From Vogesella oryzae (GTDB lineage: Bacteria; Pseudomonadota; Gammaproteobacteria; Burkholderiales; Chromobacteriaceae), in NCBI RefSeq assembly GCF_902829295.1, contig NZ_CADEPL010000014.1, forward strand, positions 1 through 64,000: 64,000 nucleotides of DNA, read 5' to 3'. This document shows positions 1-64,000 of the stretch, one piece after another. The notes under the pieces were generated by a model that was not told the DNA's origin, made no database searches, and saw nothing but the letters and a program-made list of their open reading frames with translations. Both the position numbers and the translations under genes were made by a program. The number at the start of each line of letters is the position of its first letter. Position 1 is the first letter of the stretch.

Positions 1-123
1 GGCATTACCGAACTGACCGTGGCGGTCTGGCCGTGGCTGCTCACCATGCTGGCCTTCCTGGTACTGGTGACCTATGTACCGGCCATCTCGCTGTGGCTGC
101 CCCGCACGCTGGGCATGATGTAA
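1..123 (+). CDS. TRAP transporter large permease (DctM-like), C-terminal end
   Basis: This is the last 40 codons of a gene that starts before the window. The peptide is very hydrophobic (VWPWLLTMLAFLVLVTYVPA) and ends with SLWLPRTLGMM. That matches the last membrane helix and tail of DctM/SiaM-type large subunits of TRAP transporters, which import carboxylates using a sodium gradient. The stop is TAA at 121-123 and a rho-independent terminator follows. Substrate and subunit arrangement cannot be seen. The assignment rests on a short tail. Confidence 0.6.
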   Translation, partial: GITELTVAVWPWLLTMLAFLVLVTYVPAISLWLPRTLGMM

Positions 124-145
124 ACGTTGGCCGCATCACACGCGA

Positions 146-174
146 CGCGACGGGGAAATCCCGTCGCGTTTTTT
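146..174 (+). terminator. Rho-independent terminator after the TRAP permease
   Basis: A 9-bp GC stem (CGCGACGGG at 146-154 paired with 160-168) has a GAAAT loop and is followed by six T residues at 169-174. It separates the upstream operon from maeB. Confidence 0.85.
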
Positions 175-264
175 GTCCGACACGGTCATAGCCCAATCCA
201 AGGGTTCGCCCTATAATGCCTACCCTCTCCACACCCTCTGAAATAACAATCAGGAGCCAACAGA

Positions 265-2541
265 ATGGACGAGCAACTGCGCCAAGCCGCACTCGAGTTC
301 CACCAGTTCCCGCAGCCGGGCAAGATCCAGGTCGCCCCTACCAAGCCGCTGGCCACCCAGCGCGACCTGGCACTTGCCTACTCGCCGGGCGTAGCCGCTC
401 CTTGCGACGCGATCGTGGAAGACCCGCTTAACGCCTACAAATACACCGCCCGCGGCAACCTGGTTGCCGTGGTGACCAACGGTACCGCCGTGCTGGGCCT
501 GGGCAATATCGGCCCGCTGGCCGGCAAGCCGGTGATGGAAGGTAAAGGCGTACTGTTCAAGAAATTCGCCGGCGTCGACGTATTCGACATCGAGCTGAAC
601 GAGAACGACCCTGACAAACTGGTCGACATCATCTGCGCGATGGAGCCGACCTTCGGCGGCATCAACCTGGAAGACATCAAGGCGCCGGAGTGCTTCTACA
701 TCGAGAAGAAGTGCCGCGAACGCATGAACATTCCGGTGTTCCACGATGACCAGCACGGCACCGCCATCGTGGCCGCCGCTGCAGTACTGAACTCGCTGCG
801 CCTGGTGAACAAGGACATCGGCAGCGTGCGCGTAGTGGCCTCCGGCGCCGGCGCCGCCGCCATTGCCTGCCTGGAGCTGCTGGTGGCGCTGGGCGTGAAG
901 CGCGAGAACATCACCGTTTGCGACTCCAAGGGTGTGATTTACCAGGACCGCGACGACAAGATGGACGAATCGAAGAAACGCTTCGCCATCCCGGACAACG
1001 GTCAGCGCAAGCTGGCGGATGCCATGGTGGGCGCCGACATCTTCATGGGTCTGTCCGGCCCGAAACTGGTGAGCCAGGAGATGGTGAAATCCATGGCCGC
1101 CCATCCGGTGATTCTGGCCATGGCCAACCCGGAACCGGAAATCCTGCCGCCGCTGGTAAAAGAAGTCCGCCCGGATGCCATCATCGGTACCGGCCGTTCC
1201 GACTTCCCGAACCAGGTCAACAACGTACTGTGCTTCCCGTTCATCTTCCGTGGCGCACTGGACGTGGGTGCCACCACCATCAACGAAGAGATGAAGCTGG
1301 CTACCGTGCGCGCCATTGCCGACCTGGCGATGGCAGAACAGAACGATGTGGTGGCCACCGCTTACGGTGACCAGGAACTGTCCTTCGGTCCGGAATATGT
1401 GATTCCGAAGCCGTTCGACCCGCGCCTGATCGTGAAAATCGCGCCGGCCGTGGCCAAGGCCGCGATGGACTCCGGCGTTGCTACCCGTCCGATCAAGGAC
1501 TTCGACGCCTACGTCGACCAGCTGGCCCAGTTCGTCTACAAGACCAACCTGTTCATGAAGCCGGTGTTCTCCCAGGCCAAGAAAGCGCTGAAACGCGTAG
1601 TGATGGCCGAAGGTGAAGACGAGCGCGTACTGCACGCCACCCAGGAAATCGCTGCCCAGGGTCTGGCCTTCCCGATCCTGATCGGCCGTCCGGCGGTGAT
1701 CGAGAAGCGCATCAAGAAGCTGGGCCTGAAGCTGGAAATCGGCAAGGACTTCGAGCTGGTCAACAACGAATCCGATCCGCGCTACGCAGAGTACTGGAAA
1801 GACTACTACCAGCTGATGAAGCGCAAGGGCGTATCGCAGGAGCAGGCCCGTCGCCGCGTGATCGGCAATACCACCCTGATCGGCGCGCTGATGGTGCGTC
1901 GCGGCGAAGCCGACGCGCTGATCTGCGGCACCTACGGCCCGTACCGCCAGCACTTCGACATCATCGAAAACGTGATCGGTTACGCCCGCGAAGACAAGGT
2001 AGCCGGCGCGATGAACGCGCTGATCCTGCCGTCCGGCAACATCTTCATTGCCGACACCTACGTCAACGCCAACCCGGATGCACAGCAACTGGCCGCCATC
2101 ACCGAGATGGCAGCCGAGTCCATCCGCCGCTTCGGCATCCAGCCGAAAGTAGCGCTGCTGTCCAACTCCAGCTTCGGTACCTGGAACTCGGAAAGCGCCT
2201 GCAAGATGCGTGACGCGCTGGAACTGGTACAGGAAGCCCATCCGGAACTGGAAATCGACGGCGAGATGCAGGGTGATGCCGCCCTGGTGGAAAGCATCCG
2301 CCAGCAAGCCATGCCGGAAAGCACGCTGAAAGGCGCGGCCAACCTGCTGGTGATGCCGAACGTGGAAGCGGCCAACATCAGCTACAACCTGCTGCGTGTA
2401 TCCGCCTCCGACGGCGTGACCATCGGCCCGATCCTGATGGGCATGGCCAAGCCGGTGCATATCCTGACCCCGATCTCCTCGGTACGCCGCATCATCAACA
2501 TGGTAGCCCTGGCTGCCGTGGATGCGCAGGCACACAACTAA
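265..2541 (+). CDS. maeB: NADP-dependent malic enzyme with C-terminal phosphotransacetylase domain
   Basis: MaeB oxidatively decarboxylates malate to pyruvate with NADP in the cytoplasm. The protein is 758 aa, the usual length of the long MaeB form. The N-terminal malic domain carries YSPGVAAPC, a [17 protein letters not shown] segment and [10 protein letters not shown] Rossmann motif ([10 protein letters not shown]) follows near residue 195. From about residue 430 the protein resembles phosphate acetyltransferase, a domain thought to be regulatory in MaeB. The ATG at 265 has an AGGAG ribosome site at 252-256. It appears to be a single-gene unit with its own terminator. Confidence 0.95.
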
Positions 2542-2598
2542 GTTGGTGCCCCAAGTGTCCATGGCATGCATGGAGAGACATCTCCAGCCGTGATGGAC

Positions 2599-2643
2599 GC
2601 TGCAACGCCAGCATGCTGCAACGCCAGCATGCTGCAATGCCAT
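2599..2643 (+). repeat. 16-bp tandem repeat, about 2.7 copies
   Basis: The unit GCTGCAACGCCAGCAT occurs at 2599-2614 and 2615-2630, with a partial, slightly altered third copy from 2631. It lies between the maeB stop and the maeB terminator. No function is evident. Confidence 0.7.
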
Positions 2644-2673
2644 CGGCCACAGTGCAAACTGTGGCCGATTTTC
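2642..2673 (+). terminator. Rho-independent terminator of maeB
   Basis: An 11-bp stem (ATCGGCCACAG at 2642-2652 paired with 2659-2669) has a TGCAAA loop and is followed by a T-rich tract. Confidence 0.85.
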
Positions 2674-2714
2674 TTTTCCCTTCATACCCACGATACAGTA
2701 CAGCGGGCCGCATG

Positions 2715-4256
2715 TTACTGCGGAGAAGGGAGCACCTCGCCCTGTTCGTTATGTTTGCGTGTCAGCCAGATGCTCAGGAACGTCAGAACAATGAGAATAC
2801 AGGCAAGCACCCACAACACACCGTGAAAGGCGCCGTCATAGCCAGCCACCAACAAGTTCTGCAACTGTGCAGCCTTGTCAGCCCCCACCGCATATACAGA
2901 AGCGCCTAAATTGCCGGCAGCCGCATGCTCAATCCAGCCGTGCAGTCGTGACGTATCCTCCGTGAACAGCGCCAGTGGAATGCGCAGCCGCTCGGAAAGT
3001 AATGTCGCCAACAGCGAGCCATAAAGCGCCACCGCAATGGCCTCGCTCCCCAGACGAAAAGTGTTGAGCAAACCAGCCGCCATACCGGCCTGCTCTGCCG
3101 GTACTGCCTTCAGCGCCAAGCCATCCACCAGTCCGGCAGATAAACCCATGCCGCTCCCTACCAGCAGCAATGGCACTGCCAGCTGCCATAAAGGCGCATT
3201 AGCATGGCTTTCGGCGGCAAGCATGACGACACCGGCAAGCAGGCAGAACATGCTGCCATGCAAAATCCGGTTAGGCGAGATGCCCAGCCGCACCAATCTG
3301 CCGGCTAGCAATGGACACAACAGCATCGGCAAGGTCAGCAACAACATGGTCAGACCAATCTGGCCTGGAGCCTGGCGTAGCACGCCACCGAGATAACCGG
3401 GCAGATAGGTAAGCAGGGTTACAAATCCGAACGAAGCCGCCACCGTCACCAGCGCCATACCGACAAATTCCCGATTACGCAGCAATGACAGCTCAAGCAT
3501 GGGCCGGGCAAGCCGATGCTCTTGCCAGCAGAAAACAGCGAGGAGCGCTCCTGATACGACAAGCAATACCATCACCCCGCGACTCTCCCATCCCCACTGC
3601 GCCCCCTGCACAATAGCTGTCATCAGCGCCAGTAGCGCGAGAATGAACAATACCGCGCCAGCCACATCGAACGGCGCCGATGCCGGACGATGCCGGGCAT
3701 CGTGAGGTATGAACGACGCACCCAGCAGCACCAGCGCCAAGGCCGTGGCATGCCCCCAGAAAATAGCCCGCCATCCGAAGTTTTCGAGTATCAGTCCGGA
3801 AATTGTCGGTCCCAAGCTGACGCCCAGGCCGGCAACCGTGCCAAAGACGGCAAATGCACGCATGCGCGCCCCACCGGCGAAGTGGGTGGACAGGATTGCG
3901 ATCCCGCACGAGAAAATTGCTGCAGCACCGATACCCGCCAGTCCACGCGCCAGATCAAGCAACAGCGGAACCGCCACCAGACCGGATAGCAACGAAGCAA
4001 GTGAATAGAGCGCGGCGCCAATGAGAAAGCACCGCTTGCGACCGAATGCGTCAGCCAGCGCTCCCCAGACCAGGGTAAAGCAGGCGAACGTCAGATTGAA
4101 GGCATTTACAACCCATTGCAGATGAGCAAGCGAGGCATGAGTCTCCAGCCCGATGGTCGGCAGCGCCACTGCCGTACCCGAAATCGAGCCAGGAACGACA
4201 AAAATGGCAAGCATGATGACCGCCAGCAGGCCCTTGTCAGAAAAGGTGTAGTTCAT
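2715..4256 (-). CDS. MFS drug-efflux-type transporter (DHA2-like)
   Basis: This 513-aa membrane protein has about 14 hydrophobic segments, as in the DHA2/QacA branch of the major facilitator superfamily, which exports drugs or metabolites by proton antiport. The loop between helices 2 and 3 reads GALADAFGRKR, the MFS motif A. A later GVSLGPTISGLI segment resembles the antiporter motif C. It is divergent from an ArsR-family regulator, and a 9-bp inverted repeat sits in the shared promoter region, so that regulator is its likely local controller. The substrate cannot be deduced. Confidence 0.85.
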   Translation of the reverse strand: MNYTFSDKGLLAVIMLAIFVVPGSISGTAVALPTIGLETHASLAHLQWVVNAFNLTFACFTLVWGALADAFGRKRCFLIGAALYSLASLLSGLVAVPLLLDLARGLAGIGAAAIFSCGIAILSTHFAGGARMRAFAVFGTVAGLGVSLGPTISGLILENFGWRAIFWGHATALALVLLGASFIPHDARHRPASAPFDVAGAVLFILALLALMTAIVQGAQWGWESRGVMVLLVVSGALLAVFCWQEHRLARPMLELSLLRNREFVGMALVTVAASFGFVTLLTYLPGYLGGVLRQAPGQIGLTMLLLTLPMLLCPLLAGRLVRLGISPNRILHGSMFCLLAGVVMLAAESHANAPLWQLAVPLLLVGSGMGLSAGLVDGLALKAVPAEQAGMAAGLLNTFRLGSEAIAVALYGSLLATLLSERLRIPLALFTEDTSRLHGWIEHAAAGNLGASVYAVGADKAAQLQNLLVAGYDGAFHGVLWVLACILIVLTFLSIWLTRKHNEQGEVLPSPQ

Positions 4257-4408
4257 CAGATTTTGAGGTTTCCTTGGTGTTGATCCATCTACCAGCAGTG
4301 CAGCACTCGCCTAGAAATGCCAAGCTGGACCTTCGTGCTGAAGCCAGCCGTTACCAGCCAAGCTCGCGTGCCTTTGATTTTTCGCGCGCCGGTGCCATCA
4401 TTGCCACT

Positions 4409-4448
4409 AGGTTCGTATTTTTTCGATGGTTCTATGTTTTACGAACCT
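4409..4448. promoter_or_regulatory. Inverted repeat, candidate ArsR-type operator
   Basis: AGGTTCGTA (4409-4417) and TACGAACCT (4440-4448) form a perfect 9-bp inverted repeat with a 22-bp spacer, in the gap between the divergent MFS and ArsR genes. That is the expected place for a repressor controlling both. Binding is inferred. Confidence 0.6.
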
Positions 4449-4497
4449 TTGTTTATACAGCGCCACCAATGACAATGTCAAACACATGGAAAACACT

Positions 4498-4833
4498 ATG
4501 CCAGATGAACAAGGTCATCCTGAGCTGGAAGAAATTGAGCTGGGAAAAGTACTGGCTGCCTTGGCCGACCCCGCTCGCCGCAGGGTTATCAAGCAGCTGC
4601 TGGAGGATGAGGCTGGCGCCGAACGCCACTGCACATCGTTTGGATTACAGCTAAGCAAAGCTACCCGTTCGCACCATTTTCGCGTCCTGCGCGAGGCTGG
4701 CCTCATCCGACAGGTGGATCGCGGCAACAGCCGCATGGCACAACTACGGTATGGCGAGATCGAGCTACGGTTTCCGGGCTTGCTGGAGCTAATCCGCCGG
4801 GAGAAAGAAGAACAGGCTTCAAGCGAGACATAG
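4498..4833 (+). CDS. ArsR-family transcriptional regulator
   Basis: A small winged-helix regulator of 111 aa from the ATG at 4498. An in-frame ATG at 4486 would add four residues. The N-terminal half carries LADPARRRVIKQLL, typical of ArsR/SmtB helix 1-2, and the recognition region reads SKATRSHHFRVLREAGLI followed by a wing. There is no clear metal-binding cysteine pair in the recognition helix (CTSF is the only nearby Cys), so a non-metal ligand is likely. The divergent MFS exporter is the obvious target. Confidence 0.85.
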   Translation: MPDEQGHPELEEIELGKVLAALADPARRRVIKQLLEDEAGAERHCTSFGLQLSKATRSHHFRVLREAGLIRQVDRGNSRMAQLRYGEIELRFPGLLELIRREKEEQASSET

Positions 4834-4977
4834 CAATCACTTAACACACGGACATGCGCCCCTCGTGACTGACCAGTACAGCACAACCTGTATCGATAAT
4901 TCATGCCCCGCGCACAAAGCACGATGCGCTAAGATGAAGCCATCATGCCGGCCGCGCCGGCTACTCCGGAGACCACC

Positions 4978-5223
4978 ATGAGCGCCGAATTCAATCCTGC
5001 CGATCCGTTTGCCATGTTCCGCCAGCTGCTGCAATCCGCCACCCCGCCGGGCGCACAGCCCTTTCTGCCGCCGATGACGGAAGAAGAGGTAGAGCGCAAG
5101 ATTGCCGAGCTGCGGGTAGTGGAAACCTGGCTCACCATGAACCTGGGCATGCTGTCGATGCAGATCAAGACCCTGGAAATGCAGAAGGCCGCCCTGGCCG
5201 CGATGAAGCCCAAAGACCTGTAA
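4978..5223 (+). CDS. PhaM-like polyhydroxyalkanoate granule regulatory protein
   Basis: An 81-aa protein. The segment from MTEEEVERKIAELR through VVETWLTMNLGML to the C-terminal KTLEMQKAALAAM matches the conserved core of betaproteobacterial PhaM, which activates PHA synthase and links granules to the nucleoid. The start at 4978 is preferred over the in-frame ATG at 4945 because GGAG lies at 4968-4971. It is shorter than the Ralstonia protein and lacks the long Lys/Ala-rich tail, so a role in DNA binding is uncertain. A motif hairpin follows the stop. Confidence 0.7.
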   Translation: MSAEFNPADPFAMFRQLLQSATPPGAQPFLPPMTEEEVERKIAELRVVETWLTMNLGMLSMQIKTLEMQKAALAAMKPKDL

Positions 5224-5228
5224 CTACC

Positions 5229-5260
5229 AAGGTTGGCCGCACGGGCCTGCGGCCAACCTT
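5229..5260. repeat. Inverted pair of the GTTGGCCGCA motif (hairpin)
   Basis: AAGGTTGGCCGCA (5229-5241) and its exact complement (5248-5260) flank a 6-base loop. The hairpin lies six bases after the PhaM-like stop. The T-tract is weak, so it could be a terminator or simply a paired uptake-type motif. Confidence 0.85.
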
Positions 5261-5298
5261 GTCATGACGCCCGCGCACGCGCCCGTTACAATGGCGGG

Positions 5299-8200
5299 AT
5301 GAATGCACCCCGCTTTGTCCACCTCCGCCTCCATTCCGAATTCTCTGTCAGCGACGGTATCGTCCGCCTCGATGACGCGGTAAAACGCGCCGTCAAAGAC
5401 GGCATGCCGGCACTGGGCATGTCGGACCTGATGAACATCTTCGGCATGGTCAAGTTTTACAAGGCCTGCCGTGGCAAGGGCATCAAGCCCATCGTGTCTT
5501 GCGACATCTGGGTAGAGAACGAAACCGACGCGGATAAACCCAGCCGCCTATTGCTGGTTGTCAAAAATCGCGCCGGCTACGGTCGCCTGTGCGAACTACT
5601 GGCCGAGGCCTACACCCACAACCAGCACCGCGGCCGCGCCGAGATCAAGCGCAGCTGGCTGGAGAACGGTGACAACAGCAACCTGCTGTGCCTGTCCGGC
5701 GCCCATCTGGGCGATGTCGGCATCGCCATTGCCAATGGCAACCTCGATGAAGCGCGCAGCCGCGCCGAGCACTGGTCGCGGCTGTTCCCGGGCGGCTTCT
5801 ACCTGGAAGTGCAACGTCTGGATAACCCGCAGCTGGAAAACGTGGTGCAAGGCACGCTGTGCCTGGCCGGCGACACCGGTCTGCCGGTAGTGGCCACCCA
5901 CCCGATCCAGTTCATGGAGCCCGACGACTTCAAGGCCCACGAGGCGCGGGTGTGTATTGCCGAGGGCTACACCCTGTCCGACAAGCGCCGGCCGAAGGAC
6001 TTTGCCGAATGCCAGTACTTCATGTCCACCGAGGAGATGCTGGCGCGCTTTGCCGACATCCCCGAGGCACTGCAGAACACGGTGGAAATCGCCAAGCGCT
6101 GCAACATCACCGTGCAGCTGGGCAAGAACTACCTGCCGCAGTTCCCGACCCCGGACGGCATGACGCTGGATGACTATCTGGTACACCTGTCCAAGGAAGG
6201 GCTGGAAAAGCGGCTGGAGAAACTGTACCCGGATCCGGAAGTCCGCGCCGCCGAGCGCCCGCGCTACGACGAGCGGCTGGCCATCGAGTGCAAGACCATC
6301 ATCGACATGGGCTTCCCCGGCTACTTCCTGATCGTGGCCGACTTCATCAACTGGGCGAAGAACAACGGCTGCCCGGTCGGCCCGGGCCGCGGCTCCGGCG
6401 CCGGCTCGCTGGTGGCCTACAGCATCGGCATTACCGATATCGACCCGCTGGCCTACGCGCTGCTGTTCGAGCGCTTCCTGAACCCGGAACGGGTGTCGAT
6501 GCCCGACTTCGACATCGACTTCTGCCAGGACAACCGCTACCGCGTGATCGAGTACGTGCGCCAGGCCTACGGCGCCGAGGCGGTAAGCCAGATCGCCACC
6601 TTCGGCACCATGGCCGCCAAGGCGGTGGTACGCGACGTTGGCCGCGTGCTGGACCTGCCGTACATGTTCTGTGACGGCGTGTCCAAGCTGATTCCGGCCG
6701 CGCCCGGCAAACAGTACTCGCTGGACGACGCGGTGGAAATGGAGCCGGTGCTGCGCGAGCGGCTGGAAAACGAGGAGGAGTTGCGCGAGCTGTGGGAACT
6801 GGCCAAAAAGCTGGAAGGCCTTACCCGTGGCATCGGCATGCACGCCGGTGGCGTGTTGATCGCACCGGGCAAGATCACCGACTTCTGCCCGGTGTACCAG
6901 GCCAGCGGCGAGGATGCGGTGCCGGTATCGATGCTGGACAAGGACGACGTGGAACAGGTCGGGCTGGTGAAGTTCGACTTTCTGGGCCTGCGTAACCTGA
7001 CCATTATCGACCTGGCGGTGCGCTACATTAAAGCGCTGGACCCGAGCTTCACCACCGACATCAACCTGCTGGAATTTACCGACCCGGCCGCCTACAAGGT
7101 ACTGCAGCAAGCCAACACCACCGGCGTGTTCCAGCTGGAATCGGACGGCATGAAGCGGCTACTGGAAAAGCTGAAGCCCGACCGGTTCGAAGACATCATC
7201 GCGGTGCTGGCGCTGTACCGCCCGGGCCCGCTGGGCTCCGGTATGGTGGATGACTTCATCCTGCGTAAGGCGGGCAAGCAGGAGGTGGACTACTTCCATC
7301 CGGATTTGCAGGCCTGTCTCGACCCGACTTACGGCGTGATCGTGTATCAGGAACAGGTGATGCAGATCTCGCAGATCATCGGCGGCTACACCCTGGGCGG
7401 CGCCGACATGCTGCGCCGCGCGATGGGCAAGAAGAAGCCGGAAGAGATGGCCGAGCACCGCGGCAAGATTGCCGCTGGCGCCAAGGAAAAAGGCTACGAC
7501 CCGGCGCTGGCCGAGATGCTGTTCGACCTAATGGCCAAGTTCGCCGAGTACGGCTTCAACAAGTCGCACACCGCCGCCTACGCGGTGGTGTCGTACCAGA
7601 CGGCCTGGCTGAAGGCGCATCACACCGCTGCGTTCATGGCCGCCACCATGTCGTCGGAACTGGACAACACCGACCAGCTGAAGGTGTTCTACGACGACAG
7701 TATCGATAGCAAGAACGGGCTGAAATTCCTGCCGCCGGACGTGAACGAGAGCTTCTACCGCTTCGTGCCGGTGGACCGCAAACATATCCGCTACGCGCTG
7801 GGCGCCATCAAGGGCACCGGCGAGGCGGCGGTGGATCACATCGTGGCGGTGCGCAACGAAAGCGGTAAATTCACCAGCCTGTTCGACTTTTGCTCGCGCA
7901 CCGACAAGAAACTGGTCAACAAGCGGGTGATCGAGGCACTGATCCGCGCCGGCGCCTTCGACAGCATCGACAGCAACCGCGCCAAGCTGTTCGCCAACGT
8001 TGGCCTCGCCATGGGCGCTGCCGACCAGGAGGCGGCCAACGCCAGCCAGGGCGGGCTGTTCGACATGTTCGGCGACGACGTGGCCCCCAGTGTGGAGATG
8101 GTGGACTGCAAGCCGTGGACGCCGGCAGTGCAGCTGGCGGAAGAAAAGATCGCCATCGGCTACTACCTGTCCGGCCACCCGTTCTCCGCCTACGAGAAGG

Positions 8201-8748
8201 AAGTGCGCGGCTTCATCAAGACACCGCTGAACCGCCTCAGCCCCAAGCGCGAGCCGCAGCTGCTGGCCGGCTTTGTCACCGGCATCCGCACCAAGGTGGG
8301 CAACCGCGGCAAGATGGCCTTCGTGCAACTGGACGATGGCACCGCCAAGCTAGAAGTCAGCCTGTTTGCCGAAGCGGTGGACCTCAACCGCACCAAGCTG
8401 AAGGACGACATCGTGCTGGTGGTGGAAGGCAAGGTCAGCGAGGACAAGTTCTCCGGTGGCCTGCGCATCATCGCCGACCAGCTGTACGAGCTGGGCGAGG
8501 CGCGCAGCCGCTACGCGCGCAGCCTGGCGATCCAGATGAAATCCCGCCACGACGTGAATTCGCTGCGCAACATCCTGACCCCCTACCGCAGCGAGGAAGC
8601 CGGCTGCCCGGTGCGCATCAGCTACCAGAACGACAAGGCCAAAGGCGACCTGATGCTGCCGCCGGAATGGGGGGTGCGGCTGGATGACAGCCTGCTGGTG
8701 ACGCTACAAGACTGGCTGGGCGATAACACGGTGAAGGTGCTGTGGTAG
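5299..8748 (+). CDS. dnaE: DNA polymerase III subunit alpha
   Basis: The catalytic subunit of the replicative polymerase, 1149 aa, close to the usual 1150-1170. The N-terminal PHP domain starts with FVHLRLHSEFSVSDG. The palm domain has GPGRGSGAGSL and the catalytic aspartates in PDFDIDF. The helix-hairpin-helix, OB-fold and C-terminal tau-binding regions follow in order. The ATG at 5299 is chosen because family homology begins directly after it, although the reading frame stays open upstream to 5233. The gene is followed by its own terminator. Confidence 0.97.
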   Translation: MNAPRFVHLRLHSEFSVSDGIVRLDDAVKRAVKDGMPALGMSDLMNIFGMVKFYKACRGKGIKPIVSCDIWVENETDADKPSRLLLVVKNRAGYGRLCELLAEAYTHNQHRGRAEIKRSWLENGDNSNLLCLSGAHLGDVGIAIANGNLDEARSRAEHWSRLFPGGFYLEVQRLDNPQLENVVQGTLCLAGDTGLPVVATHPIQFMEPDDFKAHEARVCIAEGYTLSDKRRPKDFAECQYFMSTEEMLARFADIPEALQNTVEIAKRCNITVQLGKNYLPQFPTPDGMTLDDYLVHLSKEGLEKRLEKLYPDPEVRAAERPRYDERLAIECKTIIDMGFPGYFLIVADFINWAKNNGCPVGPGRGSGAGSLVAYSIGITDIDPLAYALLFERFLNPERVSMPDFDIDFCQDNRYRVIEYVRQAYGAEAVSQIATFGTMAAKAVVRDVGRVLDLPYMFCDGVSKLIPAAPGKQYSLDDAVEMEPVLRERLENEEELRELWELAKKLEGLTRGIGMHAGGVLIAPGKITDFCPVYQASGEDAVPVSMLDKDDVEQVGLVKFDFLGLRNLTIIDLAVRYIKALDPSFTTDINLLEFTDPAAYKVLQQANTTGVFQLESDGMKRLLEKLKPDRFEDIIAVLALYRPGPLGSGMVDDFILRKAGKQEVDYFHPDLQACLDPTYGVIVYQEQVMQISQIIGGYTLGGADMLRRAMGKKKPEEMAEHRGKIAAGAKEKGYDPALAEMLFDLMAKFAEYGFNKSHTAAYAVVSYQTAWLKAHHTAAFMAATMSSELDNTDQLKVFYDDSIDSKNGLKFLPPDVNESFYRFVPVDRKHIRYALGAIKGTGEAAVDHIVAVRNESGKFTSLFDFCSRTDKKLVNKRVIEALIRAGAFDSIDSNRAKLFANVGLAMGAADQEAANASQGGLFDMFGDDVAPSVEMVDCKPWTPAVQLAEEKIAIGYYLSGHPFSAYEKEVRGFIKTPLNRLSPKREPQLLAGFVTGIRTKVGNRGKMAFVQLDDGTAKLEVSLFAEAVDLNRTKLKDDIVLVVEGKVSEDKFSGGLRIIADQLYELGEARSRYARSLAIQMKSRHDVNSLRNILTPYRSEEAGCPVRISYQNDKAKGDLMLPPEWGVRLDDSLLVTLQDWLGDNTVKVLW

Positions 8749-8775
8749 TCCGGTCCACCGTCTGACCAAATAAGG

Positions 8776-8800
8776 CGGCAAGCTGCGGCTTGCCGTTTTT
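8776..8800 (+). terminator. Rho-independent terminator of dnaE
   Basis: CGGCAAGC (8776-8783) pairs with GCTTGCCG (8788-8795) around a 4-base loop, followed by five T residues. Confidence 0.85.
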
Positions 8801-8815
8801 CATCTCACTACTCTG

Positions 8816-8848
8816 TGCGGCCAACCTTGTCATCTGACGTTGGCCGCA
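8816..8848. repeat. Inverted pair of the GTTGGCCGCA motif
   Basis: TGCGGCCAAC (8816-8825) and GTTGGCCGCA (8839-8848) form an inverted pair with a 13-base spacer between the dnaE terminator and the next gene. Confidence 0.8.
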
Positions 8849-8886
8849 ACAGCCGTTATCATTACCGCCCCCCCAGGAGCCACGCC

Positions 8887-9498
8887 ATGCTGTCATCGCT
8901 ACTGCTGTTCAGCGCCACCGCCGCCCTGCTGACGATCACCCCCGGTCTGGATACCGCGCTGGTGCTGCGCACCGCCATCAACGAAAACCGCCGCGCCGCG
9001 CTGGCAGCCGGCATCGGGATCTGTTGCGGCGTACTGGCCTGGGGCGTCATCGTGGCCTGTGGTCTGGGGGCGTTGCTGCAAACCTCTGCCAGCGCCTATC
9101 TGCTGCTGCGCATCGTGGGCGCCGGCTGGCTGCTGTGGCTGGGAATACAGCTGCTGCGCCGCCGCAGCGATGATGCGGCCAACCCTGATAGCGATAGCCC
9201 GCGTGGCGGCAACTGGCTCTGGCGCGGCGTGCTGACCAATCTGCTCAACCCCAAGGTCGGGCTGTTCTACCTCACCTTTCTGCCGCAGTTCCTGCAGCCG
9301 CAGGACAGCGTGTTGTGGATGAGCCTCGCCATGGCGCTGATCCACGCGCTGGAAGGAGTGATCTGGTTCTCGCTGCTGGTGCTGCTGGCCAATCGCGCCA
9401 GCGGCTGGCTGCAGGCACCGGCAGTACGCCGCGGCATGGACCGCCTGCTGGGCGTCGCCTTCATCGGCTTTGGCGCCAAACTGGCGCTGGATCACTAA
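8887..9498 (+). CDS. LysE/RhtB-family amino acid exporter
   Basis: A 203-aa inner-membrane protein with about six hydrophobic segments. The N-terminus carries the family signature TITPGLDTALVLRTA, and the middle has GVLTNLLNPKVGLFYLTFLPQF, both typical of RhtB-type exporters of amino acids or homoserine lactones. The ATG at 8887 has AGGAG at 8875-8879. The substrate is not predictable. An anion transporter follows 65 bases downstream and may be co-transcribed. Confidence 0.9.
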   Translation: MLSSLLLFSATAALLTITPGLDTALVLRTAINENRRAALAAGIGICCGVLAWGVIVACGLGALLQTSASAYLLLRIVGAGWLLWLGIQLLRRRSDDAANPDSDSPRGGNWLWRGVLTNLLNPKVGLFYLTFLPQFLQPQDSVLWMSLAMALIHALEGVIWFSLLVLLANRASGWLQAPAVRRGMDRLLGVAFIGFGAKLALDH

Positions 9499-9563
9499 CC
9501 CCACCGCCCGACATCCAGGTCGGCACATTGCCGGCCCATCGCAACAACGACTGCGGCACTTAC

Positions 9564-10793
9564 ATGACCCTCACCATCCTCAGCATCTTTGTCATTGTCT
9601 ATCTGGGCATGATTCTGGGCGGCCTGCCCTTTCTGCAACTGGACCGCACCGGTGTCGCCCTGCTGGGTGCCATCGCGCTGATCAGCCTGGACGCCATCAG
9701 CCTGCAGGACGCGGTGGCCGCCGTGCACCTGCCCACCATCATCCTGCTGTTTTCCTTCATGGTGATCTCGGCGCAAATGCGGCTGGGCGGTTTCTACAGC
9801 TGGGCAACGCGTGGCCTCGCCAACTTGCCGCTGTCGCCAGCCCGCCTGCTGGGCGTACTGATCCTGATGGCCGGCGCGCTGTCTGCGGTATTCAGTAATG
9901 ACATTGTCTGCCTAGCCGTCGCCCCGGTGCTGGTACAGGCCTGCCTGCAGCGCCGGCTCGACCCGGTACCCTTCCTGCTGGGACTGGCTTGTGCGGCCAA
10001 CATCGGCTCTGCGGCCACGCTGATCGGCAACCCGCAGAACATCCTGATCGGCCAGACGCTGAAGCTTGCCTTTGGCGACTACCTTGCCACCGCGGCGTTG
10101 CCGGTATTGCTGGGCCTGCTGGCCTGCTGGGGCATCATCGCCTGGCAGACGCAAGGCCGGTGGCAGCACGGCCAGGCCGACGAGGCCACAGTGCAGGTAG
10201 CAGACACGGACGAAACGCCCCCCGATCTGTGGCAGACCGGCAAGGGGCTCGCCATTGCCGCGGTGCTGATGGCGCTGTTCCTGTTCTCACCGCTACCGCA
10301 AGAACACGTGGCGCTGACCGGCGCCGGCCTGCTGCTGATGAGCCGCAAGCTGCACTCTACCCGCATGCTGGGGCTGGTGGATTGGGAGGTGCTGGTGCTG
10401 TTTGCCGGGCTGTTCGTGGTCAACCACGCGCTGCAATCGACCGGCCTGCCAGCCGAGGCGGTCCGCTGGCTGGCGGCACACGGCTTCCAGCTTGGCGAAC
10501 CGTGGACGCTGTTCGGCACCACGTTTGTGCTGTCCAACACCATTTCCAATGTTCCGGCGGTGATGTTGTTGCTGCCGCTGGCGGCACACCCGCAATCCGG
10601 CAGCATGATGGCGCTGGTCAGCACGCTGGCCGGCAACCTGCTGATTGTCGGCAGCATCGCCAACATACTGGTGGTGGATGCCGCCGCCCGTCACGGCGTA
10701 CATATCGACTGGCGACGGCATGCCCGTGTCGGCGTGCCGGTGACGCTGTGCAGCCTGCTGATCTGCGCGCTACTGTTTGCCATACGCATGTAA
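9564..10793 (+). CDS. Anion/Na+ transporter of the SLC13/ArsB-NhaD superfamily
   Basis: A 409-aa, strongly hydrophobic protein with 10-12 helices. SNDIVCLAVAPV and IGNPQNILIG in the first half and SNTISNVPAVMLLLPL in the second are the paired signature loops of the ion transporter superfamily (ArsB, NhaD, CitMHS, SLC13). Start 9564 places family homology at the N-terminus, but no clear ribosome site is visible. There is no arsR, arsC or arsenic gene next to it, so arsenite export should not be assumed. Confidence 0.8.
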   Translation: MTLTILSIFVIVYLGMILGGLPFLQLDRTGVALLGAIALISLDAISLQDAVAAVHLPTIILLFSFMVISAQMRLGGFYSWATRGLANLPLSPARLLGVLILMAGALSAVFSNDIVCLAVAPVLVQACLQRRLDPVPFLLGLACAANIGSAATLIGNPQNILIGQTLKLAFGDYLATAALPVLLGLLACWGIIAWQTQGRWQHGQADEATVQVADTDETPPDLWQTGKGLAIAAVLMALFLFSPLPQEHVALTGAGLLLMSRKLHSTRMLGLVDWEVLVLFAGLFVVNHALQSTGLPAEAVRWLAAHGFQLGEPWTLFGTTFVLSNTISNVPAVMLLLPLAAHPQSGSMMALVSTLAGNLLIVGSIANILVVDAAARHGVHIDWRRHARVGVPVTLCSLLICALLFAIRM

Positions 10794-10900
10794 CCGCTTA
10801 CGCGCATGACGGGCAGCAAGCGTTAGCCAAAAATAACCCTTGAATAGCCACGGTTTTGTTCAGTAGTCTTCAAGCAGGAAAACTCGAACAAAAGCCCGCC

Positions 10901-12571
10901 ATGCCGCCGCTATCCGCCTTCCGCCCGCAGTTGCTGGACTCCCTGCGACACTACAACCGGGCCGTGTTCCGGCAGGATCTGATGGCCGGCATCACCGTCG
11001 GAATTGTTGCACTGCCCCTGGCGATGGCGTTTGCCATTGCCTCCGGTGTCACGCCGCAGGCCGGCATCTTTACCGCCGTGATCGGCGGCCTGCTCGCCTC
11101 GCTGCTTGGCGGCACCCGGCTGAGCGTCACCGGCCCTACCGGGGCCTTTATCGTCATCATCTACGGCATCGTCATCAAGTACGGGGTAGCCAACCTCATC
11201 ATCTGCACCTTCATGGCCGGTGTCATGCTGGTACTGATGGGGCTGCTGCGGCTGGGACAGGTCATCAAGTTCTTTCCGATGCCGCTGATCACCGGCTTTA
11301 CCAACGGCATTGCGGTGCTGATCTTTCTGAGCCAGCTGAAGGACTTCTTCGGCCTGCCGGTAGACAAGATGCCGGCCGGCTTCTTTGCCATCATTGCAAC
11401 GCTGCGCAACACCCTGCCGCAGTTCGACCCGCTGACACTGATCATCTCCACCGCATCGCTGGCGCTGATCCTGCTGTGGCCCAAGCGCTTCAACAGCCGC
11501 CTGCCCAGCCCGTTCCTGGCGCTGATCCTGGCCACGCTGACGGTCAGCTTGTTCGATCTGCCACTGGCCACCATCGGCAGCAAGTTCGGAGGCATTCCGC
11601 AGGGGCTACCAGCGTTTCATGGCCTGTCGTTCGATCCGCAGCATCTGTCGGAACTACTGGGGCCGGCGTTCACCATCGCCCTGCTCGGCGCCATCGAATC
11701 ATTGCTATGCGCGGTGGTGGCCGACAGCCTGACCGGCGACCGCCACAATGCCAACCAGGAGCTGGTCGCCCAGGGCATCGCCAATATGGTGGTGCCGTTC
11801 TTTGGCGGCATCCCGGCCACCGGTGCCATCGCCCGTACCGCCACCAATATCGGTAACGGCGGCCAGACGCCGATTGCCGGCATCGTGCACGCCATCCTGC
11901 TACTGCTGATCATCCTGATTGCCGCCCCGCTGGCCACCTACATTCCGCTGGCGGCACTGGCCGCCATCCTGGTGGCCGTGGCGCTGAAAATGGGCGACTG
12001 GGATATTAGCAAGGCGGCCAAATTTCCCAAGCAGGATACGGCGATCCTGATGGTCACCTGCACGCTGACGGTGATCTTCGACCTGACCATCGCGGTGGAA
12101 ATAGGCCTCCTGATTGCCGCCGTGCTGTTCATCCGCCGCATGGCAGCCAGCACCAGCGTGCAGCAGCTGCAGCCGGAGCATGCCTACCTGTTCGAGCGGC
12201 ACTCCATTGCCGGCAAGACGGTACCGGACGGCTGTGTCGCCTACCGGGTGGAAGGCGCGCTGTTCTTTGGCGCCGCCGATGCGGTGGAGAAAATCGCCAA
12301 CCAGCCCAGCACCGTGCGCGTGGTGGTACTACAACTGCATCGCCTGGTGTTGCTGGACACTTCCGGCTTGCTGGCGCTGTCCGCGCTCAACCAGCGGCTG
12401 CGGGCCCAACAGCGCACGCTGGTGATTTGTGGCGCCGGCAACGAGGTGACGCGCATGATCAGCAATGCCAACCTGGCGCAGGAGATGGGCGTGCGCAATA
12501 TCCAGCCGGATCTGACCACCGCCCTGGAGCGAGCCGAGGATATTCTCACTGCCGGCGTAGTGTGGGCCTAG
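10901..12571 (+). CDS. SulP-family anion permease with C-terminal STAS domain
   Basis: A 556-aa transporter. The membrane part starts near residue 25 with RQDLMAGITVGIVALPLAMAFA, the SulP entry motif, and has about 12 helices. A cytoplasmic STAS domain occupies roughly the last 130 residues and contains LLDTSGLLAL, the loop that carries the phosphorylatable Ser/Thr in anti-sigma antagonists. SulP proteins import sulfate, bicarbonate or dicarboxylates. The ATG at 10901 is preferred over a TTG at 10856. Neither has a strong ribosome site. Confidence 0.9.
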   Translation: MPPLSAFRPQLLDSLRHYNRAVFRQDLMAGITVGIVALPLAMAFAIASGVTPQAGIFTAVIGGLLASLLGGTRLSVTGPTGAFIVIIYGIVIKYGVANLIICTFMAGVMLVLMGLLRLGQVIKFFPMPLITGFTNGIAVLIFLSQLKDFFGLPVDKMPAGFFAIIATLRNTLPQFDPLTLIISTASLALILLWPKRFNSRLPSPFLALILATLTVSLFDLPLATIGSKFGGIPQGLPAFHGLSFDPQHLSELLGPAFTIALLGAIESLLCAVVADSLTGDRHNANQELVAQGIANMVVPFFGGIPATGAIARTATNIGNGGQTPIAGIVHAILLLLIILIAAPLATYIPLAALAAILVAVALKMGDWDISKAAKFPKQDTAILMVTCTLTVIFDLTIAVEIGLLIAAVLFIRRMAASTSVQQLQPEHAYLFERHSIAGKTVPDGCVAYRVEGALFFGAADAVEKIANQPSTVRVVVLQLHRLVLLDTSGLLALSALNQRLRAQQRTLVICGAGNEVTRMISNANLAQEMGVRNIQPDLTTALERAEDILTAGVVWA

Positions 12572-12606
12572 CCGGCAACCGCACCCAACGTTGGCCGCAA
12601 CCAAAC

Positions 12607-12635
12607 AAAAAGCCAGTCCGCAGACTGGCTTTTTT
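12607..12635. terminator. Bidirectional terminator between the SulP gene and accD
   Basis: AGCCAGTC (12611-12618) pairs with GACTGGCT (12623-12630). A-tract and T-tract flanks on the two sides allow it to end transcripts from both convergent genes. A GTTGGCCGCA motif lies just before it at 12590. Confidence 0.85.
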
Positions 12636-12651
12636 CTCTCCCGGCGCCGGA

Positions 12652-13524
<873 letters not shown>

Positions 13525-13546
13525 GCTGACTCCTTGAATCAAATAC

Positions 13547-13571
13547 TGCGGCCAACAACAGGTTGGCCGCA
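13547..13571. repeat. Inverted pair of the GTTGGCCGCA motif
   Basis: TGCGGCCAAC (13547-13556) and GTTGGCCGCA (13562-13571) with a 5-base loop form a hairpin in the trpA-accD spacer. Confidence 0.85.
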
Positions 13572-13601
13572 GCGTTGCTGGCACGGGTATCCAGCGTGTT
13601 C

Positions 13602-14396
13602 CTAACGGGTGGCAGCTTTCAATGTAGCTACCAGACGGGTCAACTGCTCTCTGGCAGTTTCTGGTGTAGCCGACTCGATTTCCTGTACCAGACGGCTACC
13701 CACCACCACGGCATCGGCAGTGCCGGCAATGGCGCGGGTGGTTTCGGCATCGCGAATGCCAAAGCCGACACCGATCGGTACTTCAATGAATTGTCTAAGG
13801 GCGGCAATTTTACGCGCTACGTCGCCAATGTCCAGATTTCCGGCACCGGTAACCCCTTTTAATGACACGTAGTAGACATAACCGCGTGCCAGACGGGCAA
13901 TTTCACGCACCCGTGCTTCCGGCGTGGTCGGCGCAATCAGGAATACCGGATCGAGGTTTACCGCTTCCAGCGCCGCAGACAATTCGACCGCTTCTTCCGG
14001 CGGGCAATCCACGGTCAGCACGCCATCCACGCCGGCATCGGCCGCCAGACGGGCAAATTGCGGATAGCCGATGACATGCACCGGGTTGAGGTAACCCATC
14101 AGCACCACCGGCGTGGTCTGGTTGCTCTGGCGGAAGGTCTTCACCATCGCCAGTACGTCGCGCAGACCCACCTTGTGTACCAGCGCACGCTCGCTGGCGC
14201 GCTGGATCACCGGGCCATCGGCCATCGGGTCGGAGAACGGGATACCCAGTTCGATGATGTCGGCGCCGCCATCCACCAGGCCGTGCATCAAATCCACGGT
14301 CAGGTTCGGGTGCGGATCACCGGCGGTAATAAACGGAATCATGGCCTTTTCGCCGGCGGCTTTCAGGCGGGCAAAGGTGGCAGCAATACGGTTCAT
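13602..14396 (-). CDS. trpA: Tryptophan synthase alpha chain
   Basis: TrpA cleaves indole-3-glycerol phosphate to indole, which is channelled to TrpB. The protein is 264 aa, the usual length. The catalytic Glu and Asp are both present in [16 protein letters not shown]. The phosphate-binding region near the C-terminus (GVGFGIRD, then [11 protein letters not shown]) is intact. It follows trpB on the same strand with a motif hairpin in the spacer. Confidence 0.97.
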
Positions 14397-14450
14397 GGCA
14401 GTTTTCCTTGCTGGGCCGGCATCCGGCGCGGCCCGCGAATGAGCAGTGCC

Positions 14451-14481
14451 AAGGGTTGGCCGCAGGCAGCGGCCAACCCTT
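14451..14481. repeat. Inverted GTTGGCCGC hairpin between trpB and trpA
   Basis: A perfect 13-bp stem (AAGGGTTGGCCGC at 14451-14463 paired with 14469-14481) with a 5-base loop. There is no good T-tract. It lies inside the trp cluster, so it could attenuate or stabilise the transcript. Confidence 0.85.
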
Positions 14482-14487
14482 GCGTGA

Positions 14488-15690
<1,203 letters not shown>

Positions 15691-15722
15691 GGCATGCTCC
15701 TGATAGTGGGATGTGTACCGGT

Positions 15723-16361
15723 TTACACCGGCGGCATTGAATGCTGTGCGCTGCGAACCGCAGCAATAAAATCGGCCATACGCGCAGGACTCTTGATGCC
15801 CTTGCCGCTTTCCACGCCGCTGGAAACATCCACCGCGGCGGGACTGACACGCGCTACTGCATCGGCCACATTGTGTTCGTCGAGTCCGCCTGACAGGATC
15901 AGCGGCAGCGACAGCTGCGGCGGAATCAATGTCCAGTCGAAAGTCTTGCCGGTACCGCCATGTGCGCCTTCCACGAAGGCATCGGTCAGCAGACCGCGGG
16001 CATCATGATACTGTGCGGCCAACGCTTGCAGGTCGGTATCCGGCTGTACCCGCACCGCCTTCAGGTACGGGCGCTGGAAGCTGCGGCAGAATTCCGCGCT
16101 TTCCTCGCCGTGAAACTGCAGGATATCAATGGCGCAGTGCGCCAGCACGTTTGCCACTTCCTCGCGGCTGGCATTGACGAACAATGCCACCACACTGACG
16201 AACGGCGGCAGCGCGGCAATGATGGCCTGCGCCTGTTCAATACCGACATGGCGCGGGCTGTTGGCATAGAACACCAGACCGATGGCATCGGCGCCAAGGT
16301 TGGCCGCCGCCTGTGCATCTTCCGGACGGGTAAAACCGAAAATCTTGATACGCACGCTCAT
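15723..16361 (-). CDS. trpF: Phosphoribosylanthranilate isomerase-like protein with an altered catalytic Cys
   Basis: TrpF isomerises phosphoribosylanthranilate in tryptophan synthesis. The protein is 212 aa with the expected (beta/alpha)8 pattern and lies between truA and trpB, the normal place for trpF. The catalytic Asp region (LLTDAFVEG, then GGTGKTFDW) is intact. However, the first strand reads [12 protein letters not shown] where the family has KICGLTR, so the catalytic Cys is Phe at residue 8 (codon TTC, 16338-16340). Activity is therefore doubtful unless this is a sequence error. The gene is otherwise open and undamaged. Confidence 0.9.
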
Positions 16362-16362
16362 G

Positions 16363-17151
16363 CTATCTCCATAGCGTCAGCCGCGACGGTGCGGCGTGCG
16401 ACGGCAAATCGAATTCGGCAGGATAACCGACACCGGTCAGGTACAGCCCATCCGGCATGAAGGTAGGCGGCGCCTTGGTACGGTCGCGGGCGGCCAGCAA
16501 TGCCTGCATACCCGCCGCATCGAGGCTGCCCTTGCCGACGTACAGTAGCGCGCCAACGATATTGCGCACCATGTGATGCAGGAAGGCATCGGCCATCAGA
16601 TCGAAGCTGATTACACCGTCCACGGCCTGAATATCCAGCTGTTGCAGGTGCTTGTTCGGCGATTTGGCCTGACACTCGCTGGCGCGAAAGCTGGAAAAAT
16701 CGTGCTGTCCCAGCAGGCATTGCGCGGCATTGCGCATGGCAGCCACATCCAGTGCCTGGTGATACCAGCCGATACGGCCGGCGGTCAGCGCCGGGCGCAC
16801 CGGATCGGTAAGCAAGAGATAGCGGTAAGAACGGGAGAAAGCGGAAAAGCGGGCATGGAAACTCTCCGGCACCTCGCGCGCCCAGGTCACAGCCACGCTC
16901 GCCGGCAAGTGGGCGTTGACACCGCGCACCCAGGCATTGAGCGGCCGCACTGCGTCGCTCTCGAAATGCACCACCTGCTGCAAGGCATGCACACCGGCAT
17001 CGGTTCGCCCCGCGGCCAACGTTGTTACCGGTTGCCCGGCAATGGTCGAAATCGCGCGGTTCAGCGCATCCTGCACGGTATTGCCGTGCGGCTGGCTCTG
17101 CCAGCCGGCAAATGCGCGCCCGTCGTACTCCAGACCCAGCGCAATCCTCAT
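16363..17151 (-). CDS. truA: tRNA pseudouridine(38-40) synthase
   Basis: TruA makes pseudouridine at positions 38-40 of tRNA anticodon stems. The protein is 262 aa from the ATG at 17151. The N-terminus [11 protein letters not shown] is typical, and the catalytic Asp is in [15 protein letters not shown]. The start overlaps the stop of the upstream EcfT-like gene (ATGA), so the two are probably translationally coupled. The frame is open further upstream to 17217, but no homology lies there. Confidence 0.96.
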
Positions 17152-17774
17152 GCCACCATTCTCATTACAACCGCCAACAGGAGGCACACCAGCAACGCGC
17201 CGTCCCACTTGCTCCATGGATAAAGAGGCAACTGTACCTTATCGGGCCTTGCTTGTGCGAATTGCGGCGCCTGCAAATACGGCAGCAATTGTGTCAGACG
17301 CGGCTTTTCCGGCTGTTCGAGCAGGTGGTTGGCGTATTGCACAGTCAGCGCAAGACGCAAGGCCAGACGCCCGCGCGGCATGCCGGCACGGGCAAACAGC
17401 GCGTCCAGCGGCCAGCTTGCCGCCAGCAGTCCTGGCGTTCCCAGCCAAAGCCACACACCACGCGCCAGCAAGGCCAGCAACAGCACGGCCAACGCCTGGT
17501 GGGCGCCGGCAAACAATCCGGGAATACTGGGAGCGAAACGGGAGGAGAACAGCGGCGCACCCGGCAAGGTCCAGGCTGCCAGCAGCAGCATGGCCAGCAG
17601 CAGCCAGCGCATGCGGCGCAATGCCTGAACCAGCTCGCGCCGCCCGGGACGCCAGCCAAACATCAGTACCAGCAGCGCCAGGTAGCCGGCCAGCGGCAAT
17701 AACATCAGGTAAAGCGCGACAGCAAAAATCAGCAAGCAGCAAGTCAGCGGATGCAAAGTAGCAGGTCGCGACAT
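17148..17774 (-). CDS. EcfT/CbiQ-like integral membrane protein
   Basis: A 208-aa protein with about five hydrophobic segments. The region [33 protein letters not shown] resembles the coupling helix of EcfT/CbiQ proteins, the membrane subunit of energy-coupling factor vitamin or metal transporters. No ATPase or substrate subunit is adjacent, so the function is open. It overlaps the fimV stop by one base (TGATG) and the truA start by four bases, so it is embedded in a fimV-truA transcript. Confidence 0.6.
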
Positions 17775-19855
17775 CAGCCGCCATCACCTTTCAGCAAGGC
17801 ATCGGCCATTTCGCTATCCCCCATCTCCCGGTACAAACGAGCCAGTGCCGCGGCTTCATCATCGTTATCCGCCAGCGCGGAAGGCGGCACCATTTCATTA
17901 CCGCTGACCTTGCGTACCACCTGACGCACCGGCTCGCGCACAGGCTGGCGGATAGCTTCTTCCGCAGCCGGTGGCGTCACCACGGGCAACTCCTCCACCA
18001 CCGCAGAGCGGTACAAGGGGTTGCCGCCATCAAAGCTGGCGCCCAGCTGCTGTACCCGCTGCCATAACCCGCCTTCCGGGCCGGTCATGGCCAATACATC
18101 CAGCGCTTCCGCCTCGAACGGCTCGGTCGCACCGGTCTGCGCCAGCAACTGCAGCAACTTGTAGCGTATCGCTTCCGCCTGTGGCTCTTGCCTGAGCGCG
18201 GTACGCAAAAGCTGCTCCGCCTGCTCGCGGCGCCCGTAAACCAGCAAGACATCCACTTCTGCCAGCACATCCGCTGCCGACATCGGTTGCGCCTGCTCCA
18301 CCACCGCCGTCTCTGTTTCTGGCAACGACTCAACCTGGACGGGGACAGGCGCGTCAATATTCAAGGCCAAGCTCTCGCCAGCAGCCGCTTCACTGGCAAT
18401 GGCGTCGTTACCAAGCGCTGGCGACATCCGCGTTTCAGGCACATCTTTTGCCACATCGGGTGCTTCCGGGGTCCACTTGGTCGGTTTTGCCGTCAACGAT
18501 TCGCGCAACTGCCGCTTCCGGCGGTGCCACACCGCCCAAGCAAGCAGGCTCATGACCGAAGCCCCGCCTATTCCGGTCAACACCCAGTCATCAAGCGCGG
18601 CCAGCAGATCCTCATCCTTGCGAGCAACCTCGGCAGGACTGGAAGCCAGCACCTTGGGTTGTTTGGCTGGTTCACGATCCATCGCGGCAATTCGGCGGAT
18701 TTCGGCTTCAAGCTGGGCAATGCGCTGCTGCGCCTGATGCAGGTGCTGGATACGCTGCCGGTCAGCCTCCTGCTTCGCATGCTCGCCGGCACTGGCCGAG
18801 GCATCGACGGCGTGCACCGGCTCGGCTTTTACTGCAGTTTTGCTACTCGTTACTACGGTAACGCTTGGCCGCGTAGGAACATGTGGCGGCAACCGCAACC
18901 AGGCACCCGCCAACAGTTTATTTGGATCACCATTTACAAAAGCATGCGGATTGTCGTGAACCAGCTGCAAAGCCAGCTCGTTACGCCGCAGCCGCCCCCC
19001 CGCCAGGCTCGACACGATACCCGACAGGGTGTCACCAGCCCGGACCTGATAGCGCGTGCCAAGCGCAGGTTTTGGCAGCTCCGTAGCGGCCTTGGTTCTG
19101 GCGGCTGCGTTAGCTAGTGTCAGATGAAAGCTGCGTTCAACCAGCAGGCCGTTGGCATGTGTACCCAGCGCAAACTTCAAATCCGGCCCGACGATGAGCT
19201 GCTGGCCCTGCAATGTCAGCCACTGGTGCCCGCCGGCCTGGTGGTAATGAATGCTGACACGATCCCCCTCCAGCCCTTTGCCAAGCCGGATGACAAAATC
19301 GTCATCTTGTAGCCCTGCCGGCCACTGCCCCTGCAAGGCAATTTCGGCCAGTAACGGCATGCCACTAGACGACAGCAGATGTGCCTCGCCAAAGGCCAGG
19401 TAATTGGCAGACGGTGCGCTGGTTTCATGTGCAGAAGCCTGGGAGGCAACGGCCGAAGCCGCACCTGCTACCCCACCCTGTGGGACATGGGCCTCGGCAT
19501 GATAGGCACGCACCTCGCGACCAGAAGCCCAGGCCAGCTCCAACGCAAAATCCAGCACCTCCTCTGGCGCCATCACCGGCCCCATGACGCGCACGACATA
19601 CTGCCCTGGGTGCTCTTCCAGCGTTACGATCTTGAGCTGAAAAGCTTTGGCGGAAAAACTCTCCAGAAACGGGTATTGCTGGGCAGAAGCCAGCGAAGCA
19701 TAAGGCGCGGCCAACCCCGGTTCATCGACAAGCGGGATTTCGGCAAGGAATGGCTCACCGGCTGCGGAGAGCACGCGCACCTCTCCCAGACCAGCATGGG
19801 CACCTGGCGCCAGTAACCCCAAAGCCAACGCAACAGACAGCGCCTTTAATCGCAC
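17774..19855 (-). CDS. fimV: FimV/HubP-type polar assembly protein
   Basis: FimV supports type IV pilus assembly and polar organisation at the inner membrane. The protein is 693 aa. In order it has a signal peptide (1-21), a FimV N-terminal domain with GLGEVRVLSAAGEPFLAEI, a LysM peptidoglycan-binding domain (about 269-323), a coiled-coil stretch (about 355-395), one membrane helix (about 425-445), a low-complexity acidic cytoplasmic part and C-terminal TPR-like repeats ending in LARLYREMGDSEMADALL. The start is GTG at 19855 with a GGGGAT ribosome site. A second FimV C-terminal segment lies directly upstream. Confidence 0.9.
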   Translation of the reverse strand: MRLKALSVALALGLLAPGAHAGLGEVRVLSAAGEPFLAEIPLVDEPGLAAPYASLASAQQYPFLESFSAKAFQLKIVTLEEHPGQYVVRVMGPVMAPEEVLDFALELAWASGREVRAYHAEAHVPQGGVAGAASAVASQASAHETSAPSANYLAFGEAHLLSSSGMPLLAEIALQGQWPAGLQDDDFVIRLGKGLEGDRVSIHYHQAGGHQWLTLQGQQLIVGPDLKFALGTHANGLLVERSFHLTLANAAARTKAATELPKPALGTRYQVRAGDTLSGIVSSLAGGRLRRNELALQLVHDNPHAFVNGDPNKLLAGAWLRLPPHVPTRPSVTVVTSSKTAVKAEPVHAVDASASAGEHAKQEADRQRIQHLHQAQQRIAQLEAEIRRIAAMDREPAKQPKVLASSPAEVARKDEDLLAALDDWVLTGIGGASVMSLLAWAVWHRRKRQLRESLTAKPTKWTPEAPDVAKDVPETRMSPALGNDAIASEAAAGESLALNIDAPVPVQVESLPETETAVVEQAQPMSAADVLAEVDVLLVYGRREQAEQLLRTALRQEPQAEAIRYKLLQLLAQTGATEPFEAEALDVLAMTGPEGGLWQRVQQLGASFDGGNPLYRSAVVEELPVVTPPAAEEAIRQPVREPVRQVVRKVSGNEMVPPSALADNDDEAAALARLYREMGDSEMADALLKGDGG

Positions 19856-19927
19856 GCAGCCATCCCCTGTCGATACAAAATCATTGAAAGTGGCGGCAAG
19901 GGCAAGGCCATGCCGCCATTAGAAATT

Positions 19928-20941
19928 TTACAGACTATCCAGCATGGCCTCGGCTTCGGCTTTGAGCGAACCCTGGGCTTCCTTGACCAGCTCTTCCAGC
20001 ACTTCGCGGGCACCTTCCTTATCGCCCATATCGAGATATACCCGAGCCAGATCCAGCTTGGTGGACAGCGGATCATCACTGACATCCAGCCCTGCCGTAG
20101 ACACGGCCTCAACCGGCTCTACTGCTGGCGCCGGCACGACAACCGGCTCATCCAATGCTGACAGATCAAAATCAAACGAAGCCAAAGCATCTTCATTTGC
20201 TGGTGCAGGCTCAGGTGATGCCGCCTCACTGGTAGCCGCGTCAGACGGCAACATAGTGTCGAGGTTGAAGTCGAAATCCAGCATGTGACTATTGTCGGCG
20301 GCAGCCGCCGCTGGTTGGGGGGCTACTTCTTCAGTCGGCTCCGGTTCGTGCAGTAACGCCTCCAAATCTGCCGCGGCTTCGGGAGCCGCCTCGACAGCAG
20401 GAGTCGGCGCATCCAGCAGCGCGGCCTCAATATCGTCAACGGGAGCGGTGGCAACCGCGGCAGGAGCCACTGGCGCTTCAAAATCCCCCATCAGCTCCTT
20501 GTCCAGATCGACGCTGGCATTCGACGCAGCCACTTCAACTGTCGGTGCCGCCGCCGCCGCATTTACATCTACGTAGAGCGGATTCTCCGGATCAACCGAA
20601 CGCCCCAACGCAGAAGCTTTAGCCCAAACCCCACCTTGCCCACCGGTTACCGCATGCAGCTCCTTGGCATGGGTTTCCAGTGCAGCCTTGTCCTGTCGTG
20701 CGGCATAAACCTCCATCAACTTGAGACGGGCTTCGTGGCGGGTGGGATCCTTGGCCAGCGCGTCACGCAGAATGTCCTCGGCTTGCTGATCGCGGCCATA
20801 AGCCAGATAAACCTCTGCCTCAGCCACCGGGTCAACCTCTACCGTATCGACGGTATTCATGCTGGTACGGGTAAAGTCGGACAAAAAGGCACTATCGCTG
20901 GCAGCACTTCCGCCCGCCTGTGCCGCCTGATCCAGAGGCAC
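19928..20941 (-). CDS. Orphan FimV C-terminal domain protein (possible truncated paralogue)
   Basis: About 337 aa from a GTG at 20941. The sequence DPVAEAEVYLAYGRDQQAEDIL, the TPR-like stretch that follows and the C-terminal KLDLARVYLDMGDKEGAREVLEEL are the classic FimV C-terminal half. There is no signal peptide, LysM domain or membrane helix. Upstream the frame runs only about 13 codons to a TAG near 20966, and no ribosome site is seen. It looks like a FimV gene that lost its 5' part next to gdhB, though a soluble FimV partner is possible. Translation is uncertain. Confidence 0.65.
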   Translation of the reverse strand: MPLDQAAQAGGSAASDSAFLSDFTRTSMNTVDTVEVDPVAEAEVYLAYGRDQQAEDILRDALAKDPTRHEARLKLMEVYAARQDKAALETHAKELHAVTGGQGGVWAKASALGRSVDPENPLYVDVNAAAAAPTVEVAASNASVDLDKELMGDFEAPVAPAAVATAPVDDIEAALLDAPTPAVEAAPEAAADLEALLHEPEPTEEVAPQPAAAAADNSHMLDFDFNLDTMLPSDAATSEAASPEPAPANEDALASFDFDLSALDEPVVVPAPAVEPVEAVSTAGLDVSDDPLSTKLDLARVYLDMGDKEGAREVLEELVKEAQGSLKAEAEAMLDSL

Positions 20942-20980
20942 ATTGATGGGCTTAAGGGAGTACTGCTAAAACTTCAGGGC

Positions 20981-23900
20981 TTAGCCCAGCAGATGGTTGT
21001 TCAGCTCGCGCATACCGGCAGACAGCATGGCCAGATCCAGCGACTCGAACGACTGCAGCTCGGCAAACATCTGCTGGCAGGCTTCGACATCGTCGGCACG
21101 CTGGGCAACCCAGGCGTTAACGAAGGCGCTGTCGCTGCCAGCAGCCAGCGCACGGCGCGTCAGCTCGCGGTGCTGGCGATACAGATCGTCACGCAGCGCC
21201 GAGCGCGCCAGCGATTGCCAGCGGTTGTCACGCGGCAATTGGGTGATGGCGCTGCGCAGCCAGTCCAGTTGCAAGCTGCGGCCCAGCTGCAGGTAGTTGG
21301 CCGCAATCACGTCCAGCGGCAATTCGCTGTCGCCGGCGATCTCGATGATGTCCATTAGCGGTACCGCCAGTTCGAGGCGGGCCAGCACACTGGCCAGCTC
21401 GGCCGGAACGTTCGGCTGGTTCAGGCGCTGCTCCAGACGCGCTACCTGCGGGTAGTCAGCGGCACTGATCAGCTGCGGCAGCTGCTGCAGCAGACCCTGC
21501 ACCTTGGCACCGTACTGGGCAACAGCCTCGCTCACGGAACCGATCGGACGACGGTTACGCAGTACCCAACGCACGGCGCGCTCGATCAGGGTGCGTACCA
21601 TCACCATCATTTCTACCTGCAGATCGGCAGACACCTGGTTGTCCAGCTGCTCGATCTGGCCCCACAGGCGCTCGGCATCGAATACGCGGCTGGCGACCCA
21701 GAACGCGCGGGTGATGTCGGCGGCGGAGAACGAGGACTCTTCCTGCAGGCGGAACACGAAGGTCACGCCCATGCGGTTGATGATCTGGTTCGCCAGCTGG
21801 TTGGAGATGATCTCGCGCTTCAGGTGGTGACGCTGCATCTGCTCGCCGAAACGCTGCTGCAGCGGTTTCGGGAAGTAGTTGACCAGTACCGGCAGGAAGT
21901 CGGGATCATCCGGCACGTCGGTTGCCAGGATGGCCTGATCCAGCGAAATCTTGCCGTAGGCCAGCAGTACCGCCACTTCCGGCGAAGTCAGACCCTGGCG
22001 CGCCAGACGGCGCTCGTTGATCTGGGTATCAGACGGCAGGTACTCGATCTCGCGGTTCAGCTCGCCGGTTTTTTCCATGTGGCTGATCATGCGGGAATGC
22101 GCGCTCAGCATGGAGGCAGCATGGCTGCGGTTGATCGCCAGCACCTGGGTTTGCAGGTAGTTGTTGCGCAGTACCAGCTCGCCCACTTCTTCGGTCATCT
22201 CCGCCAGCAGGTCATTACGCTGCTTCAGCGTCATGTCACCCGCCTGCATCACCGCACCCACCAGAATCTTGATGTTCACTTCGTGGTCGGAGCAGTCGAC
22301 ACCGGCGGAGTTATCGATGGCATCGGTGCAGATGCGGCCGCCAGCCAGTGCAAACTCGACTCGACCCAGCTGGGTGCAAGTCAGGTTGCCGCCTTCGGCA
22401 ACCACACGCGCCTGCAGCTCGTTGCCATTGACCCGTACCGGGTCGTTGGCACGGTCGCGGGCATCGGCATGGCTCTGGGTAGATGCCTTGATATAGGTAC
22501 CGATACCGCCGTTGTACAGCAGATCAACCTTGGCCTTCAGCAGCTCGTGGATCAGCTCGTTCGGCGCCATGCTGTCCTTGTCGGTTTCCAGCCAGGCCTT
22601 CACTTCCGGCGACAGCGGGATGGACTTGGCGGAGCGTTCGAAAATGCCACCACCCTGCGAAATCAGTTCGCGGTTGTAGTCAGTCCAGCTGGAACGCGGC
22701 AGATTGAACAGGCGTGCGCGCTCGGCGAAGCTGACGGCAGCATTCGGGTTCGGATCCAGGAAGATGTGCAGGTGGTTGAATGCGGCCTTCAGGCAGATGT
22801 GTTCGGACAGCAGCATGCCGTTACCGAATACGTCACCTGCCATATCACCGATACCCACCACGCTGAAGTCCTGCTCCTGGGTGTTGACGCCCAGATGGCG
22901 GAAGTGGCGCTTCACCGATTCCCAGGCACCGCGGGCAGTAATGCCCATGCCTTTGTGGTCGTAACCGGCAGAACCGCCGGAGGCAAACGCATCACCCAGC
23001 CAGAAGTTGTAGGCTTCGGAAATACTGTTGGCGATATCGGAGAAGGTCGCGGTGCCCTTGTCGGCAGCCACCACCAGATACGGATCATCCGGGTCCAGAC
23101 GGCGGACATCCAGCGGCGGAACCACCTGGCCATTCACCAGGTTATCGGTTACATCCAGCAGTGCGGAGATAAAGGTCTTGTAGCTGGCGATACCTTCGGC
23201 CATGAAGGCTTCGCGGTCGCTCGGTGCCGGCAGTTGCTTGCCGACGAAGCCACCCTTGGAACCCATCGGCACGATCACCGAGTTCTTCACCATCTGCGCC
23301 TTCACCAGACCCAGTACCTCGGTACGGAAGTCTTCCATACGGTCGGACCAGCGCAGACCACCACGCGCCACCTTGGAACCGCGCAGATGCACGCCTTCCA
23401 CGCGCGGGCTGTATACCCAGATTTCGAACATCGGGCGCGGCTGCGGCAGGAAGGAAATCTGGTTGGAATCCAGCTTGAAGGAAGCGTAGGACTTGAACTC
23501 GCCGTCCGGGCCCTTCTGCCAGAAGTTGGTACGACGAGTCGCCAGGATCACCTGCAGGAAGCCGTTCAGGATACGGTCTTCATCCAGGTTGGCCACCTTG
23601 TCCAGCTGTTCCTTCAGGGTGTCCTGCAGTTTGGCGGCGGCGGCATCGTCAAATGCGGACGGATGCAGACGGGCAACGAACAGTTTCACCAGATTGCGGG
23701 TGATATCCGGGTAATGGGCCACGCAGTTTTCGATATAGGCCTGGCTGAAGGTCAGACCGCCCTGACGCAGATACTTGGCCAGCGCACGCACCAGGGTGAT
23801 TTCACGCCAGTCAAGACCGGCCACCACGGCCAGACGGTTGAAGCCGTCGTTTTCGCAATCCTTGGCAAACACACGGGCCAGCAGCGCCTGGAAATTCTTC

Positions 23901-25783
23901 TGCACTGCCTCATCCTGCATCGCCTCGGCATGGGCACCCAGCTCCAGACCGAAGTCGCTGATCCAGATGGTTTCGCCGTTACGCTCCACCAGGTACGGAT
24001 GTTCGTCACGCACCTGTACACCCATGTTTTCCAGGATCGGCAGGCTGGCGGACAGACCCAGCGGCTGGCCGGAGCGGAACAGTTTCAGGTTGTAGCCGTG
24101 GCCACGATTGAACGAGCGATACAGTTTCATCGCCAGACCGTGCTGCTCGGCGGTCTCTTCGATCAGCTGGATGTCCAGCACCGCGTTACGGGCGGCGAAC
24201 TCTTCGCGGTACGCCACCGGGAACGCGCCACGGTAACGGTTGTACAGCAGGTTGCCTTTTTCTTCGCCGTGGGCTTCGATCAGCTGCTGGTGCAGTTCTT
24301 CTTCCCAGCCGCGTACCACGCGGGCGATATCGGCTTCCAGCTCGTCTTCACGGAACTGCGGCAGGTGGCCGCCCTGGGTGCGGATGATGTAGTGCACACG
24401 CGCCAGGGTGCTGTCGCTGATCTGCACGCTGAATTCGGCGGAGGCGCCATTGAAGGCAGCCATCAGCACTTTTTCGATCTTCAGGCGGATTTCGGTATTG
24501 AAGCTGTCGCGCGGCACGAATACCAGGCAGCTGACATAGCGATGGTAGCGGTCGGCACGGGTAAACAGGCGCACACGCGGACGCTCCTGCAGGCTGACGA
24601 TGCCTTCGGCAATCGGCGTCAGCACGTCGGCCGGAATTTCAAACAGCTCGTCGCGCGGGTAGCTTTCCAGCACGAAGCCGAGGGTCTTGGCCTTGTAGCT
24701 GTTGTCCACGTAGTCGCAAGCGGCAACAACGTGGGCCACTTTCTGGCGCAGGATCGGGATGTCTTTCGGGGAATGCTGGTAAGCGCTGGCAGTGTACAGG
24801 CCCAGGAAGCGGCGCTCACCGATGACCTCGCCCTTGCTGTTGAAACGCTTGATGCCGACAAAGTCCATATAGGCCGGACGGTGCAGCACCGAGCGCGACT
24901 GCGATTTATTCAGGATCAGCAGGTGCGGCTGGTGCGCCAGTTCGCGCAACTCTTGCGGCAGCGCCTCGAAGCTCTCCGAATACTCCTTGTTGCCCTGGTT
25001 TTTCAGGAAGCCCAGACCGGAATCCTTCACGATCTTCAGGCTGTCCTTGCCGTCGCGCTTCACCAGGTCGTAGTCGCAGTAACCCATGAAAATGAAATGG
25101 TTGGCCGCCATCCAGTCGAGGAATGCAATCGACTCCTTCACTTCCTCGGCACGCTTGCCGTCAATCTTGGCCACCTCGGCACGCACTGCGGCCAACGTTG
25201 CGCGCATTTGCGGCTCGTCATCCACCACCTGGCGCAGGTTAGCCAGCACATTGTCCAGATCTTCCTGCAGGGCCTTCAGTTTCGCCGGGTCGCTGACGCG
25301 GTCCACCTGAACGTGAATGAAGGATTCCAGCGGCAGGCTGCGGTCTTCGGTACGTTTCAGCTCGACAATCTCGCCCTTGGTATCGCGGCCGATAGACAGT
25401 ACCGGATGCACCAGCAAATGCAGATTCAGGTTGTGACGACCCAGCAGCATGGACAGCGAGTCGATCAGGAACGGCATGTCGTCGTTAACAATCTCGATCA
25501 CGCTGTGGGTGCTCTGCCAGCCGTCCCGTTCGAAATCCGGGTTGTAGATACGCGCCTTGACCTGACCGGCGGCACGCTTCTGGGCAAACTCGAAATGCGC
25601 CATGGCCGCACCAAACAGGTCCAGCGGGGAGAAACTCTTCAGGTCTTCCTGCTCGGTTTCTTCGAAGTACAGGGGAATAAAGGTGCCAAGGCGTGCAGCC
25701 TCGGTGGAGGAGAGTTTCTGTTCAGCCACTGCCAGGATGTCAGCGACCAGCCCAACGGTTTCGGTCTTTTTGGTAAGCGACAT
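20981..25783 (-). CDS. gdhB: NAD-specific glutamate dehydrogenase, large (about 180 kDa) class
   Basis: GdhB deaminates glutamate to 2-oxoglutarate with NAD, mainly in amino acid catabolism. The protein is 1600 aa, the length of the Pseudomonas GdhB / Caulobacter GdhZ class. The long N-terminal regulatory region is followed by the catalytic core with VARGGLRWSDRMEDFRTEVLGL and MVKNSVIVPMGSKGGF. The ATG at 25783 begins the conserved N-terminus (MSLTKKTETV). It is divergent from the aot operon. In Pseudomonas aeruginosa gdhB is induced by arginine through ArgR, and ArgR-like half-sites precede this gene. Confidence 0.95.
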   Translation of the reverse strand: MSLTKKTETVGLVADILAVAEQKLSSTEAARLGTFIPLYFEETEQEDLKSFSPLDLFGAAMAHFEFAQKRAAGQVKARIYNPDFERDGWQSTHSVIEIVNDDMPFLIDSLSMLLGRHNLNLHLLVHPVLSIGRDTKGEIVELKRTEDRSLPLESFIHVQVDRVSDPAKLKALQEDLDNVLANLRQVVDDEPQMRATLAAVRAEVAKIDGKRAEEVKESIAFLDWMAANHFIFMGYCDYDLVKRDGKDSLKIVKDSGLGFLKNQGNKEYSESFEALPQELRELAHQPHLLILNKSQSRSVLHRPAYMDFVGIKRFNSKGEVIGERRFLGLYTASAYQHSPKDIPILRQKVAHVVAACDYVDNSYKAKTLGFVLESYPRDELFEIPADVLTPIAEGIVSLQERPRVRLFTRADRYHRYVSCLVFVPRDSFNTEIRLKIEKVLMAAFNGASAEFSVQISDSTLARVHYIIRTQGGHLPQFREDELEADIARVVRGWEEELHQQLIEAHGEEKGNLLYNRYRGAFPVAYREEFAARNAVLDIQLIEETAEQHGLAMKLYRSFNRGHGYNLKLFRSGQPLGLSASLPILENMGVQVRDEHPYLVERNGETIWISDFGLELGAHAEAMQDEAVQKNFQALLARVFAKDCENDGFNRLAVVAGLDWREITLVRALAKYLRQGGLTFSQAYIENCVAHYPDITRNLVKLFVARLHPSAFDDAAAAKLQDTLKEQLDKVANLDEDRILNGFLQVILATRRTNFWQKGPDGEFKSYASFKLDSNQISFLPQPRPMFEIWVYSPRVEGVHLRGSKVARGGLRWSDRMEDFRTEVLGLVKAQMVKNSVIVPMGSKGGFVGKQLPAPSDREAFMAEGIASYKTFISALLDVTDNLVNGQVVPPLDVRRLDPDDPYLVVAADKGTATFSDIANSISEAYNFWLGDAFASGGSAGYDHKGMGITARGAWESVKRHFRHLGVNTQEQDFSVVGIGDMAGDVFGNGMLLSEHICLKAAFNHLHIFLDPNPNAAVSFAERARLFNLPRSSWTDYNRELISQGGGIFERSAKSIPLSPEVKAWLETDKDSMAPNELIHELLKAKVDLLYNGGIGTYIKASTQSHADARDRANDPVRVNGNELQARVVAEGGNLTCTQLGRVEFALAGGRICTDAIDNSAGVDCSDHEVNIKILVGAVMQAGDMTLKQRNDLLAEMTEEVGELVLRNNYLQTQVLAINRSHAASMLSAHSRMISHMEKTGELNREIEYLPSDTQINERRLARQGLTSPEVAVLLAYGKISLDQAILATDVPDDPDFLPVLVNYFPKPLQQRFGEQMQRHHLKREIISNQLANQIINRMGVTFVFRLQEESSFSAADITRAFWVASRVFDAERLWGQIEQLDNQVSADLQVEMMVMVRTLIERAVRWVLRNRRPIGSVSEAVAQYGAKVQGLLQQLPQLISAADYPQVARLEQRLNQPNVPAELASVLARLELAVPLMDIIEIAGDSELPLDVIAANYLQLGRSLQLDWLRSAITQLPRDNRWQSLARSALRDDLYRQHRELTRRALAAGSDSAFVNAWVAQRADDVEACQQMFAELQSFESLDLAMLSAGMRELNNHLLG

Positions 25784-26302
25784 GTTGCTTCTCGTAGTTG
25801 TTCTCGGGGACACAGGTGTTGTGTGGCGGCATTGTAAGAGCCCCCACCAGCAAGGGATTTCCGTATTGCGACACTGACGTACACATTCAATAAATGCGCC
25901 GCACAATCATGAATCCATAAATGTTTTGCATTTGACAGTGGTTGCGCTTTTTGCCTTATAGCAATGCGACGGCAAATTACAAAATACTCATGCAACGCCC
26001 ATTTGCCACACGCACAAAAAATAAACGCAAGCCATTGAATATAGACACATTTCCACAAAATAAAAAAAATCAGTAGAATGCGCGCCTTCCTGCAAACAGG
26101 GTCACAAGCCCTGGCGCTGCATTGTGCCTGCTTTCGTTGCATGCCAAGATTTCGCCGTCCCCCGCCACGAGGGGATCGCAAAATAACAACATTACAAGGG
26201 AAGGCCCGAACGGGCTGGATAAGCGGGCTGCAGGCGGCAACGCGGCAGGCACACCGGATCTCCACGCGGGATTACGAACTTCAAGAGAGAGTTAGAGATA
26301 GC
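25784..26302. promoter_or_regulatory. Divergent gdhB/aot regulatory region with ArgR-like half-sites
   Basis: This 519-base gap contains no gene. On the minus strand, TGTCGC at 25868-25873 is followed after 8 bases by AA (25858-25859), and CGTCGC at 25966-25971 is also followed after 8 bases by AA (25956-25957). These fit or nearly fit the Pseudomonas ArgR half-site TGTCGC-N8-AA. On the plus strand a TAGAAT -10 candidate lies at 26074-26079, which implies a leader of more than 200 bases before aotJ. I recognise no riboswitch in that leader. Confidence 0.6.
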
Positions 26303-27067
26303 ATGAAAAAAGCATTCATCCTGGCCAGCCTGGCCCTATCCTCCATCGCATTCAGCGCGCAAGCCGACACCGTCCGTTTCGGCATCGACGGCAACTACCC
26401 GCCGTTCGCCAAGCAAGGCGCCGATGGCAAGCTGCAGGGCTTCGACGTGGATATCGCCTATGCGCTATGCACTGCCATGAAAGCCACCTGCGAAATCGTG
26501 CCGCAGGACTGGGATGGCCTGATCCCCGCCCTGAACGCCAACAAGTTCGATGCCATCCTGTCCTCCATGTCGATCACCGACGAGCGCAAGAAGGCCGTGG
26601 ACTTCACCAACAAGTACTACAACACCCCGAGCCGCATCATCGCCAAGGCCGGCACGGCCGTTGACCAGAACGCCTTCAAGGGCAAGAAGGTCGGCGTACT
26701 GCGCGCCTCCACCCAGGAAAAATTCGCCAAGGATTTCTGGGGCAAGAATGGTGCCACCGTGGTGTCCTACGGCAAGGCTCCTGAAGGCTTCCTGGATCTG
26801 AAATCCGGCCGTATCGACGGCATGTTTGTTGACTCCGTGGTCGGCGAAACCGACTTCCTGAAGTCCGCACAGGGCAAGGGCTTCGCCTTCGTCGGTCCGG
26901 AATACAGCGAATCCAAATACTTCGGCTATGGTGCCGGCATTGCGGTGAAAAAAGGCAACAACGCACTGCGTGAACGCCTGAACCAGGCCATCGCCCAGAT
27001 CCGCAAGGACGGCAGCTACAAGAAAGTACAGGACAAGTACTTCAACTTTAACGTGTACGGCAACTAA
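26303..27067 (+). CDS. aotJ: Arginine/ornithine ABC transporter substrate-binding protein, copy 1
   Basis: A 254-aa periplasmic binding protein of the His/Lys/Arg/ornithine family. The signal peptide is MKKAFILASLALSSIAFSAQA, and the mature start TVRFGIDGNYPPFAKQGADG is typical. VDFTNKYY and the long DGSYKKVQDKYF tail are conserved. It is the first gene of an operon with the order of Pseudomonas aotJQMOP-argR, which supports arginine/ornithine as substrate. A second, closely related copy follows after a terminator-like hairpin. Confidence 0.92.
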   Translation: MKKAFILASLALSSIAFSAQADTVRFGIDGNYPPFAKQGADGKLQGFDVDIAYALCTAMKATCEIVPQDWDGLIPALNANKFDAILSSMSITDERKKAVDFTNKYYNTPSRIIAKAGTAVDQNAFKGKKVGVLRASTQEKFAKDFWGKNGATVVSYGKAPEGFLDLKSGRIDGMFVDSVVGETDFLKSAQGKGFAFVGPEYSESKYFGYGAGIAVKKGNNALRERLNQAIAQIRKDGSYKKVQDKYFNFNVYGN

Positions 27068-27081
27068 GCCGGCACGCTCGA

Positions 27082-27109
27082 CCCCGCCCGCTCCTGAGGG
27101 CGGGGTTTT
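27082..27109 (+). terminator. Hairpin between the two aotJ copies
   Basis: CCCCGCCC (27082-27089) pairs with GGGCGGGG (27098-27105), followed by TTTT. As in other binding-protein operons, it may reduce read-through or protect the upstream mRNA so that the binding protein is made in excess. Confidence 0.8.
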
Positions 27110-27144
27110 GATAATAAAAACCCCCCCTGTGACGGAAAAAATCC

Positions 27145-27909
27145 ATGAAGAACCCCTTGCTGCTGCTGGGCGCGGCCTCGCTTGCCCTGAGCGTAGCCGC
27201 CCACGCCGAAACCCTGCGTTTCGCGACCGACGCCAGCTACCCGCCGTTTTCCAAGCAAGGAGCCGATGGCAAGATGACCGGTTTCGATCCGGACATTGCC
27301 CAGGCACTGTGCCAGGCCATGAAGGCCACCTGTGAAGTGGTACCGCAGGATTTTGACGGCATCATCCCGGCATTGCAGGCACGCAAGTTCGACGCGGTGA
27401 TCGCCTCGATGAACATCACTCCGGAACGCCAGAAGGCGGTGGACTTCTCCGACAAGTACTACAACATGGCCAGCCGCCTGGTTGGCAAGAGCGGCACCCA
27501 GGTCAATGACGCCTGGTTCAAAGACAAGAAAATCGGCGTACTGCGCTCCTCTATCCAGGAAAAGTACGCGCGCGACCACTTTACCAAGCTGGGCGCCAAG
27601 CTGGTTCCTTATGGCAAGGCACCGGAATCCTTCCTCGACCTGAAAGCCGGCCGTGTCGATGCCGCCTTCGTTGACGCCGCCGTCGGTGACGTCGACTTCG
27701 TCAAGACCCCGAACGGCAAGGGCTTTGCGCTGGTAGGCCCGGACTACAACGATCCGAAATACTTCGGCATCGGCGCCGGCATCGCCGTGCGCAAGAGCGA
27801 CAAGGCACTGCTGGCCCGCCTCAACACCGCGCTGAAGCAAATCCGTGCCGACGGCAGCTACGACAAGATCCAGAAGAAGTATTTCAGCTTCGATATCTAC
27901 GGCAAGTAA
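27145..27909 (+). CDS. aotJ: Arginine/ornithine ABC transporter substrate-binding protein, copy 2
   Basis: A 254-aa paralogue of the preceding gene with the same architecture. The signal peptide ends near AAHA, followed by ETLRFATDASYPPFSKQGADG, VDFSDKYY and a C-terminal DGSYDKIQKKYFSFDIYG. A GGA-rich ribosome site precedes the ATG at 27145. The two copies differ across the ligand pocket region (for example NKYYNTPSRII versus DKYYNMASRLV), so they may have different ligand ranges. They share one set of permease and ATPase genes. Confidence 0.92.
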   Translation: MKNPLLLLGAASLALSVAAHAETLRFATDASYPPFSKQGADGKMTGFDPDIAQALCQAMKATCEVVPQDFDGIIPALQARKFDAVIASMNITPERQKAVDFSDKYYNMASRLVGKSGTQVNDAWFKDKKIGVLRSSIQEKYARDHFTKLGAKLVPYGKAPESFLDLKAGRVDAAFVDAAVGDVDFVKTPNGKGFALVGPDYNDPKYFGIGAGIAVRKSDKALLARLNTALKQIRADGSYDKIQKKYFSFDIYGK

Positions 27910-27987
27910 GCCGTCCGCGCTTGCGGCCAACCTTTTACGTTGGCCGCCGCCCCACCCGGCCGCAAGGCAGATTTACGGAGTAATGCA

Positions 27988-28677
27988 ATGTTTTTACAGG
28001 GTTACCTCCCCAGTATTCTGGAAGGCACGCTGCTGACCGTTCAGGTCGCCGTTGCCTCGCTGGCAGTATCCGTGGTGCTTGGCCTGATCGGCGCCATGTT
28101 CAAGATGGCACCGTCCAAGCCGCTGGTATGGCTGGCCGAGCTGTATTCCACCGTGGTTCGCGGCGTGCCCGATCTGGTGTGGATGCTGCTGCTGTTCTTC
28201 GGCGTGCAGATGATGATCAACGATTTCTGTACCTACATGGGCTGGCCGGCACCGGAAATCAATTCCTTCTTTGCCGGCGTGATGACCATCGGCTTCATCT
28301 TCGGCGCCTACATGACCGAAACCTTCCGCGGCGCCATCATGGCGGTGCCGAAAGGCCAGATGGAAGCCGGCCTCGCCTACGGCATGAGCCCGCTGCGCGT
28401 GTTCTGCCGCATCACCTTCCCGCAGATGGTGCGCTTTGCACTGCCCAGCTTCTCCAACAACTGGCTGGTGCTGGTGAAATCCACCGCACTGGTATCGGTC
28501 ATTGGCCTCAATGACGTGATGTACCGTGCCGACACCGCCAAATCCATCACCCAGGAGCCGTTTACCGTCTACGCCGTGGTGGGTGCCGTGTTCCTGGCCA
28601 TCACCAGCGTGTCCGACTTTGCTCTGAAGAAACTGGAAAAGCGTTACTCCAGCGGCGTACGGGAGACTGAACTGTGA
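27988..28677 (+). CDS. aotQ: Arginine/ornithine ABC transporter permease (HisQ-like)
   Basis: A 229-aa inner-membrane permease of the HisMQ family. The EAA loop reads EAGLAYGMSPLRVFCRITFPQM, which contacts the ATPase, and about five hydrophobic segments are present. The ATG at 27988 has ACGGAG upstream. Its stop overlaps the start of the next permease by four bases (28674-28677), a sign of tight coupling. Confidence 0.93.
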   Translation: MFLQGYLPSILEGTLLTVQVAVASLAVSVVLGLIGAMFKMAPSKPLVWLAELYSTVVRGVPDLVWMLLLFFGVQMMINDFCTYMGWPAPEINSFFAGVMTIGFIFGAYMTETFRGAIMAVPKGQMEAGLAYGMSPLRVFCRITFPQMVRFALPSFSNNWLVLVKSTALVSVIGLNDVMYRADTAKSITQEPFTVYAVVGAVFLAITSVSDFALKKLEKRYSSGVRETEL

Positions 28678-29405
28678 TCGACGTAAACCTGATTATCGAA
28701 AAACTGCCGGCCTTCTTCGGCGGTACCGATGGCGCCCCGATACTGTCCACCAGCGAGGGCCTGCAACTGACACTGGAACTGCTGTTCTGGTCGCTGCTGG
28801 CCGGTCTGGCGCTGTCCATTCCGCTGTCGCTGATGCGCGTGTCGCGCAACAAGGTACTGTCCACCGCCGTCTGGCTGTATACCTATGTGTTCCGCGGCAC
28901 CCCGCTGCTGGTGCAACTGTTCATCATCTACTACGGCCTGTCGCAATTCGACTGGGTACGCGATAGCTGGGCATGGCAATACCTGCGTGAGGCTTATGCC
29001 TGCGCCATCCTGGCCTTCACCCTGAACACAGCCGCCTACACCACCGAGATCATTGCCGGCCAGATCCGCAACACCAACCACGGCGAGATCGAGGCCGCCA
29101 AGGCCATGGGCATGAGCAAGTGGCTGATGATGCGCCGCATCGTGGTGCCGTCGGCGCTGCGCCGCGCGCTGCCGGCCTACAGCAACGAAGTGGTGATGAT
29201 GATGCAGTCCACCTCGGTCGCCGGTCTGGTGACCCTGGCCGACGTTACCGGCGTGGCCCGCCGCGTGTTCAGCGACACCTATATGCCGTTCGAGCCGTTC
29301 CTCACCGCCGCCGGCATCTACCTGGTGATGACCTTCGGTTTCGTGTGGCTGTTCAAGAAGGCGGAAGGCCGCTGGCTCGCCTACCTGGCTCCGCGCAAGC
29401 ACTAA
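28674..29405 (+). CDS. aotM: Arginine/ornithine ABC transporter permease (HisM-like)
   Basis: The second permease, 243 aa, pairs with AotQ to form the membrane channel. The EAA loop reads EAAKAMGMSKWLMMRRIVVPSALRRALP, and FRGTPLLVQLFIIYYG is characteristic of the HisM/ArtM group. It overlaps aotQ by four bases and is followed after ten bases by aotO. Confidence 0.93.
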   Translation: MIDVNLIIEKLPAFFGGTDGAPILSTSEGLQLTLELLFWSLLAGLALSIPLSLMRVSRNKVLSTAVWLYTYVFRGTPLLVQLFIIYYGLSQFDWVRDSWAWQYLREAYACAILAFTLNTAAYTTEIIAGQIRNTNHGEIEAAKAMGMSKWLMMRRIVVPSALRRALPAYSNEVVMMMQSTSVAGLVTLADVTGVARRVFSDTYMPFEPFLTAAGIYLVMTFGFVWLFKKAEGRWLAYLAPRKH

Positions 29406-29415
29406 GGGGGTCGCA

Positions 29416-30543
29416 ATGCAACGCATTGATCATCCGCTTGCCGGCGGCAGCCTGGGTACCAGCCGCAGCCTCAGCAGCTTCCACTTCGGCAAGGCCGGCA
29501 GTGGCCAGAAGGTATACATCCAGGCCAGCCTGCATGCCGACGAGCTGCCGGGCATGATGACGGCCTGGCACCTCAAGCAACGCCTTGCCGCGCTGGAGGC
29601 AGAAGGCCGTCTGGCCGGCGAGGTGGTGCTGGTGCCGGTGGCTAATCCGATTGGCCTCGACCAGAACCTCAACGGTGTGGCACTGGGCCGCTTCGAGCTG
29701 CATTCCGGGCAGAACTTCAACCGCCACTATCCGGCGTTTGCCGGCGAGATCTTCGCCGAGCTGCAGCACGAACTGGGTAGCGATGCCGCGGCCAACACCC
29801 GCCGCGTCCGCCAGCTGTTGCTGCAGAAAGTTGCTGCCATCCAGCCGGCCTCGGAGTTGGCCGCATTGCGCCAGCAGCTGATGCTGCTGGCCTGCGATGC
29901 CGACGTGGTGCTGGACCTGCACTGCGACTGCGCCGCCGCGCTGCACCTGTACACCGGCACGCCGCTGTGGGAACAGTGCGAGCCGCTGGCACGCTATCTG
30001 GACGCCGCCGCCACCCTGCTGGCCGAAGACTCGGGCGACAACCCGTTCGACGAAGCCTGCAGCCAGCTGTGGTGGCAATTGCGCGATCTGGCCAAGGCCG
30101 CCGGCAGTGCTGCTGCCATCGACATGGCCTGCCTGTCGGTGACCGTCGAACTGCGCGGCCAGGCCGATGTCAGCCATGACTTTGCCCGCCAGGACGCCGA
30201 CGCCATCCTCGCCTTCCTGACCTATCGCGGCGTGATCCGTGGCGATGCCCCCGCCCTGCCGGCACTGCGCTACCCGGCCACACCGCTGGCCGGGTCGGAA
30301 AACCTGCTGGCGCCGCACGCGGGCGTGGTGCACTACTACCTGGCCGCCGGCTGCCTGGTGCAGCCGGGAGACCACATCGCCGATGTGATCGACCCGATCA
30401 ACGACCGTGTCTCAGCCGTGCGCGCAAACCGCGCCGGCATGCTGTATGCCACGGAAAGCCGTCATTACCTTACCGCGGGACAGTGGGTGGCCAAAGTGGC
30501 CAGCGCTGACGCCTTCAAATCCGGAAAGTTGCTCTCAGCATGA
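29416..30543 (+). CDS. aotO: Succinylglutamate desuccinylase/aspartoacylase-family zinc hydrolase (AotO-like)
   Basis: A 375-aa M14-type zinc deacylase. The zinc ligands are visible: [12 protein letters not shown] (His and Glu) near residue 40 and VVLDLHCD (His) near residue 165. The presumed catalytic Glu lies in SVTVELRG. Family members remove acyl groups from amino acids. The substrate here is unknown, but the gene sits inside the arginine/ornithine transport operon exactly as aotO does in Pseudomonas, suggesting uptake of acylated amino acids or peptides. It overlaps aotP by four bases. Confidence 0.85.
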
Positions 30544-31343
30544 ACCAGAACCAGAACTCAACCGCCAACGGCGGCAACATCAAGCTGCAAGTCAGCGATC
30601 TGCACAAAAGCTACGGCAGCCACGAAGTCCTCAAGGGGGTATCGCTGACCGCCCACGCCGGCGACGTGATCAGCATCATCGGCTCTTCCGGCTCCGGCAA
30701 GAGTACCTTCCTGCGCTGCATCAACATGCTGGAACAACCCAATAGCGGCACCATCGCCGTTACCGGCGAGCCGCTGGGCCTGATCACCGACAAGCGCAAC
30801 GGCGCGCTGAAGGCAGCAGACCCGAAACAGCTGGCACGCATCCGCACCAAGCTGGCCATGGTGTTCCAGCACTTCAACCTGTGGGCGCACATGACCGTGC
30901 TGGAAAACATCATCGAGGCACCGGTACACGTACTGGGCATATCGAAGGATGAAGCCATCGCCCGTGCGCGCAAGTACCTGGAAAAGGTTGGCCTCAAAGG
31001 CGTGGAAGACAAGTACCCGTCGCACATGTCCGGCGGCCAGCAGCAGCGTGTCGCCATCGCCCGCGCGCTGGCGATGGAACCGGAAGTGATGCTGTTCGAC
31101 GAACCGACCTCGGCACTGGACCCGGAGCTGGTGGGCGAAGTGCTGCGCGTGATGCAGGACCTGGCCAAGGAAGGCCGCACCATGGTGGTGGTGACCCACG
31201 AAATGGGCTTTGCCCGCGAGGTATCCAACCACGTGATCTTCCTGCATCAGGGCCGTATCGAGGAACAGGGCAATCCGAAGGAGGTGCTGGTCGCACCGAA
31301 GAGCGAGCGCCTGCAGCAATTCTTGTCCGGCAGCCTGAAATAA
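30540..31343 (+). CDS. aotP: Arginine/ornithine ABC transporter ATP-binding protein
   Basis: A 267-aa HisP/AotP-type ATPase. Walker A is GSSGSGKST, the signature is MSGGQQQR, and Walker B is [12 protein letters not shown] with a conserved His in VVVTHEMGF. The N-terminal Asn/Gln-rich stretch of about 12 residues is non-conserved. It ends the transport operon and is followed by a hairpin and then argR. Confidence 0.95.
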
Positions 31344-31366
31344 CCCGCTTCCTGCCTTGATTTGAC

Positions 31367-31402
31367 AGAGCCATGCTGGCTACAAAGTCAGCATGGCTCT
31401 TT
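31367..31402 (+). terminator. Hairpin after aotP
   Basis: AGAGCCATGCTG (31367-31378) pairs with CAGCATGGCTCT (31389-31400) around a 10-base loop. The T-tract is short, so partial read-through into argR is possible. Confidence 0.7.
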
Positions 31403-31524
31403 CGTTATTGCGCCACCGCGATACATAAAGTGGCAACACGCCGGTTTGCGGTTGCCTGCCAGCCGCGATCACGACACAATGCGCTGCCTTTAGCCTTCCG
31501 CGCCAACGTTCCCAGCTACCGGAT

Positions 31525-32520
31525 ATGGTCACCACTACCTCCAGCAATAAACCCGTACGCTTTGGCTTCCTGCTGCTGCCCAATGCATCGCTGGCCGACT
31601 TCGGCATCGCCACCGAAGTGCTGACCCGTGCCAACCAGCTGGCCGAGCGTCGTGTCTACGAATTCCTGCCGCTGTCGCTGTCCGGGGAAATGGTCACCAT
31701 GAGCAACGGCCTGAAGATGCCGGTAGACCTGCCGCTGGCGCATGCGCCGAAGCTGGACGCACTGGTGGTGCTGGCCGACGAGGTGGGACTGGAGGTGGCG
31801 GGCGAGGAGCTGTCCAAGGCCATCGGCAGCCAGCTCACCGAACACACCGCGCTGATCGGCATCGGCTGCGGCAGCTACTGGCTGGCCCGCGCCGGCCTGC
31901 TCAATGGCCATCGCGCCCCCATCCACTGGCAGGAAATCAACCGCCTGTCGGAAGAGTTTCCGGACGTCATCGTCTCGTCCAACCTGTATGAAATGGACGG
32001 CAACCGCATGAGCAGTGCCGGCGGCGCCGCGACTTACGATTTCATGATGGGGCTGGTTGCGGCCAACCTTGGCCACGAATTCGCGGCCCAGCTGTCGGAA
32101 GTGTTCAGCATGGAGCGCCTGCGCCCGGGCACCGAGCGGCAGCGCATTCCGCTGGCCACCCGTATCGGCGGCAGCCAGCCCAAGCTCACCGAGGCGGTCA
32201 GCCTGATGGAAGCCAATATCGAGGAGCCGCTGACCACCGACGACATCGCCTACTATGTCGGCGTATCGCGCCGCCAGCTGGAACGGCTGTTCAAGCAGTA
32301 CCTCGGCACCGTGCCCTCCAAATACTATCTGGAACTGCGCCTGAACCGCGCGCGCCAGTTGCTGCAGCAGACCAGCAAATCCATCGTGCAGATCGGCCTT
32401 GCCTGCGGCTTCTCCAGCGGCCCGCATTTTTCCAGCACCTACCGCGGCCACTTCGGCATCACCCCGCGCGAAGAGCGTGCCCAGCGCACGGCCCCACCCG
32501 CCGACAACAAGGCCGGCTGA
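31525..32520 (+). CDS. argR: AraC-family arginine-responsive regulator (Pseudomonas ArgR type)
   Basis: A 331-aa protein with an N-terminal DJ-1/GATase-like sensor domain (RFGFLLLPNASLADFG to about residue 200) and a C-terminal AraC helix-turn-helix region (DIAYYVGVSRRQLERLFKQYLG and GLACGFSSGPHFSSTYRGHFG). In Pseudomonas aeruginosa the homologue is the last gene of aotJQMOP-argR and activates aot, arginine catabolism and gdhB. The same neighbours here make that role very likely. It is not the E. coli-type ArgR repressor. Confidence 0.9.
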   Translation: MVTTTSSNKPVRFGFLLLPNASLADFGIATEVLTRANQLAERRVYEFLPLSLSGEMVTMSNGLKMPVDLPLAHAPKLDALVVLADEVGLEVAGEELSKAIGSQLTEHTALIGIGCGSYWLARAGLLNGHRAPIHWQEINRLSEEFPDVIVSSNLYEMDGNRMSSAGGAATYDFMMGLVAANLGHEFAAQLSEVFSMERLRPGTERQRIPLATRIGGSQPKLTEAVSLMEANIEEPLTTDDIAYYVGVSRRQLERLFKQYLGTVPSKYYLELRLNRARQLLQQTSKSIVQIGLACGFSSGPHFSSTYRGHFGITPREERAQRTAPPADNKAG

Positions 32521-32537
32521 ACCGCCACCCAACATAA

Positions 32538-32565
32538 AACGGAGCGCAGCGCGCTCCGTTTTTTT
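32538..32565 (+). terminator. Rho-independent terminator of argR
   Basis: AACGGAGCGC (32538-32547) pairs with GCGCTCCGTT (32551-32560) with an AGC loop, followed by a run of T residues. Confidence 0.9.
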
Positions 32566-32686
32566 ATCCATTCCCCGCCGTGGCAGCCGCTGCCACACCC
32601 GCCTCTGTCCCGCACACGGATCGGCGCTCGGCAGAAAACACTTGTTCTGTATTTCTGAACAAGCATCTCAAAAAAGCTCGATTGCC

Positions 32687-32723
32687 ATTAGTTCGAACCA
32701 GAACTATTCTGGCCGGAACTAAT
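32687..32723. promoter_or_regulatory. Inverted repeat upstream of the MarR gene
   Basis: ATTAGTTC (32687-32694) and GAACTAAT (32716-32723) are perfect inverted arms, with further overlapping AGTTC/GAACT arms inside. The site lies 20-56 bases before the marR start and is the natural candidate for autorepression of the operon. Confidence 0.6.
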
Positions 32724-32742
32724 CCACCGCTCAGGTGCCCAT

Positions 32743-33195
32743 ATGTCGCAAGCCCCCATGGTGCCGCGTACCCGCGACCTGATCCGCGAGCTGGTACGCG
32801 CCTACCAGGCGTTCGAACAGCGCTCCAACGACCGCATCCGCCGGCATGGTCTGACCCATGCCCAGTTCGATGTGATCGCCACCCTGGGCAACACCCCGGG
32901 GATGAGCTGCAAGACGCTATCGGAAAAGACGCTGATCACCAAAGGCACCCTTACCGGTGTGCTGGACCGCTTGCTGGAAAAAGAGCTGATCAGCCGCACC
33001 GTGGATGCCAACGACCGCCGCAGCCTGTTTGTAGCGCTGACCGCGGCCGGCGATGCCCTGTTCCGGCAGGCATTTCCGGATGTGGCCGGCGACCTGAGTT
33101 CGGCGTTTGACCATATGAGCGATGCGGAACTGGCCGAGGCAGCTGCCCTGCTGCACCGGCTGCGTACCGCCCTTGATAACCAACAGGAATCCTGA
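32743..33195 (+). CDS. MarR-family transcriptional regulator
   Basis: A 150-aa winged-helix regulator. MarR features are LTHAQFDVIATLGNTPGMSCKTLSEKT, the recognition helix region TKGTLTGVLDRLLEKELI, and the wing with DANDRRSLFVALT (the conserved DxRxxxxxLT pattern). It directly abuts the cytochrome b561 gene (TGA then ATG) and probably controls the b561-yceI-yceI operon. The inducer is unknown. Confidence 0.92.
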   Translation: MSQAPMVPRTRDLIRELVRAYQAFEQRSNDRIRRHGLTHAQFDVIATLGNTPGMSCKTLSEKTLITKGTLTGVLDRLLEKELISRTVDANDRRSLFVALTAAGDALFRQAFPDVAGDLSSAFDHMSDAELAEAAALLHRLRTALDNQQES

Positions 33196-33735
33196 ATGAG
33201 CAACACCCCCGCCCGCTACAGTACCTTGCAAACCCTGCTGCACTGGCTGATGGCTGCCCTGATGATCGGCGCCTTCCTGTTCGGCAACTATCTCGCGGAC
33301 CTGCCGCTGTCGCCGGCAAAATTCCAGCTGATCAGCTACCACAAATGGCTGGGCATCAGCCTGCTGGCCCTGCTGGCATTGCGCGTAGTAGTGCGCCTGG
33401 CCAGGAAAGCGCCGGCCCTGCCCGCCGGCATGGGGGCAGCAGCGCGCGCCATGGCCCACATCGGCCATGCCGCCCTTTATCTGCTGATGCTGGCGATTCC
33501 GCTGTCCGGCTGGCTGATGAGCTCGGCTTACGGTTTTCCGGTGGTGCTGTTCGGCGTACTGCCGCTGCCGGACCTGATTGCGGCCAACCCTGCGCTGGCG
33601 GAACAACTCAAGGCCGGTCACGGCCTGCTGAACAACGTGCTGGTTATCGTCGTGGTTGCCCATGTGCTGGCCGCGCTGAAACACCAGTTCATCGACAAGG
33701 ATGGCCTGCTCGAACGCATGAGCCTGCGCCGCTGA
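33196..33735 (+). CDS. Cytochrome b561
   Basis: A 179-aa inner-membrane di-haem cytochrome with four helices. Candidate haem ligands are visible: LLHWLMAALM, YHKWLGISLL, IGHAALYLLMLAIPLSGW and VAHVLAALKH. Such proteins move electrons between quinols and periplasmic partners. YceI-family genes directly follow, a frequent pairing thought to relate to isoprenoid or quinone carriage and redox stress. Confidence 0.9.
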   Translation: MSNTPARYSTLQTLLHWLMAALMIGAFLFGNYLADLPLSPAKFQLISYHKWLGISLLALLALRVVVRLARKAPALPAGMGAAARAMAHIGHAALYLLMLAIPLSGWLMSSAYGFPVVLFGVLPLPDLIAANPALAEQLKAGHGLLNNVLVIVVVAHVLAALKHQFIDKDGLLERMSLRR

Positions 33736-33757
33736 TCCCCCCACAGGAACCCGACTG

Positions 33758-34297
33758 ATGAAACACACACTACTGCTGCTGCCGCTGCTGGCCGCCCCCG
33801 CTTTTGCCCAGCCGGTTGACGCCGCCAAGAGCCAGATGGTTTTCACCATGAAGCAGATGGGCGTACCGGTCTCCGGCAGCTTCAAGAAGTTTGCGGCCAA
33901 CGTGTCGTTCAACCCGGCGCAGCCGGATGCCGGCAAGGCCGACATCAGCATCGACATCGGCAGCATCAGCCTGCCGACGGCAGAAGCCAATGCCGAAGCA
34001 CGCAAGAAGGACTGGTTCAACAGCGCCCAGTTTCCGCAGGCGCGCTTCGTGTCCAGCAGCATCAAGCCGCTGGGCAATAACCGCTTCCAGGTTAACGGCA
34101 AGCTGACGCTCAAGGGCATCACCCGCGATATCAGCGCGCCGTTCCAGGTCACGACGCAAGGCAAATTGATGACCGTGGATGGCGCCATTCCGCTGTCGCG
34201 GCTCGCTTTCAAGATCGGCGAAGGCAGCTGGAGTGATACCAGCACCGTCGCCGATACCGTAGATCTCAAGTTCCGCCTTGTGCTGAACAACGCATGA
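33758..34297 (+). CDS. YceI-family periplasmic protein, copy 1
   Basis: A 179-aa secreted protein with signal peptide MKHTLLLLPLLAAPAFA. The beta-barrel signatures include DISIDIGSISL, RKKDWFNSAQFPQARF and VNGKLTLKGITRDI. YceI proteins are lipocalin-like and bind isoprenoids in the periplasm. It is less typical than the next copy. It is spaced 22 bases after the b561 gene. Confidence 0.9.
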   Translation: MKHTLLLLPLLAAPAFAQPVDAAKSQMVFTMKQMGVPVSGSFKKFAANVSFNPAQPDAGKADISIDIGSISLPTAEANAEARKKDWFNSAQFPQARFVSSSIKPLGNNRFQVNGKLTLKGITRDISAPFQVTTQGKLMTVDGAIPLSRLAFKIGEGSWSDTSTVADTVDLKFRLVLNNA

Positions 34298-34323
34298 TGA
34301 CCCTTACCCACTGGAGAAACCCG

Positions 34324-34893
34324 ATGATCCGTACCGCCCTGTTTGCTGCCCTGTTTGCCACCGCTGGTGCTGCCGTTGCCGCGCCGGTCAACTACTCGGT
34401 TGACCCGACCCACACCTTCGCTGCCTACGAAGTCAACCACCTGGGCCTGTCGCTGCAACATGGCACCTTCACCAAGGTAAACGGCCAGCTGGTAGTGGAC
34501 GAAGCCGCCAAGAAAGGCAGCGTGGATGTCACCATCGACGCCAATTCGCTGCAGACTTTCTTCGGCGACCGTGACACCCACCTGAAGAGCGAAGCGTTCT
34601 TCAACGTGGCCAAGTTCCCGACCCTGACCTACAAGTCTACTGCCGTGGTATTCAAGGGCGACAAGCCGGCCAGCGTCCAGGGCAACCTGACCCTGCTGGG
34701 CGTGACCAAGCCGGTTACCCTCACCCTGGCTCGCGTCAGCAAGGGCAAGAACCCGATGACCGGCGTGGAAACCTGGGGTGCCAACGCGGTTGCCACCATC
34801 AAGCGCTCCGACTTCGGCATGAAAACCTTCGTACCGGCCATCAGCGACGACGTGACCCTGAACATCACCCTGGAAGCTGCCCAGGCCCAGTAA
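34324..34893 (+). CDS. YceI-family periplasmic protein, copy 2
   Basis: A 189-aa secreted YceI protein with signal peptide MIRTALFAALFATAGAAVA. It is close to the E. coli form: YSVDPTHTFAAYEVNHLGLS, RDTHLKSEAFFNVAKFPTLTY and LTLLGVTKPVTL are conserved. The ATG at 34324 is preferred, with GGAG upstream, over 34294. It is the second of two tandem family members with modest similarity to each other. Confidence 0.93.
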   Translation: MIRTALFAALFATAGAAVAAPVNYSVDPTHTFAAYEVNHLGLSLQHGTFTKVNGQLVVDEAAKKGSVDVTIDANSLQTFFGDRDTHLKSEAFFNVAKFPTLTYKSTAVVFKGDKPASVQGNLTLLGVTKPVTLTLARVSKGKNPMTGVETWGANAVATIKRSDFGMKTFVPAISDDVTLNITLEAAQAQ

Positions 34894-34912
34894 GGCCCGT
34901 CAGCAAACAGCG

Positions 34913-34941
34913 AAAAACCGCAGCTACGGCTGCGGTTTTTT
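34913..34941 (+). terminator. Rho-independent terminator of the b561-yceI operon
   Basis: AAAAACCGCAG (34913-34923) pairs with CTGCGGTTTTT (34930-34940) around CTACGG, followed by a T tract. Confidence 0.9.
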
Positions 34942-34947
34942 CACTTC

Positions 34948-34979
34948 AAGGTTGGCCGCATCAGGGTGCGGCCAACCTT
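34948..34979. repeat. Inverted pair of the GTTGGCCGCA motif at a tail-to-tail junction
   Basis: AAGGTTGGCCGCA (34948-34960) and its complement (34967-34979) with a 6-base loop. The right arm overlaps the last codons of the convergent EAL gene. Confidence 0.9.
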
Positions 34980-36601
34980 TGCAGCAGTTCGTCCAGCAGC
35001 ATCGGCCGGTAAAAGTGGTAACCCTGCGCAAACTGGCAGCCAAGCTCGCGCACGCACGCCGCCTGCTCGGCGGTTTCCACCCCTTCCGCCACCACACTGC
35101 AGCCCAGCGCCTGCGCCAGCCCCACCAGCCCCTGCACGATCTGCGCATCGATGCCACGGCGCGCGATGTCGGTAATGAAGCTGCGCTCGATCTTGATGAC
35201 GCCAGCCTGCAGCCGTTTCAGATACGACAGCGAGGCATAGCCGACGCCGAAATCGTCCACCGCCAGCCGCGTGCCCATTTCCCGCAGGCGGGCAATCGCC
35301 TGCTCCACCGTGGCATTGAGATTCGCCATCGAGGTTTCCGTGACCTCGATCTCGATATTGCCGGCCAGTGCCGGCTGCGGCAGCAGCAACTGGTACAGGT
35401 AGTCCGGCACATCGGCATCCAGGCTCTGGCCGGACAGGTTGAACGACAGCACGAAATCCGGCTGCAAATCCGCCAGCTGCCGCGCCGCCGCCAGCATCTG
35501 GCTGATCACCCAGCGGTCCAGCTCCGCCGCCAGCCCCATGCGCTCGGCCACCGGCACAAAGAAGCCGGGCGACAAGGCGCCGACGCTGGCCCCGGGCCAG
35601 CGCAGCAAGGCCTCGGCCCCCACGATGCGGCCATCGGCCAGGTCCACTCGCGGCTGGAACAGCAGCTCCAGCTCGCCGTTGCGGATCACATCGTCCAGAT
35701 GGTGTTCGGCATAGCGCGCTGCCTGCAGCGCGGCATAGTCCGCCGCCTGCAATTGCAGCAGCCGCCGCGGGTTGCCGGCACTCGCGAAGTTCAGATGCAG
35801 CGCGCACGCCTCCAGCAAAGTGCTGCCATCCAGCCGGTAATGCTCGACCTGCGCCCAGTCGATCTGCAGCCGCAACACGCTGGTGGTGTAATTGAGACTG
35901 ATGCTGCCGAGCGCGATGCTGTAACGCTGCTGCAGCTGGTCAAAATCGCCATCACCCAGATACGGTTGCTCGATCAAGGCCCAGCAGCCATCGGACCAGC
36001 TATACACCAGCCCCTGCTCCGCCAGCGGTTGAAGGCGGACAGTCAGCGCCTGCTGCAACTGCTGCAGCTCCTGTGGCCGCAAACGCATCGACAGCGCCAG
36101 ATAGCTGTCCAGCTTCAACAACGTTACCCGCACCGACCGGCGTGCGCGCTGCTCGGCCTGCAGGCTGGACTGCAGCTGCATCCGGTTGAGTACGGCCGGC
36201 GCGGATGGCGTGGCAACCGCATGCCGCTGATGCCGGATGTGCATGGCGACGGCGGACAGCAGCAAATCCAGGTCGACCGGTTTGTCGAGGCAATGCTCGG
36301 CCCCCGGCATCTGGCCACGCTGCGGCAGTGGCGCGTCATCGGTAGCTGTCAGCAGGATGAACGGGGTATCGGCGATGGCGGCATCGCTGCGTACCGCTTC
36401 CAGCAAGGCAAAGCCATCCATTTGCGCCAGTAGCGCATCGCTGACGACCAGCTCCGGCCGCTCGCTGCGGATCAGCGACAGTGCGCTTCGGCCGTTATCC
36501 GCTTCCAGCACGCGATAACCGGCAGACTGCAACTCCTCGCACAACAGTTGGCGGGTGGTATCGTCGCCCTCGACGCAGAGCACGGTCTGCAGATCGGACA
36601 T
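34961..36601 (-). CDS. Response regulator with C-terminal EAL cyclic-di-GMP phosphodiesterase domain
   Basis: A 546-aa protein. Residues 1-120 form a receiver domain with phospho-acceptor Asp in VVSDALLAQMDG and Lys in LDKPVD. Residues about 145-275 look like a degenerate GGDEF domain with no GGDEF or GTPase motif. Residues about 300-546 form an EAL domain whose catalytic residues are present: AEALLRW, FNLSGQSL, EVTET, AVDDFG, IKIERSF (usually IKIDRSF) and VAEGVET with a later AQGYHF. It is expected to degrade cyclic-di-GMP when phosphorylated. No kinase gene is adjacent. Confidence 0.9.
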   Translation of the reverse strand: MSDLQTVLCVEGDDTTRQLLCEELQSAGYRVLEADNGRSALSLIRSERPELVVSDALLAQMDGFALLEAVRSDAAIADTPFILLTATDDAPLPQRGQMPGAEHCLDKPVDLDLLLSAVAMHIRHQRHAVATPSAPAVLNRMQLQSSLQAEQRARRSVRVTLLKLDSYLALSMRLRPQELQQLQQALTVRLQPLAEQGLVYSWSDGCWALIEQPYLGDGDFDQLQQRYSIALGSISLNYTTSVLRLQIDWAQVEHYRLDGSTLLEACALHLNFASAGNPRRLLQLQAADYAALQAARYAEHHLDDVIRNGELELLFQPRVDLADGRIVGAEALLRWPGASVGALSPGFFVPVAERMGLAAELDRWVISQMLAAARQLADLQPDFVLSFNLSGQSLDADVPDYLYQLLLPQPALAGNIEIEVTETSMANLNATVEQAIARLREMGTRLAVDDFGVGYASLSYLKRLQAGVIKIERSFITDIARRGIDAQIVQGLVGLAQALGCSVVAEGVETAEQAACVRELGCQFAQGYHFYRPMLLDELLQRLAAP

Positions 36602-36655
36602 GGTGTTCTCCCGGCCGGATTACAGCCAAGGTTGGCCGCAAAGCCGGCGCTAAGG

Positions 36656-37315
36656 CTAGTTCTCGTCTGGCTGCTGCCGGGCCTGCAATGTGGCGCGCGC
36701 CACCGCCGCCAGCTCGGCGATGGCGGCTGTGGCGGCAAAGTCCAGCCGCAGCCGCTTGTCGCCCTGCCGGCAATCCAGCCCGTACAGATCGACAGCAATC
36801 AATTGCAGGGTGGTTGCCGGCTGCAGCTCGGCCAGCAGATCCCCCTCCAGCCCGGCGGGTAACTGTGCTACAGCCTGCCAGCCCACCTCTTCTCCCCAGC
36901 CCATGCGGCCAAAGCCGCCGATAAAACGCACGCGGCGCGGCTGCAAACGAAAGAAATGGAAGTCGCCAAGCGCCAGGTAGCCCGCGTAGTCCGGGCAGTA
37001 ACGCAACAAGCGCGCCAGGGTTGCCTCATCCGGCGCCTGCGGCTGCAGATCACCCAGCAGCGTCATGCGCTCGGCGGCCAACACCTCGGCACCGGCGGCG
37101 CGCTGCAACAGCATGCTCACGCGGCCGTCGGCACGCGCATTGCGGCAATGTTCCGCCAGGTCGCTCATCAGCAGCCACGGAGCATGATCGGCCCCGATGG
37201 CAAACGGTACTGCGGTCACAAACGGATAACCCGGCAGCGACAGCGCCTGGGTCGCCAGCGCGGCATCGCCGCAGGCATGCAACAACGACAGACAATCGGC
37301 AACAGCAATTTTCAT
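36656..37315 (-). CDS. HugZ-like / pyridoxamine 5'-phosphate oxidase-fold protein
   Basis: A 219-aa protein from the ATG at 37315. A GTG at 37330 would add five residues, and neither has a clear ribosome site. YPFVTAVPFAIGADHAPWLLMSDLAEHCRNARADGRVSML is the split-barrel FMN/haem-binding signature. DYAGYLALGDFHFFRLQPRRVRFIGGFGRM follows, and a C-terminal domain resembles DUF2470. HugZ-type proteins can degrade haem, but most relatives are uncharacterised. No haem uptake genes are nearby. Confidence 0.75.
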   Translation of the reverse strand: MKIAVADCLSLLHACGDAALATQALSLPGYPFVTAVPFAIGADHAPWLLMSDLAEHCRNARADGRVSMLLQRAAGAEVLAAERMTLLGDLQPQAPDEATLARLLRYCPDYAGYLALGDFHFFRLQPRRVRFIGGFGRMGWGEEVGWQAVAQLPAGLEGDLLAELQPATTLQLIAVDLYGLDCRQGDKRLRLDFAATAAIAELAAVARATLQARQQPDEN

Positions 37316-37449
37316 GGCAAGCATCAACACAGGCAGAAGGTGCTTTCACGATAGGGCCAGCAGCCCGCACAGGCAATATCCAGCCGTATTTTCAAAGCCG
37401 GATGCTGCCGCTATAATCACTGGCGCTTCGGCCGAATGCCGAGCAGTGT

Positions 37450-37525
37450 GCCGGTATAGCTCAGTTGGTAGAGCAGCGCATTCGTAATGCGAAGGTCGGG
37501 GGTTCGACTCCTCTTACCGGCACCA
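37450..37525 (+). tRNA. tRNA-Thr (anticodon CGT)
   Basis: A 76-nt cloverleaf with acceptor stem GCCGGTA/TACCGGC, D-arm AGCTCAGTTGGTAGAGC, anticodon stem-loop with CGT at 37483-37485, T-arm GGGGGTTCGACTCC and an encoded CCA end. It reads ACG codons. The 1.2 kb after it is gene-poor remnant DNA, so it may have served as an integration site. Confidence 0.97.
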
Positions 37526-37920
37526 TAAAAATCAATCGCTTAAGGCACTTAATTTCCAGGTGGTTTTTTCGCGGTGCCGTGCTGTAAGACCATTGTAAGA
37601 TTGATATAAATTTTTCCTCAATGCCCCTCTGGTCTTGAGTCACCCCTGACACTGAATTGCTTCGGGGTTCGTAGTCATGGCGAAGTCTGCTTAACCTCTC
37701 GAAGCTACCATTTTGGCTGGAAAGAATGAACGCTAGCTATAGCAGACCTACAGCCAAAGAACTTCGCCCAGGTAGTTAACCATTCGAAAAATATCAACGG
37801 TGAGCTTTGTCGAATCGAATAGTGAAATAAAAAAGCCGCTAGTTGGTCACCATGCCCTCATGGCTACCGACCACTATGCATCGAAGCAGCCGGCACTCCC
37901 CGTTTTCACGGGGAGTAGGC

Positions 37921-38022
37921 TTACAGGATTAAAACGACGTAGAGAGTCGGCCCTGCTACCAACAGCAGGACACCAACGCTAGGTTGGTACCCTGCGCCAT
38001 AGTGGCTAATGTACTCGACCAT
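37921..38022 (-). CDS. Possible 33-aa single-helix membrane protein
   Basis: The frame from the ATG at 38022 reads MVEYISHYGAGYQ and then a hydrophobic tail (VGVLLLVAGPTLYVVLIL). A very purine-rich site (GGAGG at 38035-38039 and AAGGA at 38029-38033) precedes it, though an ATG at 38027 in another frame is also well placed. Filamentous phages encode minor coat proteins of this size. That link is a guess from size and hydrophobicity only. Confidence 0.3.
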   Translation of the reverse strand: MVEYISHYGAGYQPSVGVLLLVAGPTLYVVLIL

Positions 38023-38432
38023 ACCATTTCCTTTCCTCCAAGGGGCTTTTCTGCCCGCAGGGATAAATAAGTGTGTAGGCCACTTCCCCAGTTCCACGGA
38101 CAATGGCTTGCAGTCATTGCTGTGCGGTAGTGCTCCAAGTCTTCGACACGGGTTCCACCGAAACGGCGGGGGCGATGAGACAGGCCGTATTCCTTCACCA
38201 GCCTGTCCAACAGCTTGGGGCTCGGCTTCTGGGAACATTTCGTCAGGTATCCGCACAGGTGCTTCAAGCCCCGAAGTAGTTCTATTCTGGAGCGCTGAAG
38301 CCGGTGTCCACCAGTAACTTTTACCGCGTTTTTATGGTCTAAGATCGAACTTCCACGTAGTGAATTTGCACAAGCTTCAATCAGCTCGCGCATCTTTTCT
38401 ACTGTCTGGCCAGGTTGCATTTGTACGAACAC
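37956..38432 (-). CDS. Hypothetical protein, possibly a remnant
   Basis: A 158-aa frame from a GTG at 38432, extending without an ATG back to 38532. The first 110 residues are charged and plausible as protein (KMRELIEACANSLRGSS, then PSPKLLDRLVKEYGLSHRPRR). I do not recognise the family. The upstream end runs into an IS-end-like repeat, so the 5' part may be missing. It overlaps the small membrane-protein frame. Confidence 0.25.
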   Translation of the reverse strand: MFVQMQPGQTVEKMRELIEACANSLRGSSILDHKNAVKVTGGHRLQRSRIELLRGLKHLCGYLTKCSQKPSPKLLDRLVKEYGLSHRPRRFGGTRVEDLEHYRTAMTASHCPWNWGSGLHTYLSLRAEKPLGGKEMVWSSTLATMAQGTNLALVSCCW

Positions 38433-38481
38433 AGCGCACTGCTGGTGTATCCCATCCTCGCGGTAGCAATCCTTATTGGGT

Positions 38482-38686
38482 TTGGACTGCCCCGGCTCCT
38501 GTAGGCAATCCTGCCCTATGATTGGACTGCCCCACTAGTTGTTAGCGTTGGCATTGCTACGAAAACATCCTTCCAAGAACTGCCGGTGCCCTGTTTACAA
38601 TCACCAACAGTTCTAGGCTTGTCAGCGGCACCCGTTGACTATTGCTTGGTGTCCAGCTCCTTCATCCAGAATCCGGGACAGTCCAA
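38482..38686. mobile_element. Small IS-derived or MITE-like element with about 20-bp inverted ends
   Basis: TTGGACTGCCCCGGCTCCTG at 38482-38501 is matched in inverted orientation at 38667-38686 with 17 of 20 bases identical. A further internal TTGGACTGCCCC lies at 38522. The roughly 205-bp interval has no transposase. Ends starting TTGGACTG resemble IS3-type termini, but I cannot name the family. No target duplication is evident. Confidence 0.45.
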
Positions 38687-38723
38687 TGTGATGATGGCCG
38701 ACAGGGTTGGCCGCAGCATGCCA

Positions 38724-38742
38724 GCCGGCACTTGGTGCCGGC
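38724..38742 (-). terminator. Hairpin after the RND permease gene
   Basis: GCCGGCAC (38724-38731) pairs with GTGCCGGC (38735-38742) around a 3-base loop just past the stop of the pump gene. There is no T-tract, so termination strength is uncertain. Confidence 0.5.
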
Positions 38743-38747
38743 CCGAT

Positions 38748-41700
38748 TTAATGCGACTGCACACGACGACGCAGCTGGTGCTTGAACCACTGCAGCAGAT
38801 CGTCGATATAGGTGAACACCACCGGCACCACCAGCAGGCTCAGCGTGGTGGAGGTCAGCAGCCCGCCGATCACCGCGATCGCCATCGGTGCGCGAAAGCT
38901 CGGGTCGGCGCCCAGCCCCAGCGCGATCGGCAGCATGCCAGCGCCCATGGCAATGGTGGTCATCAGGATCGGCCGCGCCCGCTTGTGGCAGGCATCGATC
39001 AGCGCCTCGAAACGGCTCATGTCGTGTTCGCGCCGCGCCATCACCGCATATTCCACCAGCAGGATGGAGTTCTTGGTCACCACCCCCATCAGCATCAGCA
39101 GGCCGATGATCGACGGCATCGAGAAGCTGTTGCCGGTCAGCAGCAGTGCCAGGAAGGCACCGCCGACGCTCAGCGGCAGCGCCGCCAGAATGGTGACCGG
39201 CTGCAGGAAGTCATGGAACAGCAGCACCAGCACCACGTAGATGCACAGCACGCCCACCGCCATGGCGCCGCCGAAGCTGCCGAACAGCTCGGCCATGCGT
39301 TCGGCGTCGCCGGCGGCACGCTGCTTCACCCCTGCCGGCAGGGCTTTCAGCGCCGGCAAGGCATTCACTTCCTGCTGCACTTCGCCCATGCTGCGCCCGC
39401 CCAGCTCCACGTCGATGGTGACCTGCCGCATGCGATCCAGCCGGTTGATCTGGCTGGGGCCGCTACCCATGCCGATGCTGGCGACACTGGACAGCGGCAC
39501 GTTACCGTTGCTGCCCGCCACCCGCAGCTGGCTGATGGCGTCCAGGTTCTGGCGGCTGGCATCGTCCAGCCGCACCCGCACGTCCACCTGCCGCTGCGGC
39601 AGATTGAGCTTGGCGAGGCTGCTGGAGTAGTCACCGTAGGTTGCCATGCGCACGGTGGAGGCCAGTTCGCTGCTGGTCACCCCCAGCTCGGCGGCGCGGG
39701 CGTTGTCCGGCGTAATCTGGATTTCCTGCTGCTGCTGGCTGGCATCGGACACCACCGAGCCAATGCCCTTCAGGCCGCGGATCTGCCGTTCTACCGCCTG
39801 CGCGGCACTGGTCAGCACCGTGGCATCGTCGCCCACCAGCGTCACCTCCAGTTTCTCGCCGGTGTTGCCGCCGCCGACGCTGATACGCGCCCCCGGCAAG
39901 GTTTTCAGCGCCGCGCGGATACGGCCTTCGATCGCCGCCTGCTTCTCGCGGCGCTCGCCGCGCGGCGTCAGCGTCACAGTCAGGGTGGCGGTATTGCTGT
40001 CGTTGCTGCTGGTGGCACCGGGGCCACCACCGCTGGTGGCGGTACCGACCGAGCTGAATACATGGCGCACGCCCTGCACCCCGGCCATGCGCTGCTGGGC
40101 GGCGGCGGAGATGGCACGCGTCTGCTGTAGTGTGCTGCCCGGCGGCAGAGTGATGGTCACGCTGGTACGCGCCAGATCGCTGGCCGGCACGAAGCCGGTC
40201 GGCAACAGCGGCACCAGGCTCAGCGAGGCGATAAAGAACACCGTCGCCGCCGCTACCGTGGTCTTGCGGTGCGCCAGACACCAGCGCACCCAGCCCAGAT
40301 AGCGGGTCATCAGCTTGCCGTCCTCGGCCCGCTCCGGATGCGCTTTCAGCAGGTAGGCCGCCATCATCGGCGTCAGCAGCCGTGCCACCAGCAGCGAGGC
40401 CAACACTGCCACGGCGGCGGTCATGCCGAACTGGCGGAAGAAGCGCCCGGTGATGCCGCTCATGAAGGCGGTGGGCAGGAACACCGCCACCAGCGTCAGC
40501 GTAGTAGCCACCACCGCCAGGCCGATCTCGTCGGCCGCCTCCGTCGCCGCCTGCTTCGGCGTCTTGCCCATGCGCAGGTGGCGCACGATGTTTTCCACCT
40601 CGACGATGGCATCGTCCACCAGGATGCCGATCACCAGCGCCAGTGACAGCAGCGTCAGCGTGTTCAGGCTGAAATCCCAGTAGTACATCATGCCGAAGGT
40701 GGGAATGATGGACAGCGGCAAGGCGGTCGCCGACACCAGCGTGGCGCGGGTGTCACGCAGGAACCACCACACCACCAGCACCGCCAGCACCGCGCCTTCC
40801 AGCAGCAGGTGCATCGAGCCCTGGTAGTTGTCGGCGATCGACTCCACGGTGTTGTAAGCCTCGGTGAACTGCACGCGCGGATAGCGCGCCTGCAGCTGCG
40901 CCACGGTAGCACGCACCCGCTCCACCACCGCCACTTCGCTCTCGCCCTTGGCGCGGGTGACCTGGAAGCCGATCACCGGCTTGCCATCCAGCATGGCATA
41001 GGTAGTGCGTTCGGCATGGGCATCGCTGACGGTCGCCAGCTGGTCCAGCCGCACGTGGCGGCCGTCGCCCAGCGGAATCGACAGCGCGGCAATCTCGTCC
41101 ACGCTGCCCACCGCGCCCAGCGTGCGCAGCGACTGGTTGGCACCGGACAGCCGCCCCTGGCCACCAGAGGCATCTTTCTGCACCGCAGTCAGCTGGCTGG
41201 CGACAGTGGACACACTCACCCCCAGCGCATTCAGCCGCACCGGGTCCAGCGCTACCAGCACCTCACGGTCCACACCGCCGACACGCTCCACCTTGCCGAC
41301 GCCGCTGGTGGACAGCAGCGCCTTGTTGACCTCGTTATCGACAAACCACGACAGCGACTCCTCGCTCATGCTCGGCGCCGCCACGCTATAGGTGATGATG
41401 GCGCTGCCGCTGGTGGTCACCTTGGACACCGTCGGCGTTTCCATGTCCGCCGGCAGCTCGCCCTTGACGCTGTCCACTGCGTTGCGCACCTGGTTCAGCG
41501 CTTCCTCGCTGTTTTTCTCCAGCGCGAATTCCACGCTGATGCTGACGCTACCATCGGTAATGGTGGTGGTGATGTGCTCGATACCGCCCAGCGTGGCCAC
41601 CTCGTCCTCGATCTTGCGGGCGACCTCGGTTTCCAGCTGCGACGGCGCCGCGCCCTCCAGCGAAGCGCTGATGGTAATGGTGGGGAAATCCATGTCCGGA

Positions 41701-41810
41701 AAGTTCTGGATGCCCAGCTTGTGCAGGCCAAACAGGCCGGCGGCGCTCAGCACCACGAACAGCAGGATGGCCGGCACCGGGTTGCGGATTGACCAGGCGG
41801 AGAAATTCAT
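38748..41810 (-). CDS. RND-family efflux permease (HAE1 type)
   Basis: A 1020-aa inner-membrane proton antiporter subunit of a tripartite pump. The N-terminus [19 protein letters not shown], the periplasmic porter domains and twelve helices are present. The proton-relay Asp pair is in [13 protein letters not shown] in helix 4. It overlaps the adaptor stop by four bases, and the order outer-membrane factor, adaptor, permease forms one operon. Sequence features suggest export of drugs or other hydrophobic compounds rather than metals. Confidence 0.93.
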
Positions 41811-42919
41811 GCCGCCTCCTTGCTGCTGACCACACGCACGCTGTCGCCGTCATTCAGGAAGCCGCCGCCGCTTTGCACCAGCTGCTCGCCGGTTTTCACC
41901 CCGGATAGCAGCTCTACCCGCTGCGCCTGTCTGCGGCCAACCTTGACCTCGCGCTGGGTCACCACCGCGTGGCTATCCACCACGAACACATAGCTGTGGC
42001 CGTCGCGCACCACCACCGCACTGGCCGGCACCGTCAGTGCCGCGGTGTCACCCAGCAGGATGCTGCCGCTGGCATACATGCCGGCGCGTGCCGGACTGCC
42101 CGCCGCCACATCGACATAGGCCAGCGCCAGCCGCGTGCTGCTGTCCAGTGCCGGCGCCAGCTGGCGGACCTTGCCCGTGACCTCGCGGCCGTCGCTCAGC
42201 GTCAGCACGGCCTGCTGCCCTGCTTTGACCAGCGCCAGCTGCTGCGCCGCCACTTCGGCGCGCCACTCCACCCGGCTCTGGCGCTGCAGGCTGAACAGTT
42301 CGCTACCGGACGACACCACGCTGCCCAGCGTGGCAGTGCGTTTGGTGATCACGCCATCGTCTACCGCCACGATGCGGGTCTGCGCCAGGGTGATGCGGGC
42401 GCTGGCCAGCTTGGCCTCGGCCGATTTCACCCCGGCCACGGCGGTATCCACCGCCAGCGCGTATTGCTCGATTTTCTGTGCCGACAGCGCACCGCTGTCT
42501 TTCACCGCGCGGGCACGCGCCAGGTCGGAGCGGGCACCGGCCAGCGTCACCTGCGCCTCGGCCAGGGCCGCTTCGGCCTGACGCACATCGGCGGCCACGC
42601 CGGCGCTGAACAGCTCGGCCAGTAGTTGGCCGCGCTTCACCTGGCTGCCGACATCGGCATGCAGCGCGGTGATGCGCAGGCCGCCGGTTTCGGCGCTGAT
42701 GGTGGCCTCCTGCCACGCTGCCAGTGCGCCGTTCAGCTGCAGCCGTTGCGGCCAACGTTGCTGCTGCGGCGTTACTACCGTGACAGTCAGCGCGGCGCGA
42801 TCGGCGGCTGCCGGCTGGCTGGCTGCCGCTGCCGGCTTGGCCGGCCATAGCAGCCAGCCGCCAGCGGCCAGCGCCAGGGCAACGGCCACGGCCAGAGTCA
42901 GGGTCTGTTTGCGGGTCAT
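41807..42919 (-). CDS. RND efflux periplasmic adaptor subunit
   Basis: A 370-aa membrane-fusion protein. An N-terminal membrane anchor (TLTLAVAVALALAAGGWLLW) is followed by a lipoyl half-motif (ISAETGGLRITALHADVGSQVKRGQLLAEL), a coiled-coil hairpin rich in Ala, the second lipoyl half and a beta-barrel. It bridges the permease and outer-membrane channel. Both ends overlap neighbouring genes by four bases. Confidence 0.92.
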   Translation of the reverse strand: MTRKQTLTLAVAVALALAAGGWLLWPAKPAAAASQPAAADRAALTVTVVTPQQQRWPQRLQLNGALAAWQEATISAETGGLRITALHADVGSQVKRGQLLAELFSAGVAADVRQAEAALAEAQVTLAGARSDLARARAVKDSGALSAQKIEQYALAVDTAVAGVKSAEAKLASARITLAQTRIVAVDDGVITKRTATLGSVVSSGSELFSLQRQSRVEWRAEVAAQQLALVKAGQQAVLTLSDGREVTGKVRQLAPALDSSTRLALAYVDVAAGSPARAGMYASGSILLGDTAALTVPASAVVVRDGHSYVFVVDSHAVVTQREVKVGRRQAQRVELLSGVKTGEQLVQSGGGFLNDGDSVRVVSSKEAA

Positions 42920-44319
42920 GCGGATCCTCCCTTGGCGGCCACGGAGCTGCCGGCTTGCCAGCCGCCCCCCAGCGCCTTGTAAAGCGAAATGCCGTACAGC
43001 ACGCGGTCGCGCTGCACGGTAATCAATGACTGCTCGGCCGACAGCGCGTTACGGCGTGCCGTTTCCAGGTCCAGCAGGCTGACGCTGCCGGCCTGCCACT
43101 GCTGTTCGGTAGCGGCAAAATAGCGCCGGTAGTTGGCCGCACTGGCCGCCACGCTGCTTTCGCGCTGCGTGGCGCTCTCCAGCCGCACCAGCGCCTGCTC
43201 GGTTTCCTGCACCGCGCTGCGCACCGCGCTCCGGTAGCTGGCCAGTGCGCTCTGGTAGTTGGCGCGGGCGGTATCCACCGCGGCGCGGGTGGCGCCGCCA
43301 TCGAAAAGCGGCAGGCTCAGCGACGGGCCGAACGACCAGCCCTGGCTGTTGCCGCTGCCTCGGCTCATGCTGCTGCTCAGGCTGCCGCTCAGCGACAGCC
43401 GCGGATAACGGTTGGCCTCGGCCACGCCGATCTTGGCGCTGGCGGCGGCCAGGCTGCGCTCGGCAGACACCAGATCCGGGCGCTGGCTCAGCAATTGCAC
43501 CGGCAAGGTGCTCACCTGCAGGCTGGCCGGCTGCGGGATCGTCGCCGGGGTGGCGGCCAGCGTGTTGCGCAGCTGCGGTTCGGACAGCCCGGTCAGCGCC
43601 ACCAGCGACTTGATGCCGATAGCGCACTCCGCCTGCTGCGCCAGCAGGGTGCTGTGGGCGCTGGCCAGACCGGCATCGATCAGCGCGCCGTCCGCCGGCG
43701 CGCTGAAGCCGGCCTGCAACGAGGCGGCGGTGGCGCTGGCGGTCTGCTGCTGCGAGCGGTAGCTGTCTTGATAATCGGCCAGCTGCAGCTGGCAGGCGCG
43801 GTAGCTCACGTACTCGGTCGCCACTTCGGCAGCCAGCGACACCCGCGCGTCATGCCAGTCCGCCTCGCTGGCGGCCAGGCTGGCGGCGCTAGCCTGCTGG
43901 CTGCGGCGCACGCCGCCGAACAGGTCGATCTCCCAGCTGGCATCCAGTGCGGCACTGCTGACACGCGACACGCTGCCGCCCTTGCTGCCACTGCGGCTAT
44001 CGCTGGCGCTGGCAGTCAGCGTCGGCAGACCGGACAGGTTGGCCTCGCTATCGCTGGCGCGGGCGCTGGCAATTGCCGCCAGCGCCTTGTCCAGCGTCGG
44101 GCTATCGGCCTCGGCCGCCTTTAGCAGGCTCGATAGCGTCGGGTCGTTAAAGCTCTGCCACCAGTCCAGCAGCGCCGTGGTGCTGCCGCCGTGCGGCAAG
44201 GCCGCCTGCCACTGGGCATCCATGCGCACGGCTGGAGTCTGGTAGTCCGGCCCCACGGTGGCACAACCGCTCAGCGCCAGCCCCAGCAACACCGGCAAGA
44301 GGGAAAGTCGGAATGACAT
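42916..44319 (-). CDS. Outer-membrane efflux lipoprotein (NodT/TolC family)
   Basis: A 467-aa outer-membrane factor. The start at 44319 gives a lipoprotein signal (LLPVLLGLALSGC), and CATVGPDYQ after the Cys is typical of NodT-type channels. Long Ala/Ser-rich helices in two repeats make up the alpha-barrel. The frame is open upstream to 44472, but that would overlap the regulator boxes and lacks homology. It is first in the pump operon, divergent from cpxR. Confidence 0.92.
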   Translation of the reverse strand: MSFRLSLLPVLLGLALSGCATVGPDYQTPAVRMDAQWQAALPHGGSTTALLDWWQSFNDPTLSSLLKAAEADSPTLDKALAAIASARASDSEANLSGLPTLTASASDSRSGSKGGSVSRVSSAALDASWEIDLFGGVRRSQQASAASLAASEADWHDARVSLAAEVATEYVSYRACQLQLADYQDSYRSQQQTASATAASLQAGFSAPADGALIDAGLASAHSTLLAQQAECAIGIKSLVALTGLSEPQLRNTLAATPATIPQPASLQVSTLPVQLLSQRPDLVSAERSLAAASAKIGVAEANRYPRLSLSGSLSSSMSRGSGNSQGWSFGPSLSLPLFDGGATRAAVDTARANYQSALASYRSAVRSAVQETEQALVRLESATQRESSVAASAANYRRYFAATEQQWQAGSVSLLDLETARRNALSAEQSLITVQRDRVLYGISLYKALGGGWQAGSSVAAKGGSA

Positions 44320-44370
44320 GCGAGGAATCCCCACGCGAAACAGATAGCCAGAATGTTCGCTGCCTGGCGG

Positions 44371-44435
44371 GTAAAGCGCGGTTAAGCCAAGGTAAAGATA
44401 AGTAAAGAAGCCGCCGTCAGGTAAAGACGTGTAAA
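44371..44435. promoter_or_regulatory. Three CpxR-type boxes between the pump operon and cpxR
   Basis: GTAAA-N5-GTAAA occurs exactly at 44392-44406 and 44421-44435, and a near match (GTAAA-N5-GTTAA) at 44371-44385. This is the E. coli CpxR consensus. The boxes sit between the divergent starts at 44319 and 44500, so both transcripts could be controlled. Confidence 0.8.
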
Positions 44436-44499
44436 GCCGCCCGACAGCGCCGCTGGCAGCGGCTATCATCACGGCGTTGATGGCGGGAAGACAGGCAGC

Positions 44500-45204
44500 A
44501 TGAACAAGGTATTACTGGTAGACGACGATGTGGAGCTCAGCGCCATGCTGGCCGAGTACCTGGAGCAGGAAGGCTTTGCCACCCGCCGGGTACACGACGG
44601 CGCCAGCGGCGTGCAGGAAGCACTCAGCGGCGACTACGACATCGTGGTGCTGGACGTGATGATGCCGCGGCTGAATGGCGTGGAAGCGCTGCGCCAGATC
44701 CGCGCCCACAGCCGGCTGCCGGTGCTGATGCTGACAGCGCGCGGTGACGACATCGACCGCATTCTGGGGCTGGAACTGGGCGCCGACGATTACGTGCCGA
44801 AACCCTGCACCCCGCGCGAGCTGGTGGCGCGGCTGCGCGCCATCCTGCGCCGCGGCCAGGCCGCCGACACGCCGGCCGGGCCGGCAAGCGGCGACAGCAG
44901 CCTGCAGGTGGGCGCGCTGCAGCTGTGGCCGGCAAGGTTGGCCGCACACTGCTACGGCCAGCCGCTGGAACTAACCGGCAGCGAATTCCGCCTGCTGGAA
45001 CTGCTGGCACGCCACGCCGGCCAGATCGTCAGCAAACAGCAACTATCCGAACTGGCACTGGGCCGACCACTGGCGCGCTTTGACCGCAGCATCGACGTGC
45101 ACATCAGCAGCATCCGCCAGAAGCTGGCCGCCGGCAGCGATGGCCGCAGCTGGATCCAGACGGTGCGCGGCCAGGGCTACCAGCTGATCCGCGACGGGGA
45201 TTGA
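44500..45204 (+). CDS. cpxR: CpxR-like OmpR-family response regulator
   Basis: A 234-aa protein. The receiver domain starts MNKVLLVDDDVELSAML, very close to E. coli CpxR. Phospho-acceptor Asp is in VVLDVMMPRLNG and Lys in DDYVPKPCTPRELVARLRAILRR. The C-terminal winged helix ends with SIRQKLAAGSDGRSWIQTVRGQGYQL. CpxR-type boxes in its own promoter region suggest autoregulation and control of the divergent RND operon. Confidence 0.92.
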   Translation: MNKVLLVDDDVELSAMLAEYLEQEGFATRRVHDGASGVQEALSGDYDIVVLDVMMPRLNGVEALRQIRAHSRLPVLMLTARGDDIDRILGLELGADDYVPKPCTPRELVARLRAILRRGQAADTPAGPASGDSSLQVGALQLWPARLAAHCYGQPLELTGSEFRLLELLARHAGQIVSKQQLSELALGRPLARFDRSIDVHISSIRQKLAAGSDGRSWIQTVRGQGYQLIRDGD

Positions 45205-45206
45205 AC

Positions 45207-46544
45207 ATGGGCCGCCTGTTCTGGAAGTGTTTCCTGATCCTGCTGCTGTTCATCGCCGTGACGGTGGGCAGCATCATCGGCGCCACCTCGCTGTGGCGCT
45301 GGGCGATGCCGCAGGCCGAGCGCAGCTTCGAAGCCGAAAAACTGGAGCTGGTCTTCGGCGGCCTTGCCACCGCGCTGGCCAAGCAGGACAGCCGCAGCGC
45401 GCGCCAGCTGCTGCAAGCTTGGCCGCAGCATGACCCGCTGCCCGCGACTTATGTACTCGATGCCAGTGACAGCGAGCTGCTGGGCCGCGCGCTGCCCGCC
45501 GCCATCATCGGCGACGCCAAACAGCGTGCCGCCAGCGGCCAGCCGTTCAGCCGCCGCATCCAGGCGGCCAACGGAAGCAGCTACCTGCTGTTCGTGCGCA
45601 GCGACGATCTGGCAAACATGCTGCGCGATGCCCACATCAAACCGCCTCCGGCGCTGCTGCCGATTACCACCGCCCTGCTGATCAGCCTGCTGTGCAGTGC
45701 GCTGCTGGCGTGGCGTGCCGCCAAGCCGATACGCCAGCTACGCTGGGCGTTTCGCGAACTGGCCGCTGGCCGGCTGGACACCCGCCTCGGCCGGCGGTTG
45801 GGGCGCGGCCACGACGAAATCAACGACCTTGCCGGCGAGTTCGACGGCATGGCGCAGCAGCTGCAGCAACTGGTCGGTGCCCAGCGCCGCCTGCTGCACG
45901 ACGTATCGCACGAGCTGCGCTCGCCGCTGGCGCGGCTGCAGGCCGCCATCGGCCTGGCGCGGCAGCGACCGGATCCGGCACGACTGGACAGCACGCTGGA
46001 ACGCATCGAGCGCGAAGTGGAACGGGTGGACACGCTGGTCGGCGAGCTGCTGACGCTGGCGCGGTTGGAGGCCGGCTCCGGCAGCGTCTCGCGCGAGCGG
46101 GTTGACCTAGTGGAGCTGCTGGCCGCCATCGCCGACGACGCGCAGTTCGAGGCGCAGGCGCTGGGCCGCGATGTCAGCTTCAGTAGTGACGGCGAATTCG
46201 TCGCCGAGGTCGGCGCCGAACTGCTGTACCGCGCCTTCGAGAACGTAATCCGCAACGCGGTGAAATACACCGCCGAGGGCACGCGGGTAGACATCCGGGC
46301 CCACAGCAGTGCCGCTGCTCTGCAGATTACCGTCGCCGATCGCGGCCCCGGCGTGCCGCAGCATGCGCTGCAGGACATGTTCGAGCCGTTCCTGCGTATC
46401 GACGAGGATGGCCACGACAGCAGCGGCTTCGGCCTTGGCCTCGCCATCGCCCGCCGCGCAATAGAGTCGCACGGCGGCCAAATCAGCGCCCGGCCGCGTG
46501 ATGGTGGCGGGCTGGAAGTGAGCATCGTTCTCCCCGTCCAATGA
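45207..46544 (+). CDS. cpxA: CpxA-like sensor histidine kinase
   Basis: A 445-aa inner-membrane kinase. One helix near residues 8-28, a periplasmic sensor of about 125 residues, a second helix (ALLPITTALLISLLCSALLAW), a HAMP domain, phospho-acceptor His in LLHDVSHELRSPLARLQ, then N box NVIRNAVKYT, G1 DRGPGVP and G2 GFGLGLAI. The ATG at 45207 follows the regulator stop by two bases. It presumably senses envelope stress and phosphorylates the adjacent regulator. Confidence 0.92.
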   Translation: MGRLFWKCFLILLLFIAVTVGSIIGATSLWRWAMPQAERSFEAEKLELVFGGLATALAKQDSRSARQLLQAWPQHDPLPATYVLDASDSELLGRALPAAIIGDAKQRAASGQPFSRRIQAANGSSYLLFVRSDDLANMLRDAHIKPPPALLPITTALLISLLCSALLAWRAAKPIRQLRWAFRELAAGRLDTRLGRRLGRGHDEINDLAGEFDGMAQQLQQLVGAQRRLLHDVSHELRSPLARLQAAIGLARQRPDPARLDSTLERIEREVERVDTLVGELLTLARLEAGSGSVSRERVDLVELLAAIADDAQFEAQALGRDVSFSSDGEFVAEVGAELLYRAFENVIRNAVKYTAEGTRVDIRAHSSAAALQITVADRGPGVPQHALQDMFEPFLRIDEDGHDSSGFGLGLAIARRAIESHGGQISARPRDGGGLEVSIVLPVQ

Positions 46545-46603
46545 TTCGCCAGCTAGAAGCTGTAGCCTTACCGGCAGTTACAATTTGCCAATAGCATTGT
46601 GCT

Positions 46604-46631
46604 TTGCCAGACTAGCCCATTGACATACAAT
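46604..46631 (+). promoter_or_regulatory. Candidate promoter of vgrG
   Basis: TTGCCA (46604-46609) and TACAAT (46626-46631) are spaced 16 bases apart, 33 bases before the vgrG start. A second -35-like TTGACA lies at 46620-46625 with only a weak -10. Confidence 0.45.
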
Positions 46632-46663
46632 ACGCGCCCGTCATTTATGCGTTGCGAATTGCC

Positions 46664-49630
46664 ATGTCCTTTCCCGACCTGCTCGCCAGCTTCGCCGCCG
46701 CCTTCAACCAGGACCAGCGTCTGCTCACCCTGCAGCTGGGCGATGGCAGCCGCTGGGGCGAGGCACTGCTGCCGCTGGCGCTGTCCGGCGAAGAGGCGTT
46801 GGCCGACAGCTATCGCTTCCGGATAGAGTGCCTGTCCGCCAGTGACAGCATCGAACTGAAGTCGCTGCTCGGCCTGCCGGTGCGGCTGGGCATTGCCGGC
46901 GCCGATGGCAGCGAGAGCCTGCGCTGCGGCGTGGTCAGTGCTGCCGATACCCTGGGCAGCGATGGTGGTTTCGCCAAATACGCGCTGAGCATCGAGCCGC
47001 CGTTCGCGCTGCTGCGCCTGCGCCAGACCTCGCGCGTGTTCCAGGACCTGTCGGTCGATGCCATCGTGCGGCAGATCTTTGCCGAGCACGCGGCGGCCAA
47101 CCCGGTGTTCGCTGCGGTGCAGAGCCTGGACTTCGTGCTGTCCTGCCCGCTGCCGGTGCGCAGCTACTGCCTGCAATACCGCGAATCTGATTACGCCTTC
47201 ATCACCCGCCTGCTGCGCGAGGAAGGGCTGAGCTGGCGCTACGAGCACCTCGACGGCGAGACGCCGCAGGTCAAGCTGCTGGCCTTTGACGATCCGTATG
47301 CGCTGCCGGCGGCCAACGTCGAACGCGTGCGCTTCCATCGCAGCGATGCCACCGAGGAAGAGGATGGCCTCACCCGCTGGGAGGGCCGCCGCCAGGTGGT
47401 CAGCGGCAGCGTGGCGCTGGCGACTTACGACTACCAGCCGGTGGCTACCGGCCACAGTGCTGACGACAGCGCCGTCGACCAGGGCCAGGATGGCGCCCGG
47501 CTGCAGTCCAGCCTGCAAAGCTATGATGCCCCCGGCGCCTACTACGCCAGCGATGCCGACCAGCTCGGCCACTACGCGCGGCTGCGCCAGCAGGCGCACG
47601 ATGCCCAGGCCAAGACCTTCTCCGGTGCCGGAGTGGTACGCGGCCTCACCGCCGGGCAATGGTTCCGTCTCGACGGCCACCCGGCACATGACGGCGACGG
47701 CGCCGAGCAGCGCGAATTCGTGCTCACCCGCCAGACACTGGCGGTGCGCAACAACCTGCCGGCCGAGCTGGCGCGCAACCTGCCGGCGGCGTTGCGGCCA
47801 ACGTTGGCCGCCAGCGGCGAGAGTAGCGCTGCGCCGTTCCGCAGCGAGTTCGACGCCCAGCGCCGCGGCATCCCGCTGACCCCGGTCTATGCCGACGCGA
47901 CCCACGCCAAACCCACCGCCCGCGGCGCGCAGACCGCCACCGTGGTCGGGCCGGAGGGAGAAGAAGTCCATACCGATGCCAACGGCCGCATCAAGGTGCA
48001 GTTCCACTGGCAGCGGCCGGACGAGCATCCGGACAGCGGGGCGAATCTGGACGAGCGCTCCAGCTGCTGGCTGCGGGTGGCGATGCCCAGCGCCGGTGCC
48101 GCCTGGGGTCACCAGTTCATCCCGCGCATCGGCCAGGAAGTGCTGGTCGACTTCATCGAAGGCGATATCGACCGGCCGGTGATTACCGGCGTGCTGTACA
48201 ACGGCAGTCACCCGACGCCGGACTTCAGCGGGGCCGGCAAGCTGCCGGGCAACAAGACGCTGTCCGGCATCAAGTCGAAGGAACACCACGGCGGGCAGTA
48301 CAACGAGCTGCTGTTCGACGACACGCCAAACGAAGTCAGAGCCAAACTCAGCAGCGAACACGGCAGCACCCAGCTCAATCAGGGCTACCTCGCCCACCCG
48401 CGGCAGGACGGCAAAGCCACGCCGCGCGGCGACGGCTTCGAGCTGCGCACCGACCGCCACGGCGCGATCCGCGCCGGCCACGGCCTGCTGCTGACGACCG
48501 AAACGCAGGCTGCGGCAGGCGGCAAACAACTGGCGCGCGACGGCGCGCAGAGCCAGCTCGACGCCGCCCTCAGCCTCGCCCAAAGTCTAGCCGACACCGC
48601 CACGGCGCAACTGGCCGACACGCTGGAAACCGGCCCGGACGAGATCAAGCCGGACAACGCCAAAGGCGGCAACAAAGCCGACGGCCACCTGCAGCACCAA
48701 GTTGCGGCGCTGAAAGCGTGGGAAGCCGGCAGCAATACCGACCAAGACGGCAAAACGGCGGCCCAGGGAAATGGATCAGCCCAGGCCGGGCGGCAACCAC
48801 TGATGATCCTGTCCGCGCCGGCCGGTCTGGCCGCCAGCACTGACAACTCCTTAACGTTGGCCGCAGGCAGCAATATCGACCAGGTGGCGCAGCGCGACCT
48901 CAACCAGACCAGCGGCCGGCGCTGGCTGCACAACGTCGGCCAGCACATCAGCCTGTTCGTGGCCGGGGTGAAGGACAAGGTCAGCCTCAAACTGATCGCC
49001 GCCAAGGGCAAGGTGCAGTTGCAGGCGCAGAGCGATGCGATGGAGCTGACGGCGGATAAGGATGTGACAGTCACCTCATGTAAAGACAGCATCACCATCG
49101 CCGCGAAAGAGGAAATCCTGCTCAACGTCGGCGGCGGCGCCTACATCCGCTTGGCCGGAGGCAATATCGAAGTGCACTGCCCGGGTACGGTGAGTGTGAA
49201 GGGGGTGGAGCATCAGCTGAGTGGGCCAGACAGCTTGTCGATCAGCCCCCCCTTACTTCCGTCAAGTGAGTTCGCTAACAAGCACAGTTTGCGCTTTGCA
49301 TTCGAACATTCTGATGAAATGGCACAAGTACAGGGAGTAGTCGGTAAACCTTACGAAATCCGCAACACTCTTGGCCAAGTAGTAGCCACAGGTAAGATTC
49401 CGAAAAATGGCAAACTACCGCGCATCACGCTGGATGAGCCTGACAAACTCCAGCTGATTATTGGTGATGGAAAATGGCAAGTCTCAGAACTAGCGATACT
49501 CCATAATGAGTTCACAATGGAACAAGAAGACGAATTATTTAGTGATGAACTAGACATCGCTAACTCGTCAGAAACGGATGACGACTTTCTGCCAGACGAT
49601 GTTGTCATTGAATTTTTCAAACAGCCATAA
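46664..49630 (+). CDS. vgrG: Type VI secretion spike protein VgrG with C-terminal cargo-adaptor extension
   Basis: A 988-aa trimeric spike protein. The N-terminal gp27/gp5-like part is followed by the OB-fold with ANGRIKVQFHWQRPD and RIGQEVLVDFIEGDIDRPVITG, then a DUF2345 beta-helix (GGAYIRLAGGNIEVHCPG). The last roughly 125 residues are AT-rich at DNA level and contain GKPYEIRNTLGQVVATGKIPKNG, which resembles transthyretin-like adaptors that bind effectors. The next gene encodes a probable cargo. ATG 46664 is preferred to a TTG at 46652. No other T6SS core gene is in the window. Confidence 0.93.
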   Translation: MSFPDLLASFAAAFNQDQRLLTLQLGDGSRWGEALLPLALSGEEALADSYRFRIECLSASDSIELKSLLGLPVRLGIAGADGSESLRCGVVSAADTLGSDGGFAKYALSIEPPFALLRLRQTSRVFQDLSVDAIVRQIFAEHAAANPVFAAVQSLDFVLSCPLPVRSYCLQYRESDYAFITRLLREEGLSWRYEHLDGETPQVKLLAFDDPYALPAANVERVRFHRSDATEEEDGLTRWEGRRQVVSGSVALATYDYQPVATGHSADDSAVDQGQDGARLQSSLQSYDAPGAYYASDADQLGHYARLRQQAHDAQAKTFSGAGVVRGLTAGQWFRLDGHPAHDGDGAEQREFVLTRQTLAVRNNLPAELARNLPAALRPTLAASGESSAAPFRSEFDAQRRGIPLTPVYADATHAKPTARGAQTATVVGPEGEEVHTDANGRIKVQFHWQRPDEHPDSGANLDERSSCWLRVAMPSAGAAWGHQFIPRIGQEVLVDFIEGDIDRPVITGVLYNGSHPTPDFSGAGKLPGNKTLSGIKSKEHHGGQYNELLFDDTPNEVRAKLSSEHGSTQLNQGYLAHPRQDGKATPRGDGFELRTDRHGAIRAGHGLLLTTETQAAAGGKQLARDGAQSQLDAALSLAQSLADTATAQLADTLETGPDEIKPDNAKGGNKADGHLQHQVAALKAWEAGSNTDQDGKTAAQGNGSAQAGRQPLMILSAPAGLAASTDNSLTLAAGSNIDQVAQRDLNQTSGRRWLHNVGQHISLFVAGVKDKVSLKLIAAKGKVQLQAQSDAMELTADKDVTVTSCKDSITIAAKEEILLNVGGGAYIRLAGGNIEVHCPGTVSVKGVEHQLSGPDSLSISPPLLPSSEFANKHSLRFAFEHSDEMAQVQGVVGKPYEIRNTLGQVVATGKIPKNGKLPRITLDEPDKLQLIIGDGKWQVSELAILHNEFTMEQEDELFSDELDIANSSETDDDFLPDDVVIEFFKQP

Positions 49631-49640
49631 GGATATAACA

Positions 49641-51386
49641 ATGCCAAAATGGTTGAAAGCAAAATACGATACAGAAAATAAAATTGCCAGTTACACAGAC
49701 CAACAAGGTAACTTTCTCATACGCTCAGGCGGCAGTTTGCCATGGAGACTTAACAACCCAGGCAATCTACGACCTGCAATTAGCCCGCAAGGTTTACCGG
49801 CCCCAAAAAAAGTAAAAACACATATAGGTTTCGCACAGGCCAAAAACAAAGATGGCGCACTCAGCTATTTCTTAATATTTCCGGACTACGAAACCGGAGT
49901 AAATGAGCTGAGAAATAACCTACATCGCTTACACTCCAACAAGAGAATCAGCGAAGCTATAGAGGCTTACGCCCCACGAAAAGAGAACAACACCAATCGC
50001 TATATTGAGCAAGTTGAACTGTTTAGCGGACTTAGTCGAAATCAAGTCATCAACACACTACAAGCCGGTGAATTTGAGCGCTTGGTGCAGGCCATTATTC
50101 GTATCGAAGGCTACAACGACCAATCCAAAGGGCCAAGACAGGAGAGGCTAGTTGCAGCTTCCAATGTCACCTTTTCTGATGGCTCGCGCCCTATTGCTAA
50201 CCAGCCAGCAATTATTCAGCAAGGTGGCCAGCAAAAAGAAACTAAAACCACGGCTAGCGGTCGACTTCCTCCGATTGTACACAAACCTGAAGCAGGCCCC
50301 ATTGATATTCTGGTGAAAAATACCAAAGGAACTTTGGAAAAAGTCCTTAGCATCGATCCAACAGCCGAAGCCAAACACTACTTGGCGGTATTGGAACAAT
50401 GGGTAATTCACGGCAGCAGTGCCTCACACCAACCTAACAATAGCAGCCAAAAAACCTCACGACCAAGTGCCCAGTATGTAGTACAACCGGGAGATACACT
50501 GAGCAATATTGCCAAAATCTTCAAATCCAGCGTACCTACAATTCAACAAGCCAATAACATCAAAAATCCTAACCGTATTTACCCAGGGTTACGATTACAC
50601 ATCCCTGCAAAAAACAACGCTCAAACTGATACGGAGAAAACTTCAGCCCCACAGACGACACAACAGCCCGCCAATACTGAAAAACGTACTACAACCAATA
50701 CAGAAACCAAACCCACCAGAAGCAAAGATGGCCTTGGGTCCCCCATTGTTTTACTTTCATCAGATAGTAGATGCGCCCCCTGGATGGAGATAGCAATTGA
50801 TGAAGCAAAAAAATGGGGCGGATATGTTGAAAGTCAACAAGCATTAAAAAGCAAAAAAGCTCGCCACAAAAAAGTAAATGGCATTATAGAAACCAATTAC
50901 CACAAAGAGATAGGCCTTAACTTTCCAAGCCTGGAAACTGCATGGTGCGCATCGTTTGTAAATTTTTGTCTGAAATCATCCAAATATGAATTTGAGAAAT
51001 CGGCATCTTCCCAGTTTCCAAAATGGAGTAAAAAATTCAAAAAAATAGACAAGCCAATTTATGGTGCATTAGTTGTTTATGCAAACCCAAAGAAAAAAGG
51101 GCAAGGCCATGTATGCCTTGCCTATCATAACATCAACGGCATAGAAAACGATTTTGCGGTGCTAGGTGGAAATCAGGGCGACTCCATCACCTTAAATAAA
51201 CACCTTGGTACTTATATAAATAGCTTAGGATATGAGCTAGTAGGTTATTTCGTACCTGCCAGCTATTATAATTTTGCCATAAAGGAAATAGAGAATGCTA
51301 AATCTCTAGGGGAAAAAATAAAACTAGACGTGCTTTGCAACAACATCAGCATTGATATGTTCAAAGCTTCAACATCTACCAGATAG
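49641..51386 (+). CDS. Probable T6SS peptidoglycan effector: NNPGN-type domain, LysM, Cys amidase
   Basis: A 581-aa protein starting ten bases after vgrG with an AAGGAT ribosome site. Residues about 30-155 contain WRLNNPGNLRP and FPDYETGVNELRNNL, found in phage-type wall-degrading or structural proteins. A LysM domain spans about 277-322 (VVQPGDTLSNIAKIF). Residues about 379-545 resemble CHAP/TIGR02594-type amidases, with the likely nucleophile in AWCASFVN (Cys about 436), His in GHVCLAYH (about 490) and VLGGNQGDS. There is no signal peptide, as expected for VgrG-delivered cargo. Low GC indicates transfer. Confidence 0.8.
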   Translation: MPKWLKAKYDTENKIASYTDQQGNFLIRSGGSLPWRLNNPGNLRPAISPQGLPAPKKVKTHIGFAQAKNKDGALSYFLIFPDYETGVNELRNNLHRLHSNKRISEAIEAYAPRKENNTNRYIEQVELFSGLSRNQVINTLQAGEFERLVQAIIRIEGYNDQSKGPRQERLVAASNVTFSDGSRPIANQPAIIQQGGQQKETKTTASGRLPPIVHKPEAGPIDILVKNTKGTLEKVLSIDPTAEAKHYLAVLEQWVIHGSSASHQPNNSSQKTSRPSAQYVVQPGDTLSNIAKIFKSSVPTIQQANNIKNPNRIYPGLRLHIPAKNNAQTDTEKTSAPQTTQQPANTEKRTTTNTETKPTRSKDGLGSPIVLLSSDSRCAPWMEIAIDEAKKWGGYVESQQALKSKKARHKKVNGIIETNYHKEIGLNFPSLETAWCASFVNFCLKSSKYEFEKSASSQFPKWSKKFKKIDKPIYGALVVYANPKKKGQGHVCLAYHNINGIENDFAVLGGNQGDSITLNKHLGTYINSLGYELVGYFVPASYYNFAIKEIENAKSLGEKIKLDVLCNNISIDMFKASTSTR

Positions 51387-51397
51387 CCTGAGCCTAT

Positions 51398-51910
51398 ATG
51401 TCAAGAAAACACACATTATTTACAATAGCATTAATTATTAGCATCGCCACTTATGCCAAAGCAAGCAACAACATAAGCAAGCAAGATTTTGAATTAATAC
51501 AAAAAACAATGTTTCCACAAGAAAATAATTGCAACATAAATCAACTAATTAATTCATCAAAATCATTAAAAGTATCAAAAAAATTCACCATTGACGACGG
51601 TTTGCAAATACTAGAAAAATCAACCAATAAAAATATACTCTGTCTCATTTCAATGAGTTCAACCCCACAATTTATAACAAGCAAGAAAAATAGAGAAATA
51701 GAATACAGCGCTTGGCCAAAATCAAATACAGAAGTACAAAAAATAATATTCCTTTTGCCTAAGCACATTCAAGATGCCTGCGGCTCTTCACCTGTTCTAA
51801 TAGAATTCTACAAGAAAAATGACAAACTAATAAGAAATATCGACATTTCAACAACCGATTTAGATTGCGCCATTGAATTAACAAAAAAACCATTAACAAG
51901 CGCAAAATAG
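51398..51910 (+). CDS. Secreted protein, candidate periplasmic immunity protein
   Basis: A 170-aa protein with signal peptide MSRKHTLFTIALIISIATYAKA. The mature part is Lys/Ser/Ile-rich with four cysteines. I recognise no family. It begins 11 bases after the effector stop, and a periplasmic location matches an effector that cuts peptidoglycan, so it is the first choice for the cognate immunity protein. Composition is strongly AT-rich. Confidence 0.7.
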   Translation: MSRKHTLFTIALIISIATYAKASNNISKQDFELIQKTMFPQENNCNINQLINSSKSLKVSKKFTIDDGLQILEKSTNKNILCLISMSSTPQFITSKKNREIEYSAWPKSNTEVQKIIFLLPKHIQDACGSSPVLIEFYKKNDKLIRNIDISTTDLDCAIELTKKPLTSAK

Positions 51911-51967
51911 CAACATTACAAAATCATGGATAATATAGATCGCACACAACCAAACAAAGACATTAAA

Positions 51968-52402
51968 ATGCATTCAAATAAATTAAAAAAACATTTCACA
52001 ATAGTATTAATTTTAACAACTCAAACCCCCCATGTTTTGGCTGCAAAAAAACCATGTGAAGATTATCAGCGTCCACTCCCCCCCTTAACGGGAGTGATAA
52101 AGGAAAAGTTCTATCCAGGCCCCCCTAACTTCAACAGCATCGCTGATGGTGATGCCAGACTTTCCGCCTGGTTGTTCTATCCGGACAAAAAATCCTGTGT
52201 CCTCGATTATCACGGTATCGAAGCATCGGATGTTGATCCGATAAAAAGCGCTCAGTTAATCGTGCCAGAAAAATTGGAAAAGTTGGTTGGCCGCATGACC
52301 GGCAAGCGGGTAATGATCATCGGACAGTTCGAGCCGGCTAACAACGGCAACTTTATCGCGCCCGTGGGATTGGTTATTGAGAGAATTCGCCTCCAGCCCT
52401 GA
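51968..52402 (+). CDS. DUF4431-like secreted protein, candidate immunity protein
   Basis: A 144-aa secreted protein from the ATG at 51968. An ATG at 51926 would add 14 residues before the signal peptide. The signal ends near HVLA. The mature part has FYPGPPNFNSIADGDARLSAWL, Cys and a C-terminal GKRVMIIGQF segment, the pattern I associate with DUF4431. The first 200 bases are AT-rich and the rest is near host composition with one GTTGGCCGCA motif, so the gene may be a recombinant. Confidence 0.65.
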   Translation: MHSNKLKKHFTIVLILTTQTPHVLAAKKPCEDYQRPLPPLTGVIKEKFYPGPPNFNSIADGDARLSAWLFYPDKKSCVLDYHGIEASDVDPIKSAQLIVPEKLEKLVGRMTGKRVMIIGQFEPANNGNFIAPVGLVIERIRLQP

Positions 52403-52431
52403 CGATCAGGATGGCATCTGTCAGGCATGCT

Positions 52432-52860
52432 GAGCAGCGCGAGTTCGTGCTCACCCGCCAGACGCTGGCGGTGCGCAACAACCTGCCGGCCGAGCTGAGC
52501 CGCAACCTGCCGGCGGCATTGCGGCCAACGTTGGCCGCCAGCGACGAGAGTAGCGATGCGCCGTTCCGCAGCGAGTTCGACGCCCAGCGCCGGTGCCGCC
52601 TGGGGCCACCAGTTCATCCCGCGTATCGGCCAGGAAGTGCTGGTCGACTTCATCGAAGGCGATATCGACCGGCCGGTGATTACCGGCGTGCTGTACAACG
52701 GCAGTCACCCGACGCCGGACCTCAGCGGGGCCGGCAAGCTGCCGGGCAACAAGACGCTGTCCGGCATCAAGTCGAAGGAACACCACGGCGGGCAGTTCAA
52801 CGAGCTGCTGTTCGACGACATGCCGGGCGAAGTCAGAGCAAAGCTCAGCAGCGAACACGG
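52432..52860 (+). pseudogene. Displaced vgrG fragment with internal 230-bp deletion
   Basis: The segment aligns without gaps to vgrG 47705-47865 and then 48085-48363. The junction is an 11-base repeat, GCCCAGCGCCG, present at both ends of the missing 230 bp. The loss shifts the frame. There is no N-terminal spike part. The fragment ends exactly where an IS end begins. It cannot make a functional VgrG. Confidence 0.9.
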
Positions 52861-52927
52861 TCCGTACGGGATAAGCCCGCCTGGGGTTTGGGGTTGTTCG
52901 GCCTTTAACTTATTTGTGCAACAAATC
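52858..52927. mobile_element. Solo right end of an IS5/IS903-type element
   Basis: These 70 bases match the last 71 bases of the IS at 54134-55169 with several differences and end in the same ATTTGTGCAACAAA terminus. No transposase is left. It marks a deletion or recombination joint with the vgrG fragment. Confidence 0.8.
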
Positions 52928-52978
52928 CGCCGCCATTCAAGAGACGTGATGATTTTATTAACCCAACAGCCACACTGG

Positions 52979-53502
52979 ATGCAGCAGATTATTAAAAAAG
53001 CGATGCAATTTATTTTGTTCATTACATCAACTACTCTAAATTTTGTTGTCGCAGCAGATCACCAAGTTAATCTTTATTCATTCCTTTCTAATCCAAAGAG
53101 CCTTGTGGGTAGTAACAGCAAGTCGCTGCCCTTAATCCAGAAAAAAACTGCAAGCCAGTGAAATCTGATGGGGGCAAGCCAAGAGGCAACTACAGCGAAA
53201 TTTACAAGTGCAAACTGGACGAAAAAGATGTCATGGCCGGCATTAATCTCCAGAAAAAAACTGGGACGACCGAATACTTTGCCCTTTTAGCTCCAGAAGA
53301 GTTGTACTCTAGAATTTTCAGTAAAATTCAAGATAAAAATGGAAAGGGTTATAAGATAGATGAGTCCGGGGTATCCTACAAGATCAACGGATGGACTATC
53401 CCTCTCTCTAGCAGCAAGAATGTCAGCCTGGAAATTGAGATTATAAAGAAAGATAAAAACACTCTTATTCAAGCTCACGCAGAAGAAAATGAGGAGCCGT
53501 AA
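52979..53502 (+). pseudogene. Secreted immunity-like gene split by a frameshift in a 7-A tract
   Basis: The first frame (ATG 52979) encodes a signal peptide (MQQIIKKAMQFILFITSTTL, ending near NFVVA) and stops at 53161. The next frame continues to 53502 with no start or ribosome site of its own. Adding one A to the AAAAAAA tract at 53141-53147 joins them into one secreted protein of about 174 aa (QKKNCKPVKSDGG at the joint). It is unrecognised in family. It is either a real frameshift, a slippage-controlled gene or a sequencing error. Confidence 0.7.
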
Positions 53503-53507
53503 AAGTC

Positions 53508-54083
53508 ATGAGGGCAATTTTTATTTTTGTATTGTATGCTATATCTGCATCATGTTTTGCGGAGAAAGTAATTCTTAGCTCACCTGACAAGACAGAAAGC
53601 ATAAGTTATATTTGCACAGATGATGGTTGCTCTGCTTGGATTGACACTGAAATAGGCAAGATCAGCCTGTTCAATGGTATCCCGACCTGTACTGTCAGAG
53701 CCAAGTGGCACTCTACTAGGTTGGCCGAAGTGTCTTTTTCATGTGGTAGCCCATGTAACATCAGCTTTTTTTATCAGAAAGGAAATGGTGTCTCGAAGCC
53801 TACCCACGACGTGCTGGCGCTGGATGCACAGAGATACTGCGTGTTAAAGCCGACAGACGATGGTAAGGGTATTGCATTAGCACCAATTTTCTATAAGGGT
53901 GGTGCCGAATATTATTGGCGGGCCAGATATAGCGATCCAAAATTCGGTTTTTACACTCAGTCCGCAGTGATATTTTCTACCATCAAGGGTAATTTCCAAA
54001 CCGTTGGAAGGCTCAAGTTGAGCTATTTGAACAAGGATGGCAATAACACCGCAAAGTTGATTGACCAAAAGTGTCCGGATTAG
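53508..54083 (+). CDS. Secreted Cys-rich protein, candidate immunity protein
   Basis: A 191-aa protein with signal peptide MRAIFIFVLYAISASCFA. The mature part has about eight cysteines, including CTDDGC and CGSPC, suggesting disulfides in the periplasm. I do not recognise the family. It starts five bases after the frameshifted gene and ends 50 bases before an IS. GC content is low. Immunity is inferred from position and secretion only. Confidence 0.65.
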   Translation: MRAIFIFVLYAISASCFAEKVILSSPDKTESISYICTDDGCSAWIDTEIGKISLFNGIPTCTVRAKWHSTRLAEVSFSCGSPCNISFFYQKGNGVSKPTHDVLALDAQRYCVLKPTDDGKGIALAPIFYKGGAEYYWRARYSDPKFGFYTQSAVIFSTIKGNFQTVGRLKLSYLNKDGNNTAKLIDQKCPD

Positions 54084-54133
54084 AAATCAATAAAGGGTAC
54101 CTCGAAAAATCACGTCGCACTCGGCTTTGTTGC

Positions 54134-55169
54134 GGCTTTGTTGCACAAATCAGGGCTTGCGGCCATCCGGTAGAATGACGGCATGAGCAACCCCCTCCCT
54201 CCCAGGTACCAAACCACCAACTGGCAAACCTACAATCAGTCCCTCAAGCAGCGCTGGCAACTCCTTCTCTGACTCGACAAGGCTATGAACTGGCTAGCGG
54301 CTACCACTGCTAAACGGGGGCGCCTGCCAACATTTTCAAACGCCTCCATTTAGTTCTGTCTCACCATCAAATGCAGTTTGGGCCTCGCGTTACGCCAAAC
54401 CACCGGCATGGTCGAAAGCTTGCTGCGTTTGGCCGGGCTCGACTGGGTGGCACCTGACTTCAGTGCGCTTTCTCGCCGCCAAATAGACCTGCTGGTTCGC
54501 ATTCCAGTACAGAAAAAGGAGGGTTGCCTGCATCTCCTGGTGGATAGTACCGGCATCAAGATGATGGGCGAAGGCGAGTGGCAGGTGAAAAAGCATGGTG
54601 CTGATTACCGCCGCCAGTGGCACAAGTTGCATCTGGGGATTGATGCGCAAACGCTGGAAATCCGGGCAATGGAAGTGACCGATTATCGTACCGGCGATGC
54701 CACAATGTTGCCGGAGCTGCTGTCCCAGATTCTGGAGGCAGAGGAATTGGCGACAGTAACGACGGACGCGGCTTATAACACACGCCTGTGTCACGCAGCG
54801 ATCGCAGAGCGTGGGGCTGCGGCCATCATTCCCCCTCGCCGAAACGGTCAATTCTGGAAAGGGCGTTCACGGGGCAATCAGGCTCGCAATGAGTCACTAC
54901 GCTCGGTGAAGTATCTGGGGCGCACGCTCTGGAAAAAGTGGAGTGGCTACCATCGGCGTAGCTTGGTCGAAACGAAGATGCATTGCTTTAAATTACTGGC
55001 GGACCACGTCAAGTCACGAGACTTTGATAGGCACGTTGCAGAACTTCAAATCTGTGCAGCGATTCTGAATTGCTTTACTGCCTTGGGCACGCCACAAACG
55101 GTCCGTATGGGCTAAGTCCGTCTGGGGATTGGGGTAGTTCGACCTGTGGCTGATTTGTGCAACAAAGTC
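54134..55169 (+). mobile_element. IS5-family (IS903 group) insertion sequence, inactivated
   Basis: A 1036-bp element. GGCTTTGTTGCACAAATCAG at the left and the inverse of GACTTTGTTGCACAAATCAG at the right are near-perfect terminal repeats of the IS903 type. An extra partial copy of the left end (11 bases) lies at 54123-54133. No 9-bp target duplication is evident, which suggests later rearrangement at a flank. The transposase inside has two stop codons. Confidence 0.9.
54183..55115 (+). pseudogene. IS5-family transposase with two nonsense codons
   Basis: The frame from ATG 54183 is continuous to 55115 except for TGA at 54270-54272 and TAG at 54351-54353. Family comparison suggests these were TGG (Trp before LDKAM) and CAG (Gln in NASIQFCLTIK). 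The catalytic DDE residues remain visible: LVDSTGIK, TTDAAYN and SLVETKMHCFK. An intact 245-aa part starting at 54378 remains but lacks the N-terminal DNA-binding region. Confidence 0.9.
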
Positions 55170-55170
55170 T

Positions 55171-55260
55171 TTTGAAGCTAGAAAAGAAATTGCTCCTGGC
55201 CTTGGTCTAGCAGGCCGTTTCGACCCTCTTCCACTTATTGATAACTGCAACAATCGTTAG
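55171..55260 (+). pseudogene. C-terminal tail of a gene cut by the IS
   Basis: Directly after the IS right end, an open frame encodes 29 residues (FEARKEIAPGLGLAGRFDPL and then PLIDNCNNR) to a TAG. It has no start. Its stop is six bases before the next secreted protein gene, with the ribosome site between. This looks like the 3' end of an effector whose body was removed by the insertion. The family cannot be identified. Confidence 0.55.
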
Positions 55261-55266
55261 GAATAT

Positions 55267-56022
55267 ATGAAAAACTTAATTTACTTGGTATCATTTACAT
55301 TATTTTTTCCGCATTCAACATTAGCCGAAACAGAGAAAACACGTTACTATCGGCAAGAATGCGAAAAAATCCAGGAGCCTCAAGCATGCCGAGCATACGA
55401 ATATGCAAAGAGCAATGAAAAAAAAGCCGACAATGAGCGCAGTAGAATATTTTCACTTGATAGCGACTATTCTGTCCTGATTGACTCAAAAGAAAACATA
55501 ACAGGAAGACTAGTCTCAACAAAGAGAAAATACACACCAGAGGAGAAAAAATATATAAACATTGCTGACAAAGAATATTCCGAAGATGCTGAACTACAAA
55601 TTAACGAAAACGGAAAACCATATCGATTTGATGTTAGTGGAATACCAAAGAACAAAAACAATAACTTCATAGAAATACTCTTCAGCAACAAAGATTATAT
55701 TTACATGAAATACACAACGGAAAATATTCCTGACAAATACGACCAGACCAGCACCCACTATAGTTTTTATGTATTTGATAAAAAATACAAAACATTGATT
55801 GAGCTATTCTACTTCAGAGGTAACCATCCTGAAAATGGAAATTCCAAAGTTCCAACATTAACCAAAAATGGTAAAAACTACTCATTCAAATGGAGCGGGA
55901 AGTTAGATGGCAGTAGAAAAAACATCTACTACACCTTTGAGGTTCTTCCCAATGAAAAAATGGACTGCAAAATTTCCTGGGATGATTGCGAGGGAATAAA
56001 TATCACTCCTAAAAAACAGTAA
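55267..56022 (+). CDS. Secreted protein, candidate orphan immunity protein
   Basis: A 251-aa protein with signal peptide MKNLIYLVSFTLFFPHSTLA and a TAGGAA ribosome site. Two Cys pairs are present, and the mature part is Lys/Asn/Tyr-rich. I do not recognise the family. It directly follows the tail of a truncated gene, as an immunity gene follows its effector. AT-rich DNA continues to about 56160, where host composition returns. Confidence 0.65.
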   Translation: MKNLIYLVSFTLFFPHSTLAETEKTRYYRQECEKIQEPQACRAYEYAKSNEKKADNERSRIFSLDSDYSVLIDSKENITGRLVSTKRKYTPEEKKYINIADKEYSEDAELQINENGKPYRFDVSGIPKNKNNNFIEILFSNKDYIYMKYTTENIPDKYDQTSTHYSFYVFDKKYKTLIELFYFRGNHPENGNSKVPTLTKNGKNYSFKWSGKLDGSRKNIYYTFEVLPNEKMDCKISWDDCEGINITPKKQ

Positions 56023-56184
56023 AAACCCAGACTGATCTTAATAACTCCCTAGCAGAGTCAACACTAAAACAGCATCCGCAATATAAAACATATTAATCAA
56101 ATAACTTTATCAATTTATCAACCATCTCAAATACTGCGAGTAGCAATCATCCTGAAAATGCGCTAATCCGCACACACAGACCAA

Positions 56185-56214
56185 GTTGGCCGCATCACTG
56201 CGGCCAACCTTTTT
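56185..56214. terminator. Motif hairpin at the end of the vgrG island and ubiT
   Basis: GTTGGCCGCA (56185-56194) pairs with TGCGGCCAAC (56199-56208) with a TCAC loop and is followed on the plus strand by CTTTTT. It marks the return to host-type DNA. Confidence 0.75.
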
Positions 56215-56233
56215 CTGTCTGCCCACCCTAGTC

Positions 56234-56668
56234 CTACACCGCCATGAATCGCGCCAGCGGGGTGTGCTGCCAGTCCACACTGTCGAGCAGGTTTTTCACC
56301 GTCAGCCCCAGCTCGGTGTCGCCTTCGATGCGCAGGCGGCGGTTGAAGAACAGCGTGTCCGGATCTTCCTCGCGCAGCATCAGGCGGGCGAAGTCGGCCA
56401 AATCGGCCGCCAGCAGCAGATCGGGCGGCGTGTCCGCGTGGCTGGCGACAAAGCGGCTGCCGTCACTGGCAAAGTGCAGACTGATACCGGCATCCAGCAC
56501 GCGGATGCAGAACTGGCGCCCGGCCAGCAGGCCGTGATCGACCGGCAGGATGCCGCGGGCGGCCAACAGGTTGAGCATGCGCACCATGCCCCACACCGGC
56601 GGGGTAGCCGGCAGCTTGCCCAGCACGCGCGCCAGCGTGGCCGGTACTTTCAGTTCAGGCACGGGCAT
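56234..56668 (-). CDS. ubiT: UbiT, SCP2-domain accessory factor of anaerobic ubiquinone synthesis
   Basis: A 144-aa SCP2-type lipid-binding protein like E. coli UbiT (YhbT). The C-terminal half with LLLAADLADFARLMLREEDPDTLFFNRRLRIEGDTELGLTVKNLLD is conserved. It is needed with UbiU and UbiV for oxygen-independent ubiquinone synthesis. It overlaps ubiV by 14 bases and ends the ubiU-ubiV-ubiT operon. Confidence 0.9.
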   Translation of the reverse strand: MPVPELKVPATLARVLGKLPATPPVWGMVRMLNLLAARGILPVDHGLLAGRQFCIRVLDAGISLHFASDGSRFVASHADTPPDLLLAADLADFARLMLREEDPDTLFFNRRLRIEGDTELGLTVKNLLDSVDWQHTPLARFMAV

Positions 56669-57575
56669 GGGCGGCCTCCTTCAGAACGATGCCGGCTTCG
56701 CCGTGCCAGTAGCCGTTGACCAGCGGCCCCGGCGCCAGTGCGGACAAATCCGCCACCGGCTGTTCGCCGGCGATGGCAGCGGCAAAGGCCTGTACCACGG
56801 CGGCCAGGTGCTGGTTTTGCGGGCTGATGCGCAACGCCTGCACGCCGCGCGCCGGCAGTTGTGCGATCTCGTCCAGCAAGCTGTGGCAGCCGGCAGACAT
56901 GGTCTGGATGCCGTTGATGGCGAGGAAATCCTGCGATTCGCGCGTCGCCAGCGTCAGGCCGTCCGGATGTTCCAGGCAGCGGAACTGGCAGTCATCCTTG
57001 TTGAGCTGGTAGTGACGCGCGGTGAAGCAGCGCGAGGACAGCGCCAGCGGCAGCCGGCCCCAGGCAAAGACTTCGGTTTCGATGTCCGGGTTGGCCACCG
57101 CAATCAGTCGCACGGTATCGCCCGGCATTTCCACCGGCGGCACCCAGCGTTGCGCCCCCAGGCGACGGTACAGCCGCAGCGTGTCGCTGTTGTAGATGTT
57201 CAGATACGGGCCGGCGACGAACGGCAGGCCGCGTTGCTGTAGCAAATGCACGGCGCCGGCATCGTTGGCCTCGACCAGCGCCGCGCCGTTGTCGATCAGC
57301 TTGCGCAGCCGCTTGAGGTCGGACTCGCTTTCCAGCAACGCCTGAGTGGACAGCACCGCCTGCTTGCCAGTTGCGGCAATGTCGGCGGCCAGCGCGATCC
57401 AGTCCTGGGTACGCAGCTGCTGGCGGCGGGAGCACACCACCTCACCCAGATACAGCCTTTGCAGCGGCCAGCTGCTGGCCTCGGCATAGAAGTTCATCAC
57501 CTGCTCGCGCGGCCAGAAGTACAGCAGCGGCCCCAGCACCAGTTGCAACGGTAGCGACATATCGGTCATTTCCAT
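56655..57575 (-). CDS. ubiV: UbiV, 4Fe-4S protein of anaerobic ubiquinone hydroxylation
   Basis: A 306-aa U32-family protein. The four cluster cysteines known in UbiV are visible: Cys in LGEVVCSRRQ and the set C-x12-C-x3-C in SSRCFTARHYQLNKDDCQFRC. UbiU and UbiV together hydroxylate the ubiquinone ring without O2. The start at 57575 overlaps the ubiU stop. An internal ATG at 57560 gives the more typical N-terminus MSLPLQLVLGPLLYFWP. Confidence 0.93.
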   Translation of the reverse strand: MEMTDMSLPLQLVLGPLLYFWPREQVMNFYAEASSWPLQRLYLGEVVCSRRQQLRTQDWIALAADIAATGKQAVLSTQALLESESDLKRLRKLIDNGAALVEANDAGAVHLLQQRGLPFVAGPYLNIYNSDTLRLYRRLGAQRWVPPVEMPGDTVRLIAVANPDIETEVFAWGRLPLALSSRCFTARHYQLNKDDCQFRCLEHPDGLTLATRESQDFLAINGIQTMSAGCHSLLDEIAQLPARGVQALRISPQNQHLAAVVQAFAAAIAGEQPVADLSALAPGPLVNGYWHGEAGIVLKEAAHARA

Positions 57576-58564
57576 GGTCGGTTATAGGCGCCCAGCGTCA
57601 CTTGCTGGCCCTCGGAAAGCTTGCCCAGCGTGGCCATCGCCAGCGGATCGGCGTATTGCCCGCCCTGCGCCGCCTTGTCCAGTGCCTGGCGCAGCACGCG
57701 GGTCACCTGCGCCACGTAGGCCGGGCTGCGCTGGCGGCCTTCCACCTTGATGGCGGCCACGCCAATGCGCAGCAGCTCCGGCAGCAGCGGCAACACATTG
57801 AGGCTGGTGGGTTCTTCCAGCGCGTAGCCGGTGCTGCCTTCCACCTCGAAGCGGCCCTTGCATAGCGTCGGATAGCCGCTGGGTTCTTCCGGCGCGTAGC
57901 GGTCGATCAGGATGCCGTTCAGCCGCGCGTCCATGCCGTGCGCGCCCTCTTCCCAGCGCACGAAGCGCGCCGGCGAACACACGCCATGGGTATTGGGCGA
58001 CTGGCCGGTGGCGTAGCTGGACAACAGACAGCGCCCTTCCGCCATCACGCACAGGCTGCCAAAACCGAATACTTCGATCTCGACATTGGTGTTAGCAATC
58101 ACCTGCTCCACCTGCGCCAGGGTCAGCACCCGCGGCAGTACCGCGCGCTGCACGCCGAACAGCTGCTGCGCCAGGTTGACGGCCTCGTAGTTGCTGGCAG
58201 AGCCCTGCACCGACAGGTGCAGCCGCAGCTGCGGGTAGCGGCGGCTGGCGTAATCCAGCAGGCCGAAGTCGGCCAGGATCACCGCGTCGACGCCCAGCCC
58301 GGCGGCCTCGTCCACCGCGCGCTGCCAGCGTGCGCTGTCGGCCTGCTGGGCAAAGGTGTTGATCGCCAGCAGCGTCTTGACGCCCTTGGCCCGCGCGTAA
58401 CGGATACCCTCGCTGGCAGTTTTGTCGTCAAAATTCAGCCCGGCAAAATTGCGGGCATTGGTATCGTTCTTCAGGCCGAAGTACACGCAGTCGGCACCAT
58501 TGTCGACCGCGGCCTTGAGCGATGGCAGGCTGCCCGCCGGGCAGACCAGTTCGGGAAGCGGCAT
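57566..58564 (-). CDS. ubiU: UbiU, 4Fe-4S protein of anaerobic ubiquinone hydroxylation
   Basis: A 332-aa U32-family protein from the ATG at 58564 (MPLPELVCPAGSLPSLKAAVD). Cluster cysteines appear with the known spacing: CVMAEGRC (six between), 16 residues to the Cys of HGVCSPARF, then Cys in YPTLCKGRF. It is the first gene of ubiUVT. An FNR-like box lies about 60-70 bases upstream, matching use under low oxygen. Confidence 0.95.
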   Translation of the reverse strand: MPLPELVCPAGSLPSLKAAVDNGADCVYFGLKNDTNARNFAGLNFDDKTASEGIRYARAKGVKTLLAINTFAQQADSARWQRAVDEAAGLGVDAVILADFGLLDYASRRYPQLRLHLSVQGSASNYEAVNLAQQLFGVQRAVLPRVLTLAQVEQVIANTNVEIEVFGFGSLCVMAEGRCLLSSYATGQSPNTHGVCSPARFVRWEEGAHGMDARLNGILIDRYAPEEPSGYPTLCKGRFEVEGSTGYALEEPTSLNVLPLLPELLRIGVAAIKVEGRQRSPAYVAQVTRVLRQALDKAAQGGQYADPLAMATLGKLSEGQQVTLGAYNRPWK

Positions 58565-58622
58565 GCTGAAAGTCCTTGCAAGCAAAACGCAGCGACCTTA
58601 GCCCAGCGGCATCGGGGCGCCA

Positions 58623-58636
58623 TTGCTGCAAATCAA
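58623..58636 (-). promoter_or_regulatory. FNR/ANR-like box upstream of ubiU
   Basis: On the minus strand the site reads TTGATTTGCAGCAA, one mismatch from TTGAT-N4-ATCAA. A weak -10 (TAAGGT at 58595-58600) would place the start of transcription about 41 bases from the box centre, a class II activator arrangement. Confidence 0.6.
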
Positions 58637-58749
58637 GCATTTAGCCGCCGTGTTGCTTGCGGATACATAAAAGGCACACTGGCATCGTTTACCGCAGTGC
58701 AGCATAACGCCTATGATGGGCGGCTGCCCCCACCACTCACCACCACATC

Positions 58750-59667
58750 ATGATCGTTCGCCCCCGTTATCACTGGTTCCGCCTGCTGTTTGTCTGGCGC
58801 GGCTCTGTCGTGCCGCGCATCCTCAGCCGCCTGCTGCTGGTGCTGGCCATTTCCGTCCTGGCCAGCCTGTCGGCGCCGTGGTGGCTAAGTCATCACGCGC
58901 AGTCCTCGCTGAATATCTACATCTTCACCCTGCTGGGGGTGTCACTGGCGATCTTCCTCGGCTTTCGCAATTCGGCCAGTTACGACCGCTTCTGGGAGGC
59001 GCGCAAGCTGTGGGGCGCGTTGCTGATTGCCGGCCGCGAGCTGAGCGGCAAAAGCCTGGCACTGGCCCCGGCCGCGCCGCAGACGCCACGGCTGATCGAC
59101 GGCATCTGCGCTTTCATCTATGCGCTGAAAGGCCATCTGCGCCAGGACGATGTCAGCGCGCACCTGCAGCGCCTGCTGCCGGCCGAGGTGTGCCAGCGGG
59201 TACTGGCGGGTCGCAACCCGCCGGCCTTGATCGCCGCCTGGCTGCAGCAGCTATTGGCGAGCATGCGCAGTGACGGGCATCTCAACGACTGGCAGTGGCA
59301 GGTGCTGGACAAGAATATGGACATCCTGGTGGAGGTACAGGGCGGCTGCGAGCGCATCAGCAATACCCCGATCCCGTTCACCTACCGGGTGCTGCTCAAC
59401 CGCACCGTCACCATCTACTGCATGCTGCTGCCGATCGGGCTGACCACCAGCATCGGTTGGGTAACGCCGCTGATCGCGGTCTTCATCGCCTATACCTTCC
59501 TGGCGCTGGATACGCTGGGCGACGAGCTGGAAGAGCCCTTCGGCAAGGAGGGTAACGACCTGCCGCTGGCGGCGATGAGCCACAATATCGAAGCCTCGCT
59601 GCGCGACATCCAGGGTGTCGCGATGACGGTCTCCGCGCCGGGCAGCGACGGCATCTACCTGCACTGA
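58750..59667 (+). CDS. Bestrophin-family (UPF0187) membrane protein
   Basis: A 305-aa membrane protein. GFRNSASYDRFWEARKLWG, NTPIPFTYRVLLNR and LGDELEEPFGKEGNDLPL are the hallmark segments of bacterial bestrophin homologues, which form pentameric ion channels. Four hydrophobic stretches are present. It is a single gene, convergent with ugpQ across a perfect palindromic terminator. Confidence 0.93.
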   Translation: MIVRPRYHWFRLLFVWRGSVVPRILSRLLLVLAISVLASLSAPWWLSHHAQSSLNIYIFTLLGVSLAIFLGFRNSASYDRFWEARKLWGALLIAGRELSGKSLALAPAAPQTPRLIDGICAFIYALKGHLRQDDVSAHLQRLLPAEVCQRVLAGRNPPALIAAWLQQLLASMRSDGHLNDWQWQVLDKNMDILVEVQGGCERISNTPIPFTYRVLLNRTVTIYCMLLPIGLTTSIGWVTPLIAVFIAYTFLALDTLGDELEEPFGKEGNDLPLAAMSHNIEASLRDIQGVAMTVSAPGSDGIYLH

Positions 59668-59685
59668 ATCGTTGCCGTGGTAATG

Positions 59686-59719
59686 AAAAAAGGTTGGCCG
59701 CATGCGGCCAACCTTTTTT
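59686..59719. terminator. Perfect palindromic terminator made of two GTTGGCCGCA motifs
   Basis: Six A, an 11-base arm ending in the motif, its exact complement and six T run from 59686 to 59719 with no separate loop. It can terminate both the bestrophin gene and the convergent ABC-ugpQ operon. It is the clearest motif pair in the window. Confidence 0.92.
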
Positions 59720-59736
59720 GTTACTGCGCGCCAGGC

Positions 59737-60486
59737 TCAGGGGCGGATCGTGTCCAGCGCATCGGTAAAGATGCCATCGACGCCCCACTGCCGCAGCTCG
59801 GTGGCGCGCGCCGGATCGTTGACGGTGTAAGCCAGTACGCGATAGCCGGCGGCGCGTACCGCCGCCACCCGCTCGGCGGTCAGCAGCAGATGGTCGCTGT
59901 GCAGCGATACCGCCTGCAGTTCGGCCAGGCGTTCGGCCCAGTCGGCCGGCCATTGCTCCTCGATCAGCCAGCCACGCGGCAACTGCGGCGCGACATCACG
60001 TGTCGCCAGCAGCGCTTCCCAGGCAAATGACGACAACAGCGGCGCGGCCGGATGGCCCTGCCACAGCGCGGCGGCCTGGCGCGCAACTTCACGTCCGGTT
60101 TCCTGCTCGCGCCCGGGGCAGGGCTTGATCTCGACATTGGCCAGCAGCCGGTGTGCGCGGCAGTAGGTGGCAATGCTGGCAAAGGTGGGCAGCGGCTCGC
60201 CGGCAAAGCGCGGCGCAAACCAGCTGCCGGCATCCAGCCGCGACAGCGCGGCAATGTCGTGCTGTGCGGCCAACCCCTGGCCATTGCTAGTGCGCTCCAG
60301 CGTGTCGTCATGCAGCAGCACGCAGATACCATCGGCGCTGAGTTTGACGTCGAACTCCACCGCGCCGTAGCCGTATTGCACGGCGGTCGCCATGCCAGCC
60401 AGGGTGTTCTCCGGCGCCAGCCGGCCACCACCGCGATGGGCGAACAAATAGGGATACGGCCACGCCGTCTGCATCGCTTGCGCCAT
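59737..60486 (-). CDS. ugpQ: Cytoplasmic glycerophosphodiester phosphodiesterase
   Basis: A 249-aa enzyme very similar in layout to E. coli UgpQ. Catalytic residues are visible in FAHRGGGRLAPENT, VEFDVKLSADG and LLHDDTLERTSNG, with metal ligands in NVEIKP. It hydrolyses glycerophosphodiesters to glycerol-3-phosphate and an alcohol. There is no signal peptide. One base separates it from the upstream permease stop, so it is part of the ABC transporter operon. Confidence 0.93.
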   Translation of the reverse strand: MAQAMQTAWPYPYLFAHRGGGRLAPENTLAGMATAVQYGYGAVEFDVKLSADGICVLLHDDTLERTSNGQGLAAQHDIAALSRLDAGSWFAPRFAGEPLPTFASIATYCRAHRLLANVEIKPCPGREQETGREVARQAAALWQGHPAAPLLSSFAWEALLATRDVAPQLPRGWLIEEQWPADWAERLAELQAVSLHSDHLLLTAERVAAVRAAGYRVLAYTVNDPARATELRQWGVDGIFTDALDTIRP

Positions 60487-60487
60487 A

Positions 60488-61351
60488 TCAGTTGTCCCCC
60501 GCTTGCTGCGGTTTGCGCAGGTACAGCAACACCACCGCCAGTGCCGAAACCAGCATCAGTGCCAGACTGACGGCGTTGAGCACCGGCGAGGCGCCCTCGC
60601 GCATGCGGCCGTACATCAGGATGGTGAGCGGGTTGTCGCTACCCACCAGCATCAGCGTGGTGTTGAAGTTCTCGAACGACAGCAGGAAGGCCACCGCACC
60701 GCTACCGATGATGGCCGGCTTTAGATACGGCAGGGTAATGGTGCGCAGGATCGCCCAGCGGCTGGCGCCCAGGTTCAACGCGGCCTCTTCCAGCGAGGTA
60801 TCGAAACGCTTGAGCCGTGCGGCGATGGTCAGCGTGGCGATGGTGATGATGTAGGACACCTGCCCCATCACCACCAGCGGCAGACCGGGACGCAGCCATT
60901 CCAGCTCGATCTCCCAGCTATCGTAGAGAAAGTTGGCGATCTGGCTGGCAAACGCGAGGATGGAAATGCCGAGAATCACCCCCGGAATCACCAGCGGCAC
61001 CAGCATCAGCGTGGTGAACAGGCCCTTGCCGCGAAACTCGGCGCGCTCCAGCAGGAAAGCATTGCTGGTGCCCAGCAGCACCGAGATCAGGCTGACCCAG
61101 AACGCCACTTTGCAGCTGTTCCAGATACTGGCCAGCAGCTCGCTATCGAACAGCAAACCGGTACGGCCACCGGCGTTGGCCACAAACCAGTCGAGGGTGA
61201 AGCCCTTCCACGGCGGTGTGGGAAACAGCGAATTGTTGAAGGCAAATACCGCCACCACCGACAGGGGCAGCAAAAGGAACAGGAAGAACGCGGCCAGGTA
61301 CAGGCTGCGGCCACGCAGCAGCCAGCGGTTGTCCGGCAGGCTTGGAATCAT
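60488..61351 (-). CDS. ABC transporter permease (PotC/PotI-like)
   Basis: A 287-aa permease with six helices. The EAA loop reads EAALNLGASRWAILRTITLPYLKPAI. A short hydrophilic N-terminus precedes the first helix. ATG 61351 has AGGAG nearby. It pairs with the other permease in a transporter usually annotated for polyamines. Confidence 0.9.
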   Translation of the reverse strand: MIPSLPDNRWLLRGRSLYLAAFFLFLLLPLSVVAVFAFNNSLFPTPPWKGFTLDWFVANAGGRTGLLFDSELLASIWNSCKVAFWVSLISVLLGTSNAFLLERAEFRGKGLFTTLMLVPLVIPGVILGISILAFASQIANFLYDSWEIELEWLRPGLPLVVMGQVSYIITIATLTIAARLKRFDTSLEEAALNLGASRWAILRTITLPYLKPAIIGSGAVAFLLSFENFNTTLMLVGSDNPLTILMYGRMREGASPVLNAVSLALMLVSALAVVLLYLRKPQQAGDN

Positions 61352-61361
61352 GTCAGGCTCC

Positions 61362-62231
61362 TCAGGTACGACGCATGGAGTCGGCAAAACGCTGGCCGGT
61401 GAGCTTGAGCCCCAGCCATACCAGCAGCGACGACAGCCCCAGCAGCAGGAAGGCAAAGGCCGAGCCTTGCTCCCAGTTGAAGCGGGTAATGAACTGGGTG
61501 TAGATCTGCTCGGTGAACCACATCGAGTTCTTGCCGCCGAGAATTACCGGTGTCAGGTAGTTACCCAGCGTCAGCATGAACACCATGATGCAGCCGGCGG
61601 CAATGCCGGGCGCGGCATGCGGCACCACGATGCGGCGCAGGATGTCCAGCCGGTTGCCGCCCAGGTCATAGGCAGCCTCGATCAGGCTGTCGTCCAGCGT
61701 CTCCAGCGCGTTGATCAGCGGCACCAGCATGAACAGCAGCGAGCTGTACACCAGACCGACCAGGATGGTGGCGTCGTGGTACAGCAGCTCTACCGGCTCG
61801 GCGGTAAACCCCAGCCAGAACAGCAACTGCGGAATCACCCCGCTGCCCCGCAACAGGATCAGCCAGCCCAGCATGCGCACCAGTTCGCTAGCCCAGAATG
61901 GCAGCAGGATGCCGGCCATCAGCATAGCGCGCACCCTGCCTCGCGCCACCTTGGCGATGCTCCACGCCACCGGAAACGCCAGCAGCAGTGCCAGCACGGT
62001 AACAATTACCGACATCAGCGCGGTGCGCACAAAGGTATGCCAGTACAGCGGCTCATCAAAGAAGGTCAGGTACTGCTTGAAGCTGGTGGCAAACTCGCCG
62101 GGGCCGACGCGTTCGCGCAATGACAGCAGGCCGACTTCCACGTGCGGCAACAGGATCAACAGCGCCAGCCACAATACGGCGGGCGCCAGCAACAGGAACA
62201 GGCCAAGGCGGCGCGGGGCCAATACGTTCAT
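61362..62231 (-). CDS. ABC transporter permease (PotB/PotH-like)
   Basis: A 289-aa permease. The EAA loop reads EAAYDLGGNRLDILRRIVVPHAAPGI, and PFWASELVRMLGWLILL is typical of PotB. ATG 62231 has GGGAG upstream. It is spaced five bases after the ATPase gene stop. Confidence 0.9.
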   Translation of the reverse strand: MNVLAPRRLGLFLLLAPAVLWLALLILLPHVEVGLLSLRERVGPGEFATSFKQYLTFFDEPLYWHTFVRTALMSVIVTVLALLLAFPVAWSIAKVARGRVRAMLMAGILLPFWASELVRMLGWLILLRGSGVIPQLLFWLGFTAEPVELLYHDATILVGLVYSSLLFMLVPLINALETLDDSLIEAAYDLGGNRLDILRRIVVPHAAPGIAAGCIMVFMLTLGNYLTPVILGGKNSMWFTEQIYTQFITRFNWEQGSAFAFLLLGLSSLLVWLGLKLTGQRFADSMRRT

Positions 62232-62236
62232 GGCGC

Positions 62237-63331
62237 TCACTCCCGGAAAGCCTTGGCATGTTCGGCGCGGATGCCGAGAAACACGGTCTCGCCCGGTTGC
62301 AGGTCGGCGTGCTGGCCGGTATGCGGCAGCGCCACATGCAGCGGCGTGCCGTAACGGGCATCGCGCACCTGTACCGTGGAGTTGGCGCCATCGAAGTACA
62401 GCGTTTCCACCTGGCATGGCAGTCGGTTATCGAACGCGGCCACATCGGCCTCGCTACGCGACAAGGCGATGGTTTCCGGACGGATGAACAGCACCTGTTT
62501 GCCACTGCTGTCGCCCTGCTGTGCGGCCAACTTCAACGGCAGGCCGCTGGCAGCAGTCCCTTCGCCGGCTGCCGACAGGTTCACTTCCAGCCGGTTGCTG
62601 TTACCGACAAAACCGGCGACAAAGGCACTGGCCGGCTGGTAATACAGTTGTTGCGGCGTACCTACCTGTTCGAAACGGCCCTTGTTCATCACCGCCACCT
62701 GGTCGGACATCACCAGTGCCTCGCTCTGGTCATGGGTGATATAAACGAAGGTGGTGCCGATCTCGTGCTGTAGCTGTTTCAGCTCCAGCTTCATGTGTTC
62801 GCGCAGCTTGAGATCCAGCGCGCCCAGCGGTTCGTCCAGCAGCAGCAAGGTAGGCTCCAGTACCAGGCTGCGGGCAATCGCCACCCGCTGCTTCTGGCCA
62901 CCGGATAACTGGTCGATACGCTTGCCTGCGGTGCCGGGCAGGCCGACGCGCTCCAGCATCGCCTCGCTGCGCCGCTGGATTTCGGCTTTGGCCAGGCCAC
63001 GCCGCGCCAAGCCGTAACCGACGTTGTCCCCCACCGACATCATCGGAAACAGCGCCAGATGCTGGAATACCATGTTCACCGGGCGGCGGTTGGGCGCCAC
63101 GCCGCGCATCGACTGGTTACCGATGACAATATCGCCCTCGTCCGGCGCGATAAAGCCGGCAATCATGCGCAGCAGCGTGGTCTTGCCACAGCCGGACGGG
63201 CCGAGTATGGAAAAGAAGCTGCCCTTGGCTACGTCCAGGCTGAGACGGTCAACGGCAGTAAAGGCGGTATAGTGTTTGCTGACGCCGCGTACCGACAAAT
63301 CGATAGCGTCATGTTGCATCACAGGTGGCAT
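62237..63331 (-). CDS. ABC transporter ATP-binding protein (PotA-like)
   Basis: A 364-aa ATPase. Walker A is GPSGCGKTT, the signature is LSGGQKQR, and Walker B is LLLLDEPLGALD. A C-terminal TOBE-type regulatory domain (from about residue 245) is typical of PotA/FbpC/UgpC proteins. An ATG at 63319 is an alternative start. A rho-independent terminator lies between it and the binding-protein gene. Confidence 0.92.
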   Translation of the reverse strand: MPPVMQHDAIDLSVRGVSKHYTAFTAVDRLSLDVAKGSFFSILGPSGCGKTTLLRMIAGFIAPDEGDIVIGNQSMRGVAPNRRPVNMVFQHLALFPMMSVGDNVGYGLARRGLAKAEIQRRSEAMLERVGLPGTAGKRIDQLSGGQKQRVAIARSLVLEPTLLLLDEPLGALDLKLREHMKLELKQLQHEIGTTFVYITHDQSEALVMSDQVAVMNKGRFEQVGTPQQLYYQPASAFVAGFVGNSNRLEVNLSAAGEGTAASGLPLKLAAQQGDSSGKQVLFIRPETIALSRSEADVAAFDNRLPCQVETLYFDGANSTVQVRDARYGTPLHVALPHTGQHADLQPGETVFLGIRAEHAKAFRE

Positions 63332-63359
63332 GAAAAGCCCCTTCAGGCAGGCGGTGTCG

Positions 63360-63413
63360 AAAAAGGCCGCGAATGCGGCCTGACAGGAATAGCCAGCCAC
63401 TTGCGTGGCTGGC
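63360..63413 (-). terminator. Double hairpin between binding-protein and ATPase genes
   Basis: Reading on the minus strand, a 9-bp hairpin (63392-63413, loop of 4) is followed by GGCCGC/GCGGCC (63365-63380) and five T residues. It probably lowers expression of the ATPase and permeases relative to the binding protein. Confidence 0.8.
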
Positions 63414-63421
63414 AGCAGTGC

Positions 63422-64000
63422 TTAGCTAGCGGCTTTTACGCGATCCAACACCTTGCCGTCGATCTCTTCCAGACCAGCCGGAATCGCTGGGTACCACTTG
63501 ATGTTTTTCATCGCTGCCGGCGGGAAGGATTCGGCCAGTTGCTTCTTCATCTGCGCATCCATGAAGTTCTCGGCACCCTTCACCGCAGTGAAGCTACCAG
63601 CAGACTTGGCCACCTGGGCGGCGATTTCCGGACGGGTAATGAAGTTGATCCACTTGTAGGCAGCATCCAGATTCTTGGCTTTGGCCGGAATGGCGAATGT
63701 ATCTACCCAGCCCAGTGCGCCGGACTTCGGCGCTACGAACTTGAGCGTCGGGTTTTCGCTGTTCAGCTTCCAGCCGCCGGCGTCCCACATCTGCGCGGCC
63801 ACTACTTCGCCTGTGCGAATGTCGTTCAGCAGCTGGTCCTTGCTTTCCCAGAAGTACTTCAGGTTTTTCTTGCAGCTGATCAGCTTGTTGCCGGCGTCGG
63901 TCATGATCGCCTCATAGGCCTTCGGGTCGGCATAGGCCTTGAACGGATCCTTGCCCATGGCGAAAGCCTGTGCGATCAGGGTCGGGCGCTTCAGGCGAAC
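63422..64000 (-). CDS. Periplasmic substrate-binding protein (PotD-like), C-terminal part
   Basis: The last 192 codons of an extracellular solute-binding protein whose start is outside the window. MWDAGGWKLNSENPTLKFVAPKSGALGWVDTFAIPAKAKN and AAYKWINFITRPEIAAQVAK are typical of PotD/PotF-like proteins. It is the first gene of the operon that ends in ugpQ. The ligand could be a polyamine or, given ugpQ, a glycerophosphodiester. Confidence 0.88.
   Translation of the reverse strand, partial: VRLKRPTLIAQAFAMGKDPFKAYADPKAYEAIMTDAGNKLISCKKNLKYFWESKDQLLNDIRTGEVVAAQMWDAGGWKLNSENPTLKFVAPKSGALGWVDTFAIPAKAKNLDAAYKWINFITRPEIAAQVAKSAGSFTAVKGAENFMDAQMKKQLAESFPPAAMKNIKWYPAIPAGLEEIDGKVLDRVKAAS

Follow-up and report, generated by a model that had tools for sequence, protein, structure and literature searches.

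A TrpF homologue of Vogesella oryzae with phenylalanine at the position of the catalytic cysteine

The window analysed here is a stretch of 64,000 nucleotides from Vogesella oryzae (RefSeq assembly GCF_902829295.1, contig NZ_CADEPL010000014.1, positions 1 to 64,000). It contains a homologue of phosphoribosylanthranilate isomerase (TrpF), whose gene lies between truA and the tryptophan synthase genes (Table 1), with a single base between the stop codon of truA and the start of trpF. The order truA-trpF-trpB-trpA-accD is found in 11 of 12 congeners, and the twelfth (G002) shows the same order up to the end of its contig within trpB; this bears out the first-pass annotation, which had described the operon as normal. 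The tRNA gene listed is the only one found in the window. Two neighbouring frames of 693 and 337 aa, which presumably encode FimV-like proteins, each match stretch L080 of the sister species in several pieces. The long frame at 20981-25906, which we take to be glutamate-dehydrogenase-like, has no match in this 19.9-kb stretch; either the gene order differs or the stretch ends earlier.

Table 1. Features of the window around trpF, with the remaining frames and the tRNA gene named in the text
Feature	Position	Strand	Evidence and remarks
accD, downstream	12652..13584	-	TIGR00515 423.7 bits, cut-off 317.45; same order in relatives
trpA, tryptophan synthase alpha, intact	13602..14396	-	TIGR00262 246.6 bits, cut-off 102.35
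trpB, tryptophan synthase beta, intact	14488..15690	-	TIGR00263 621.3 bits, cut-off 392.45
trpF, phosphoribosylanthranilate isomerase homologue	15723..16361	-	open frame, 212 aa
trpF codon 8, TTC (Phe8), site of the catalytic Cys codon	16338..16340	-	codon reading and alignment
truA, upstream	16363..17217	-	TIGR00071 218.7 bits, cut-off 142.85; same order in relatives
frame, 693 aa	17774..19855	-	
frame, 337 aa	19928..20941	-	
long frame	20981..25906	-	
tRNA-Thr (CGT)	37450..37525	+	

The product of trpF was recognised by the PF00697 profile (144.3 bits against a cut-off of 22.7) and, over its full length, by the NCBIfam equivalog NF002298 (271.9 bits, cut-off 215). Its Phe8 aligns with the Cys of the K[I/V]CG motif in four solved TrpF sequences, including that of Thermotoga maritima (1lbm), among the alignments listed; residue 8 here corresponds to Cys7 of T. 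maritima. In TrpF this cysteine acts as the general base rather than the acid. Passages of PMC2667513 name Cys7 and Asp126 as the residues essential to TrpF catalysis, passages of PMC3885575 give Cys7 as the active-site residue corresponding to Asp8 of HisA and Ser34 and Arg36 of T. maritima TrpF as contacts of anthranilate, and a passage of PMC9088769 describes acid-base pairs of an aspartate and, in TrpF, a cysteine. Ser35 and Arg37 stand at the positions of the anthranilate contacts and Asp127, within LTDAF, at that of Asp126, in a column where the alignment is loose (140 of the 159 other rows have Asp and five are gapped); the catalytic Cys is absent and Phe8 takes its place. The protein is thus a full-length homologue of the monofunctional TrpFs (PF00697; NF002298; T. 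maritima 1nsj/1lbm) in which Asp127 and the invariant residues are kept, and differs from them by Phe8, a residue present at this position in no other TrpF examined. HisA and PriA isomerases, which share a related barrel, catalyse the same Amadori-type rearrangement, and their catalytic residues are aspartates according to passages of PMC2667513, PMC9088769 and PMC13055916. Phe8 is neither Asp nor Cys, and by sequence the protein is a TrpF, not a HisA or PriA. Judged from its sequence it belongs to the TrpF family by descent and is not filed as a functional phosphoribosylanthranilate isomerase, because a defining catalytic residue was tested and found to be replaced.

A Cys codon (TGC or TGT) occupies the aligned position in all twelve congeners, which rules out Phe as a feature of the lineage. 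In the closest congener (G001), whose TrpF is 89% identical, this codon is TGC, and therefore one G-to-T change explains TTC. The first-pass annotation had placed a Phe codon at the catalytic Cys position, had ascribed it to such a single change and had suggested comparison with sister species; codon reading, alignments and the congeners confirm the first two points. It had also derived KIFGFTR from KICGLTR, of which the unusual Phe8 stands but the expectation of Leu at position 10 does not, as all 13 species of the genus set (this genome included) have Phe10, which is ordinary there. For the wider comparison, TrpF sequences were taken from 60 relatives, 96 further genomes of the same phylum and E. 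coli K-12, the further genomes coming from a draw of 100 that included the present one and gave 97 with a TrpF match. From G015 a weak second match (L195) was excluded; the position is missing from two partial rows (the second stretch of L194, and L261), whose genomes are each counted via another row. Cys was found in 157 of the 158 TrpFs from this one phylum that cover the position, those of the twelve congeners included, and Phe only in the present genome. Conservation reaches at least 97% in 24 columns, and among these the V. oryzae protein deviates solely at Phe8, in agreement with the earlier remark that the protein is otherwise intact; 14 of 159 other rows deviate somewhere in these columns, none of them at Cys. 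The invariant residues Lys6, Gly9, Gly28, Ser35, Arg37, Gln82, Gly136, Phe141, Trp143, Gly158/159, Asp178 and Lys190 are kept.

The genome is a draft of 58 contigs rated 100% complete. It encodes trpE, G, D, C, B and A: a single TrpC-type match was identified, as well as a single TrpD-type match with TrpG adjoining and two chorismate-binding proteins, which share 42% and 34% identity with E. coli TrpE and one of which may serve another pathway. A second trpF or a priA-like gene had been proposed as something to look for. PF00697 has one match in the whole genome, so that no second trpF was found, and PF00977 has only two, HisA and HisF. Over 236 aligned residues, HisA shows 4 to 11 differences from its counterparts in the twelve congeners, and each of its residues recurs in at least one of them; its sequence gives no sign of an altered or otherwise unusual HisA. 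Further full-length matches to the HisA/HisF family occur in some congeners, two each in G006 (G006:C3) and G011 (G011:C4) and one each in G002 (G002:C265), G008 (G008:C28) and G010 (G010:C6); the present genome has none.

Selection on trpF was gauged by comparing codons of this genome with those of G001 and polarising the differences by the other congeners; the resulting parsimony counts are crude. The branch leading to V. oryzae carries 11 nonsynonymous and 27 synonymous changes in trpF, and that of the sister 9 and 15, a further 1 and 5 being unassignable; Fisher p is 0.58, and therefore no long period without selection on trpF is indicated. Comparison with trpA and trpB together (16 and 70) and with truA (5 and 38) on the same branch gave p values of 0.24 and 0.09. 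Paired with G001, trpF has a dN/dS of 0.134, which exceeds those of the three other close trpF pairs compared (0.087, 0.054 and 0.086) and the values of trpA (0.056), trpB (0.061) and truA (0.103) for the same pair, yet is far below 1. accD was excluded from the counts, as its comparison with G012 was out of frame (dN >2) and 51 of 63 synonymous differences were unassignable. A crude estimate, with background ratios of 0.05-0.134 assumed, bounds relaxed selection to about 10-18% of the branch at 95%; the change is therefore recent, absent from the organism (an error) or harmless. Neither the branch counts, nor the near-invariant columns, nor this bound give any sign of a long decay of trpF. 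A G-to-T mutator is likewise not indicated, G:C to T:A accounting for 13 of 92 polarised changes here and 8 of 68 in the sister across four genes. The other ten replacements on the branch (K34N, A42E, E70A, V80I, P89A, G108D, P151S, Q193A, A204S and N207H) introduce residues that also occur in other TrpFs at the same columns, leaving Phe8 as the only unique one of the eleven. Only A42E and G108D add an acidic residue, and Glu42 and Asp108 are present in 51 and 8 of 159 other rows; no new catalytic base is evident among the eleven.

A DNA pattern for the Phe version of the motif (K-[I/V/M]-F-G-[I/L/F/M]-T, 11 residues, G-[A/V]-D) was run against a collection of 84,980 species genomes, from which entries for this genome or its close relatives may be missing. 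It matched 46 stretches, in none of which tblastn with the V. oryzae or the T. maritima protein detected a TrpF, and a Phe-type TrpF is thereby ruled out among the matches. The Cys version of the pattern matched 102 of 157 TrpF loci of the same phylum, in which alone sensitivity was gauged (one locus lacks the position); about one third of the TrpFs in this phylum would therefore escape the pattern. One recurring sequence, KIFG[L/F]TPxM, accounts for 34 of the 46 stretches; it comes from Bacteroidota records, looks like the Phe-type TrpF motif when compared as DNA and presumably belongs to a peptidase-like protein. In the open-access literature, neither an activity figure for a Cys7 mutant nor a natural TrpF lacking the Cys was found by literature searches or in passages of PMC9088769, PMC7591586, PMC2667513, PMC4462073, PMC3885575, PMC7681013 and PMC13055916, and a term search of PMC4732765 returned nothing.

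The reading favoured here, at a probability of about 0.6, is that of a real and recent missense change that leaves TrpF inactive or much weakened; the odds given to this and the three other readings are judgements and were not computed. An ordinary, vertically inherited TrpF would very recently have had its catalytic Cys8 (Cys7 in T. maritima) swapped for Phe by a G-to-T change. Because Phe has no acid-base function, the known mechanism should break down or give very little catalysis: the residue would be unable to accept the substrate's proton and is expected to crowd the site beside the ribose, so that phosphoribosylanthranilate would be isomerised very weakly or not at all. In that case the strain would depend on a supply of tryptophan or indole from outside, or would grow slowly without either, and the remaining pathway would be idle and not yet decayed. 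Of the outcomes listed in the first-pass annotation, a weak or recently inactivated enzyme fits best, while a changed mechanism lacks positive support: no other TrpF examined is without the Cys, and the ten other changes carry residues found in other TrpFs.

The main rival, which is clearly less probable and still to be taken seriously, is a base-calling or assembly error, with TGC and a normal TrpF in the organism itself. One deviating base at a position invariant in 157 other TrpFs, in a gene and pathway that otherwise look fully selected and in a draft assembly of 58 contigs, is what such an error would look like. Isolated substitution errors in consensus sequence are rare, which speaks against it, as does the absence of a frame break nearby: nine of 13 frames match the sister's stretch nearly full-length, a comparison that tests indels and not single substitutions. 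The other four comprise dnaE, cut by the end of the stretch, two partial matches and the unmatched long frame, and these partial or absent matches are read as differences in gene content and not as error. An enzyme that works without the Cys, its base being some other group, for instance water or a conserved Asp lying close to the ligand, is unlikely. It would account for the purifying selection over most of the branch, the retention of all other near-invariant residues (Asp178 included) and the complete trp pathway; an intact pathway and purifying selection are indeed equally expected of a still-working enzyme. No other Phe-type TrpF was found, however, among the 157 same-phylum TrpFs or the 46 pattern matches, no new base is evident among the eleven changes (Glu42 and Asp108 occurring in other rows), and one substitution at the tip gives no sign of a maintained change. 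It is very improbable that a naturally selected TrpF isomerising phosphoribosylanthranilate without the otherwise universal Cys has become fixed in the species. It is also unlikely that the step has been taken over by a HisA-like activity, by PurF promiscuity or by an unrecognised isomerase, leaving trpF free to change. Mutated HisA can be selected for TrpF activity according to a passage of PMC7591586, and a title cited in PMC7681013 names PurF as a promiscuous isomerase for this step. Against such a bypass stand a HisA with 4-11 differences from those of congeners over 236 residues and none unique, the limit of two PF00977 matches and the single PF00697 match in the genome, and a trpF in which selection shows no relaxation beyond the tip.

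Phe8 most likely stems from a one-off loss or from an error, and a new way of doing the chemistry is unlikely. Should TTC be genuine, the profile matches point to a full tryptophan pathway that is probably blocked, and annotation would then mislead metabolic reconstruction; an enzyme that still worked would call the accepted TrpF mechanism into question.

Viral and plasmid records were also searched. Among viral contigs 14 stretches fit a peptide pattern, none of which encodes a relative. In PLSDB a TrpF homologue is present in 1,912 of 72,556 plasmid records, in every case at less than 60% identity to the V. oryzae protein. Most of these records are from enteric bacteria and most are predicted to be conjugative, and some of those listed are chromosome-sized.
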